A stretch of 41,678 nucleotides of DNA, from positions 1-41,678 of the IMG/VR virus record IMGVR_UViG_3300023112_000038; one strand, given 5' to 3'. The notes beneath the pieces are model-generated. The model was not told where the DNA came from and made no database searches. It worked only from the letters and a program-made list of their open reading frames with translations. This DNA comes from a virus. How positions within the stretch are numbered: position 1 is the first letter of the stretch; every line of letters starts with the position of its first letter. Both the position numbers and the translations under genes were made by a program. Positions 1 to 41,678 of this stretch are shown one piece after another.

Positions 1-116
1 ATATAATCTTCTTTCATTATGTCTGAAATATATTTTCTACATATATTTCTTAAAGTTATATTAACAGTATTATTAAAAAATATTGATAAATTTTTAGATG
101 TGTTAATAATATACAT
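1..116 (-). CDS. Hypothetical protein, 3' end outside window
   Basis: An open frame starts at an ATG that shares bases with the stop codon of the upstream minus-strand gene (TAATG arrangement) and runs off the left edge without a stop. About 38 residues are visible (begins MYIINTSKNLSIFF). There is no clear ribosome binding site, so it would depend on coupling to its neighbour. No domain is recognisable. The TAATG junction matches other junctions in this operon, which is the main reason to accept it. Confidence 0.45.
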   Translation of the reverse strand, partial: MYIINTSKNLSIFFNNTVNITLRNICRKYISDIMKEDY

Positions 117-463
117 TAGAGTATCAATTTACTAGGTGTTTCATCAATAACTTTATCTCCTGTCATTGCTTCATATTCTGATAGAATATATTCAGCTTCT
201 CTCTCATTGAATAATCTCATTTCTTTAATTGTCTTCTGAAAGACTACTTCTGATAGTAAAATATCAAATTTCTTTGATTCACCTTTATGATCATTCATAA
301 AAAGAACTGATCTAAAAGGTTTGATGAATGGCTGTGGGAAAGTATTTCCACTTTCATCTATCATTATAATATCCTCGATTATAAAGCAGTTATATACTTT
401 TCCTTCTTTTTCATTTAATTTTCCTACTATATCTCTTCCATGCCACATTCCAGTAATTAACAT
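116..463 (-). CDS. Hypothetical protein, 115 aa
   Basis: The protein is soluble, with no signal peptide or membrane segment. A strong AGGAGG site lies 6 bases before the ATG. The N-terminal half (about residues 1-60) alternates hydrophobic and polar residues as in beta strands. The C-terminal half (about 70-105) is charged and probably helical. It is part of the leftward operon that also carries the gp46-like and UvsY-like genes. I do not recognise the family. Confidence 0.8.
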   Translation of the reverse strand: MLITGMWHGRDIVGKLNEKEGKVYNCFIIEDIIMIDESGNTFPQPFIKPFRSVLFMNDHKGESKKFDILLSEVVFQKTIKEMRLFNEREAEYILSEYEAMTGDKVIDETPSKLIL

Positions 464-473
464 TTATAACCTC

Positions 474-824
474 CTAATAGTTTGCTCGTTTATTTCTAAG
501 TTCTATCTTTCTGAAAAATTTTGTCATTCTTTCTTTAAATTTTGAATTTTCTGTTCTAAAAGTTATTCTGAATTTTCCTCCAAAATATGAATCTGATACT
601 CTCAATTTGATAGTATTAAAGAAAATATTATGAGGATCACACATACTAATGTAATTTAATAGTGATAAAGTTTCAGGATCAATATTTTCATCATACTCAC
701 ATATAACATTGCCTTTATGTACAATAATATATGATCTACATATAGTTGATGTTATAGAAAAATATTCTATATGTGTATCAAACCATTTTTTCTTGGCTTT
801 CTTGTATTTCTTTAGACTTATCAT
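474..824 (-). CDS. Hypothetical basic protein, 116 aa
   Basis: The start is set by AAGGAGGAATT before the ATG. The protein is rich in Lys and Arg at both ends (MISLKKYKKAKKKW at the start, then a basic stretch near residues 98-114), which would suit nucleic-acid contact, though no motif proves this. No membrane segment is seen. It lies 10 bases upstream of the 115-residue gene in the same operon. Function unknown. Confidence 0.8.
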   Translation of the reverse strand: MISLKKYKKAKKKWFDTHIEYFSITSTICRSYIIVHKGNVICEYDENIDPETLSLLNYISMCDPHNIFFNTIKLRVSDSYFGGKFRITFRTENSKFKERMTKFFRKIELRNKRANY

Positions 825-836
825 AATTCCTCCTTT

Positions 837-1010
837 TTAATCCGGTATTCCTGTAAAGCGCTGATCTGGTATCCATGTCTCACATAGTACGGGCATTGAT
901 TTTGTTTCTCCACCGCAGTTTTCACATTTTTTAGCCTTCATTGATTCATATGAGCTAATTGTGTCAAAAATGTGTCCACATTCCTTACATTTGAGTTGAT
1001 AAGTTGGCAT
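837..1010 (-). CDS. FmdB-type zinc-ribbon protein, 57 aa
   Basis: The start is the ATG at 1010, chosen because GGGAGG stands just before it; a longer frame beginning at 1055 lacks such a site. The protein opens MPTYQLKCKECGHIFD and has a second CENCGG pair near residue 29, so four Cys form a zinc ribbon of the FmdB/putative regulatory family. In that family the MPTY(E/Q) opening is typical. Such small zinc ribbons are common in T4-like phage replication regions, but their role is not established. The C-terminal tail is short and polar. Confidence 0.8.
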   Translation of the reverse strand: MPTYQLKCKECGHIFDTISSYESMKAKKCENCGGETKSMPVLCETWIPDQRFTGIPD

Positions 1011-1029
1011 TTGTTCCTCCCTTATTAGA

Positions 1030-1356
1030 TTAATATAGTTCTGGTTGATGTTCAAATCTGCCTTTAAATTTTTTAGTAAAATCTTTTCCTTTCGTTACTA
1101 CAGCAAAAGTATCGTCCTGTTTCTTGTATATAACCCATTTATTCTTATTATCAACAACAATTAAGAAAGTTATTTTTCCCTTAGTATACTTATTATATAT
1201 AACATCATTTAACTTATTACCACTAACAGTTTCTAGGTAAATTATCTTTCCCTTTGTTTGTACATCAACAACATTTTTTGATTCAATTTTATATATTGAA
1301 AATGCTGAACTACTTTCAATCAATCTATATATATTATTTTCTTTTGTAATTCTCAT
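1030..1356 (-). CDS. Hypothetical protein, 108 aa
   Basis: The start is placed at the ATG at 1356 because AAAGGAGATGTA precedes it; an in-frame ATG at 1371 has no such site. The sequence looks mostly beta, with repeated short strands separated by lysine turns (for example TKGKIIYLETV and TKGKITFLIVV). These two segments, about 36 residues apart, resemble each other and may be an internal duplication. It is soluble and of unknown function. Confidence 0.75.
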   Translation of the reverse strand: MRITKENNIYRLIESSSAFSIYKIESKNVVDVQTKGKIIYLETVSGNKLNDVIYNKYTKGKITFLIVVDNKNKWVIYKKQDDTFAVVTKGKDFTKKFKGRFEHQPELY

Positions 1357-1446
1357 TACATCTCCTTTCATTTTTATGTTAAATAAATTGTAATATATCG
1401 ATATTATTTATTTTTTCGCGTATCTATATATTATTATTATCCTTGT

Positions 1447-3450
1447 TTATGACTCGTTTTCTATAATGTATTTAGAAAAATCGTTTTTCTTTTCAACTAT
1501 AATATGTCTATCACCATAATTTTTAAATTCACTATTATGAGTTATAATATTTATGTATTTTATATTATTTTTTATTTCTGTTAAAATTGACATGAAACTA
1601 TCCACTCCTTCTTGATCTAAACTTGAATTTAAAATCTCATCTATATTAAGCATTGGAAAATTAGTTCCTGTTGACAGTCTTGAGTATTCCAGGAATATGA
1701 ACATTATAGAAAGATTTATTCTTTGCTGCTGACCTGTACTAAGCTGTGTATAGTCTACTTTAATTCCTGTATTCTTTATAATGTCTACCTTTGTTCCGTT
1801 GTCATGAAACCTTATATAGAATTCACTGTCTAATTTAGAACAAAAATCATGTGCTAGTTTATTAAGAGTTGGAATTCTAGTATTGATTATGTATTTCTTT
1901 ATTCCGTCGTCTCCAACAGACAAAATCAATTTAGAAAATACATTAAACTTGAATGATAGTTTCTTAACTTGATCTTTTCTACTATTAAGTTGATCATTTA
2001 GTTTTTCTATTGTGTCATCCTTTTCAATTTTTTCTATCTCATTGTGATAAAAAACTATCTTTTCATTAATAGAATCTACTTTTTGTTTTAATGACATGTT
2101 AGACTCAATATATTCTATTCGTGTGTTTAGTTCGTCTATTAAAACAGAATAATCCATATTATCTACTTTTATTGATTTCTTCTCATCGATCTTCTTTGAC
2201 AAATCCTGATTATATTTGCCTATCATAAATTCACATTCTTTCAGTTTCCTTTTGAGAGAATCATTCTTTTTATTAACTTCATTTATTTCTTTTGATTCTT
2301 CTTTCCATAGTTTCAACTTATTCTCAAGGTCACTTATTTCACTAATAAGTTTATCTTTGAGTGTGATATTCAATTTAATGTTTTCTAGAGATATTTCTAT
2401 TTTTTCATTTTTAAGAGAATCAGTAATGGTTGATCCACAACTATCACATATATCAGTTTCTAAGTAGTAATCCCTCACATGATTTAATTTATCTATTTCC
2501 TTGAGTGTATTGCTCAACTCGACTTTCTTTACTGATATGATACCTATATCAATCTCTTCATATTTAGCTTTAGGAACATCTATTAATACTATTTCTGATT
2601 TCTCTTTTTCAATTTTATCAATATTAGCATTTAATTCTGTTAATTCATTAGTTAACTTATGTATAGAATCTTTGCCGTGTTTTTGATTTATTTTTTTACT
2701 CTCTATCAATGACAATTCTTTTCTCTTTTCACTTATAGAAGTATAATCAATCGTAGTATCATAATCTATTTCTGATTTATTTTTTTCAATAGTTTTTAAT
2801 ATAGTATTATAATCTTCAATCTTATCTGATTTTTCTTTTTCAATAAAAGATGTTTTCTCGTTTACTACATTAATTTTAGCTTCTGTCTTTTGAATTTCTG
2901 TAGAAAGTGCTTTTCTCTCGTCATCAAACACAATCTTCATCTTATCAAATATATGTAAGTCAAACATATTTTTTAGAAACTCTCTTTTGTTGTTTGGTGA
3001 CATATTAAGAAATGGAGTATAGTGCTGAACTGATAGAAAAACTGTTTGATCGAATATCTTTTTGTTTATGTTTAATAGTTCATAAATCATCTCATTGAAA
3101 GTGTTTGTGTCAGTTATATCCATATTCTCATTATTTTTAGATATATAATACTCTTCTTTATCTTTACACTTAATGGATCTACCAATGCAATATTCACAAT
3201 CATTAATCTCTACATACATTTCAACAAAACAGTCTCTACCGTTATGCCAATTAATAAGATTATTTTTAGTCTTTCCTGAGTATGACTTTCCGAATAGAAC
3301 GAATGAAATGGCGTCCATACAAATTGTGGACTTGCCGTTTCCGTTTTCACCTGTCCATACTGTTATTCCGTCTGTGAAGGGAATTTCAACGACCTGATTA
3401 CCAATTGAAAGGAAATTCTTGACTAATAACTTATTAAACTTAATTAACAT
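1447..3450 (-). CDS. 46: SbcC/Rad50-like recombination ATPase (T4 gp46-like)
   Basis: Large subunit of the SbcCD/Mre11-Rad50 type complex that processes DNA ends for recombination-dependent replication. Visible: Walker A GENGNGKST at about residues 34-42, long coiled-coil arms, a zinc hook CDSCG near 334, an ABC signature LSTGQQQR near 570 and Walker B MLNIDEIL near 600. Length 667 compares with about 560 for T4 gp46. The start is taken as the ATG at 3450, overlapping the stop of the 55-residue gene; a GTG at 3456 in the same frame is the alternative, and neither has a well spaced ribosome site. The nuclease partner gp47 (SbcD) is not in this window and may lie beyond the left edge. Confidence 0.93.
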   Translation of the reverse strand: MLIKFNKLLVKNFLSIGNQVVEIPFTDGITVWTGENGNGKSTICMDAISFVLFGKSYSGKTKNNLINWHNGRDCFVEMYVEINDCEYCIGRSIKCKDKEEYYISKNNENMDITDTNTFNEMIYELLNINKKIFDQTVFLSVQHYTPFLNMSPNNKREFLKNMFDLHIFDKMKIVFDDERKALSTEIQKTEAKINVVNEKTSFIEKEKSDKIEDYNTILKTIEKNKSEIDYDTTIDYTSISEKRKELSLIESKKINQKHGKDSIHKLTNELTELNANIDKIEKEKSEIVLIDVPKAKYEEIDIGIISVKKVELSNTLKEIDKLNHVRDYYLETDICDSCGSTITDSLKNEKIEISLENIKLNITLKDKLISEISDLENKLKLWKEESKEINEVNKKNDSLKRKLKECEFMIGKYNQDLSKKIDEKKSIKVDNMDYSVLIDELNTRIEYIESNMSLKQKVDSINEKIVFYHNEIEKIEKDDTIEKLNDQLNSRKDQVKKLSFKFNVFSKLILSVGDDGIKKYIINTRIPTLNKLAHDFCSKLDSEFYIRFHDNGTKVDIIKNTGIKVDYTQLSTGQQQRINLSIMFIFLEYSRLSTGTNFPMLNIDEILNSSLDQEGVDSFMSILTEIKNNIKYINIITHNSEFKNYGDRHIIVEKKNDFSKYIIENES

Positions 3451-3611
3451 CCCCACATATCTTGTATTAAATCATCTAATTCATCATTTTCACACTCATG
3501 GTATTCCCACACTAAACTTGTTATACCAGCAAGAAAATTTGGATTTATATATCCTTTATTTTCTCTCATATGCTCTAACATAACTTTTAAAATTTTCTCA
3601 TGTAATTTCAT
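3444..3611 (-). CDS. Small acidic protein, 55 aa
   Basis: This short gene sits between the UvsY-like and gp46-like genes. Its ATG overlaps the stop of the first (TAATG) and its TAA overlaps the start of the second. A GAGGTGG site lies before the start. It begins MKLHEKILKVMLEHMREN and ends in an acidic run (ENDELDDLIQD). It is probably helical and may bind one of its neighbours, but the family is unknown. The tight coupling on both sides argues that it is real. Confidence 0.7.
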   Translation of the reverse strand: MKLHEKILKVMLEHMRENKGYINPNFLAGITSLVWEYHECENDELDDLIQDMWGC

Positions 3612-4033
3612 TATCCACCTCTTTTAAACTTTTCCCATTCCAGGATATTCTTAATTGAAAACTGAGCATCCTTTAGCATTTTCATAATGGAATCTACTGT
3701 CTCAATATTGCTTCTATATATATTAACACATTTTTTTAGAGAAGTCAACTCTTTATCGATACCATTTATATATTTTTCTCTATCTTCTTTATTCGTTAGC
3801 TTTTTGAATATGTCTAGATTGTGCTCATTGATGTAATATTCTATCTTTTGTGCATATACTTCGGTATATTTGCTTTCGGCGTCTATTAATTCTTTTGCTA
3901 TTTTAGTTGAATATGTCAAACAAGCACAGTAATAATTAGGAATCTTTTTAGAAACTGAGTCAATGTCATTTTTTTCTAGATCAATTTTTTCTTTTACCGC
4001 TTTAATAAAATCTACTATTTTGAAATCTTTCAT
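3611..4033 (-). CDS. uvsY: UvsY-like recombination mediator
   Basis: At 140 residues it is close to T4 UvsY (137). The C-terminal segment AQFSIKNILEWEKFKRGG matches the conserved UvsY ending, in which an (A/S)IKN..EW.KF..G pattern closes the protein. The middle segment (about residues 37-65, with Tyr and Lys patterns around KYTEVYAQKIEYY) also fits the helical UvsY body. UvsY loads the UvsX recombinase onto gp32-coated single strands. The position directly upstream of the gp46-like gene supports this. The start overlaps the previous stop (ATGA). No UvsX or gp32 gene is in the window. Confidence 0.7.
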   Translation of the reverse strand: MKDFKIVDFIKAVKEKIDLEKNDIDSVSKKIPNYYCACLTYSTKIAKELIDAESKYTEVYAQKIEYYINEHNLDIFKKLTNKEDREKYINGIDKELTSLKKCVNIYRSNIETVDSIMKMLKDAQFSIKNILEWEKFKRGG

Positions 4034-4542
4034 TGAGTTTCCTCGTCCAGTATTAGTATGTTATTGTATTTATCTTGAAATTGTCTGTTCCATGGTCTAT
4101 CAACTAATATAATTCTATCCTTTATTTCTTCAAATCCTTCTTTCTCGTAGAAATTTGGAAAGTCATCGTAAAGAATAAATTCACTATTATTATTTAATAT
4201 ATCAACCTTTTCTTGAAAATTTCTGGTAAATAAAACTAATTGTCCCTTCCCGAATACTTTTTCTATAAATTTTGCTGTCCAATACTCTCTTTCTTTTATT
4301 CCACATTGATTTGTAAGGAATACACAATTTTCCAATCCTAATTCGCTATCAATATATTTAATCATATTATTATAGAATTCACACTCATATAGATAAAACT
4401 CGGGTCTTTTATCTATATCCTTCCATAAATCACTTGGTAATAATTGCCATTTATCCATTGTTAGATTTTCCATACTTTCATGTCTTCTAATAGATTTTGC
4501 AAAATTCCTTATAACTCCATCTATATCAATAAAATATCTCAT
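4030..4542 (-). CDS. HAD-superfamily phosphatase, deoxyribonucleotidase-like
   Basis: Begins MRYFIDIDGVIRNF, the DxDG(V/T) nucleophile motif of haloacid dehalogenase phosphatases, with Asp6 as the likely nucleophile. Later motifs are FLTNQCG (motif II, Thr or Asn) and ILYDDFPNF near residues 123-131 (motif IV acidic pair). At 170 residues it fits the small 5'(3')-deoxyribonucleotidase-like group common in phages, where it may trim nucleotide pools or remove DNA 3' phosphates. The substrate cannot be read from sequence. It overlaps the UvsY-like gene by 4 bases. Confidence 0.75.
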   Translation of the reverse strand: MRYFIDIDGVIRNFAKSIRRHESMENLTMDKWQLLPSDLWKDIDKRPEFYLYECEFYNNMIKYIDSELGLENCVFLTNQCGIKEREYWTAKFIEKVFGKGQLVLFTRNFQEKVDILNNNSEFILYDDFPNFYEKEGFEEIKDRIILVDRPWNRQFQDKYNNILILDEETQ

Positions 4543-4554
4543 ATTAATCCTCCT

Positions 4555-4866
4555 CTAGTCCCACAAATCCATTATCATCTCTTCTTCATCTGTATAAATT
4601 TTAATTATTACTTTTGTTGCTGATAATGATTCCGTTCTATCTTTAATCAAAAACTCGAATAACTCATTATTAGTTCTATTCATTCTAAATTCTTCTTCTC
4701 TATATAATCCTCCCCACATATCATCAGTTTCTACCATACACGAATCTTTTTTAAATCTGAATACACAAGCTTCCTTATTGAAAATTACTCCGTTATTCAA
4801 GTATTTGACGCTTACAAACATTGTATTACTGATAAGTTTGTTTAATAATAAAGTAATAAATTTCAT
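4555..4866 (-). CDS. Hypothetical protein, 103 aa
   Basis: The start codon overlaps the stop of the preceding gene (TAATG). The protein is beta-rich in the first half (MFVSVKYLNNGVIFNKEACVF region) and ends acidic (TDEEEMIMDLWD). No transmembrane segment or known motif is visible. It belongs to the leftward recombination operon. Confidence 0.75.
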   Translation of the reverse strand: MKFITLLLNKLISNTMFVSVKYLNNGVIFNKEACVFRFKKDSCMVETDDMWGGLYREEEFRMNRTNNELFEFLIKDRTESLSATKVIIKIYTDEEEMIMDLWD

Positions 4867-5159
4867 TATAGCCCCCTATTAAAATTTTCACAAAACTTTA
4901 AGAATTCTTTTGCTTTTAATCCATGATCTTTAATTCCTTTTAACTTAACTGTAAAAGTACTATTTGTATTCCAGTCATATCCAATAATAATTTCTTTAGA
5001 AAAGAAATCAAGTGATGTTGAAATATCAGGATGTCTGATCAATGTCCATCCTTTGAATTCATATTCATATGATGAACGTGTTATAAACTGCTTACAAGGC
5101 AATAATTCTATTTCTACCTTTGATACATTCTTCTTAACATCAATCTTACAATAAAGCAT
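4866..5159 (-). CDS. Hypothetical protein, 97 aa; first gene of leftward operon
   Basis: First gene after the minus-strand promoter at 5195-5223. A CGGAGGATTA site precedes the ATG. It looks like a small beta-rich soluble domain with a basic C-terminal helix (KAKEFLKFCENFNRG). No family recognised. Being first in the operon, it is likely to be expressed early and strongly. Confidence 0.75.
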   Translation of the reverse strand: MLYCKIDVKKNVSKVEIELLPCKQFITRSSYEYEFKGWTLIRHPDISTSLDFFSKEIIIGYDWNTNSTFTVKLKGIKDHGLKAKEFLKFCENFNRGL

Positions 5160-5194
5160 TTAATCCTCCGTTAAATATACAAACTTACAAATAT

Positions 5195-5223
5195 ATTATA
5201 ACCTATTTAATTAGAAAAGTCAA
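5195..5223 (-). promoter_or_regulatory. Sigma70-type promoter for the leftward operon
   Basis: Reading the minus strand: TTGACT at 5223-5218, a 17-base gap, then TATAAT at 5200-5195. Both boxes are near-perfect for the host housekeeping polymerase. It lies 36 bases before the start codon of the first leftward gene and diverges from the promoter at 5272-5299. Confidence 0.85.
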
Positions 5224-5229
5224 TAGGTT
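5200..5229. repeat. Inverted repeat across the leftward promoter
   Basis: AACCTATT at 5200-5207 is repeated inverted as AATAGGTT at 5222-5229, with 14 bases between. The two arms cover the -10 edge and -35 box of the leftward promoter, so a dimeric regulator bound here would block it. No other copy was seen near the other promoters. Confidence 0.5.
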
Positions 5230-5271
5230 TTAAAAAAATAATTAATATTTTAAAAAATATTTAAAAAAAGC

Positions 5272-5299
5272 TTGACTTTTCTTCTTTTATGTGTATAAT
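5272..5299 (+). promoter_or_regulatory. Sigma70-type promoter for the 746-residue gene
   Basis: TTGACT at 5272-5277, 16 bases, TATAAT at 5294-5299. A TATAAATA string (5299-5306) overlaps the -10 box, so late use by a gp55-type factor is also conceivable. It drives the large orphan gene starting at 5353. Confidence 0.8.
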
Positions 5300-5352
5300 A
5301 TAAATAATGTATAGAATTATATTTTATGTAATTTTAAAACTTGGAGGAGTTA

Positions 5353-7593
5353 TTGTTTAATAATAGACCGATTAGAAATCTAAACACAGCTATCAAAATT
5401 GAGATGATAAATTCCATCATCAATAAGCTTTCTAAAGATAAAGATTTCACATCAAAATATAATACCGGTCTACTCAAGAAAATAATTTCTTTCTCTCTCT
5501 ATACAGAAAATAATTGGAAAGGTAGAACTACTAAGTATTCAAATGCTGTATTAACCAAAGAAGATCTCTTTCTATTCATTAATAATAGACTTCCTAATGA
5601 TAGTACTCAAGATAGTAAAAAATTAAGTGAGATAGAAAAACACTTGAATCTATTATCAACTAAGTATGATTCTATATATGGAAAAGATTTGTGTATATTT
5701 GAAAAGATCAATAACACATACCAGTATAAAGGGAAACATAATACAGCATGGAATAAATTAGGTTTCTTTTTTCCTAATCTTGGAATAGTTAATTTCCCAA
5801 TGAAAAAATTAAAAGAATATAATCATGATATGCCTTTTAAACTCTTACTTTCTTATATTGCTACTGCTACTGAAAATAAAATAGATTGTGAACATAATTT
5901 GATATTCTCATATGAACAAATTCAGAATGCTTTCGGTCTTACAAGAGGTAGATTCAATTCTCTATGTAAAAAGTTTGATTTTGATTATAATATGAAGCAG
6001 ACTAGCATTTCTAAGTCAGAGACAAGAAACTATGAAGTATCAGATAAACATTCAAGTATAACAAGAGGAATCTATTTCACACATAAAACTGTAGAAAGAG
6101 CTAAAAAATACTTGAATGATAATTGTGTTACGATTAACTACTTTACAATGTATTGTTTCAGAATGGCTCTATACAAAAATAACCGTCAGATAGACCAATT
6201 TACTTTCAAGTCACTGCCTACTATTGGTTACGATCGTTTCGACTCTCAGAAGATGTCCGAGTACGTTAAAAATCAAACAAATTGGAACGAATCTTTATGG
6301 AATATAATATTAGATAAGCATTCAGTTAAAAATCAAACAAAAGTATGGTACACAGAAGATCATATTTCAAAGAACATTGACAAGAATTCAAAATTCAGTA
6401 CACTATATAATGTATCAGGTGTATATAATGGAAAGGAGATTGAATCAATGAAAAATGAAATATCAACAAAAAGAGAATTAGAAGAATCAGCAATGAATTC
6501 TATTAAAATGTTAGAGTCTATTACTGATTCGTTTAATAACGAATCCACATCTTCAGATAAATCCCTTATTAAGGAAACTGATGAATCTGAAGATTTTATT
6601 TCAACCAAAGTCAAAGAAGTTATTTCAATTAATAATTTCTCTAAATTTTATGCTAAGACTAGAGAAATCTATTCAGAATGTAAAAGACACTATAAAACTA
6701 TTAATGTCTTCTACGCTCTTAAAAAGGAATTAATCAAACAACTAGAAAATTCTGATAGTATGATCAAAGATTATATGATCGGTGATATAGAAAAGATTAA
6801 TAGTCCTAAAGAAGCTCTAAAATCTGCTATCTTTGAAAAAAATTATCACAAATACTTTACATCATCTGAAGATTCATTGAAATTTAAGATGGCTGAAGAA
6901 ATTCATATCCTAAAGAGAAATGATAAAGTTGATCATATTTCTGATATGGATTTTTGTATGAAGTTCAATTCTATTTCTGATAACTGTGAAGAAATGACAG
7001 TTGAGGAATTAACTGGATTGTTCAATGATAATTTCAAAGATAATATCATTTCTGAAGAAATGAAAGAAAGAATAGAGTCAAGAATAGTATTACACAAAAA
7101 TAGTCTAATTATTAAAGAAATGAAAGAAACTACAAAACAAGAAAAAGATTCAATTAGTATTCATGATATTTTTGAATATGTATTGAATAATGTTAAGTAT
7201 GATTCTATCAAAGATTATAATAATTGCCTAGACAGATATTGTTCTATGAATGATATAGTTAAGAGATTCTCTAACAAGCTTAAATCAGTTGATAAAGAAT
7301 TTGTTGTAAATCATATCAATTCTTCATGTGATATTAAAGTTGATCTTCTTAAGAAGTATTTCAATTTTGAATTAAATGAAGAAAATAAGATTCATAATAT
7401 CAATCTATTAAGTGTAGTAAAAGAAGAGAAAGTAGAAAAGAATGAAATTAGAGAAATTATTATAGAAAGAATTGAAGGACTTGGTTTAAGATTAGGACGT
7501 GAAATTAGTTATGAAAGATTACATGGTTTCGAATTACAAGTAAAACTTGGAATGAAGACCATTGAAAGTATAATAGAAGATTTGTTAATCTAA
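5353..7593 (+). CDS. Large orphan protein, 746 aa, possible DNA-binding protein
   Basis: The start is the TTG at 5353, because the GGAGG immediately upstream is the ribosome site; starting at the earlier in-frame TTG (5341) would place that site inside the gene. The protein is very rich in Lys, Asn, Ile and Ser and has no membrane segment. A stretch near residues 190-215 (FSYEQIQNAFGLTRGRFNSL) reads like a helix-turn-helix. The middle (about 370-420) is acidic and low in complexity. Residues about 305-335 contain the pentamer VKNQT twice. I do not recognise the family. Its own strong promoter and the adjacent repeat-rich AT stretch make a role in replication start or gene control possible, but this is inference. 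Confidence 0.85.
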   Translation: MFNNRPIRNLNTAIKIEMINSIINKLSKDKDFTSKYNTGLLKKIISFSLYTENNWKGRTTKYSNAVLTKEDLFLFINNRLPNDSTQDSKKLSEIEKHLNLLSTKYDSIYGKDLCIFEKINNTYQYKGKHNTAWNKLGFFFPNLGIVNFPMKKLKEYNHDMPFKLLLSYIATATENKIDCEHNLIFSYEQIQNAFGLTRGRFNSLCKKFDFDYNMKQTSISKSETRNYEVSDKHSSITRGIYFTHKTVERAKKYLNDNCVTINYFTMYCFRMALYKNNRQIDQFTFKSLPTIGYDRFDSQKMSEYVKNQTNWNESLWNIILDKHSVKNQTKVWYTEDHISKNIDKNSKFSTLYNVSGVYNGKEIESMKNEISTKRELEESAMNSIKMLESITDSFNNESTSSDKSLIKETDESEDFISTKVKEVISINNFSKFYAKTREIYSECKRHYKTINVFYALKKELIKQLENSDSMIKDYMIGDIEKINSPKEALKSAIFEKNYHKYFTSSEDSLKFKMAEEIHILKRNDKVDHISDMDFCMKFNSISDNCEEMTVEELTGLFNDNFKDNIISEEMKERIESRIVLHKNSLIIKEMKETTKQEKDSISIHDIFEYVLNNVKYDSIKDYNNCLDRYCSMNDIVKRFSNKLKSVDKEFVVNHINSSCDIKVDLLKKYFNFELNEENKIHNINLLSVVKEEKVEKNEIREIIIERIEGLGLRLGREISYERLHGFELQVKLGMKTIESIIEDLLI

Positions 7594-7743
7594 TATAATA
7601 CTCTTTTCTTAATAATTATTTTTACGTCCTATTCTTTTACGGGCCATATCTGCCTGTAAATATAAAGATATAACTATGGAAGATTGAGAATATTATTATT
7701 TTTAATCTTAATTTAAAGAAACAAAATTAAAAAAGAAAATAGA

Positions 7744-7942
7744 AGTAAGTATTTAGATTCTAATTAACATCTACACTTTAAAGAAGAGAATATTTCAAAA
7801 TAAGTATTTTTAGTTTAATTTAAATTTAAAAGATATAATTAGAATTTAGTTTTTAGTCTACATTTTAAACTAAATTATATTAGAAACAAACACTATACAA
7901 AATAAGTATTCAGAATTTTAATTTAGTATCTACACTTTGAAA
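7744..7942 (+). repeat. Three imperfect direct repeats of about 40 bases
   Basis: Unit 1 is about 7744-7783, unit 2 is split (about 7797-7832 plus 7855-7870) and unit 3 is about 7899-7942. Each opens with TAAGTATT and closes with TCTACA(C/T)TTT. Spacing differs among the units, so this is an iteron-like cluster, not a simple tandem array. Confidence 0.5.
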
Positions 7943-8048
7943 ATTATTACTTTAGATATTTACTTGAATGAAAGACTTATGTTGATAGATATTTGCTAAA
8001 GCTTTCTTTAATATACAAATGGAAAAAAGACTTCGTATGTTTACTTTT

Positions 8049-8056
8049 TATAAATA
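8049..8056 (+). promoter_or_regulatory. Candidate T4-type late promoter box TATAAATA
   Basis: The exact T4 late consensus TATAAATA lies 47 bases before the ATG of a probable virion protein. A gp55-like sigma gene is present at 22000-22620. In such AT-rich DNA this string also occurs by chance, so confidence rests on the matched spacing at the other structural gene (10158-10165). Confidence 0.5.
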
Positions 8057-8095
8057 ATTACAAGTTTAAATAAATAAATTATACAGGTGAAAAAT

Positions 8096-8797
8096 ATGAA
8101 TTATACCAGTTTTAAAGAATATATACTTAATAATATTGGGGATGAATGGCATAATATAGAAGTTTCTGATAATCAGTTTCAAAATATTGTTGGTCAATGT
8201 GTAAAAAAACATGCTGAATATCATTACGACGGAACTAATATTGAAGTATACCCTTTGACTATATTAGATAGTACAACCGTATATACATTGCCTAGTAAAG
8301 TACATTCTATACAAGGATATTATAGATCTAGTATATCAAGTGGAATCTCTATTAGAAAATATATATTAGAAGCTAATATGGATTATACACTAGGAATTGA
8401 CACAGTTAGTTATACTATGTTTCAGTCAGCACTGGAGGATTTGTCTATTACAGCTGGAGTCTTTTATGATTATAGTTATAACCATACAACCAAGCAGTTC
8501 ACTATTTTGAATCCTACTGAGGCAGGAACAACATTGTACCTCAAAGTATATGCTGATATTTCTGATTCATCTGCTAATATAGAGTTAATTTACGAAGATA
8601 GATGGTTTCAAAAATACGTTGAAGCTAATATAATGTTGACATGGGCAAGAAATAACTATAAATTTGATCGTCAGATTTTAGGAAACGCCTCTGTTAATTG
8701 GAGAGAAATTTTACAAGAAGCTAAAGAAGACATTGAAAAACTTGAAGAAGAACTTCATACTAATCTATCAAATCATCCATTTCTTCTTATCGGTTAG
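8096..8797 (+). CDS. Probable virion structural protein, neck-type, 233 aa
   Basis: The start is taken at the ATG at 8096, with AGGTGA before it; an in-frame GTG at 8087 is inside that site. The N-terminus (FKEYILNNIGDEWHNIEVSD, then a Gln/Phe pattern and KHAEYHYDG near residue 45) resembles an opening found in T4-like neck or head-completion proteins: a short helix, an Ile-Glu-Val strand, then a helix ending in a YHYDG-like motif. The rest is beta-rich with a helical, acidic end. It has a candidate late promoter. The exact position in the virion is uncertain. Confidence 0.55.
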   Translation: MNYTSFKEYILNNIGDEWHNIEVSDNQFQNIVGQCVKKHAEYHYDGTNIEVYPLTILDSTTVYTLPSKVHSIQGYYRSSISSGISIRKYILEANMDYTLGIDTVSYTMFQSALEDLSITAGVFYDYSYNHTTKQFTILNPTEAGTTLYLKVYADISDSSANIELIYEDRWFQKYVEANIMLTWARNNYKFDRQILGNASVNWREILQEAKEDIEKLEEELHTNLSNHPFLLIG

Positions 8798-8868
8798 ATT
8801 TTTTCTATTAATTTTGCTGTTATTATAGTCAGAGTTGATTTATTTATTGTTAGAATAGCATTTTTCTC

Positions 8869-8896
8869 TTGACATATTCAAAAATATAATTATACT
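8869..8896 (+). promoter_or_regulatory. Sigma70-type early promoter
   Basis: TTGACA at 8869-8874, 16 bases, TATACT at 8891-8896, then TTAAATTAGATC. Almost identical to the promoter at 10176-10203 over about 40 bases. Confidence 0.8.
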
Positions 8897-8941
8897 TAAA
8901 TTAGATCATTTATTTTATTAATTTGTCTACGAGGTACTGAA

Positions 8942-9220
8942 ATGATGTATTGCTATTATAGAATGTATGAGGAAGCAATTTTATTAGTTAAAAAAGCAAG
9001 TGTTTCTCCTAGTATACCTTTTGAAACTTTTGTTGAAATTGGTACCACTGATTCATTTGAAATTCAGTGCTGTAAAGAAAAGCTAGAAGAGGAAATGAAT
9101 AGATATGGATACGAAGTCTATTTTATAAATTATACTATAAAAGAAAGGGAAAGATTTTTTGGTCCAAAAAATATTGTTTTTAGAGTTAAAGTAAAAAAAG
9201 GGACTCCAAAGAGTCCCTAA
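8942..9220 (+). CDS. Hypothetical protein, 92 aa
   Basis: Starts at the ATG at 8942 (or the adjacent one at 8945), with GAGGT before it. A predicted helix followed by a GY turn and a strand (KLEEEMNRYGYEVYF, residues about 46-62) resembles several other small proteins behind the same promoter type. The last codons also form a hairpin that is the terminator of the opposite gene, so this C-terminus (KKGTPKSP) is partly shaped by that element. Function unknown. Confidence 0.75.
   Translation: MMYCYYRMYEEAILLVKKASVSPSIPFETFVEIGTTDSFEIQCCKEKLEEEMNRYGYEVYFINYTIKERERFFGPKNIVFRVKVKKGTPKSP
9192..9217 (-). terminator. Rho-independent terminator for the minus-strand structural gene
   Basis: GGGACTC (9200-9206), loop CAAA, GAGTCCC (9211-9217). 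On the minus strand the perfect 7-base-pair stem is followed by a run of seven T (complement of A at 9193-9199), a textbook terminator for the gene at 9245-10117. It lies inside the end of the convergent 92-residue gene. On the plus strand the following sequence is only TAAATAATTT, so termination there would be weaker. Confidence 0.85.
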
Positions 9221-9244
9221 ATAATTTGAATATCAGTTTAGAAA

Positions 9245-10117
9245 TTATGCGGCAAAGATTATTTTGTCAGAAACAGCTTTCTTTCCATCAGGAAGTACAA
9301 CTACGAGATAATATTCATCGGCTCCTGTCGTTTCACTTATAGAAATATCCACATCACCATCTAATTCACTACCAACGAGTAATGATTGATCAGCTGTATT
9401 AGTTCCGATGAGAATTCCGTCAGTTCCAACCGAAATTCCTTCAGCAGAAGTTGATATATCAATTCCTCTTGCATCTTCAGAAAGATACACATCTACTACA
9501 TTTACACAATCAACATCAGCACCAGCTGAGTCAAGAAGTTGAACTGCAACAACAATTGCGTTACCAGCTTCAGTTCCGATTGTGAAAGTTGCTCCTGAAG
9601 CTGTTGAACCTAGATCCTGTGGAGTTACTGTTACTGAACAGTCAAGTGTGTTAGCAGCAGGTTTTTTAAGTGTTCCAGTTACTTCTAATCTTGTTGCTAA
9701 TGCATTAAGAAAAGAATCAAACTGTACATAGAAAGTACCTGTATTACCAGCAGTAATAGCTCCAACATCAATTGTTCTTTCTTCATAATCAGTTGTTCCA
9801 GCGGCATTTTGTGCTTTAAGCGTAAGCGAACCAGCAGTAGGCATATCTTCATCAGCAACTACTATTTCAACTTTGAGAAACTGTTTTCCACTAAGTCCAT
9901 CAATATTAAGCTCAGTAATAGTTAAATCACTTCCAGCACTATCAATAGTTTCGTCATTTACAGGTGTTTTCCAATCAACGCTCTCAGTAAAAAAATCAGT
10001 AAGATTGGCAGCAACGTCACTGTCTAAATAAACAACATCGCTTGCTGACAGATGAACTAACACATCATCATAATTTTTCACCGAAACAGCGCTTATTGAA
10101 GTATACGATTTTTTCAT
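9245..10117 (-). CDS. Probable virion surface or decoration protein, 290 aa
   Basis: Only minus-strand gene between the left operon and the right end. Composition is unlike its neighbours: rich in Ala, Gly, Thr, Asp and Val, and less AT-biased, as seen in highly expressed structural genes. All-beta character throughout. The C-terminal part (about residues 185-290, with AGNAIVVAVQLLDSAG, GTDGILIG and YYLVVVLPDGKKAVSD) resembles a domain I associate with phage virion and head-fibre proteins. Strong AAGGAGA site before the ATG. It has a TATAAATA box 48 bases upstream and a strong terminator, so it is its own transcription unit. Exact role (decoration, fibre or tail) is not determined. Confidence 0.65.
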   Translation of the reverse strand: MKKSYTSISAVSVKNYDDVLVHLSASDVVYLDSDVAANLTDFFTESVDWKTPVNDETIDSAGSDLTITELNIDGLSGKQFLKVEIVVADEDMPTAGSLTLKAQNAAGTTDYEERTIDVGAITAGNTGTFYVQFDSFLNALATRLEVTGTLKKPAANTLDCSVTVTPQDLGSTASGATFTIGTEAGNAIVVAVQLLDSAGADVDCVNVVDVYLSEDARGIDISTSAEGISVGTDGILIGTNTADQSLLVGSELDGDVDISISETTGADEYYLVVVLPDGKKAVSDKIIFAA

Positions 10118-10157
10118 TAATAATCTCCTTTATTTTTTAAATATTAGTATACAACTT

Positions 10158-10165
10158 TATTTATA
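10158..10165 (-). promoter_or_regulatory. Candidate T4-type late promoter box TATAAATA
   Basis: Read on the minus strand, TATAAATA begins 48 bases before the ATG of the virion protein gene, almost the same distance as at 8049-8056. No matching -35 element is visible at the right distance, as expected for gp55-dependent late promoters. A TATACT at 10151-10146 on the same strand also lacks a -35. Confidence 0.55.
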
Positions 10166-10175
10166 TATAAATTTC

Positions 10176-10203
10176 TTGACATATTCAAAAATATACGTAT
10201 ACT
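10176..10203 (+). promoter_or_regulatory. Sigma70-type early promoter
   Basis: TTGACA at 10176-10181, 16 bases, TATACT at 10198-10203. Back to back with the late promoter candidate of the opposite gene. Same spacer and downstream sequence as the promoter at 8869. Confidence 0.8.
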
Positions 10204-10247
10204 TAAATTAGATCGTTGATTTTTTGATTTATTTATGAGGTATTAAG

Positions 10248-10562
10248 ATGAAAGATTTTTTAGAAAAGGCTGAGAACGTAGAGATAAACATAACAACACC
10301 AGATGACTGTTATTTTGATTTCTGTTCCAAATACAGGACCATGACAGGAGAATCATGTATAATGAATGAACACATTAAGAAACACGGCACAAAGTCTTCT
10401 AAATGGGGAGCTCGCATAGTAATTAAATTCAATAGTGATAAAGAATTAGTAAAAAGTCTTGAGAGAGTCGGTTATAAGGTAAATAAAAGAAGTAAATCAT
10501 ATATGATAAACAGTGTTGACTTATTCTGGAAGATCGTTGTTTCCGGATTTAGATTTAAATAA
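10248..10562 (+). CDS. Hypothetical protein, 104 aa
   Basis: GAGGT site 8 bases before the ATG, own early promoter. Soluble and basic overall. The segment ELVKSLERVGYKVNKRSKSY (about residues 64-83) shows the helix, G(Y/F), strand pattern shared by other small genes behind this promoter type. Four Cys in the first half are not in zinc-finger spacing. Function unknown. Confidence 0.75.
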   Translation: MKDFLEKAENVEINITTPDDCYFDFCSKYRTMTGESCIMNEHIKKHGTKSSKWGARIVIKFNSDKELVKSLERVGYKVNKRSKSYMINSVDLFWKIVVSGFRFK

Positions 10563-10597
10563 ATAATTTTCCAAATAGTACAAATAAAGGAGGAAAT

Positions 10598-11053
10598 ATG
10601 ATTCAAATTAATTGGAAAAAAGTAGATGATAGAGCAACTATACCTGCTTATTCTAGAGAAGGAGACGGATGCTTTGATTTGACTTGTGTTGAAGGCGGAG
10701 TAGTACCAGCAAAAGGTTCTGCTATTGTTTCTACAGGTCTTTCTATGGAAATGATTGATATAGATGATTGTTTTGACGTGGTAAAGGAGAATTTCGTACT
10801 AAGAGTATATCCAAGAAGCGGTCTAGGATTTAAGTTTGATATTTTTATTCATATAGGAACAATTGATGCTAATTATAGAGGAGAGATCAAAATAAAACTT
10901 TTCAATTTTGGCGACACAGATTATAACTTTAATACTGGAGATAGACTAGCTCAATGCTGTGTGGAAGAAGTTCCTGCGGTGATACATAAAGAGGTTAAAG
11001 AACTTAGTGGAAGTAATCGTGGAGAAAACGGATTCGGATCATCTGGAAAATAA
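10598..11053 (+). CDS. dut: dUTP diphosphatase
   Basis: Converts dUTP to dUMP and pyrophosphate, which keeps uracil out of DNA and feeds dTMP synthesis. All five trimeric dUTPase motifs are visible in 151 residues: motif I around GDGCFDLTC, motif II YPRSGLG, motif III GTIDANYRGEI (catalytic Asp), motif IV GDRLAQ and the C-terminal glycine-rich motif V RGENGFGSSG. AAAGGAGG precedes the ATG. Motif I carries GDG in place of the usual GSAG, a mild variant. Its neighbour two genes on is ThyX-like, so both steps from dUTP to dTMP may be phage encoded. Confidence 0.95.
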   Translation: MIQINWKKVDDRATIPAYSREGDGCFDLTCVEGGVVPAKGSAIVSTGLSMEMIDIDDCFDVVKENFVLRVYPRSGLGFKFDIFIHIGTIDANYRGEIKIKLFNFGDTDYNFNTGDRLAQCCVEEVPAVIHKEVKELSGSNRGENGFGSSGK

Positions 11054-11065
11054 TTCAAAAACTTC

Positions 11066-11094
11066 TTGACATATCAATAAATATACTGTATTAT
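11066..11094 (+). promoter_or_regulatory. Sigma70-type early promoter
   Basis: TTGACA at 11066-11071, 17 bases, TATTAT at 11089-11094, followed by TATATTAGAGTC. It starts just after the dut stop codon and drives the next three genes, including the ThyX-like one. Confidence 0.8.
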
Positions 11095-11145
11095 TATATT
11101 AGAGTCAGTCGAGACTTAATATTGATTTAATTTTTGGAGGTTATT

Positions 11146-11385
11146 ATGACTTATTCAGATTTTTTAAGACAGACAAAGGGAATGAAAGAATTTTCAATAA
11201 AAGTTGGATATTATGTTTTACATGTCGGAAAATCAGCAAAAGATTTTGGATACTTCGTTGAATCCGGTAGATCAATCTATGGCATAGATAGTTTTAAAGA
11301 AAGTAAAAAGGAATTATGGGACTCTTTAACAGAAAAGGGTAGATTATATTTATGTAGACCAAATATGTATAACGTTAAGTATTAA
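11146..11385 (+). CDS. Hypothetical protein, 79 aa
   Basis: Start at ATG 11146, since GGAGG at 11136-11140 is the ribosome site. The first residues MTYSDF and the DNA around the start match the gene at 37885 (MTYSEF), suggesting a shared origin of the 5' ends. Soluble; no motif recognised. Confidence 0.75.
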   Translation: MTYSDFLRQTKGMKEFSIKVGYYVLHVGKSAKDFGYFVESGRSIYGIDSFKESKKELWDSLTEKGRLYLCRPNMYNVKY

Positions 11386-11401
11386 AAATTTGGAGGTCCT
11401 T

Positions 11402-11647
11402 ATGAAAAATAAAATACTAAATACAGTTTATGAAAATAGAAAAGGTCATTATTGTCATGCTGTTCAGGTTAATGATGTTTATGAACTTAAATCATTTGCT
11501 GAGCCAATATATGATGAATTTTCAGAAGTTTTTGAAAAAGAAGACATTATAGAGTTTCTTGATACTATGGAACTATATTGTTTAGATGTTAACAATGATG
11601 ATGAAGTATTTGATTTTTCATTTGAAGATTACATAAATTCATTTTAA
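11402..11647 (+). CDS. Hypothetical acidic protein, 81 aa
   Basis: Start at ATG 11402 with GGAGG just upstream. Strongly acidic in the second half (FSEVFEKEDIIEFLD and VNNDDEVFDFSFEDY), which recalls DNA-mimic or inhibitor proteins only in general charge. Last base region overlaps the ribosome site of the ThyX-like gene. Function unknown. Confidence 0.7.
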   Translation: MKNKILNTVYENRKGHYCHAVQVNDVYELKSFAEPIYDEFSEVFEKEDIIEFLDTMELYCLDVNNDDEVFDFSFEDYINSF

Positions 11648-11659
11648 GGAGAATAAAAA

Positions 11660-12229
11660 GTGTTAAATTATATATCTGATACATGGAAAGAAATATTAAA
11701 CTCGGCTAGAAATACAGTAAGCAAAAACAAGACTAGTAATTACCCATCAAATACATGGAAAACTAGCATACTTATATCAGAGCATTCCCCTATTAGAAAA
11801 CTTGTAATTGACTATACATGGAAAAGTATCAAATCGTGGATATCAGTTCATTTTTGCAGGCATAAATTTGGTGTAGATCATTTTGTTAGTACGCAGAGAG
11901 ACGATAGGACTTCCATAGACAGGGATAAATCAACTCAGGATACAAAAGTATCACATAACATTAATTTGAACGCTCAGGCGATTATAAACATCTCTAGAAA
12001 AAGACTTTGTATCAATGCTCATAAAGAAACAAGAGAAAAATGGAAAGAGTTTTTAGAATCGTTTAAAAAAGATGAATCAGAGTTATATTTTGTATGTGTT
12101 CCTGAATGTGTTTATAGATGTGGATGTCCAGAATTTAAATCATGTGGATATTGGGATAAGTTTGTAAATACACTTACTGAAGAAGAATTAACACATATAC
12201 ATAGTAGATATTCAAAATATTCTAAATAA
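11660..12229 (+). CDS. thyX: ThyX-like protein (FAD-dependent thymidylate synthase family)
   Basis: Begins at GTG 11660, with AAGGAGA 8 bases upstream. The central segment RHKFGVDHFVS keeps the ThyX signature (RHR, seven residues, Ser) with Lys for the last Arg. Other conserved-looking parts are SEHSPIR near residue 37, NAQAIINISRKRLC near 110 and a Cys-rich CVYRCGCPEFKSCGY near 155. ThyX methylates dUMP to dTMP using methylene-tetrahydrofolate and FAD. At 189 residues it is at the short end for the family (usually 210-250). It follows dut, which makes dUMP. Activity of this divergent branch is inferred. Confidence 0.7.
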   Translation: MLNYISDTWKEILNSARNTVSKNKTSNYPSNTWKTSILISEHSPIRKLVIDYTWKSIKSWISVHFCRHKFGVDHFVSTQRDDRTSIDRDKSTQDTKVSHNINLNAQAIINISRKRLCINAHKETREKWKEFLESFKKDESELYFVCVPECVYRCGCPEFKSCGYWDKFVNTLTEEELTHIHSRYSKYSK

Positions 12230-12232
12230 TCC

Positions 12233-12261
12233 TTGACTTTTTACAAAATATACTGTATAAT
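12233..12261 (+). promoter_or_regulatory. Sigma70-type early promoter
   Basis: TTGACT at 12233-12238, 17 bases, TATAAT at 12256-12261, then TATATTAGAGAG. One of the strongest matches in the window. A TATAAATA string follows at 12276-12283. Confidence 0.85.
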
Positions 12262-12316
12262 TATATTAGAGAGTTTATAAATAATATTAAAGATTGATTT
12301 CTTATTGGAGGATATT

Positions 12317-12499
12317 ATGACTGACAAAATACAAAAAATTCTTAATGATTTGGACGAGACCATTTTTGATGCGTTTATAAAAATAAGCGAAGAAATATCA
12401 AACGATATTGATAAAAATTTAGCAATTCCCACACAAGACAGAATACACACAATTCTTGATAAATTTGAAAAAGAATTATTTATGAGAATAAATAAATAG
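12317..12499 (+). CDS. Hypothetical small acidic protein, 60 aa
   Basis: ATG at 12317 after TTGGAGG. Two predicted amphipathic helices rich in Asp, Glu, Lys and Ile; no Cys, no membrane segment. First gene behind a strong promoter. Function unknown. Confidence 0.7.
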   Translation: MTDKIQKILNDLDETIFDAFIKISEEISNDIDKNLAIPTQDRIHTILDKFEKELFMRINK

Positions 12500-12535
12500 T
12501 ATAGTTATACAATTTTTTAATAAAAGGATATAAAA

Positions 12536-12817
12536 ATGAAAGTAGTAAAAGAAAACGGTAAATGGAATTTAACTGAAGGATTTAATGATAAAGAAAAACA
12601 AGCTGTAAAAGATATTGTTCAATTATGTTTTCGAGAAAAAGGAAATAAGGGCGTCAGAGATGAAGACACTTTAAATGATTATTTAGGAAAATTGGATTTT
12701 GAAGTAGATGCAAGTGAAATAAAAGTTGGCGGATGGAAATCCAATTCATATAATAGACAAATCAAATCTGCTGAAGTCACCTTACAAGGAAAATATTTGA
12801 CTATGATACAAACATAA
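12536..12817 (+). CDS. Hypothetical protein with KENGKW N-terminal tag, 93 aa
   Basis: Starts MKVVKENGKWNLTEG, an opening shared with the genes at 12853 and 34426. The rest is a charged helical and beta mix and does not resemble the other two. AAAGGAT precedes the ATG at moderate strength. The tag might be a sorting or packaging signal; this is inference. Confidence 0.75.
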   Translation: MKVVKENGKWNLTEGFNDKEKQAVKDIVQLCFREKGNKGVRDEDTLNDYLGKLDFEVDASEIKVGGWKSNSYNRQIKSAEVTLQGKYLTMIQT

Positions 12818-12852
12818 TAGAAGATTTTTAAACAATTAAGAAGGATAATTAC

Positions 12853-13083
12853 ATGAAAAAATTAATGAAAGAAAATGACAAATGGGTTATAAGTGAAAAA
12901 GATGAAAAGTTGTCATCTTTTATGAAAAGAATTAGAGCAATTGAAGAAGTTATGTTTAAGAGATTGGACAGAGGTGCCACGGACGACGAAATAATAAAGT
13001 GGCTTAATAGTTTAAAAAAGAACGATAAAAGATTCAATAAATTCATGGACGCATTCATAGACGCTATAGACCAAACTAGATAA
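12853..13083 (+). CDS. Hypothetical protein with KENDKW N-terminal tag, 76 aa
   Basis: Starts MKKLMKENDKWVISEK, matching the gene just upstream and the one at 34426. The remaining sequence is a basic, helical segment (FMKRIRAIEEVMFKRLDRGA, about residues 24-43). Probably a diverged paralogue or a carrier of the same tag. No further family recognised. Confidence 0.75.
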   Translation: MKKLMKENDKWVISEKDEKLSSFMKRIRAIEEVMFKRLDRGATDDEIIKWLNSLKKNDKRFNKFMDAFIDAIDQTR

Positions 13084-13116
13084 TTCAATAATAAATAAAA
13101 ATATTCAAAATAATCC

Positions 13117-13145
13117 TTGACATATCAATAAAAGTAGTGTATTAT
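13117..13145 (+). promoter_or_regulatory. Sigma70-type promoter for the deazaguanine operon
   Basis: TTGACA at 13117-13122, 17 bases, TATTAT at 13140-13145, then TATATTG. The next plus-strand promoter seen is at 17554, so this one probably serves the genes from 13183 to 17567. Confidence 0.8.
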
Positions 13146-13182
13146 TATATTGTACTTTTGATTTATTATTCTGGAGGATATC

Positions 13183-13271
13183 ATGAAAAAAACTTTAAAA
13201 AACAATTACAAGACAGATTGCCAGGTTTAATAAATGAATTTAAACAAACAATGAACAACTTATTTAATTAG
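13183..13271 (+). pseudogene. Small gene split by a -1 frameshift (programmed shift or broken)
   Basis: An ATG at 13183 follows CTGGAGGATATC. The zero frame stops after 15 codons (MKKTLKNNYKTDCQV). At codons 5-7 the DNA reads TTTAAAAAAC, which contains T-TTA-AAA and A-AAA-AAC, both classic slippery heptamers. A -1 shift there gives a 29-residue protein, MKKTLKKQLQDRLPGL followed by INEFKQTMNNLFN, ending at 13271 directly at the ribosome site of the next gene. Either a programmed shift, a one-base loss in the A run, or a sequencing error would explain this. The longer frame fits the operon spacing better. Confidence 0.5.
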
Positions 13272-13281
13272 GAGGGAAAAA

Positions 13282-13461
13282 ATGAAAAAATTATTAGTAT
13301 CAACAACATTAATTATCATGTTATCAGGATGTAGTGTACATGTGAACGACGATTATTGTGATTATGATGATGATTGTATGTGTAAGTTCGATCATTGTAG
13401 AGACGTACGAGAAGACTTTGAAAGTTGTGAATATTTATTGAATGAATGTAGGAAAGGATAA
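13282..13461 (+). CDS. Small cysteine-rich lipoprotein, 59 aa
   Basis: Starts at 13282 after TAGGAGGG. A Lys-Lys and hydrophobic N-terminus (MKKLLVSTTLIIMLSGC) ends in the lipobox LSGC, so it should be lipid-anchored after signal peptidase II cleavage at Cys17. The mature part has seven more Cys and many Asp, implying disulfides in the periplasm or on the outer membrane. It ends 4 bases before queD. Such small phage lipoproteins can act in superinfection exclusion, but that is inference. It could also be an o-spanin-like protein, though it lacks Pro. Confidence 0.75.
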   Translation: MKKLLVSTTLIIMLSGCSVHVNDDYCDYDDDCMCKFDHCRDVREDFESCEYLLNECRKG

Positions 13462-13465
13462 AAAT

Positions 13466-13882
13466 ATGAAAATAACAAAAGAATTCAGATTCGAGGCATC
13501 ACACAATCTATCAACAAATGATAAGTGTGATTATGGTCCGTGCTCCAATATTCACGGACATTCATACAAGTTGTATGTAACAGTGGAAGATAATATCAAT
13601 CCAGATACTTTTATGGTAATTAATTTCAAAGATCTTAAAAAAGTAGTTAATGAAGAGATAGTCGATAAGATCGATCATACTCATTTAAACGAATCTTTTT
13701 CTAAATTATACAAGGAAAATAATTTCAGACTAGATATTCTGGACAAAGCATTATTAGGAGAAAAAGTTTATACTACATGTGAGGTAATGTCAACATTCAT
13801 TAAACATATTCTTCAAGGACACTTGGGATGTAAGGTAACTATCAAGTTATATGAAACTGCTACATCATTTTGTGAGGTTTAA
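13466..13882 (+). CDS. queD: 6-carboxytetrahydropterin synthase QueD
   Basis: Second step to preQ0: turns 7,8-dihydroneopterin triphosphate into 6-carboxy-tetrahydropterin. At 138 residues it is the usual size. Zinc His residues are in FEASHNL and HGHSY, and a Cys lies shortly before (CDYGPCSNIHGHSY). HTHLNE near residue 75 and the closing YETATSFCEV also fit the family. The start is the ATG at 13466, preceded by AAAGGAT; an upstream ATG in frame at 13442 lies inside the lipoprotein gene. First of five consecutive genes in the deazaguanine pathway. Confidence 0.93.
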   Translation: MKITKEFRFEASHNLSTNDKCDYGPCSNIHGHSYKLYVTVEDNINPDTFMVINFKDLKKVVNEEIVDKIDHTHLNESFSKLYKENNFRLDILDKALLGEKVYTTCEVMSTFIKHILQGHLGCKVTIKLYETATSFCEV

Positions 13883-13883
13883 A

Positions 13884-14576
13884 ATGAACAAGATAATGGC
13901 ATCAAGTATATTTGAAGCAATTCAAGGAGAAGGCAAAAATACTGGAAAGTATACTCTTTTTATTAGATTATATACTAAGCATTGTTTTCCAAATAAGAAA
14001 AAATGCAAATTCTGTGACACAGTAGGACAGGATTATTATAAACCAGTATTCAGTGAGAGTGAGATATTAAGAAGAGTAAAAGAGATTAAGCCTTCTATGA
14101 TAACTATCACTGGAGGAGAATTCTTTAGAATTGACCCACTAGTAGCTAAAGATTTCATGTATAAGTTAAATAATGTTTGTGACTATATAGAGTTAGAAAC
14201 AAACGGATCATTAACTATAGATCAAGTGCCTTTACTTAAACACTTCAATAATGTTAATATATCAATGAAATTAGAAAATTCTGGAATAGACTTTGAATAT
14301 GATATGCAAACACTTCAAAGTACTACACGTTTGTTTGAAGATAAGATATCCTGGAAATTCGTAGTAGGTAAAAATACAGAGAGAGACCTAGAAGTTATTA
14401 ATGAAATTGTTTATGATATTAATATTAAAAAGACCAATGTGTGGTTAATGGGTATGACACCAAATACAAATGATTTCAGAAGAAAGTTAGTAGAATTATG
14501 CATTGAAAATAAATATAATTATTCACCGAGACTCCATATTGATATATATGGGGATTGTGTTGATTTCGAAGTATAG
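13884..14576 (+). CDS. queE: 7-carboxy-7-deazaguanine synthase QueE
   Basis: Radical SAM enzyme that contracts the pterin ring to 7-carboxy-7-deazaguanine. Visible: EAIQGEGKNTGKYTLFIRL, the typical QueE opening; a cluster motif HCFPNKKKCKFCDT; and TITGGEF, the GGE motif that binds SAM. The cysteine spacing is C-x6-C-x2-C, wider than the usual C-x3-C-x2-C, an insertion of three residues. The ATG at 13884 follows GTGAGG and starts just after the queD stop. Length 230 is normal. Confidence 0.92.
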   Translation: MNKIMASSIFEAIQGEGKNTGKYTLFIRLYTKHCFPNKKKCKFCDTVGQDYYKPVFSESEILRRVKEIKPSMITITGGEFFRIDPLVAKDFMYKLNNVCDYIELETNGSLTIDQVPLLKHFNNVNISMKLENSGIDFEYDMQTLQSTTRLFEDKISWKFVVGKNTERDLEVINEIVYDINIKKTNVWLMGMTPNTNDFRRKLVELCIENKYNYSPRLHIDIYGDCVDFEV

Positions 14577-14586
14577 GAGGAATTAT

Positions 14587-15189
14587 ATGAAATCCAATAG
14601 TAATGAATTAAAAACGCCAAAAGAAAAACAAAAAATCATTAATAAGCTTGAGAAAAGTTTTAAGAAAATTCTTGAGGATATGGGATTTGATGTTGAAAAT
14701 GATCAACAATTAACTGACACACCAAAGAGAATATCAAAAATGTGGGTTAATGAATTATTTACAGGATGTTATGATGAAGAACCAAAGATAACAGTATTTG
14801 AGAATGATAATAATGTTGACAGCATGATTTTTCTTGGTCCTATCAGTTTAAAGTCTAATTGTAGTCATCACTTTATTCCGTTTATCGGAAAAGCATATAT
14901 TTCTTACATACCTAATGATAAAATTATAGGTGTAAGTAAACTTGCTAGAATTGTTAAATGGTTTATGAGAAGACCTCAGATACAAGAAGAACTAACACAA
15001 CAAATTGCCGACTATATAATTGATAAATTAGATCCTAAAGGTGTTGCTGTATATATTGAAGCACAGCACTTATGTATGACAGCAAGAGGAGTTGAGGAAT
15101 ATAATAGCGAAATGAAAACAAGCGAAGTCAGAGGAGTATTTGAAAAACCGGAAGTTAGATCTGAATTTTTCAATATGATAAACAAATGA
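14587..15189 (+). CDS. folE: GTP cyclohydrolase I FolE
   Basis: Makes 7,8-dihydroneopterin triphosphate from GTP, the first step toward preQ0. The 200 residues contain the conserved CSHHFIPFIGKAYISYIP (zinc Cys and His), KLARIVKWFMRRPQIQE, and AQHLCMTARGV with the second zinc Cys. The start at 14587 follows GGAGGAATT; a longer frame from 14503 runs back into queE and is not used. Same operon as queD, queE and queC, so its product is most likely channelled to deazaguanine, not to folate. Confidence 0.95.
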   Translation: MKSNSNELKTPKEKQKIINKLEKSFKKILEDMGFDVENDQQLTDTPKRISKMWVNELFTGCYDEEPKITVFENDNNVDSMIFLGPISLKSNCSHHFIPFIGKAYISYIPNDKIIGVSKLARIVKWFMRRPQIQEELTQQIADYIIDKLDPKGVAVYIEAQHLCMTARGVEEYNSEMKTSEVRGVFEKPEVRSEFFNMINK

Positions 15190-15632
15190 AAATATGTATA
15201 ATTCCGTGTGGAAGTAAAAAAATATATGATGTAAATCCATTTATTAAAGATGTTACTGCCGATAAACTATATGTCGGCAGTTTTCATAGTCTATGTAAAA
15301 GATACTCCAAATATATCAGTGATGAATATTGTATATTATCTGCAAAGCACGGATTTATATTTCCTGAAGATATAATTGAAGAAAATTATAATGTTACTTT
15401 CAATGACAAAAAAACAAATCCTATATCAATTCAGACACTTAAGCAACAACTTTTTAAGTTTGAAAAATATAATAGCATAATTTGCTTGTGTGGAAGAAGA
15501 TATCATGATATAATAGAAAGTGTTTTTGATAGAAGTATAGAGAATAGATTGAAAGGACTTAAGGGAATGGGTTATATGGTACAGTATATGACCAATGAAA
15601 TAAATAAGTTAAATGGGATAGATTTATTTTAA
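15186..15632 (+). CDS. DUF6884-like protein in the deazaguanine operon
   Basis: 148 residues. It begins KICIIPCGSKK, has a central YVGSFHSLCKRYSKY, then ILSAKHGFIFPEDII. This PCGSKK, Y.GS, LSAKHG(F/L) pattern is that of DUF6884, a small alpha/beta family of unknown reaction found in phages and bacteria. The LSAK.G segment also recalls a domain of archaeosine-type enzymes that act on 7-deazaguanine. The start overlaps the folE stop (ATGA), so its placement between folE and queC is tight. A role in altering or inserting the base is inferred. The call to the family is from memory of the pattern. Confidence 0.7.
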   Translation: MKICIIPCGSKKIYDVNPFIKDVTADKLYVGSFHSLCKRYSKYISDEYCILSAKHGFIFPEDIIEENYNVTFNDKKTNPISIQTLKQQLFKFEKYNSIICLCGRRYHDIIESVFDRSIENRLKGLKGMGYMVQYMTNEINKLNGIDLF

Positions 15633-15643
15633 GGAGGATTGAA

Positions 15644-16324
15644 ATGAAAAAAGCTGTTGTAATTTTTTCTGGAGGACAGGATTCTACTACTTGTCTAGGA
15701 TGGGCTAAAAACAGATTCGATGAAGTTATAGCAATAACTTTCGAGTATGGTCAAAAACATAATATAGAAATTGAAAGATCAAAAGAAATTTGTAAAAAAT
15801 TAAATGTCGAGCAACACATAATAGATATTTCATTTTTCGGTGAGTTGGTTGATTCAGCATTGACTCATAATGGTGATGTAAATAAGAAACACAGTAGATT
15901 GACAAATTTACCCGCATCTTTCGTTCCAAATAGAAATCAGATGTTTATCACAATAGCACATGCTTTTGCTCAGAAAGTAGATGCAAAGACTCTTATAACC
16001 GGAGTATGTGAGACAGACTTCAGTGGTTATCCCGATTGTCGTATGGATTTTATATTAGATATCGAACAAGCAACTAATAGCGGTTCAGATTCAGATATAT
16101 ACATAGAAGTTCCTTTAATGTATTTGAATAAAGCAGAAACGTTCGCTATGGCTGATATTGAAGGATGTCTTGACGTTGTTATCAATAACTCACATACATG
16201 CTATAACGGCGACGATAAGATGAATACATGGGGATATGGATGTGGTGAATGTCCATCATGTAATATCAGAGAAAACGGATGGAAAGAATATATTAATATG
16301 ATCAATAATGGTGATGTTAAATGA
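15644..16324 (+). CDS. queC: 7-cyano-7-deazaguanine synthase QueC
   Basis: ATP-dependent conversion of 7-carboxy-7-deazaguanine to preQ0. SGGQDSTT near the N-terminus is the PP-loop, and GYGCGECPSCNIR near the end supplies zinc Cys residues, with another in NNSHTCY. The NRNQMFI segment is also typical. 226 residues, usual size. AAGGAGG before the ATG. With folE, queD and queE it completes the route from GTP to preQ0. Confidence 0.96.
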   Translation: MKKAVVIFSGGQDSTTCLGWAKNRFDEVIAITFEYGQKHNIEIERSKEICKKLNVEQHIIDISFFGELVDSALTHNGDVNKKHSRLTNLPASFVPNRNQMFITIAHAFAQKVDAKTLITGVCETDFSGYPDCRMDFILDIEQATNSGSDSDIYIEVPLMYLNKAETFAMADIEGCLDVVINNSHTCYNGDDKMNTWGYGCGECPSCNIRENGWKEYINMINNGDVK

Positions 16325-17112
16325 AGTTATTCTTTGCCGGAGCTGAATCAGATTTGAAAAATCTAAATGAAATAGGAGTCAAACGACTCCTTATAACAAT
16401 CGCCCATGGAAAGAATAAGATTAAGAAGATGAATGAAATATATGATCCCGGATACGAATTAATTATGGATTCGGGAGCATTTACTTTTCATAGGAAGGGA
16501 GGAATAACAGTTGAAAAATGGTTAGAGAAAGTTAATGAAGTAAAACACAATGTAACGGAGATTATATCACTAGATGTTATAGGAGACGCTGAAAAGACTT
16601 TTGATAATTTTATAGAGATACAGAAATATCTTCCTGAAGCAATGCCTACATTTCATGTTGGATCTGATATTAAGTATTTAAAGAAATATATGGATATTAC
16701 TGATAGAATAGCAATTGGAGGAATAGTTACACATGGTGTAAATAAATTATCACTACTCAATCACTTAAATGATATATTTAAAATAGTAGATAGAAATAAT
16801 TTACCCAAACTACACGCCTTTGGTGTATTTAATCAGAAATTATTACAAAAGTATCCTTTTTATTCTTGTGATGCTTCGTCCTGGAATTCATATGCCAAAT
16901 TCGATGAATTCGAAACTATAGATATGTTTTTCAAGAAAAGAGCAAGAAGTAAGAAGAAAAATAAAGATATATTTAATTATTCTCTTGAAGAATTGATAGG
17001 CAATACTGCTGAAGAAAGAATAGATAAACTCAGAATTTCTGCTAACAACTTTTTGAAACTTGAATATTTTTTAACAAATCTATGGGAGGAAAGAGGAATA
17101 AAATGGGACTGA
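16321..17112 (+). CDS. dpdA: DpdA-like 7-deazaguanine DNA transglycosylase
   Basis: Related to tRNA-guanine transglycosylases (TGT) but linked to DNA modification. The first half has ELIMDSGAFTFH, equivalent to the TGT DSGG(F) catalytic Asp segment. It is followed by IISLDVIGD, then PTFHVGSD with IAIGGIV, then KLHAFGV, and YSCDASSWNSY as the likely second Asp site. These follow the order of the TGT barrel. At 263 residues it is shorter than tRNA enzymes (about 370) and lacks the zinc Cys cluster. Overlap with queC (ATGA) and co-location with the full preQ0 route support exchange of guanine for preQ0 or a derivative in phage DNA. Confidence 0.85.
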   Translation: MKLFFAGAESDLKNLNEIGVKRLLITIAHGKNKIKKMNEIYDPGYELIMDSGAFTFHRKGGITVEKWLEKVNEVKHNVTEIISLDVIGDAEKTFDNFIEIQKYLPEAMPTFHVGSDIKYLKKYMDITDRIAIGGIVTHGVNKLSLLNHLNDIFKIVDRNNLPKLHAFGVFNQKLLQKYPFYSCDASSWNSYAKFDEFETIDMFFKKRARSKKKNKDIFNYSLEELIGNTAEERIDKLRISANNFLKLEYFLTNLWEERGIKWD

Positions 17113-17567
17113 AACAAATAAATTTAAATGAAATAGTATCATGTAAAAAAGGAATAGGTACACTTGAAGATAAAACTAGATTCTATGATTACTATAACTT
17201 AATAGATCAAAACATAATTTTTGATGTTAACAAAACAGATAATGGATATGAACTTCTCCATGATAGCGTATATCTCTCCATATTAAAGCAAAAAAGTGAA
17301 ATAACAGTAAATGTTCATGAACTTAATAAAAGCCACTCAGATTTAATGTACATAGTTAATTGTCACAAGTTTAATGAGAAAATTAATTATATAGAAATGT
17401 CCAGAAGACTAAATGATATAAAAAGGGAAATAGATATTAAAGAAATATATTCTTTCTTATACTTTATTGATATGGGAACTATTAAGAAATTAATAGATAT
17501 AATTCATTTCAACTGGGAAGATTTCGGAATTCATATACACGATGATTCTATAGTTGACTTATTTTAA
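17103..17567 (+). CDS. Hypothetical protein, 154 aa, last gene of deazaguanine operon
   Basis: The ATG at 17103 lies inside the last codons of dpdA, with GGGAGGAAAGAGG upstream. Soluble and charged. No motif recognised. It may be a partner of the modification system simply by position. Its 3' end contains the next promoter (17554-17582). Confidence 0.75.
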   Translation: MGLKQINLNEIVSCKKGIGTLEDKTRFYDYYNLIDQNIIFDVNKTDNGYELLHDSVYLSILKQKSEITVNVHELNKSHSDLMYIVNCHKFNEKINYIEMSRRLNDIKREIDIKEIYSFLYFIDMGTIKKLIDIIHFNWEDFGIHIHDDSIVDLF

Positions 17568-17582
17568 AAACTGATATATAAT
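17554..17582 (+). promoter_or_regulatory. Sigma70-type promoter for the nucleotide kinase gene
   Basis: TTGACT at 17554-17559 (inside the preceding gene), 17 bases, TATAAT at 17577-17582. It starts the nucleotide metabolism block. Confidence 0.75.
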
Positions 17583-17612
17583 AGTAGTAGATAATTTTTG
17601 TGAGGAAGTTTA

Positions 17613-18137
17613 ATGAATAAAAAAATAATTGTTTTCATTGGTGTTATAGGATCAGGGAAAACATATTCAGCAAATAAATTAATGAATGAAGATTCCGAGA
17701 TAATTAATTTTGCTGAAGAGCTTAGAGAAAATGTATGGAATCTAATTGGGTGGAAGCCTACTACCGGAGAAGATTATGACGAATTCAAGAAATTTGAATT
17801 CAAATTCAAAGACATATCTTTCACTGGAAGAGATATTCTAGCCAAACTAGGAACTGATATCATGAGGAAATACAATGATAGTATATGGATAGATTGTTGG
17901 AAAGAAAAGGCGACCAACTCAGATAAACAATTAATTTTGGTAGATGATTGTAGATTTGAAAATGAGATGGAAGAAATATTAAAATTTTGTGAAACCAATA
18001 ACTATGACAGTGAATTTATTTTCTGTAACTATAAATCATATAGATACAGGCTACTAGACCATGAATCAGAAAAGTTAGCAACTTCTTTATTAGATAAATA
18101 TACTGACGGAGAAACAATATCTTTTACTAGGAGATAA
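17613..18137 (+). CDS. 1: Deoxynucleoside monophosphate kinase (T4 gp1-like)
   Basis: Phosphorylates dNMPs to dNDPs for DNA synthesis. Begins MNKKIIVFIGVIGSGKTYSA, a P-loop (GVIGSGKT). The middle FTGRDILAKLGTDIMRKYND and LVDDCRFENEMEEI match conserved parts of phage dNMP kinases: R.(L/I)(L/Q).LGTd...y....W and (V)DDvRF.NE. 174 residues against 241 in T4. Ribosome site GAGGAAG. It may also be needed to handle modified nucleotides, but nothing shows that. Confidence 0.85.
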   Translation: MNKKIIVFIGVIGSGKTYSANKLMNEDSEIINFAEELRENVWNLIGWKPTTGEDYDEFKKFEFKFKDISFTGRDILAKLGTDIMRKYNDSIWIDCWKEKATNSDKQLILVDDCRFENEMEEILKFCETNNYDSEFIFCNYKSYRYRLLDHESEKLATSLLDKYTDGETISFTRR

Positions 18138-18139
18138 AA

Positions 18140-18424
18140 ATGAAGAAAGAAGATAATAAAATAGAAGAAGTAACTTCAGCTGGAGACGTAGCAACATTCG
18201 AAAAACCAATTTACGGAAAATCAGATGGATCTTATAGAAATAAAACAAAAATTAAATTAAATAAAAAGGAATTTAGGGATCTTATTAAAAAGAATATAGT
18301 CCCTAAAAAGGTAATGGAATTTGCTATAGCAAATAAAACAGTTGACATATATATGACATATGAGAGTGGAATTGTCATGAGACTTGATAATTTCATTAAA
18401 AAAGAAGATCTTTATAAAACTTGA
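18140..18424 (+). CDS. Hypothetical basic protein, 94 aa
   Basis: ATG two bases after the kinase stop, within AGGAGATAAAA spacing. N-terminal 30 residues are polar and probably disordered; residues 38-70 are Lys-rich (TKIKLNKKEFRDLIKKNIVPKK split by Ile and Val). Soluble. No family recognised. Confidence 0.75.
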   Translation: MKKEDNKIEEVTSAGDVATFEKPIYGKSDGSYRNKTKIKLNKKEFRDLIKKNIVPKKVMEFAIANKTVDIYMTYESGIVMRLDNFIKKEDLYKT

Positions 18425-18434
18425 GGAGGTAGAA

Positions 18435-18872
18435 ATGAAGAAAAAATACAAAGTAACTTATAATAACAATGGTCATCCTATTACGTTTTCTTTTAGTAGA
18501 ATTAAAAGAATGACTGTTAGATACGGAGATATTATATTACTAACACATGAGGAATATAAATGTTATTCAGGATTTTTATCTCCGGCAGCTGATAATGCTG
18601 TTGTAAAAGAAGCAGTAAAAGAAGAACCTAAAAAGAATGAAAAAATTGAAATTGTTGTAAGACCTGGTAGAGACGATGAAGAAATGAATGAAGTAGTTGT
18701 AGAAGTTGTAGAAGAAACAATTGAAGAAGTTGTAGAAGAAGTTGTAGAAGAAAATAAAGTAGATCTCGAATCAATGACAAAAAAAGAATTATTAAAAGAG
18801 TTTAGTAAAACATGTAAAATTGATAGATACATGAAAAAATCGACTATCATAGAAGTAATCAATAATACATAA
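18435..18872 (+). CDS. Protein with Val/Glu repeat linker and SAP/HeH-like C-terminus, 145 aa
   Basis: Start at ATG 18435 after TGAGGAGG. Residues 1-50 form a small basic domain. A repeat linker of Glu and Val follows (EEVVEEVVEE type, about residues 85-108), encoded by an imperfect repeat of GTTGTAGAA units at 18694-18753. The last 35 residues (MTKKELLKEFSKTCKID, then KKSTIIEVINN) have the two-helix pattern of SAP/HeH DNA-binding motifs. In phages such tails occur on DNA-binding or head-joining proteins. Role not determined. Confidence 0.7.
   Translation: MKKKYKVTYNNNGHPITFSFSRIKRMTVRYGDIILLTHEEYKCYSGFLSPAADNAVVKEAVKEEPKKNEKIEIVVRPGRDDEEMNEVVVEVVEETIEEVVEEVVEENKVDLESMTKKELLKEFSKTCKIDRYMKKSTIIEVINNT
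18694..18753 (+). repeat. In-frame GTTGTAGAA-type coding repeat
   Basis: About five short units of (GAA)GTTGTAGAA coding for Glu-Val-Val-Glu blocks inside the gene at 18435. Slippage here would change linker length without shifting the frame. Confidence 0.6.
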
Positions 18873-18940
18873 CCAGTTTAAATCGAATCTAGTAGCGCTC
18901 ATCCTTCTATATATCAACAAAATGAAAAAATCAATAGTAA

Positions 18941-18973
18941 GTCATGCACAATATATTTTTGGTTGTGTATGAC
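18941..18973 (+). other. Intergenic hairpin in the 18873-19077 gap
   Basis: GTCATGCACAA (18941-18951) pairs with TTGTGTATGAC (18963-18973), 11 pairs with one G-T, loop 11 bases. There is no T run after it, so it is not a standard terminator. It may slow or shield transcript ends before the promoter at 19009. The rest of the gap has no credible gene. Confidence 0.5.
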
Positions 18974-19008
18974 CTCATATTAAACTTTAACAAAATTTAA
19001 AAAACTGA

Positions 19009-19037
19009 TTGACAAATCATGTAAAATGTGTTATTAT
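19009..19037 (+). promoter_or_regulatory. Sigma70-type promoter
   Basis: TTGACA at 19009-19014, 17 bases, TATTAT at 19032-19037. Serves the small genes leading into the RNase H and replication block. Confidence 0.75.
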
Positions 19038-19077
19038 TTGTTTGTGTTGAATGTTGTTTTTAACTTAGGAGGAATTT

Positions 19078-19272
19078 ATGCTAGAGTCAGTTATCAATTT
19101 ACTTAGAGAAAATGCTTTGAATTTCAAAATCGAAGGATTCACTAGAGCAAAAATTGATGTGGATAATTTTGAATGTACACTTGAAGATCTTAGAAAAAAA
19201 CTTAATGAGCATGGCTACAGTACCAAATTTGATAAGGAAGCAAACATTTTGACTTATTGGATACGGAGTTGA
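19078..19272 (+). CDS. Hypothetical protein, 64 aa
   Basis: TAGGAGG before the ATG. The second half, DLRKKLNEHGYSTKFDKEA then ILTYWIRS, is a clear example of the helix, GY, strand pattern found behind several early promoters. Function unknown. Confidence 0.75.
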   Translation: MLESVINLLRENALNFKIEGFTRAKIDVDNFECTLEDLRKKLNEHGYSTKFDKEANILTYWIRS

Positions 19273-19453
19273 TTTAAAGTATGAGTTATTATCTTATATG
19301 GGAAATAAACTACGGAGGAGAAAAAGGACATACTTTCATTGAAAAGTATGATTCCCATATTTCGATGATAAATAGATGGAAAGAAATAAAGAAAGATGAT
19401 AAGTATGATTACTGTGAATTAATTAATATGATCGAGGGAGTTGATTTAAAGTA
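19265..19453 (+). repeat. 17-base direct repeat flanking a small gene
   Basis: GGAGTTGATTTAAAGTA occurs exactly at 19265-19281 and 19437-19453. The first copy is the translation start region of the 57-residue gene, the second its end. This looks like a duplication or insertion footprint. Confidence 0.6.
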
Positions 19454-19454
19454 A
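19281..19454 (+). CDS. Hypothetical protein, 57 aa
   Basis: ATG at 19281, with CGGAG about 12 bases upstream. Reads MSYYLIWEINYGGEKGHTF at the start and is rich in Tyr, Lys and Asp. It is flanked by an exact 17-base direct repeat (19265-19281 and 19437-19453), so both its ribosome site and its stop region have the same sequence. Soluble, unknown function. Confidence 0.65.
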   Translation: MSYYLIWEINYGGEKGHTFIEKYDSHISMINRWKEIKKDDKYDYCELINMIEGVDLK

Positions 19455-19489
19455 TCACAGTAATTGTTTTTTAACTTAAGGAGGTAAAT

Positions 19490-19675
19490 ATGAAAACATT
19501 AAGAGTAATTTTAGCACTTGTTGCTACACTAATGGTAAAAGCACTATTAATTTGTGTTCTATGGGACTTTGTAGTCGTCAGATTATGTAATGTCAATACT
19601 ATTATGTTTTATGAAGCATTTCTATTAATTGTTTTATTTAACTGTTTTAAAAACGATGTTAAAACCGGAGAATAA
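19490..19675 (+). CDS. Small membrane protein, 61 aa
   Basis: AAGGAGG before the ATG. Two hydrophobic segments, about residues 5-30 and 38-52, suggest two transmembrane helices with a short charged tail. It lies directly upstream of the RNase H gene (TAATATG junction). A holin-like role is possible by size but there is no other support. Confidence 0.7.
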   Translation: MKTLRVILALVATLMVKALLICVLWDFVVVRLCNVNTIMFYEAFLLIVLFNCFKNDVKTGE

Positions 19676-19676
19676 T

Positions 19677-20621
19677 ATGAAGGTACTGGTAGATGTTTCA
19701 AACTTAATCATGGCCCCATATTTAGGAAAGTACAAGCAAAATATGCTGGAAGGATTTTTAGTTGAAGACTTGGAAAATTTGACCAGACATTCTACATTAA
19801 CTTCTCTATTCAAGTATGTTGATATGTTTGATGTAAAATACGAAGATATCATCTTGTGCTTTGACTCACCCAATTGTTGGAGAAATGATCAATTCGAATA
19901 TTATAAGTGGAAAAGAAAGAATTCAAAAAAAGAATCTGAAATAGATTATAAAAAAATGTATGAATTCATAGAAACCTTCTACAATGAATTGAATGATCTA
20001 ATGCCTTTTAGCTGTGTAAAAGTAGATAAGTGTGAAGCAGATGATATAATAGCTGAGTTGTCAAGAAAATTGACAGGAAAGATCGTTATTATTACAAGAG
20101 ATAAAGACATGCTCCAACTCAAGAAAGAAAATGTAATGATATATGATCCATTCACTGAAAAATGGAAAGATACTTTCAAAGACAAAACTATAGAGTTTCC
20201 TATTAAAAATGAATCAGATGCTAAGAAGATGTTACTTTATCAGATATTACGTGGAGATGATACAGACGGAGTACCCAATCTTAAATCTGATAGTGATTGC
20301 TTTTGTAATCCGTTAAAAAAACAGGAAAGATTTGGTCCACAAGCCATTTATAAGTTATGCTTCAGTGAGGATTCTGATTTGAACAAAGAAAACGCAAAGA
20401 AACTCCATAATGATTTCAATAAAAACTGGAAAAGAAATCAGACAATGGTTGATATGTCTAAGACACCAAAAGAAATAAAGACAGAAATAAATAATGTTTA
20501 TGGAAATCAGAATAATATAGAATTTGATAAAGAAAGTACTATCAACTATTGTGATGAGCATAATCTTTTTTCCCTTAAAGAAACAGTAGAGAAGATTGAT
20601 AAATCTGAAAGTTTATTTTAA
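19677..20621 (+). CDS. rnh: RNase H / 5'-3' exonuclease (T4 Rnh-like)
   Basis: Removes RNA primers from Okazaki fragments and trims 5' flaps. 314 residues, T4 Rnh has 305. Visible acidic metal sites: LVDVSNL at the start, LCFDSP near 62, KCEADDIIAELS near 120, ITRDKDMLQL near 140 and RGDDTDGVPNL near 187. These match the FEN/PIN-type order. The C-terminal half is Lys-rich. The start at 19677 follows CCGGAGAATA; an upstream in-frame ATG (19629) lies inside the previous gene. Confidence 0.92.
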   Translation: MKVLVDVSNLIMAPYLGKYKQNMLEGFLVEDLENLTRHSTLTSLFKYVDMFDVKYEDIILCFDSPNCWRNDQFEYYKWKRKNSKKESEIDYKKMYEFIETFYNELNDLMPFSCVKVDKCEADDIIAELSRKLTGKIVIITRDKDMLQLKKENVMIYDPFTEKWKDTFKDKTIEFPIKNESDAKKMLLYQILRGDDTDGVPNLKSDSDCFCNPLKKQERFGPQAIYKLCFSEDSDLNKENAKKLHNDFNKNWKRNQTMVDMSKTPKEIKTEINNVYGNQNNIEFDKESTINYCDEHNLFSLKETVEKIDKSESLF

Positions 20622-20674
20622 TAAGGCTTTATTTTTTATAATTTTTTGATATAATATTATAGTGGGGTATTTCT

Positions 20675-20875
20675 ATGACGAAAGAAATAATCGAATTTAG
20701 AAAAAAGTTTTCAGATCTTACTAGTAATGTTTATGGAGTTGATATTTTATCAATAGAAAAGAATAATGGTAGACTAAGAATATATATAACCGGGTACGAT
20801 GTTCTTATTTCGTTCCCACAATTGTTTAACAAGATAAACTATCTCATAAACGAATATGAGAATATGGAGGTGTAG
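20675..20875 (+). CDS. Hypothetical protein, 66 aa
   Basis: GTGGGG lies 8 bases before the ATG. An amphipathic first helix is followed by beta-strand-like segments (LRIYITGYDVLISFPQL). It starts a chain of closely spaced genes that runs into the late sigma factor and primase. No family recognised. A TATAAT string upstream (about 20651-20656) lacks a good -35. Confidence 0.7.
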   Translation: MTKEIIEFRKKFSDLTSNVYGVDILSIEKNNGRLRIYITGYDVLISFPQLFNKINYLINEYENMEV

Positions 20876-21076
20876 ATGAGAATTTTTTTATTATTTGTTT
20901 TTTTGCTATGGATTGCCGCATCAGTAAAAACTTTTATTGTGTATTGTAAAGCCGTTCCAATAATAAACAAGAAGGAATTGCCACATTACTTTTTACAATT
21001 TATATTGTCCTTTATAGCATCTATATTAATAATATATGTTAGCACAAAGGATTTTATCATGTGGAGATTAAAATGA
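20876..21076 (+). CDS. Small membrane protein, 66 aa
   Basis: Starts directly after the previous stop (TAGATG), with GGAGG upstream. Two transmembrane helices: about residues 3-23 and 40-58, joined by a basic loop (CKAVPIINKKELPH). Ends in a 4-base overlap with the next gene. Function unknown; two-helix topology is seen in some holins and antiholins. Confidence 0.7.
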   Translation: MRIFLLFVFLLWIAASVKTFIVYCKAVPIINKKELPHYFLQFILSFIASILIIYVSTKDFIMWRLK

Positions 21077-21618
21077 AAATTTCAAATAAAATATATTTTG
21101 ATTTTGTGCAGACAGATTTGAAGAATTTTAGGGAATTTGTATCTTTTGATGATATTGACAGATTATCAGGGAATAAAATCATGTCAAACGTCCATATTAC
21201 TGTTTTAGACAATGGAACTATTAATTTGAAAGCAGATGTACACGAAAATATTTTAATTTCGTCACATAGATTATATAGACCAGAAGAGATTACTAATATT
21301 ATAGAAAATACATGTCATAGATTGGAAAGAGCTCACTTGACAGAAATTTCAAATGAGTTGGAATTTTTATACATGTACAAGACAGAATTGTTTAAATATG
21401 GTATTGTGGATGAGTATAGCGTTACTCCCAGAAAATATGGAATATTTGATGTAGACTTATTTAACTGGAAAGAGTCTATAAATAAATTGAAACATAGAAA
21501 TGTTATTGATACATTTCTTGGAACTGATTATTCATTTTACTTGATTGGGAGAAAAACAATCAAAATAGAAAAATTGATTAATAATTGGCAAGTTGTGAAC
21601 ATTTTAAGAAGAGGTTAA
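21073..21618 (+). CDS. Hypothetical protein, 181 aa
   Basis: Start at ATG 21073, overlapping the previous stop, with GGAG before it. Soluble, mixed alpha and beta. The middle HRLERAHLTEISNELEFLYM is helical. No motif that I recognise. It sits in the chain leading to the late sigma gene. Confidence 0.8.
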   Translation: MKISNKIYFDFVQTDLKNFREFVSFDDIDRLSGNKIMSNVHITVLDNGTINLKADVHENILISSHRLYRPEEITNIIENTCHRLERAHLTEISNELEFLYMYKTELFKYGIVDEYSVTPRKYGIFDVDLFNWKESINKLKHRNVIDTFLGTDYSFYLIGRKTIKIEKLINNWQVVNILRRG

Positions 21619-21621
21619 TTA

Positions 21622-21996
21622 ATGAACGATCTTAATGTAATTGTTGAGTATGAAAAAGAGAAAGGGTTTAATTTTCATGAGAAGTATGGAAATTATTTTT
21701 ATGATGGGCAATTGTCATATGGAGTGCATTGTGGTACCGGTTGGTTCCCTATTGTAAATGAATTTTTGGAGAATTTTTCAAAAATTGATGATATAATGTA
21801 TTCAGATAATAAAATCTATCATATTGGAAAAGTTGATGGTCAACTCAAAATTTATGTTAACGGAAACAAGAAAGTCAGTGAGATTTCGGATCTAGTTGCT
21901 AGATACGAATTCAAGTCAATGTTTATATGTGAAAAATGTGGTAAACATGGAAACAGAAAGAACGACGAAGTCGTTTGTGAACGATGCGGAGATTAA
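21622..21996 (+). CDS. Hypothetical protein with C-terminal zinc ribbon, 124 aa
   Basis: GAGGT precedes the ATG. Residues about 104-123 read CEKCGKHGNRKND then VVCERCG, two CxxC pairs that should bind one zinc. The N-terminal part is rich in aromatic residues (KYGNYFYDGQLSYGVHCG). It ends 3 bases before the late sigma gene, so a link to transcription is possible but unproven. Confidence 0.75.
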   Translation: MNDLNVIVEYEKEKGFNFHEKYGNYFYDGQLSYGVHCGTGWFPIVNEFLENFSKIDDIMYSDNKIYHIGKVDGQLKIYVNGNKKVSEISDLVARYEFKSMFICEKCGKHGNRKNDEVVCERCGD

Positions 21997-21999
21997 ATA

Positions 22000-22620
22000 A
22001 TGTCAGATATTAGAGATTTAATTAATATTTTTGATTGTGGAATAGATGAGAATAATGAACTTACATGGGCTAAAATAGAAAAGAAAGTCTGTGAAAGAAA
22101 AAAAGTTATTCATAGAAATCTAGAAAAGAAGAAAAGAAATGTTAAAAATAAAAGAGATTATATAGATAAGCACGAAATGTATGAAAACATGGTACTGTTT
22201 ATAAATTCTGATTATAAAGATACATCAGCAAGAAAATTCTTAGTTGAGTCATATTATTTAGTTGCCAAGAAGCTAATAAACAGTAAGAATTTCTATATGT
22301 ATTCTCAAGATAATAAGAATGATATGATATCGGAATCTGTAATAAAAGGATTGTCTATAGGAAAAGAGGGTAGATCCAATTATGGTATTCCTTACTTTGC
22401 CAGATTCGATCCTAATAGGACAGATAATGTTTTTTCCTTCTTTAGTCAGATGATAGGAAATTTCTTTATTCAGTATTTGAATGGACACTATGAGTATGAA
22501 AATATAAAACAATCAAACCTAGAAAGAATGATTAATGATTTTGAATGTAAGAATAACTACTCTAACACTGCTAAAGGATCAAAGTTTGGTATAGGCGGAT
22601 GTGTAGATGCTAAAGAATAG
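22000..22620 (+). CDS. 55: Late-gene sigma factor (T4 gp55-like)
   Basis: Small sigma-family protein that lets host RNA polymerase read TATAAATA-type late promoters. The central part, about residues 75-170, aligns in pattern with T4 gp55: a helix ending LVAKKLINSKNF, then a hydrophilic QDNKNDMISESVIKGLSIG like the gp55 WKQEMIADGIEASIKGL, then FDPNRTDNVFSFFSQMIGN like FDETKYKNPHAYITQACFN. Length 206, T4 has 185. The gene lies just before primase. Two TATAAATA boxes before structural genes fit this call. The co-activators gp33 and gp45 were not found here. Confidence 0.8.
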   Translation: MSDIRDLINIFDCGIDENNELTWAKIEKKVCERKKVIHRNLEKKKRNVKNKRDYIDKHEMYENMVLFINSDYKDTSARKFLVESYYLVAKKLINSKNFYMYSQDNKNDMISESVIKGLSIGKEGRSNYGIPYFARFDPNRTDNVFSFFSQMIGNFFIQYLNGHYEYENIKQSNLERMINDFECKNNYSNTAKGSKFGIGGCVDAKE

Positions 22621-22628
22621 GAATATAA

Positions 22629-23693
22629 ATGAATAATCTTTATTACATACAGCAATTAAATCTGGAAGGATTTAGTATTAAAGGCGACAAAATTAATTTT
22701 AGATGTCCTGTATGTGGGGACTCTGAGAAGTCAAGTAGAAAGAAAAGAGGATGGATCCTAGGCTTAAACTCAGATTCCCCGAGATTCTATTGTCATAATT
22801 GCTCTGTTAAAATGTCACTATGGCAGTTCTTGAAAGAAGTTGATTATAGTGTATGGAAAGATTATGTAGAGGAATTAAACAAAAACAAGCTACATAGAAT
22901 ATACGGAGAAAGTCCCAAGAAAGAAATCGTAATTGATATAAAAACTAAAGACAGCTCCGTATTTTCTAAGTATTTAAAAACCATTAACGAGTTAGACACA
23001 GACCATCTAGCAAGAAACTATCTAAAGAAAAGAAGAATTTCTGAAAGACATTGGAATGATATATACTACATTTCAGGAAATCCGTACAAATTGTACAATT
23101 ACATATTTGATGATAATAAGTATGAAGAAAAAGCAAATAAAAATATCAATCATAAGGGAATAGTTGTTCCAATGATTAATAGAGATGATAAAACCATTGG
23201 ATTTGTTGTTAGATTTATTAATCCGAATAACAATTTCAGATTTATAATTTTATATGCTAATGATAACAATTCTAGATTTTTCTTTGGTGAGAATAAATGT
23301 AATATCAATGATAAGACTTATATTGTAGAAGGACTTGTTGATAAGCTATCATTTGAGAGAGATGAGCAGGTTGTGAGCATGATTTCAGCGAATCCCAAGC
23401 TTGACTATGCAAATGAACTTTTCGGAAAGGACGTTACGTATATATTTGATTATGAGATGGCAAACAAAGAAATAATGAATAGAATAAAAACAGTAATTAA
23501 AAAAGGATTCAAAGTTTTTCTATGGAATTCCAAGATAGTGGGATGCAAAGATATAAATGATTTAATTTGTAAATACAAGATAAGTGATAAACAACTATTT
23601 GATTTTATTGATAAGAATACTTATATAGGATTGGAAGCGGAATTGATACTTAATCAACGGATTAACGAATTAAACGAGCGGAGAATGTGGTAA
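22629..23693 (+). CDS. 61: DNA primase (T4 gp61-like)
   Basis: Makes RNA primers on the lagging strand. An N-terminal zinc ribbon is clear: FRCPVCGD near residue 24 and FYCHNCS near 52. A Toprim segment follows: TYIVEGLVDKLSF (Glu of motif) about residue 236, then YIFDYEMANKE near 273 as the DxD-like part. 354 residues, T4 gp61 has 342. The ribosome site is weak (TAGGAATATAA). Its stop overlaps the start of the next small gene. The helicase gp41 partner is not in the window. Confidence 0.9.
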   Translation: MNNLYYIQQLNLEGFSIKGDKINFRCPVCGDSEKSSRKKRGWILGLNSDSPRFYCHNCSVKMSLWQFLKEVDYSVWKDYVEELNKNKLHRIYGESPKKEIVIDIKTKDSSVFSKYLKTINELDTDHLARNYLKKRRISERHWNDIYYISGNPYKLYNYIFDDNKYEEKANKNINHKGIVVPMINRDDKTIGFVVRFINPNNNFRFIILYANDNNSRFFFGENKCNINDKTYIVEGLVDKLSFERDEQVVSMISANPKLDYANELFGKDVTYIFDYEMANKEIMNRIKTVIKKGFKVFLWNSKIVGCKDINDLICKYKISDKQLFDFIDKNTYIGLEAELILNQRINELNERRMW

Positions 23694-23827
23694 TGAATAA
23701 AAAAACTTGTGTTAACTGTAAAAATTGGTATAATATTAAAGAGTGTCCGTATTTTAAGCATGGGGCAGTGCTTATAGAAGATACAGACATTTTTAATTTC
23801 ACTTGTAAACTATTCGAGAGGAAGTAA
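23693..23827 (+). CDS. Small four-cysteine protein, 44 aa
   Basis: Start overlaps the primase stop (TAATG). Begins MNKKTCVNCKNWYNIKECPY and has a fourth Cys near residue 38. The CxxC...CPY pattern recurs in the 30-residue protein at 36190. Probably a zinc-binding domain. Ends directly before the clamp-loader gene. Confidence 0.7.
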   Translation: MNKKTCVNCKNWYNIKECPYFKHGAVLIEDTDIFNFTCKLFERK

Positions 23828-24292
23828 ATGAATTTATTTGGTAAAGACACTAAAGAAGAAGAGGAAGAGATTGTAGTTAAAAAGAAGATTAGTCCATTTG
23901 AACTTCTAAAAGCTATAACAATTGACAAGAATCTTGATTCAGTAGACTATAAACCATCTGATTTGATATTCTTATTAAAATTAATGTCTTTCCACCCTAG
24001 ATTATTTCAACATGCTGCTAATGTTTCAGAATGGGTAGGAATAATTGACAACAAGCAAATACTTAAAAGTCTTGAAAGTGTTCTTCCCAAGGAGTCATTT
24101 TTTATCAAATATCCATCAAAAACTAAAGTGGATGAAGACAAATTAAAACTAATTGCTAATTATTTCAAGATCTCAACAACAGAAGCACAGGAATATCTTG
24201 ATATAATTTCAATGATGGGAGAAGAAGTTTATAGAAGTTTTATTAATAATTTTAATAGAGGAGGAATACAACGTGGAAAAAAAGTGTCCTAA
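23828..24292 (+). CDS. 62: Probable clamp-loader small subunit (T4 gp62-like)
   Basis: Starts directly after the previous stop, with GAGGAAG. 154 residues, T4 gp62 has 187. After an acidic N-terminus, SPFELLKAITIDKN and SFHPRLFQHAANVSEW follow the gp62 order of helices (DAI.......LS..P....A...N). IANYFKISTTEAQEYLDII resembles gp62 LAKRYQVNTNDAINYKSIL. The position between primase and polymerase also fits. The large subunit gp44 and the clamp gp45 are absent from the window, which is unusual since gp62 is normally beside gp44. Confidence 0.6.
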   Translation: MNLFGKDTKEEEEEIVVKKKISPFELLKAITIDKNLDSVDYKPSDLIFLLKLMSFHPRLFQHAANVSEWVGIIDNKQILKSLESVLPKESFFIKYPSKTKVDEDKLKLIANYFKISTTEAQEYLDIISMMGEEVYRSFINNFNRGGIQRGKKVS

Positions 24293-24443
24293 ATGTGAGA
24301 GTACAAATAAAGGCGGAGTTGAGTGGCTAGGTACTGATATGGTGTGTTATTGGGTATGTTTAGATTGTCAGTACAAATATCTGCGCCACACATTTGAGTA
24401 TACAAAGATATTATTGAGAAGAGCAAAAGCTTTTCTAAAATGA
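24273..24443 (+). CDS. Zinc-ribbon protein, 56 aa
   Basis: GTG start at 24273, with GAGGAGG about 8 bases upstream, overlapping the end of the gp62-like gene. CPKCES at residue 5 and CLDCQ at residue 29 make two CxxC pairs. The C-terminal half is a basic helix (TKILLRRAKAFLK), which suggests nucleic-acid contact. Unknown function. Confidence 0.7.
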   Translation: MEKKCPKCESTNKGGVEWLGTDMVCYWVCLDCQYKYLRHTFEYTKILLRRAKAFLK

Positions 24444-24453
24444 GGAGTTTATT

Positions 24454-24903
24454 ATGAGTAAAGAAGAAAAAGTTTTTATGGAAATAGATGAAAATATTAG
24501 AATCGTAACAGATAAAAATAATTTTGTTGCTCAAAAGAGAAGAAAGAAGAAAAATATTGAAGAATATACTTGGAAAAATATTGCTTTTTTCGGTAAATTC
24601 TCAACTCTAGTAAAATTCTTATGTGATGACTTGAAAAAAGAAACAGATGATTTGAACAAAATGATTGAGTTACACAATGAATTAATGAGGAAGTTGGACG
24701 AATTACATGAGATATGCATAGTAAATAATGTTCCTACTATTATAAGAGAAAGAATAATAATAGAAAGAAGAATAGAAGTAGTAAAGCTTGACAAAAGATC
24801 CAAATCAGGGTATACCACAATTGAGAAAAAGACTGAAAAAGAAGTTGTACAAAAGGAAAGCGATAAAGATAAAAAGAAGATTGCACGAGAAGGACTATTC
24901 TAA
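24454..24903 (+). CDS. Hypothetical basic coiled-coil protein, 149 aa
   Basis: TGAGGAG before the ATG. The first 50 residues (IRIVTDKNNFVAQKRRKKKN then a Trp-Lys-Asn turn) resemble an opening I have seen in DUF5405-type phage proteins. Residues about 58-92 form a helix with heptad leucines and glutamates. A Lys- and Glu-rich tail follows. Located just before the polymerase gene. Function unknown; the DUF link is weak. Confidence 0.7.
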   Translation: MSKEEKVFMEIDENIRIVTDKNNFVAQKRRKKKNIEEYTWKNIAFFGKFSTLVKFLCDDLKKETDDLNKMIELHNELMRKLDELHEICIVNNVPTIIRERIIIERRIEVVKLDKRSKSGYTTIEKKTEKEVVQKESDKDKKKIAREGLF

Positions 24904-24924
24904 GAAAGTAACTCAGGAGGTACA

Positions 24925-27531
24925 TTGTATAATTTTATAAAAAAGTGGGGTAATAACATTTATTACTCCATAAAAAACGAGAAGGGTGAGACAGAATACA
25001 AAATAGATAGGAACTTCAAGCCATTTATTTTCGTAAAGTGTAACAAAGAAACTGAATGGAAATCTTATCCTGATAATCAGAACGTTATGAAAATAACGTT
25101 CAATTCCATTGCAGAGTATAAAGAATCTATAGGAAGTTATCCTAAAGATCTAATATACGGTGATATTCCTACAATGATGGAAGTACAAAAGATTAGACAG
25201 GATAAATTGAATGATGACTATGACGTATCTAAGCTAAACATATCATTTTTTGATATAGAGGTTTTCTCAAGTGATGGGTTTCCTGATCCATCACTAGCAG
25301 ATAGCGAAATAACATCAATAACAATTCAAGACAAGAGAACGAAGCATTACACTACCTTTACTTTCCTAGATGGGTATAAGAAGCACATAAACAACATTAC
25401 ACTGTATACTTTCAATAATGAGATATCAATGCTTAGGTCGTTCTGTTATTGGTTAGCACAAGCGAATATTGATGTCTTCTTGGGATGGAATTCAGATTGG
25501 TTTGATGTGCCTTACATAGTCAATAGATGTAAGATGGTTATTCCTAAAGAATATAAGAAAATGTCTCCCTTTGGTATAGTATCTGATAGAACTATTTCAG
25601 AAAAATCTAGAAAAGTAGATACAGGAGAGATCTTTGGAATAGTTAATATGGATTTACTTCAGCTATACAAGAAGTATTCGCAGAATAGTAGAGATTCATA
25701 TTCACTTAATAACATTGCTGGATATGAACTAAAAGATCAAAAAATAGATTATACTGATGAAGGAACTTTAAATGATTTAATGATAAAAGATCCTCAGAAG
25801 TATATAGAGTACAATATAAAAGATGTTGAGTTAACAACTGAGATAGATAATAAATGTAATCATACATCAGCTGCTTATGCACTAGCTTACTATGTTGGAG
25901 CCGACCCCACAAAGAATTTTGCTAATACGGCTCTATGGGATATTTTCCTTTATAATAAACTATTAGATATGAATATGGTTCCGCCAGTAAAGAAGAGCAA
26001 CCCTGATGTTGACTTCATTGGAGCTTTTGTGGATGATCCTGAATATAAGTTACATAAATGGATATTATCTTACGATTTAAATTCCTTATATCCTCACTTG
26101 ATAGCTCAGTATAATATTAGTCCAGAAACTAAAGTATCTATGAAAGATATACCAACTGAAAATATGAGAAATATTGTAAGAGAAATAAGAAAAAATGATA
26201 TTGAGACAAATATAAAAGATTTTGTTAATTTGAAGTATGATTTGTCAGAATTTAGAAAACACAAAATATCAGTCACTCCTAATGGAGCTTGTTTTGACTG
26301 TTCTTATCAGGGACTTGTACCAAAACTAATGATGGATCTATATGATGATAGAAAAGAACATAAGAAAGAAGGTATTAATTATTCAATTAAAGCTCAAGAC
26401 GAGACAGATCCTATAAAGAAAAAAGAATATGAAACACTATCAGAGAATTTGGATTCTCTTCAGTTAGCAGAGAAAATCTTTCTTAATTCGGGTTATGGGT
26501 TCTTCACATATAAGAATTCCCGTTATTTCGATGTAGAAATTGCGGAAGCAATTACATCTACTGGACAGGTATCTATTAGATTTGCTAAGAAAGAAATAGA
26601 TATTTACTTAAATAAACTATTCAATACTACCGATTCGTATGTTAAATACTGTGATACTGATTCGAATTATGTTTGTCTTGAGAGAGTTGTTGACAAAATA
26701 AAGCATAATAATCCATCTACAAAAGAAATAGTAAGTTATTTGGTTAACTTCTCACAGAAAGTAATGGAGCCGAAGATAGAGCAGATATATGATAAACTAG
26801 CAAACAATTTATCTGTATATGAAAATAAAATGGTAATGAAGTCTGAGGTTGTTGCTGAAAGAGCTTTTTGGGTATCAAAGAAAAAATATGCTATGAAAGT
26901 TTGGTGGTGTGAAGGAAAGACTTATAAGAAATATGACTTGAAAGTAATGGGAATGCAAATAAAAAGATCTGACACTCCTAAGCTTATTAGAGATGAGCTT
27001 TCAAAATGTGTTGATATGATTCTAAATGAGCAAGATGTATGGAATTATATTGATAGCGTTAAGGACTATTTTATGTCACTTACACCAGAACAAATAGCAC
27101 TAGGAAAAGGAACAAAGGGAATACAGAAATATTCATCAATATTAATAACAGATGAACTAGTAAAAAAGATATCAAAATCTAATAAGAACATATTAGATAT
27201 ATTGGGTCCTATTCATGATATGTATATTTCAAGAACTCCTATGCATGATAGAGCTAGCATACTTCATAATTACCTAGTGGCAAAGAAGAAACTATTGAAT
27301 GTGAGACTAATAAAGGTTAATGATAAGATGAAATATGTGTATTTGAAGAATATAAACCCTATTAGAGAAAATGTAATTGGATTCATTGATAAACTTCCAG
27401 AAGAATTTGGTTTAAATGAGTACATTGATTATGAAAAACAGTATATGGTGGCATTTCTTAAACCGATAAGTGATATCCTGAAAACTATTGGTATAGAAAG
27501 ACCTGAGAAAGTTGTTGGTGGTCTTTGGTAA
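24925..27531 (+). CDS. 43: Family B DNA polymerase (T4 gp43-like)
   Basis: Replicative polymerase with 3'-5' proofreading. 868 residues, T4 gp43 has 898. Exonuclease motifs: FFDIEVFS at about 109, GWNSDWFDVPYI near 190, YNIKDVELT near 293. Polymerase motifs: SYDLNSLYP (A) near 381, KIFLNSGYGF (B) near 517 and YCDTDS (C) near 576. The start is a TTG at 24925, chosen because CAGGAGG ends 4 bases before it and no ATG fits. It accepts dGTP and leaves base exchange to the DpdA-like enzyme, if that pathway works as in other phages. Confidence 0.97.
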   Translation: MYNFIKKWGNNIYYSIKNEKGETEYKIDRNFKPFIFVKCNKETEWKSYPDNQNVMKITFNSIAEYKESIGSYPKDLIYGDIPTMMEVQKIRQDKLNDDYDVSKLNISFFDIEVFSSDGFPDPSLADSEITSITIQDKRTKHYTTFTFLDGYKKHINNITLYTFNNEISMLRSFCYWLAQANIDVFLGWNSDWFDVPYIVNRCKMVIPKEYKKMSPFGIVSDRTISEKSRKVDTGEIFGIVNMDLLQLYKKYSQNSRDSYSLNNIAGYELKDQKIDYTDEGTLNDLMIKDPQKYIEYNIKDVELTTEIDNKCNHTSAAYALAYYVGADPTKNFANTALWDIFLYNKLLDMNMVPPVKKSNPDVDFIGAFVDDPEYKLHKWILSYDLNSLYPHLIAQYNISPETKVSMKDIPTENMRNIVREIRKNDIETNIKDFVNLKYDLSEFRKHKISVTPNGACFDCSYQGLVPKLMMDLYDDRKEHKKEGINYSIKAQDETDPIKKKEYETLSENLDSLQLAEKIFLNSGYGFFTYKNSRYFDVEIAEAITSTGQVSIRFAKKEIDIYLNKLFNTTDSYVKYCDTDSNYVCLERVVDKIKHNNPSTKEIVSYLVNFSQKVMEPKIEQIYDKLANNLSVYENKMVMKSEVVAERAFWVSKKKYAMKVWWCEGKTYKKYDLKVMGMQIKRSDTPKLIRDELSKCVDMILNEQDVWNYIDSVKDYFMSLTPEQIALGKGTKGIQKYSSILITDELVKKISKSNKNILDILGPIHDMYISRTPMHDRASILHNYLVAKKKLLNVRLIKVNDKMKYVYLKNINPIRENVIGFIDKLPEEFGLNEYIDYEKQYMVAFLKPISDILKTIGIERPEKVVGGLW

Positions 27532-27539
27532 TTTATATG

Positions 27540-27568
27540 TTGACAAATCGGAGATGATAGTGTATACT
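27540..27568 (+). promoter_or_regulatory. Sigma70-type promoter
   Basis: TTGACA at 27540-27545, 17 bases, TATACT at 27563-27568, then TATATTATATTG. Begins a new unit after the polymerase. Confidence 0.8.
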
Positions 27569-27610
27569 TATATTATATTGTTTCTGATTTGTTGTTATTT
27601 AGGAGAATTT

Positions 27611-27985
27611 ATGAAAGATAATGATAAAAAGTATATTGAGTTAGACGATGTATTATGTGATTTCTATATAAGTGTTAAAGAAGCGTTTGAGACCGGATTA
27701 CTGGACGACATAAGAACTTTCAAACTAACTACCACAAAAGGAAAGGTGGTCTTTGTCTCAGAAGGAAAAGAAGATACTTATGATAAATTAAAGTTTTTTG
27801 GATTCACTATTATAACAAAAACTCTCGGATATGCTTATATAGATGAATTCAGAGAAGAAATGTATAAAACTATAGTAACATATAATAGAAAGAAAAAGCA
27901 AAAGAAAGGAAAAGCTCCTAAGAAATCAAAAGATAATAATAAATATTATAATACCAGAGAGTTGAAAAATAATAGATGGAGATAG
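27611..27985 (+). CDS. Hypothetical protein, 124 aa
   Basis: Start at ATG 27611 after TAGGAG. Residues about 48-75 (FVSEGKEDTYDKLKFFGFTI) again show a helix, GF, strand pattern. The C-terminal 30 residues are strongly basic (NRKKKQKKGKAPKKSK), typical of non-specific DNA or RNA binding or of a disordered tail. Family unknown. Confidence 0.75.
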   Translation: MKDNDKKYIELDDVLCDFYISVKEAFETGLLDDIRTFKLTTTKGKVVFVSEGKEDTYDKLKFFGFTIITKTLGYAYIDEFREEMYKTIVTYNRKKKQKKGKAPKKSKDNNKYYNTRELKNNRWR

Positions 27986-27987
27986 AC

Positions 27988-28188
27988 ATGTTTTTATATA
28001 AAGGTTTTCTAGGATCAGCTGAATATTCACATGCTGAATGTATTTATTTCGGTCAGATAGAAAATGTTAAAGACACGGTAATCTACGAAGCAAGAACAAC
28101 CGAAGAATTATCAAAAAGCTTTGAAAAGGCGGTGGATGATTATATAGAATTGTGTGAAAAGAATAGCAAAGAAATCATTTATATATAA
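27988..28188 (+). CDS. HicB-family antitoxin-like protein, 66 aa
   Basis: Start at ATG 27988, with GGAGAT before it; the ATG at 27976 lies inside the previous gene. MFLYKGFLGSAEYS, YFGQIENVKDTVIYEA and a final helix SKSFEKAVDDYIELCEK match the HicB pattern (YkGyig..., f.GkV.gi.d.v.yeg..., f..aVddYl..C). HicB proteins neutralise the RNase HicA. No HicA-like gene (short, dsRBD fold with a catalytic His) is next to it. It lacks the extra DNA-binding domain. It may block a host HicA toxin during infection; this is inference. Confidence 0.7.
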   Translation: MFLYKGFLGSAEYSHAECIYFGQIENVKDTVIYEARTTEELSKSFEKAVDDYIELCEKNSKEIIYI

Positions 28189-28206
28189 CAAAGGGGGGGA
28201 GTTTTA

Positions 28207-28716
28207 ATGGCAACACTTACTAGTTTTTCAACCAAAATCATGGAGTTCATTAATCATTGTAGAAAGAACGATGAAGTAAAAATCAAAAGATTTGTTACAA
28301 TGATACAAGAAGAGGCGGAGGATCTTAATGATTGTCACAAAGAAAACACGTATTACTTTGAAAGTTTTGAAATACAGATGAAAGATGCTATTTCAAAACC
28401 TGAAGTAGTACTTAAAAAAATCAACAACACAATTCAAAAAGACAAAGGTTATTTTAATAATCTAAAGAATAAAATGGAACAAAAACTCAGAAAAATTGAT
28501 CCTGAATTGTTAGGTGATTTCATAGTGTGTAAGGGAGTTGCTGACTACATGACATTAATGGAGAACAATCTAAGAACTAAACTATTGAATAATTTTGATA
28601 TAGTTCTTGAAGATGGTAAGATAAAAGTATGTATTGATGTACACGGAGAAGAATATGTTTGTAGAATTTCTCTTGACTCGGCAGCAGAATTTAGAGGCAA
28701 TTTAAAATATAGATAA
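28207..28716 (+). CDS. Hypothetical helical protein, 169 aa
   Basis: AAGGGGGGAG before the ATG is an unusually long G run. Mostly helical up to residue 125, with Lys- and Glu-rich heptads, then a small beta part (GKIKVCIDVHGEEYVCRISL). No membrane segment. Unknown function. Confidence 0.8.
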   Translation: MATLTSFSTKIMEFINHCRKNDEVKIKRFVTMIQEEAEDLNDCHKENTYYFESFEIQMKDAISKPEVVLKKINNTIQKDKGYFNNLKNKMEQKLRKIDPELLGDFIVCKGVADYMTLMENNLRTKLLNNFDIVLEDGKIKVCIDVHGEEYVCRISLDSAAEFRGNLKYR

Positions 28717-28741
28717 TTGATCTATATTATTGGAGGTATCA

Positions 28742-28996
28742 ATGGAAAAGGACAAAATAGAACAAATGTATAGAGTGTATTGTAATATAAATGGTTGCTT
28801 GGTATCATATTTCAATTTTCAGTGGTTAGAAGAGTATGAGTCGTATACAGCAGAAATGGAAGTACATGAAAATAAATATGTTCCAGATGAAAGCGTCAAT
28901 GAAACATTAAACGGTGTACTATCAGCTGAAATTGTTAGAAAAGAACAATATGCAATATTTGATTCAGAAACTTCTAGTATATGGAGAGTAAAATAA
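28742..28996 (+). CDS. Hypothetical protein, 84 aa
   Basis: Start at ATG 28742 after TTGGAGG. Acidic (many Glu in YESYTAEMEVHENKYVPDE). Its stop overlaps the start of the spanin-like gene (TAATG), so both are translated together. No family recognised. Confidence 0.75.
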   Translation: MEKDKIEQMYRVYCNINGCLVSYFNFQWLEEYESYTAEMEVHENKYVPDESVNETLNGVLSAEIVRKEQYAIFDSETSSIWRVK

Positions 28997-29454
28997 TGCC
29001 TGTATCAATGATTTTAAATGTATTATCTTTTTTGAAAAATTACTGGAAAGAATGTATACTTTTATTGGTAATAGCATTCTTATCTATTTCTTTGTTATTT
29101 TATAAAAATAGATGTAGCAATTTAGAAGAAGATATACAAGAGAAAAACAAAAAAATATCTTCACTGGAGAACAAAATAGGAATATGTGTTAATTCAATTG
29201 AAGATCTCAAGAAGACTAATGAAGAGTATCTAAAGGATATGGATGATCTAGAAAAGTATTATGAGGATCTTATGAATGATGTTGCTGAAGGCGAAGACCT
29301 GAAAGATGAAGCTGAGGATGAAGTTGAAAAACAAGAATGTCCTGAATGTAATTGTACAGATAAAGAGAAAGTATGTGAAACAGGAGTTGATACTAGTGAG
29401 CATCTTAAAATACTAAACAAGGACCTTGATAGACTTAGTAGAGGTGAAAAATGA
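28996..29454 (+). CDS. Candidate inner-membrane spanin (Rz-like), 152 aa
   Basis: The start overlaps the previous stop, with GGAG before it. A single N-terminal transmembrane helix at about residues 16-36 (ECILLLVIAFLSISLLFY) is followed by a long charged coiled coil (about 40-110), then a short Cys-rich section (CPECNC) and a polar tail. This is the build of an i-spanin: cytoplasmic tip, one membrane pass, periplasmic coil. The next gene is a small lipoprotein overlapping by 4 bases, as in Rz/Rz1 pairs. Spanins fuse the two membranes in the last step of lysis. Confidence 0.65.
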   Translation: MPVSMILNVLSFLKNYWKECILLLVIAFLSISLLFYKNRCSNLEEDIQEKNKKISSLENKIGICVNSIEDLKKTNEEYLKDMDDLEKYYEDLMNDVAEGEDLKDEAEDEVEKQECPECNCTDKEKVCETGVDTSEHLKILNKDLDRLSRGEK

Positions 29455-29786
29455 AATATTTAATACTAATAGCTTCCATTTTTATGTTGTTCTCATGTAC
29501 TACAACAAAAACAGTATTTGTTGAAAGAACACTTAAGATATATAGATATCCTAAGAAAGTAGAGAAAGTTCCTGAGACTTCCACTGAAAAGCTGAATGAA
29601 GATGAGCCAATGACAGGAAAGGAAAACATTAAAAAGATAATAGATAATTCAATTGACAAGACAACTACTATTATCAGACTTAGAAAGAAGATTGATTTCT
29701 ATGAAGATTTTATAGACAAGATTCGTCGTGAAGAAGAAGAACATTTAAAAAAACTTAAAGAAAGAGAGAAAAAAGAAAATGAATAG
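29451..29786 (+). CDS. Candidate outer-membrane spanin lipoprotein (Rz1-like), 111 aa
   Basis: ATG overlaps the i-spanin stop. The signal MKYLILIASIFMLFSC ends in a lipobox-type LFSC, with Cys16 as the lipidation site. The mature part is highly charged (coil-forming Lys/Glu in the last 40 residues), with Pro at a few places (YPKKVEKVPE). It is somewhat longer than typical o-spanins and less Pro-rich, so confidence is moderate. Its end overlaps the baseplate gene start. Confidence 0.65.
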   Translation: MKYLILIASIFMLFSCTTTKTVFVERTLKIYRYPKKVEKVPETSTEKLNEDEPMTGKENIKKIIDNSIDKTTTIIRLRKKIDFYEDFIDKIRREEEEHLKKLKEREKKENE

Positions 29787-30345
29787 TAGATTATTTTACT
29801 TATGTCAAGTCACTGAATCAGATGGAAATGGAAGAAGCAAAGTTAAATTTTTAGAATTTCCTGAAAATGAACAACCGGATCTATGGATTCAGACTTTAAC
29901 CACAACATACGGAGAATCTGATGAGGGATTGCATTCTAAAATAGGTGTAGACGATGTTGTAATAGTAACATTTATAGATCATCCTGAAAGACAGATGCCT
30001 ATTATAATGGGAAAGATCCAAAGTAGTTCTGAAAGAGTTGTTACATCAACTGACAAAGTTATTAAATATAATGATCATACAGTAACATTCAATGAAGATG
30101 ATATAGTAATTTCACATTCGGGTGGAAACTCAACGATTACTATTGAAAATGACACCATAACAATTGAAGGTTCTACCAATGTTAAACTTGGGGCAAATGC
30201 ATCAACTGAAAAAGTAGTCAAGGGAACTACATTTCAAATTGGATATAATGCTCATGTACATGTAGGAAACCTAGGATACCCTACTGCTACTCCTACAGTT
30301 CCATCACCATCAACAGATTTATCAGATAAGGTTTTAACGGAGTAA
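29779..30345 (+). CDS. Baseplate spike protein (gpV / gp5 N-terminal type), 188 aa
   Basis: Tail tip protein that pierces the outer membrane. The N-terminal part (about 1-90) has the OB-fold pattern of gp5/gpV: YLCQVTESDGNGRSKVKF, a turn, VDDVVIVTFIDH and QMPIIMGKI. The second part is a short beta prism of repeats (VIKYNDHTVTFNEDDIVISH) with Asn-Thr-Ile periods. It ends with YNAHVHVGNLGYPTATPTVP, close to the HTH....(T)..P closing motif of such spikes. No lysozyme domain as in T4 gp5. It overlaps the spanin gene by 8 bases. Confidence 0.8.
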   Translation: MNSRLFYLCQVTESDGNGRSKVKFLEFPENEQPDLWIQTLTTTYGESDEGLHSKIGVDDVVIVTFIDHPERQMPIIMGKIQSSSERVVTSTDKVIKYNDHTVTFNEDDIVISHSGGNSTITIENDTITIEGSTNVKLGANASTEKVVKGTTFQIGYNAHVHVGNLGYPTATPTVPSPSTDLSDKVLTE

Positions 30346-30347
30346 TC

Positions 30348-30818
30348 ATGGTTAATAATATATCGTTTTATATAAAAGCAAGAATTCCCTTAACTGAAAT
30401 TAGCACACAAGCAATGACAGATATTGATTTGGTTGGCACATGGATAGCAAGTGAGATTTCGTATATGTATGTGAACAGGTCTCTACAAAATTCTATTCCG
30501 ACATTATCAAAAATGATGGATGAAGTTGATGGAACACCATTTGCGAATTCTAGTTACATATCATATGATATTATAGATGGATTATCACAAGCACTAGATT
30601 ATCATCAACCTCTAGCAATTACATTTCTTGCTGGCCCACCAATTAAACCACAAGGAACTTCATATGTTCATCCTCCACTTTCAAGCTATGCCATAATTAA
30701 ATCAACAGTACAAACACAACTATTAAGCAAACTAGGAACTAGTACTCTAACACCAACTTTTGATCTTTTTTTACTAGCACTAGACGACTTTATGACAGCG
30801 ACGTATCTTTCCCCTTGA
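30348..30818 (+). CDS. Hypothetical protein, probable tail or baseplate, 156 aa
   Basis: Two bases after the spike gene stop. Rich in Ser, Thr, Ile and Pro with few Lys, unlike nearby regulatory genes, so structural composition is likely. Motifs such as FLAGPPIKPQGTSYVHPP suggest exposed loops. No family recognised; role inferred from the neighbour only. Confidence 0.65.
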   Translation: MVNNISFYIKARIPLTEISTQAMTDIDLVGTWIASEISYMYVNRSLQNSIPTLSKMMDEVDGTPFANSSYISYDIIDGLSQALDYHQPLAITFLAGPPIKPQGTSYVHPPLSSYAIIKSTVQTQLLSKLGTSTLTPTFDLFLLALDDFMTATYLSP

Positions 30819-30924
30819 TAAATCAATCCTAATAGGTCTCAGACTGTCATAGTGAAATAAAACAACAAAACTAATAGTAAGTATCAGACAATGAAAAAAC
30901 TTCGTGATAAAACGATAATAGGAC

Positions 30925-30953
30925 TTGACCTTTTTAAAAATATATAGTATAAT
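30925..30953 (+). promoter_or_regulatory. Sigma70-type promoter
   Basis: TTGACC at 30925-30930, 17 bases, TATAAT at 30948-30953. The sequence between 30819 and 30924 has no gene, and shares ACAACAAAA and AATAGTAAGT with the gap at 18873-19008. Confidence 0.75.
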
Positions 30954-30984
30954 AGTAAAAGATAAATTATTTTTGGAGGATTAA

Positions 30985-31278
30985 ATGAAAAAAGAAAATA
31001 AAAGACTAGAAGAAGTAAAAGAGATTTTCGAGTTAATCAGTGAATTAGAAGGATGGTATATCTGCTCATATACCGGAGACAGTATTTGTAAACCTTCATA
31101 CACAGATGTATGTATAGTCTTAAACGAGACAGAATTGGTCATTAAGGAAAGCGGTAAAGAAGTGAAGTGTTTTATAAAAAGAACTGTAGAAAATCAAAAG
31201 TTATTTTCTGAGCTACTAGATACTATAAACGCTGATTCATATAGTAAAGCAATTGATTTTTTAAATAATAATATTTAA
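30985..31278 (+). CDS. Hypothetical protein, 97 aa
   Basis: TTGGAGG before the ATG. Soluble; helix, central beta strands (YTDVCIVLNETELVIKESGK) and final helix. First gene of the accessory region. Unknown function. Confidence 0.75.
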   Translation: MKKENKRLEEVKEIFELISELEGWYICSYTGDSICKPSYTDVCIVLNETELVIKESGKEVKCFIKRTVENQKLFSELLDTINADSYSKAIDFLNNNI

Positions 31279-31315
31279 AATAAATATATCTAGTATTACA
31301 AAAGAGGAGAAATAA

Positions 31316-32227
31316 ATGCCTAAGTACAGTGGATTAAAAAAGAAAATTATAGAAGAGTCTAAGGATAATTCTAAAACAGAGATGTATGAAAAATTTGATT
31401 ACTATAAAAGTATGTATTCAGATTTAAACGAAAACACTTTTAGGAGATACGTTAGAGAAGCTTTTCCAAAAGAAATCGTGGCAGATGTTAAAGTAGAAGT
31501 AGTATCAAGAGAAGAAATGAAATCACAAGCTGAAATAGATATTATCACTACTATATACAAAAATGAAGTTGTTGGTATAATCGGAGATACTCACTTTCCT
31601 TATTCAAGAAAAGGATATCTAGAATTTTGTCGTGATAAATTTCTAGAGCAAGGAGTCACTTGTATATGCCAAATAGGAGATTTGATAGATAACCACTGTT
31701 GGTCAAGGTTTGATTCAGATCCTTATTCAATAGATGGTATAACAGAGTATGAAAAGGCATATGAAGATGTACAAGTTTTCAAGGAAATTTTCAAAGATTT
31801 TGATAAAAAATTCATAGTTTTAGGAAACCATGATCGGATTCCCGTTAGACAACTTACTACGTTAGGTCTTCCAAGTTTTTTAATGAAATCATTTAAAGAA
31901 TTATTTGGATTAGACGATTGGGAAATATGTACGTCAAAGACTATTGATGGAACTGAGTATAGACATGGAGAAAAATGTACAGCAACGTTATTAACCGCAC
32001 AGAGAATGAGGAAGAATCTAGTATGTGGTCACAGTCATTCAAAAGCAGATATTCAAACACATGCTAATTGGGACTCGCTGATTTGGGGAATGCATGTTGG
32101 ATGTGGCGTAGACGATAAGAAACTAGCTTTCAGTTATGCTAAAGATGAAGTTCATAAATCAGTAATATCATGCGCAACAGTTCATTATGGAATTAGTCCT
32201 CAACTACATTTCATGAATTTAGATTAA
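31316..32227 (+). CDS. Calcineurin-type metallophosphoesterase with N-terminal helical domain, 303 aa
   Basis: Five metal-binding motifs of the family are visible: GDTH at 90-93, GDLID at 121-125, GNHD at 170-173, CGHSH near 240 and GMHVGCGVDD near 262. The N-terminal 60 residues (LKKKIIEESKDNSKTEMYEK, then LNENTFRRYVREAF) look like a helix-turn-helix. Substrate could be a nucleic acid or phosphorylated protein. AGAGGAG precedes the ATG. A second, smaller enzyme of the family lies at 32844. Confidence 0.88.
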   Translation: MPKYSGLKKKIIEESKDNSKTEMYEKFDYYKSMYSDLNENTFRRYVREAFPKEIVADVKVEVVSREEMKSQAEIDIITTIYKNEVVGIIGDTHFPYSRKGYLEFCRDKFLEQGVTCICQIGDLIDNHCWSRFDSDPYSIDGITEYEKAYEDVQVFKEIFKDFDKKFIVLGNHDRIPVRQLTTLGLPSFLMKSFKELFGLDDWEICTSKTIDGTEYRHGEKCTATLLTAQRMRKNLVCGHSHSKADIQTHANWDSLIWGMHVGCGVDDKKLAFSYAKDEVHKSVISCATVHYGISPQLHFMNLD

Positions 32228-32261
32228 TCTTAAAAATATATTCAAAAAATGATTTTTTCTC

Positions 32262-32289
32262 TTGACATATGCCAAAAAACATGTATACT
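32262..32289 (+). promoter_or_regulatory. Sigma70-type early promoter
   Basis: TTGACA at 32262-32267, 16 bases, TATACT at 32284-32289, then TGTATTAGAGTTGATTGA. Typical member of the shared early promoter family. Confidence 0.85.
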
Positions 32290-32325
32290 TGTATTAGAGT
32301 TGATTGATTAATTTGGGAGGCTATT

Positions 32326-32535
32326 ATGAAAAAGTATTATTTGGTATATTTTGACGAGGAGGATATTGAGAGAGTCAAAGAATTTGACTCGCTTAGCAAT
32401 GCTGCAGAATTCTGGAAATATGTTAAATTGGGAGATGTTTATAATTATTATAAATTGGACATTATGGTCGAGGGAAAAGATGTAACCGAAAAATTCAAAG
32501 ATACACTCGAAGGAAATTTTTGGTATTGTGATTAA
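32326..32535 (+). CDS. Hypothetical protein, 69 aa
   Basis: GGGAGG before the ATG. Acidic, aromatic-rich. Codons 16-22 contain a perfect 8-base-pair hairpin (32372-32390). No family recognised. Confidence 0.75.
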   Translation: MKKYYLVYFDEEDIERVKEFDSLSNAAEFWKYVKLGDVYNYYKLDIMVEGKDVTEKFKDTLEGNFWYCD

Positions 32536-32546
32536 AGGAGAATGAA

Positions 32547-32843
32547 ATGATAGAAATTATATTACTTTTATTATTATTCACTGTTTTATGTTTAGCAGAG
32601 TTTGATGCTGTTTTCAATAACACATTGAAATACTTTTTTTGTGTATTTCATGGAGTTGGAGTAATATCTATACTTTTGTTTCTCTTGAATATTGAACTAC
32701 AAGTATTAGCAGTGATAGGATTAATTTTTTATTGTATTAGATTTGCTTCTGTTACAGTAATTGAGATGAAAAATCCGATTCAATGTTCTTTATTATCACT
32801 AGTGTCTTTACTAATGATGTATTTTTATATGGGAGTAATTTAA
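32547..32843 (+). CDS. Small polytopic membrane protein, 98 aa
   Basis: AAAGGAGAA before the ATG. Almost entirely hydrophobic with three or four transmembrane helices (about residues 2-20, 28-48, 50-68 and 76-96). Could be involved in envelope changes or lysis timing, without direct evidence. Confidence 0.75.
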   Translation: MIEIILLLLLFTVLCLAEFDAVFNNTLKYFFCVFHGVGVISILLFLLNIELQVLAVIGLIFYCIRFASVTVIEMKNPIQCSLLSLVSLLMMYFYMGVI

Positions 32844-33374
32844 ATGAGTAATATATTTTTCACAGCGGATACACATTTCAGTCACCATAACATGGCACTA
32901 CTAAGAGGATTCTCTAGTGCTGAAGAACACGACGAAATATTAATACAAAATATCAATAATATGATTACAAGGCAAGATATTCTTTATATCTTAGGCGATA
33001 TGTGCTGGAAAAATACTTACGATGTATTTTACAATAGAATCAATTGTAAGAATATTCATTTGATTCTAGGAAATCACGATAAGCCCAATTTAAAGAATAA
33101 GAAATTGTTTGCTTCTGTTTCACAGATCAAAAACATTAAGCTGGATACAGCATTTATATCTATGTGTCATTTCCCAATTGCTTGTTGGGATCATTCACAC
33201 TGGGGTTCTTGGCATTTGCACGGTCATACACACGGTCAGTTCGTCGGTAGCGGCAAGTGTTACGATGCTGGAGTTGATAATAACAATCTAAAACCGATTT
33301 CATTTGATGATGTTAGAAGTATCATGAGAATATTAAAAGATAATAATAACTTAAAGACGAATATTTATTTTTAG
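32844..33374 (+). CDS. Metallophosphoesterase, 176 aa
   Basis: Compact phosphoesterase with all motifs: FTADTHFSHHN at the start, LGDMCW near 51, LGNHDKP near 75, MCHFPIACWD near 108 and LHGHTHG near 125. This is the form common in phages and bacteria as a stand-alone domain. Starts immediately after the previous stop (TAAATG). Substrate unknown. Confidence 0.9.
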   Translation: MSNIFFTADTHFSHHNMALLRGFSSAEEHDEILIQNINNMITRQDILYILGDMCWKNTYDVFYNRINCKNIHLILGNHDKPNLKNKKLFASVSQIKNIKLDTAFISMCHFPIACWDHSHWGSWHLHGHTHGQFVGSGKCYDAGVDNNNLKPISFDDVRSIMRILKDNNNLKTNIYF

Positions 33375-33383
33375 GAGAAGAGA

Positions 33384-33455
33384 ATGTGTGAAATTTTAGA
33401 AGTGTTAAAAATAATTCAACCATCTTTATGTTATACTATAATTGTTAATTGTTAA
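33384..33455 (+). CDS. Possible short leader peptide, 23 aa
   Basis: TAGGAGAAGAGA precedes an ATG at 33384 with a good ribosome site. The frame codes MCEILEVLKIIQPSLCYTII and ends at a TAA. It overlaps the promoter for the next gene, so it might be a leader or a chance frame. Low confidence. Confidence 0.35.
   Translation: MCEILEVLKIIQPSLCYTIIVNC
33429..33437 (+). promoter_or_regulatory. Extended -10 promoter for the pentapeptide-repeat gene
   Basis: TGTTATACT at 33429-33437 has the TGn element joined to TATACT. No clear -35 box is visible at 16-18 bases upstream, so it relies on the extended -10. The leader GTTAATTGTTAATTTA and GGAGA follow. Confidence 0.5.
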
Positions 33456-33475
33456 TTTATATTTTGGAGATTATT

Positions 33476-34168
33476 ATGAGAAAAGCAACATTAAAAAAGA
33501 AGATATTTGTTTTAAATACAAACAAACGTCTTTGGAACAGGTATAATAATTACGTAAATGGCGCTAATTTAAGTAGCGCCGATTTAAGATGTGCTAATTT
33601 AAGTAGCGCTGATTTACGTAGCGCCGATTTAAGTAGCGCCGATTTAAGTAGCGCCGATTTAAGATGTGCTAATTTAAGTAGCGCCAATTTGAGTTATGCC
33701 GATTTGAGTTATGCCGATTTGAGTTATGCCGATTTAAGATGTGCAAATTTAAGTAGCGCCAATTTGAGTTATGCCGATTTGAGTTGTGCCAATTTGAGTC
33801 GTGCCAATTTATGTGATGTTATGTATAACGCAACAACATCTTTTTTCGCATTGCAATGCCCAGAGGAAGGTTCTTTTATAGCTTATAAAAAAGCATCATG
33901 TTGTGTAGTAAAATTATTAATACCTGAAGATGCTAAAAGGAGTAGCGCTACATCTAGAAAATGTAGGGCGTCAAAAGCTAAGGTATTAGAAATTAAAAAT
34001 ATTAAAACTGGTGAAAATTTAAATGATGTTTGTAGTAATTGGGATAAAAATTTTATATATACTATTGGAGAAATTATTGAAGTTGATAATTTTGATAAAG
34101 ATAGATGGTGTGAATGTGCACCAGGAATTCATTTTTTCATAACAAGACAAGAAGCTGAATTATATTAA
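33476..34168 (+). CDS. Pentapeptide-repeat protein with DUF5758-like C-terminus, 230 aa
   Basis: Start at ATG 33476 after TTTGGAGA; an earlier in-frame start (33449) lies within the promoter. Residues 30-114 are 17 unbroken pentapeptides of the A(D/N)LxX type, which fold as a right-handed square beta helix that can mimic DNA. The C-terminal half, with FIAYKKASCC, AKRSSATSRKCRASKAKVLEI and WCECAPGIHFFITRQEAELY, is the domain commonly attached to phage pentapeptide repeats (DUF5758 by pattern). Possible roles include inhibiting DNA gyrase or another DNA-binding enzyme, as some family members do. Confidence 0.88.
   Translation: MRKATLKKKIFVLNTNKRLWNRYNNYVNGANLSSADLRCANLSSADLRSADLSSADLSSADLRCANLSSANLSYADLSYADLSYADLRCANLSSANLSYADLSCANLSRANLCDVMYNATTSFFALQCPEEGSFIAYKKASCCVVKLLIPEDAKRSSATSRKCRASKAKVLEIKNIKTGENLNDVCSNWDKNFIYTIGEIIEVDNFDKDRWCECAPGIHFFITRQEAELY
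33562..33819 (+). repeat. 15-base coding repeat of the pentapeptide gene
   Basis: Seventeen 15-base units such as GCCGATTTAAGTAGC and close variants, each coding one pentapeptide. The region is more GC-rich than its surroundings and prone to unit gain or loss. Confidence 0.85.
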
Positions 34169-34187
34169 TATTTTTATAATTTTTCTA

Positions 34188-34216
34188 TTGACAAGTAACT
34201 TTAAATATGTTATACT
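34188..34216 (+). promoter_or_regulatory. Sigma70-type promoter
   Basis: TTGACA at 34188-34193, 17 bases, TATACT at 34211-34216, then ATATTTGTTGATTAG. Confidence 0.8.
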
Positions 34217-34253
34217 ATATTTGTTGATTAGTTAATTTATTTTGGAGGAAAAT

Positions 34254-34358
34254 ATGAAATATGTTATAGGAAATAATCTTATGTCAAATATTGACAATAG
34301 AACAAATATTATAAATAATGTGAATGATTCAAGACAACAAAAACTCAAAAGAAGATAA
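34254..34358 (+). CDS. Tiny hypothetical protein, 34 aa
   Basis: TTTGGAGG 7 bases before an ATG at 34254. The product is Asn-rich with a basic end (RQQKLKRR). It has its own good promoter and ribosome site, which supports expression. No recognised family. Confidence 0.55.
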   Translation: MKYVIGNNLMSNIDNRTNIINNVNDSRQQKLKRR

Positions 34359-34362
34359 TTAA

Positions 34363-34391
34363 TTGACAAATTGAATTAAATATTATATAAA
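34363..34391 (+). promoter_or_regulatory. Promoter before the tagged gene at 34426
   Basis: TTGACA at 34363-34368, 17 bases, TATAAA at 34386-34391. The -10 is part of TATAAATA (34386-34393), so late use is also possible. Confidence 0.6.
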
Positions 34392-34662
34392 TAAATTAGA
34401 TAATTAATAATTGGGAGAAACAAAAATGAGTAAATTAGTAAAAGAAGACGGTAAATGGTTTTTAAAAGAAGCAAAAAATATTGAAGCGGATGAAATGCTT
34501 ATGAAATATAAAGATGCTTTAAAGAGTGCTGAAGAAATGTTAAAAAATAAAGATTTGACAAATAACACAAAGAAAAATTTGAAGAATCAAATAGCGGCAT
34601 ATAAAGAATGGATAACTTTTTGGAATAAGCAATTATAAATAAATTAGATAATTAATAATTGG
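34385..34662 (+). repeat. Duplicated leader of about 29 bases
   Basis: A block reading TATAAATAAATTAGATAA then TTAATAATTGG is found at 34386-34414 and again at 34634-34662, each directly upstream of a gene start (34426 and 34666). The match stops at the ribosome site: GGGAGAAACAAAA in the first, GGAGA in the second. Confidence 0.75.
34426..34638 (+). CDS. Hypothetical protein with KEDGKW N-terminal tag, 70 aa
   Basis: Starts MSKLVKEDGKWFLKEA, like the genes at 12536 and 12853. The rest is a helical, Lys-rich segment (about 25-70). GGGAG is well placed before the ATG. The common opening suggests a shared signal or origin. Confidence 0.75.
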   Translation: MSKLVKEDGKWFLKEAKNIEADEMLMKYKDALKSAEEMLKNKDLTNNTKKNLKNQIAAYKEWITFWNKQL

Positions 34663-34665
34663 AGA

Positions 34666-34866
34666 ATGGAAAGTAAAGAGAAAACAAATGGAGGAATTAT
34701 TATTCCTGAATCAGCTAAAGAAAAACAAGAAGAAGCTGAAATCATTGCTGTAGGTAAAGGAAAATTACTTGATAGCGGAGAAAGATTATCAATGGACGTG
34801 AAAGTCGGTGATAAAGTATTATTAAACAAGTATAGTGGAATGCCTTCTATGCCTGGAATGATGTAA
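34666..34866 (+). CDS. Truncated GroES-like co-chaperonin, 66 aa
   Basis: Reads as the central part of Gro[22 protein letters not shown] matches the mobile loop (GGI...) and the strand after it, then [12 protein letters not shown] and [16 protein letters not shown]. The N-terminal strand of GroES (IRPL.DRV.VK) and the final 25 or so residues are missing. In their place the C-terminus is GMPSMPGMM, which recalls the Gly/Met tail of GroEL. The start codon follows GGAGA with only one base of spacing, a poor site. T4 uses gp31 instead of GroES to fold its capsid protein; this could be a cut-down equivalent or a decaying fragment. Confidence 0.7.
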
Positions 34867-34895
34867 AATCTACTCCTAATTTTATATAAATTGTG

Positions 34896-34943
34896 TCCCT
34901 AAATATATTGATATTTTATTTGTCATATATTTAGGGATTTTTT
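34896..34943 (+). terminator. Strong Rho-independent terminator
   Basis: TCCCTAAATATAT (34896-34908) pairs perfectly with ATATATTTAGGGA (34925-34937), 13 base pairs, loop 16 bases, followed by six T. It ends transcription after the GroES-like gene, just before the promoter at 34954. Confidence 0.9.
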
Positions 34944-34953
34944 GTATTTTCTC

Positions 34954-34981
34954 TTGACATTTCTAAAAATATCTGTATACT
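34954..34981 (+). promoter_or_regulatory. Sigma70-type early promoter
   Basis: TTGACA at 34954-34959, 16 bases, TATACT at 34976-34981, then TATATTAGAGTTGATTGATT. Same family as 32262 and 37605. Confidence 0.85.
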
Positions 34982-35022
34982 TATATTAGAGTTGATTGAT
35001 TAACTTAGGACGGAGAATTAAG

Positions 35023-35214
35023 ATGAAAAAGTTACTTGATAAGATTTTAGAATTTTTTCTATGTGAAGAAGGAAATTTGTTAATGAAAGAACAAAAGAAA
35101 TTTGAGAGAGAGATTAGAAATTGTCAACAGTGGGATTTGGAGATTCGATCATATGATAGAGAGATGAATAGGATAAATGAAGAAATTAGAAGAGCACAGA
35201 AATGTACTTGGTAG
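35023..35214 (+). CDS. Hypothetical charged protein, 63 aa
   Basis: Start at ATG 35023 after CGGAGAATTAAG. Helical, rich in Glu, Arg and Lys, likely a short coiled coil (KKFEREIRNCQQWDLEIRSY). A hydrophobic patch at residues 6-12 is too short for a membrane helix. It precedes the lysin gene, so an antagonist or partner role is thinkable but not shown. Confidence 0.7.
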   Translation: MKKLLDKILEFFLCEEGNLLMKEQKKFEREIRNCQQWDLEIRSYDREMNRINEEIRRAQKCTW

Positions 35215-35247
35215 TAGACTAATATTTTTTAATGTGAGGAGATTTAA

Positions 35248-35697
35248 ATGAGATTATTTTTGATTATTATTTTTATGTGTGGTAGTTGTTTTGCTAAAGG
35301 TTCATTGGAAAAGAGTTCAATAGATACAGCAAAATACATTTACAAATATTTTTCAGCAACCGAATTCAAAGAAGCAGCTGCTATTATAACATCGCAAACA
35401 ATACTTGAAACGGGATGGTATCGTTCCGATATTCACAATGAATATAATAATTATTTCTCTGTAAAGAGAAGATGGACAAAAGAATGCAACGAAAAACCTA
35501 TTCTTTGTATGAAAAAATTTGGTTCTCTTAAAGAGCAACTTGATTACATGTACAGATATTTTGTTAGAAAAGGATATAGTATAGGCAAAGACGGGTTTTT
35601 TAAATCTCTTACTGAAAAAGGTTATGCAGAAGATCCAGAATACAACAATAAAGTTTCTAGTGTTATCAGGTCATTAGTCAAAAGAAATATAATATAA
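35248..35697 (+). CDS. Secreted glucosaminidase-like lysin (GH73 / Bax-FlgJ type), 149 aa
   Basis: N-terminal signal peptide (MRLFLIIIFMCGSCFA, cleavage near residue 17). Then AAAIITSQTILETGWYRSD with Glu in ETG(W), the catalytic Glu of the family, NEYNNYFSVK (NlFgiK in relatives) and late GYAEDPEYNNKVSSVI, all in the order seen in N-acetylglucosaminidases of the FlgJ and Bax type. It would cut peptidoglycan in the periplasm, reached by the Sec pathway, so lysis may not need a large-hole holin. TGAGGAG precedes the ATG. Confidence 0.82.
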   Translation: MRLFLIIIFMCGSCFAKGSLEKSSIDTAKYIYKYFSATEFKEAAAIITSQTILETGWYRSDIHNEYNNYFSVKRRWTKECNEKPILCMKKFGSLKEQLDYMYRYFVRKGYSIGKDGFFKSLTEKGYAEDPEYNNKVSSVIRSLVKRNII

Positions 35698-35708
35698 TGG
35701 GGGCCAGG

Positions 35709-36038
35709 ATGAGAAGAATACGAAGAAGAAACAAATTTAGTTTTCCTTTAATGATCATATTTTTAACAGCATTACTACTTTTTATCACAATAAGTAAAGA
35801 GAATGAAAGTATATCTATGTGCGAGGAATATGATATAAGAGTGGGTAATGTGTATAAATCGCTCAATAAGAATCCTTTCAGAGAAGAAATACTTCTTCAA
35901 GAGATACTAGAAGTCAAAGGAGATTACTATAAGTACAAGATAACACATAATACAAACTCATATACTGGATCAAGTATGTGTAGCGACTTTTCATATTCAT
36001 ATAAACTAATAAAAACAAACAAAAAGGATGTTAGATGA
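35709..36038 (+). CDS. Single-pass membrane protein, 109 aa
   Basis: Two starts compete: ATG 35697 overlapping the lysin stop (TAATG) and ATG 35709 with GGGGG about 6 bases upstream. The second is listed. A basic N-terminus (MRRIRRRNK) precedes one transmembrane helix (FPLMIIFLTALLLFITI), leaving a periplasmic C-terminal domain with two Cys. This layout suits a pinholin, antiholin or lysis regulator next to the lysin, but no family is recognised. Confidence 0.7.
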   Translation: MRRIRRRNKFSFPLMIIFLTALLLFITISKENESISMCEEYDIRVGNVYKSLNKNPFREEILLQEILEVKGDYYKYKITHNTNSYTGSSMCSDFSYSYKLIKTNKKDVR

Positions 36039-36193
36039 ATAACAAAAAGTATATTTTCAGATGTCAGCACGAAGGATGTGGTATACCATGTGTAGTAGTA
36101 ATGGAATCGCTGTTTAATGATTGTGAACCGACATCGTGTGTGTGTGGAGAAGGTTCAGTGGAATTTAAACTTATAAAAGTGGAGGAGTTATGA
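36035..36193 (+). CDS. Small zinc-ribbon-like protein, 52 aa
   Basis: ATG overlaps the stop of the gene before (ATGA). Cys at residues 10, 15, 19, 30, 35 and 37, including a CVCG pair; His12 is also near. Likely metal-bound. The stop overlaps the start of the next tiny gene. Function unknown. Confidence 0.65.
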   Translation: MNNKKYIFRCQHEGCGIPCVVVMESLFNDCEPTSCVCGEGSVEFKLIKVEEL

Positions 36194-36282
36194 AAGAAAA
36201 GAATTGTGGCACATGTGGTTTTTTTATGAGTGGATATTGTATTGTTAAAAACTGCCCATATAAAAAGAAAGAAGAAAAATAA
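36190..36282 (+). CDS. Tiny four-cysteine protein, 30 aa
   Basis: GGAGG 5 bases before the ATG, and 4-base overlap with the preceding stop. Sequence begins MKEKNCGTCGFFMSGYC and continues to CPYKKKE. The CxxC, then C and CPY pattern matches the 44-residue protein at 23693, so these are probably relatives that bind one zinc. Confidence 0.6.
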   Translation: MKEKNCGTCGFFMSGYCIVKNCPYKKKEEK

Positions 36283-36300
36283 TTAATCATAGGAGGTAAC

Positions 36301-36429
36301 ATGTTTATAGTTCTCAAATATCTAATGTTTATTGCTCTAGTTGGATACGCAACACAACGAATCTACAAACTAGAGAAGACTATAAAAAAACTTAAAACAG
36401 AAAAGCTTGAAATGGGGGGTATTAGATGA
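36301..36429 (+). CDS. Small membrane-anchored coil, 42 aa
   Basis: AGGAGGTAAC before the ATG. One N-terminal hydrophobic helix (FIVLKYLMFIALVGYA), then a basic coil (KLEKTIKKLKTEKLE). Stop overlaps the next start. Unknown role. Confidence 0.65.
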   Translation: MFIVLKYLMFIALVGYATQRIYKLEKTIKKLKTEKLEMGGIR

Positions 36430-36743
36430 GAACCATTGAAAATATCTACGACGATTTAGACGAATTGCTAGATCGCACAGCAGATAAATACGAAATGGAC
36501 TCGGAAACTATTATGGAATATGATCATCTTATGCATGAATTAGCTGTTGAATCAGAAATAGTAATGAAACTAATAGATAGATTTGATGAGACTCATATGT
36601 ATACATTCCCATATGGAGTAAAAGATTTCAGGAAATTCATTGAAGAGATTACCAATAAACTAACCAATAGTGAATTAATTAGTATATTCACTTTTATGGA
36701 TAGAGATGTTAAGGACAAACTTAAGAAACTTTTAGAAAACTAA
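36426..36743 (+). CDS. Hypothetical acidic helical protein, 105 aa
   Basis: GGGGGG about 7 bases before the ATG. All-helical look with many Asp and Glu and few Cys. No motif recognised. Stop is followed at once by the ribosome site of the exported protein. Confidence 0.75.
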   Translation: MRTIENIYDDLDELLDRTADKYEMDSETIMEYDHLMHELAVESEIVMKLIDRFDETHMYTFPYGVKDFRKFIEEITNKLTNSELISIFTFMDRDVKDKLKKLLEN

Positions 36744-36758
36744 AAAGGAGAAACTGAC

Positions 36759-37268
36759 GTGAAAAAAGTGTGTATTTTAATTTTAATGATGTTATTTTGT
36801 TTCAATCTCAGCGCAATTTATGAGAACAACGCTAAAGACAGGCAGACCATGAAAAAAGTATCTAAGTATAGATTTGATACGTATTTGAAATTAGTTGAAG
36901 TATCCAGGAAGATTAAAACAATCTCTTTAATTGCATCAATAGTTATGACAGACAAAGATACAAGTGTAAAGACTAAAAATGATATCATTGAGGTATACGG
37001 AAAAAGTTTATCCAAACTACAAAAAATAAAACATCAATTTACTACAATTACTAAAGAGGATATTGATAAAAAAGGATTCATTTTAGTTAGTAAAAAATAT
37101 GTTGAACAGACTACTAGAGTTAGCGCAATGACAGGTGCTATAAGTGGAGCTCGAGAGATGCTAGTTGTATTAGAAGCTAATAAGTGTCCTAAAGATGTTA
37201 TAACTCATGTTAAGAGTTTCAAAGATGAATTGATTAAACGCATTAATACTTTACAAATAAAGAAATAA
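36759..37268 (+). CDS. Exported helical protein, 169 aa
   Basis: GTG start at 36759 after AAAGGAGA. A Sec-type signal peptide (MKKVCILILMMLFCFNLSA, likely cut after LSA) leads to a helical, Lys-rich periplasmic body. Near residues 118-130 there is a small-residue segment (SAMTGAISGA). Could be an envelope or exclusion factor. No family recognised. Confidence 0.75.
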   Translation: MKKVCILILMMLFCFNLSAIYENNAKDRQTMKKVSKYRFDTYLKLVEVSRKIKTISLIASIVMTDKDTSVKTKNDIIEVYGKSLSKLQKIKHQFTTITKEDIDKKGFILVSKKYVEQTTRVSAMTGAISGAREMLVVLEANKCPKDVITHVKSFKDELIKRINTLQIKK

Positions 37269-37282
37269 TTCAGGAGATAAAA

Positions 37283-37585
37283 TTGATTAAACAAATTAAA
37301 TGTTTAGGGGAAATTATTCAAGAGGGAGATTCAGTGGTAGCTGTTGGTGCCAATTGGTGTTCCAATTGCAAGATGTTCAAGCCGATATACGAAGAAATTT
37401 CAAATGAAGTAGAGCAACTATCCTTTCATGAAATAGATGCTACAATGAAATCTAAGTTTGTTGCTGAGTATAAAATAGGAACTCTTCCGACATTTCTATA
37501 TTTCAAAGATGGTGAATTCGTTGATAAATTCGTTGGAACAACTATAAAAAGAATTTTCAAAGAGTGGCTAGAATCACACAAATAA
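37283..37585 (+). CDS. Thioredoxin-like protein, 100 aa
   Basis: TTG start at 37283 after CAGGAGA. ANWCSNCKMFKPIY carries the WCxxC redox site (Cys-Ser-Asn-Cys, where thioredoxin has CGPC). A cis-Pro loop is seen in GTLPTFLYFKDG, the usual second hallmark. No signal peptide, so cytoplasmic; it could supply electrons to ribonucleotide reductase, which is not in this window, or act on other phage enzymes. Confidence 0.88.
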   Translation: MIKQIKCLGEIIQEGDSVVAVGANWCSNCKMFKPIYEEISNEVEQLSFHEIDATMKSKFVAEYKIGTLPTFLYFKDGEFVDKFVGTTIKRIFKEWLESHK

Positions 37586-37604
37586 ATATTTTTCAAAAAA
37601 CTCC

Positions 37605-37633
37605 TTGACATTATCCAAAAAATAAACTATACT
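37605..37633 (+). promoter_or_regulatory. Sigma70-type early promoter
   Basis: TTGACA at 37605-37610, 17 bases, TATACT at 37628-37633, then TATATTAGAGTTGATTG. Confidence 0.85.
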
Positions 37634-37671
37634 TATATTAGAGTTGATTGTTAATATTCAAGGAGACTATC

Positions 37672-37875
37672 ATGACAAATTACTCAACGGATATCAAAGT
37701 TAAAGAAATAGAAAAAAGAATGTCTGAAAATGGATTTAGTGTAGATGTATACTATAACACTTATTCAGATGAATATTGTATGAATACTTCTAACTGGAAA
37801 ACCATGAAGACCGAGGATATAATATTAGAATATAAAGAATTCAATAAAGTGAAAATCGAGTTAAATATCTATTAG
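37672..37875 (+). CDS. Hypothetical protein, 67 aa
   Basis: Start at ATG 37672 after AAGGAGA. KEIEKRMSENGFSVDVYYN at about residues 11-29 again shows the helix, GF, strand pattern of the early small genes. Unknown function. Confidence 0.75.
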   Translation: MTNYSTDIKVKEIEKRMSENGFSVDVYYNTYSDEYCMNTSNWKTMKTEDIILEYKEFNKVKIELNIY

Positions 37876-37884
37876 GAGGTTATC

Positions 37885-38100
37885 ATGACTTATTCAGAAT
37901 TCGAAAAAATAACTGAGAAATTTGGTATTAGTTTCGATAAAGCTTTTGGAGCAAGATGTTTTATTGGCTCAGCTTCTCTATACTCAAAGAAAATTCAAGC
38001 CCATAAAAGAGAAGATTTGAACAGCCTTTATATGAAACATGAGTTCAAATATGTAGATAAGGCTATAGATGCCTTGTTTGAAGTTGAAGAGACTGTTTAA
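37885..38100 (+). CDS. Hypothetical protein, 71 aa
   Basis: TAGGAGG before the ATG. Opens MTYSEFEKITEKFG, matching the opening of the gene at 11146. The rest differs. Soluble. Confidence 0.75.
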   Translation: MTYSEFEKITEKFGISFDKAFGARCFIGSASLYSKKIQAHKREDLNSLYMKHEFKYVDKAIDALFEVEETV

Positions 38101-38124
38101 ATCAATTCTGAGCGGTCTAAATTA

Positions 38125-38192
38125 GTTTCTAAGAAAGAAACACAGAAAACGAATACTAACTTATAGGTATTCGTTTTATCGATCTTAGAAAC
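38125..38192 (+). other. Nested hairpin RNA element
   Basis: Outer arms GTTTCTAAGA (38125-38134) and TCTTAGAAAC (38183-38192) pair perfectly over 10 bases. Inside them lies the inner hairpin at 38149-38174. The whole sits between two genes, just before the GTG start at 38210. It may be a processed or regulated leader, not just a terminator. Confidence 0.6.
38149..38177 (+). terminator. Candidate intrinsic terminator inside the nested element
   Basis: ACGAATAC (38149-38156), loop of 10, GTATTCGT (38167-38174), then TTTT to 38177. Eight base pairs and a short T run. Preceded by an A run, so it could work in either direction. Confidence 0.6.
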
Positions 38193-38209
38193 GTTTGTAG
38201 AGGGTAAGA

Positions 38210-38512
38210 GTGAATTTTATGAATTTTTTAAAACTACCTTTGTTGACAATTTTAGTTTTAGTAATGAACACACTAGACGTAGTATCTACTATTCATAACA
38301 TAATATTAGGTAAGATAGTTGAGGGAAATCCACTTATGCAAGGAGTAATAGATTTATATGGACTAGAAGGTCTGTTATTTTTCAAGATCATCTTTATAAA
38401 TTTGTTGATCATACTTCTATTCATCAATAGGAAGAATGAAATAGCAGTTAATGGTATTTTAATTACATCGGTTATATACTCATTCGTTATGATAATGCAT
38501 GCTCTTATTTAA
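38210..38512 (+). CDS. Three-helix membrane protein, DUF5658-like, 100 aa
   Basis: GTG start at 38210, with GAGGG upstream (ATG 38219 is the alternative). Three transmembrane helices: about 9-27, 52-72 and 78-98. VMNTLDVVSTIHNIILGKIV with VEGNPLM right after fits the DUF5658 pattern (N.(L)D..sT......G..E.NP). Function of that family is unknown. Confidence 0.75.
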   Translation: MNFMNFLKLPLLTILVLVMNTLDVVSTIHNIILGKIVEGNPLMQGVIDLYGLEGLLFFKIIFINLLIILLFINRKNEIAVNGILITSVIYSFVMIMHALI

Positions 38513-38523
38513 AGGAGATTATT

Positions 38524-38649
38524 ATGAAAGAAAAAATATGTCCTAATTGTGGAAGAGAATTAAAAAGATACTTTAGCGTTGACAATGACTGTATTGTGTG
38601 TTATAATTGCTCGTATTCTATTGTTAGAGTTAAAGAGGATAAAAAATGA
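38524..38649 (+). CDS. Zinc-ribbon protein, 41 aa
   Basis: AAGGAG before the ATG. CPNCGREL near the start and CYNCS near residue 26 form a standard zinc ribbon. The stop overlaps the next start (ATGA). Unknown function. Confidence 0.7.
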   Translation: MKEKICPNCGRELKRYFSVDNDCIVCYNCSYSIVRVKEDKK

Positions 38650-38825
38650 TTATACTATTAATTTTATGGTTGGTTATTGGATACTTTTGTGCTGCTTATA
38701 TTTTTGTTAGTACCAATGGAGATGTTAACATGAAAACTAGTTTAATCTTTAGTTTAGTGATGGTAGCAGGTATTATGTCATTTATCATAACTATAATACT
38801 TGTTTTCAGTAATCAATTAAAATAG
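38646..38825 (+). CDS. Small two-helix membrane protein, 59 aa
   Basis: Overlaps the preceding stop. Two hydrophobic helices, about 2-21 and 33-54, separated by a polar turn (STNGDVNMK). Too small to classify. Confidence 0.65.
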   Translation: MIILLILWLVIGYFCAAYIFVSTNGDVNMKTSLIFSLVMVAGIMSFIITIILVFSNQLK

Positions 38826-38834
38826 GAGGATAAG

Positions 38835-39098
38835 ATGAAATGTACTGAGTGTGGACATGATAAATGGGTAGAGGCTTCTCTAGGAGAATTTTGTGGTGTG
38901 TGCTATGACAGAATTCGGAAAAGATGGTTATTAAAGAGAATTGATAGACTCTTTGGAACTGTTGGATCGCTTGCTGAGAAATTGGGCATGAGTGTAGAGG
39001 ATGTAAATTTAGCACTTGATAATCACGAATCTATGGAAGATGTTAGAGAATCAATAGTTAAAACTTTAAATGATATAGAAAATAAAGAAACTCCTTGA
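38835..39098 (+). CDS. Zinc-ribbon protein with helix-turn-helix-like part, 87 aa
   Basis: TAGGAGG before the ATG. CTECGH and CGVCYD give two CxxC pairs in the first 25 residues. After a basic helix (RKRWLLKRIDRLFG) comes SLAEKLGMSVEDVNLALDN, which reads as a helix-turn-helix. Possible transcription factor. The next promoter overlaps its last codons. Confidence 0.7.
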   Translation: MKCTECGHDKWVEASLGEFCGVCYDRIRKRWLLKRIDRLFGTVGSLAEKLGMSVEDVNLALDNHESMEDVRESIVKTLNDIENKETP

Positions 39099-39122
39099 CA
39101 TTTGTTTTTGTTTGAGTAAAAT
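39095..39122 (+). promoter_or_regulatory. Sigma70-type promoter
   Basis: TTGACA at 39095-39100, 16 bases, TAAAAT at 39117-39122. Drives the genes up to the ligase. Confidence 0.7.
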
Positions 39123-39163
39123 AGTATATGTAGGTTGTTAATTAAACTTTGATGGAGAATAGA

Positions 39164-39376
39164 ATGATTGATAAAGAGCGCATTAAGTTTTTAGAAGGAT
39201 CTATTATTAGTCTTATTGATGAAATGATTGATAATTTAAGATTTCAAGAGGAAGGACATTGTCATGGAGATAGTGTAGGATGTGACCATAAAAACTGTGA
39301 TGATTGTTTTGAAAAATACTTGGAAAAAAAGAGAAATCAATTTTTAGAAGAATATATGGGAGAAATAAATGAATGA
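39164..39376 (+). CDS. Hypothetical Cys/His-containing protein, 70 aa
   Basis: Start at ATG 39164 after TGGAGAA. Residues about 30-47 (GHCHGDSVGCDHKNCDDC) hold four Cys and three His and probably bind metal. Helical on both sides. Stop overlaps the next start. Confidence 0.7.
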   Translation: MIDKERIKFLEGSIISLIDEMIDNLRFQEEGHCHGDSVGCDHKNCDDCFEKYLEKKRNQFLEEYMGEINE

Positions 39377-39539
39377 TAAGATTATACAAATAAGTTGCGC
39401 TGGTGTTAATAACACAAACAACACACAGACTGATATTATGATTATTGGATTAACTGAATCTGGAAAGGTTGTTATAACAAATGATTATGGAAAAATTTGG
39501 GTGGATATATCACCAAAACATGAAGAAAAAGGAGAATAA
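39369..39539 (+). CDS. Hypothetical protein, 56 aa
   Basis: GGGAGA about 7 bases before the ATG; overlaps the previous gene by 8 bases. Asn- and Thr-rich at the start, then beta-like (DIMIIGLTESGKVVITN). It ends with the ribosome site of the ligase. Unknown function. Confidence 0.65.
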   Translation: MNDKIIQISCAGVNNTNNTQTDIMIIGLTESGKVVITNDYGKIWVDISPKHEEKGE

Positions 39540-39540
39540 C

Positions 39541-41445
39541 ATGATCAAGAGATTGATTCGAGAGTTGAATGCTGCTTCAAAGGCATACTACAATGATCAA
39601 GCAATCATGTCAGACAAGGAATGGGATGAAAAATTTGATAAGCTAAAAGCACTTGAAGAAAGAACTGGAAAGATCTATCAAAATTCACCAACGCAATCAC
39701 CTGGATATGAAGTAATAGATGGTTTCAATAAAAAAGAATTGATCTATCCAATGTTATCTTTACAAAAAACAAAATTAGTTTCTGATATTGAGAATTTCCT
39801 CAATGGCGGAAAGAGTTACATCATTTCGGATAAACTCGATGGTTCAAGCTGTGAAATAGTTTATGAAAATTGCGTTCTTGTTTCAGCAACAACTAGAGGA
39901 AACGGAAAGATTGGAGAAGATATCACACATAATGCAAAGACATTCTTAAATCTACCTAAAAGAATTGAATTTGAAGAGAGATTTGTTTTAAGATGTGAAC
40001 TTGTCATTTCTTATAAGAATTTCGAGAACTTCAAAGATGAATATAAGAATCCTAGAAATCTAGTTGGTGGTTCAATCAGACAACTTGATTCATCAATTTG
40101 CGCTGAAAGATTTGTTGAAGCTATTGTGATTGATCCAGTTGAAACACCTTTTGAGAATGATTATAAATCCGATGATTTCGATTCACTTGAGACAATGGGA
40201 TTCACTTGCGTTGATAGAATAATAAGATATGTTGATCTTGAATATGATTTGAATAATGTAGACATAGAATATCCAACAGATGGAAAAGTTGTCACATTTG
40301 ATTTTAAAGAATATGCGAACTCTCTTGATTCAACATCACATCATCCAAAACATTCAATAGCATTCAAATGGAAAGATGAAACTCACACAACAACTTTCAA
40401 ACACATTGATTGGAATGTATCAAGAACAGGAACAATTACTCCAGTTGCAGTTTTTGAACCAACTGAGATTGAAGGCTCAACAGTTGAAAGAGCTTCTTGT
40501 CATAATGTTTCTGAGCTGAAGAAACTTAATCTAGCTATATACGATGAAATAGAAGTATACAAAGCGAACATGATCATTCCGCAGATTCACTGCAACAACA
40601 CTGAACACAATGTTGATATCACATACATTCCAACTGAATGTCCAATTTGTGATGGTCAAACAGAAATAAGAAATGAACATGGAACAGAAACACTTGTTTG
40701 TACTAATGAAAAATGTTTATCAAAAGTTGTTGGTTCAATTTCTCATTTTTGCGATGTGATGAACATGAAAGGTATTTCAGATAAGATCATTGAAAAGATA
40801 GTTAGAAACAATTCTTTCATTTCTAATGTGAGTGATCTTTTCTTGATAAGAGAATGTCATTTAATCAATGTAGACGGTTTTAAAGAGAAGTCAATCAACA
40901 ACATAGTCTCTACTATTCGGAATAATAAAACATGCACCTTGGCTCAATTTCTTAGGTCTCTTGGACTTAAACATGTTGGTCACTCAGTGAGTGAGTTGAT
41001 TGCAAAAGAATTTTATAATTATTTTAATCATACAAGAACAATTGATTGGTATGAATTATCAGACACAATAATTGATCTAATTTCAGATAACAAGATTGAA
41101 GGAATTGGAAGTGTTATGTTTGAAGATATCAAAGATGAAATGTTGTTTAATGTTGATAATTTCAATGAAATTTTTAACTATGTTACAATAGAAGATCAAG
41201 TGATTAAAGAAACAATTGAATCTTCTATTTCTGGAAAGTCTTTCTGTATTTCTGGAAAAACTGAATTAGGCAAAAAGAAAATTTATGATCTTATTGAAGA
41301 GAATGGAGGGAAATGTGAAAAGAGCGTAACAAAAAGGTTAGATTTTTTAATAAGTAATGAGACTGGAACATCTAAAGTTAAAAAAGCTGAAAAGAATGGA
41401 ACAACAATTTTAACAGAAGAATCATTTCTTCTGAAATTAAATTAG
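39541..41445 (+). CDS. ligA: NAD-dependent DNA ligase LigA
   Basis: Seals nicks using NAD. Start at ATG 39541 after AAAGGAGAATA; a longer frame from 39481 runs through the preceding gene. Domain Ia with ASKAYYND near residue 12; SDKLDGSS with catalytic Lys98; TRGNGKIGED; NPRNLVGGSIRQLDS; FKWKDE; OB fold; a four-Cys zinc finger (CPICDG near 367 to CTNEKC near 387); helix-hairpin-helix repeats (about 400-540); and a C-terminal BRCT domain (GKSFCISGKTELGKKKIYDL). 634 residues, so a complete bacterial-type enzyme, whereas T4 uses an ATP ligase. The window shows no other ligase. Confidence 0.96.
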   Translation: MIKRLIRELNAASKAYYNDQAIMSDKEWDEKFDKLKALEERTGKIYQNSPTQSPGYEVIDGFNKKELIYPMLSLQKTKLVSDIENFLNGGKSYIISDKLDGSSCEIVYENCVLVSATTRGNGKIGEDITHNAKTFLNLPKRIEFEERFVLRCELVISYKNFENFKDEYKNPRNLVGGSIRQLDSSICAERFVEAIVIDPVETPFENDYKSDDFDSLETMGFTCVDRIIRYVDLEYDLNNVDIEYPTDGKVVTFDFKEYANSLDSTSHHPKHSIAFKWKDETHTTTFKHIDWNVSRTGTITPVAVFEPTEIEGSTVERASCHNVSELKKLNLAIYDEIEVYKANMIIPQIHCNNTEHNVDITYIPTECPICDGQTEIRNEHGTETLVCTNEKCLSKVVGSISHFCDVMNMKGISDKIIEKIVRNNSFISNVSDLFLIRECHLINVDGFKEKSINNIVSTIRNNKTCTLAQFLRSLGLKHVGHSVSELIAKEFYNYFNHTRTIDWYELSDTIIDLISDNKIEGIGSVMFEDIKDEMLFNVDNFNEIFNYVTIEDQVIKETIESSISGKSFCISGKTELGKKKIYDLIEENGGKCEKSVTKRLDFLISNETGTSKVKKAEKNGTTILTEESFLLKLN

Positions 41446-41506
41446 ATTTCCTTTTTTATCAAACATCAAAAATTATTAAATGGATTAGCGATTTTTTCAA
41501 AAATAC

Positions 41507-41534
41507 TTGACAAATTATTTTAAACGTGTAAAAT
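41507..41534 (+). promoter_or_regulatory. Sigma70-type promoter
   Basis: TTGACA at 41507-41512, 16 bases, TAAAAT at 41529-41534, then GATTATGAGAGTTGTT. Drives the gene cut by the right edge. Confidence 0.75.
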
Positions 41535-41572
41535 AGATTATGAGAGTTGTTATTTTTATAAAGGAGAGTAGA

Positions 41573-41678
41573 ATGACACAGAATACAAAAGGAATTATTT
41601 TAACAGTTGTAGCATCAACTATCGGGTTTTGTCTAATATCGGTATCTATTATCATGTTGATAGTAGACGGAATTATGC
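41573..41678 (+). CDS. Small membrane protein, truncated by window end
   Basis: AAGGAGAG before the ATG at 41573. The visible 35 residues include one hydrophobic helix (ILTVVASTIGFCLISVSIIM). The frame is still open at the last base. Function unknown. Confidence 0.65.
   Translation, partial: MTQNTKGIILTVVASTIGFCLISVSIIMLIVDGIM

Follow-up and report, generated by a model that had tools for sequence, protein, structure and literature searches.

A viral preQ0 and DpdA operon carries a DUF6884 protein that shares the core of DpdC, a candidate enzyme for dADG in phage DNA

The window, by which we mean the whole stretch of DNA analysed, is a viral contig, 41,678 bases long and with a G+C content of 28.8%, carrying T4-like replication genes for DNA polymerase, UvsY, SbcC, a late sigma factor, primase and NAD-ligase, the polymerase being 34-35% identical to cyanophage polymerases. 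The polymerase, UvsY, SbcC, late sigma factor and NAD-ligase indicate an uncultured T4-like myophage, whose genome is probably much larger than the fragment in this record. On the plus strand, between positions 13442 and 17567, lies a run of seven genes, all with open frames: queD, queE, folE, a gene encoding a DUF6884 protein, queC, dpdA and a ParB-like gene. A preliminary description of this DNA had placed the first six in a row at 13466-17112. All six were found there on the plus strand, with profile matches and motifs in agreement, but the operon reaches further, as the ParB-like gene (17103-17567) had been left out. The "several" 4-base overlaps of that description exist but were slightly overstated, with ATGA overlaps at two junctions only, folE/DUF6884 and queC/dpdA; dpdA and the ParB-like gene share 10 bases. 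Six family-level matches within one operon rule out chance as their source. A consensus scan placed a possible operon promoter (TTGACA-17-TATTAT) at 13117-13145 on the plus strand, in a region where promoter-type sites were not more numerous than in shuffles.

The set of preQ0 genes is complete, as had been proposed, with FolE, QueD, QueE and QueC all encoded and their catalytic motifs readable in the translations. queD (13466-13882, with an in-frame ATG also at 13442) encodes a 6-carboxytetrahydropterin synthase (PF01242, E 1.1e-26; TIGR03367, 3.8e-21) harboring CxxxHGH and DHTHLN motifs. folE (14587-15189) encodes a GTP cyclohydrolase I (PF01227, E 5.8e-59; TIGR00063, 9e-60, above cut-off) with the CSHH motif and the CMTARG cysteine, and starts at the ATG at 14587, which has AGGAGG ahead of it, the listed TTG start at 14503 being too early. 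queC (15644-16324) encodes a preQ0 synthase without a glutamine-amidotransferase (Gat) domain (PF06508, E 8e-75; TIGR00364, above cut-off), with SGGQDS and four zinc-type cysteines. The product of queE (13884-14576) had no Pfam match and was recognised by PHROGs and NCBIfam (phrog_2076, E 1.1e-27; TIGR03963, 6.3e-20). Its C-x6-C-x2-C spacing and its TGGEF motif are both unusual, C-x3-C-x2-C being found in 54 and TGGEP in 75 of the 85 QueE matches of a motif survey, and might point to an inactive module. This we consider highly improbable, since all frames are open, the other motifs are intact, and QueE loop length varies among the relatives surveyed, NCBIfam including a Cx14CxxC type.

The dpdA gene (16321-17112, plus strand) encodes a short form of DNA-guanine transglycosylase (263 amino acids), which had no Pfam match and was recognised by PHROGs alone among the family databases (phrog_887, queuine TGT, 3.9e-35). 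A profile built from 38 relatives found the solved DNA-guanine transglycosylase 7UI4 in the PDB at 1.5e-4, in an alignment that brought both DSGAF and the motif with the second Asp (SxD) into register, and the AlphaFold2 model of the window protein (pLDDT 84) matched tRNA-guanine transglycosylases (E about 1e-7, probability 1.00). Residues D50, D85, H165 and D184 are invariant across 35-38 aligned DpdA sequences. The preliminary description had named a DpdA-like model without the two catalytic aspartates in place as a refuting outcome; as far as sequence, 7UI4 alignment and predicted TGT fold can show, both are in place. The prediction for DpdA alone, that it inserts a preQ0-derived base into DNA, is very likely correct.

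We deem it very unlikely that the preQ0 genes serve queuosine in host tRNA, or that the base enters at the level of dNTPs, with DpdA inactive on DNA. A deoxynucleoside monophosphate kinase gene does lie downstream of the operon (at 17613), but such kinases are commonplace among T4-like phages. DpdA is missing from some phages that have preQ0 genes (PMC6884629), yet the DpdA encoded here matches 7UI4 with its catalytic positions kept, and deletion of dpdA in phage CAjan abolished DNA modification (PMC6884629). Furthermore, family searches found neither QueF, which the bacterial tRNA pathway requires, nor Gat-QueC in the operon, in line with the absence of QueF and amidotransferase reported previously.

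The last gene of the run (17103-17567, alternative start 17082, plus strand) encodes a degenerate ParB-like protein of 154 amino acids, matched at 1e-23 by a ParB-family profile built in this analysis and 25% identical (BLASTP, E 4e-5) to the product of the gene behind dpdA in Cellulophaga phage phiSM. It belongs to the operon and is a recurrent neighbor of DpdA, 36 of 107 DpdA loci having a ParB-like gene no more than 200 bp from dpdA. A true DpdB, a DGQHR/DndB-like protein of about 370 amino acids, was rejected as its identity, given its size, the lack of a DpdB match and the missing DGxHR motif; with this motif lost, the ATP hydrolysis reported for DpdB is not expected. The gene is a possible counterpart of DpdB, and its product may act as a DNA-binding partner of DpdA.

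The fourth gene (15186-15632, plus strand) encodes the DUF6884 protein, of 148 amino acids (PF21818, 7.5e-13; 49.2 bits against a gathering cut-off of 30), in which C8 and K12 (CxxxK), L51-S52-A53 and G56 (LSAxxG) are conserved. DUF6884 has been given as the domain present in dpdC (PMC11888242) and as a relative of YaaA, the Pfam authors proposing for DUF6884 a role in DNA repair (PMC11701544); DpdC, which is reported to hydrolyse dPreQ0 to dADG (PMC12839542, PMC6884629), has in turn been assigned to DUF328/YaaA (PMC12839542). The PADLOC DpdC model matched the window protein weakly (6.9e-4, over profile positions 53-119 of 319 only), and the other DpdA-linked phage DUF6884 members tested matched it better, down to 7e-9. 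A genome survey yielded one genuine dpdC-dpdB-dpdA island, with further islands on plasmids, and the DpdC of that island matched PF21818 at 4.8e-5. Alignment of DUF6884 with DpdC by hhalign gave a probability of 95.5 and an E of 1.6e-8 over 71 columns, within which the two cores have CxxxK, Y-x-G, SAxxG and Y-x2-T in common. The best PDB fold for the AlphaFold2 model of the protein (pLDDT 90) was YaaA (E 1.7e-3, probability 0.99); its sequence had no meaningful match in the PDB.

Sequence comparison thus shows DUF6884 and DpdC to have homologous cores. Unlike bacterial DpdC (about 310 amino acids), the window protein has no C-terminal half, lacking the last 200 residues, where DpdC has invariant positions, and for this reason we do not class it as DpdC. 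It corresponds to the DpdC core alone, a "mini-DpdC" for which we predict hydration of the dPreQ0 nitrile in DNA, with dADG as the product and C8 and K12 as candidate catalytic residues. The preliminary description, which listed the DUF6884 gene and made no use of it, had expected preQ0 itself or the product of an unknown enzyme; because the protein shares its core with the reported dPreQ0 hydrolase, dADG replaces this as the leading prediction.

The gene neighborhoods of DUF6884 were collected by alignment queries, which worked where scans of viral contigs with single DpdA or QueC patterns, being unspecific, gave almost no matches. Among 24 viral DUF6884 loci, dpdA was present in 13 and dpdA or que genes in 14; by lineage, 9 were linked to dpdA/que and 4 unlinked. 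DUF6884 adjoins queC or dpdA in varied orders (queC-DUF6884-folE, dpdA-DUF6884-queC, DUF6884-queC and others), often with overlapping frames and in unrelated phages, and the differing orders argue for repeated recruitment. It also lies beside queC in prokaryote contigs L114, L115, L132, L136 and L138. Phages without preQ0 synthesis (phiFN37, L024) carry the arrangement ParB-DpdA-DUF6884-YhhQ, YhhQ being an importer, and in the archaeal halovirus HRTV-29 DUF6884 overlaps DpdA, which together argue for a role of DUF6884 downstream of preQ0. As a control, 78 viral loci (0.8 Mb) were fetched by the window's DNA polymerase, and neither DpdA nor DUF6884 was found among them. The DpdA-DUF6884 combination is a minority type, as loci collected through DpdA alone contained DUF6884 in 2 of 80 cases. 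Across 74 DpdA families DUF6884 never occurred together with QueF or Gat-QueC (p = 0.09), in a sample biased by having been partly collected through DUF6884. Records of Listeria "phage" DUF6884 proved to be pieces of bacterial chromosome, with a glucose-6-phosphate dehydrogenase gene as neighbor, and were left out of the phage evidence.

On the DUF6884 tree, the linked state needs at least five changes on well-supported branches, and linkage is clustered overall (12 changes versus 20.6 in shuffles). Placement of the window protein in a que-linked clade was unsupported; the tree groups it with two proteins unlinked to que/dpd. DUF6884 is present in phages without DpdA too, so family membership alone leaves its function unfixed; in Myxococcus phage Mx4, where no DpdA was found, it is fused to a DpdB-like domain.

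The occurrence of DUF6884 without DpdA, the unlinked nearest tree neighbors and the repair role proposed by the Pfam authors are consistent with another reading, in which the final base is dPreQ0 and DUF6884 serves in repair, binds DNA with base flipping (a role put forward for B. subtilis YfjM and E. coli YaaA) or assists DpdA as an accessory. The Rosebush group of Mycobacterium phages points the same way and speaks against dADG: gp8 of TA17A, from which the DUF6884 of the group was read, Rosebush itself being absent from our collection, has intact motifs, yet in Rosebush DNA dPreQ0 accounts for 28% of G and dADG for 0.003% (PMC6884629). TA17A gp8 lies on the opposite strand and outside the que operon, with a terminase gene between it and folE, whereas the window gene lies inside the operon; either the Rosebush-group gp8 has no activity in that setting, or the presence of DUF6884 is not by itself a sign of dADG. 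Against dPreQ0 as the final base stand the homology of the DUF6884 and DpdC cores, the repeated position of DUF6884 within or beside queC/dpdA in unrelated phages, and its absence from Seurat, a phage of the dPreQ0 type (E. coli CAjan/Seurat). On balance we regard dPreQ0 as an unlikely end product, though one to be taken seriously.

The base predicted here is the same as that reported for Campylobacter phage CP220, Salmonella phage 7-11, Pantoea phage MED16 and Vibrio phage nt-1 (in nt-1 only as a trace). DUF6884 was found in none of these four, which rules it out as the explanation for all dADG phages and implies that they form dADG by another route.

A different chemistry would have DUF6884 attack the nitrile with another nucleophile, in the manner of an ArcS-like amidine or lysine adduct, to give dG+ or an undescribed base. 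The second PDB match of the DUF6884 model is the archaeal protein AF0587, whose function is not known, and ArcS transfers lysine to preQ0 (PMC11298593); moreover, Hutinet et al. suggested that in phages ArcS may have come to catalyse an amidohydrolase reaction like that of DpdC (PMC6884629). The sequence profile nevertheless points to DpdC, Pfam gave no ArcS match in the DUF6884 protein and no enzyme was seen that could be its partner in forming a lysine adduct, so that we judge such a product improbable. Slightly less probable again is the idea that viral 7-deazaguanine systems in general use DUF6884 as a tailoring enzyme acting on its own, recruited several times independently and yielding here a product other than dADG (an amidine or adduct), a base undescribed in DNA. 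Another tailoring enzyme may also be encoded elsewhere in the genome, the record being a fragment.

The observed gene content, homologies, motifs, folds and recurrent neighborhood lead us to favor, by a modest degree, a phage DNA hypermodification module whose chain runs all the way to dADG. Confidence is held at this level by the base of Rosebush, the four dADG phages without DUF6884, the unlinked tree neighbors and the missing half of DpdC. Substrate, product, order of steps and protective effect would, as we infer them, be as follows. FolE, QueD, QueE and QueC would build preQ0 from GTP, and DpdA, perhaps assisted by the ParB-like protein, would use the TGT mechanism to replace guanine with preQ0 in the DNA of the phage itself. 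DUF6884 would then hydrate the nitrile of dPreQ0 to the amide base dADG, as in the last step of the bacterial DNA-marking system, and DNA so modified would resist host restriction.

The way the module works is probably that of DpdA and DpdC in bacteria. It resembles the bacterial dpd islands (DpdA-DpdB-DpdC, Salmonella Montevideo type), beside which preQ0 genes are often found (PMC11888242), in its TGT-type DpdA, in a DUF6884/YaaA-related core as in DpdC, and in the ParB-like gene beside DpdA. In contrast to these islands, the phage DpdA is short and only a distant match to bacterial DpdA, the ParB-like protein has neither a DpdB match nor the DGQxR motif, and the restriction genes dpdD-dpdK were unrecognised among the operon genes, a PADLOC scan of the seven operon proteins giving no further Dpd match. 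Among phages, phiSM has the closest QueC (59% identity), a DpdA that can be aligned from end to end (27.5%) and, following dpdA, a ParB-like gene, but carries a QueF-like gene in place of DUF6884. Fusobacterium phage phiFN37 and halovirus HRTV-29, where the DUF6884 protein is annotated as YaaA, likewise have DUF6884 directly beside DpdA, but preQ0 synthesis is absent beside the pair, phiFN37 having the YhhQ importer.

Phage DNA containing 7-deazaguanines is already known; what appears to be new here is the minimal DpdC core within the operon. The phage route to dADG has been described as an open question (PMC8306585), and the recurrent DpdA-DUF6884 pair, found also in the named viruses phiFN37 and HRTV-29, offers a small candidate enzyme for it and a candidate function for a Pfam family of unknown role. 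The finding suggests a reduced phage counterpart of the bacterial DpdA/DpdC marking chemistry, in which one gene, that of DUF6884, could be of use in predicting which base, dPreQ0 or dADG, a phage has in its DNA.

The QueE encoded in the window (13884-14576) carries a cluster loop of the form C-x6-C-x2-C together with a TGGEF motif, and our motif survey found neither of them in any other QueE among the set of 85, in which the commonest types were C-x3-C-x2-C (54/85) and TGGEP (75/85). The operon is followed by a deoxynucleoside monophosphate kinase gene (17613-18137; phrog_139, 5.7e-22), and a short frame (about 13280-13450) harboring a signal peptide and a lipobox (MKKLLVSTTLIIMLSGCS) extends into the start of queD.

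Myxococcus phage Mx4 (L157, 4797-6608) encodes DUF6884 joined to a DpdB-like domain (E 1e-56) in a single 603-residue frame, and no phage-type DpdA match was found in this record. At two loci from planctomycete-type MAGs (L132 and L138), the gene directly behind queC encodes 400 residues and has its DUF6884 domain at the N-terminal end, with no dpdA near this pair.

The record of Listeria phage LM 4-14-1 (L006), which contains a glucose-6-phosphate dehydrogenase gene, looks like bacterial chromosome rather than phage DNA and was not counted as phage evidence. A complete dpdC-dpdB-dpdA-dpdB set, followed by queE, queD and queC, was observed in Bacteriophage sp. MT835580 from human faeces (L163, 5998-12134), an unannotated scaffold labelled 'phage'. 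Three further loci (L023, L028 and L030) share the order dpdA-DUF6884-queC-yhhQ; their fetched flanks contain no queD, queE or folE, and queC is retained next to the preQ0 importer gene yhhQ.
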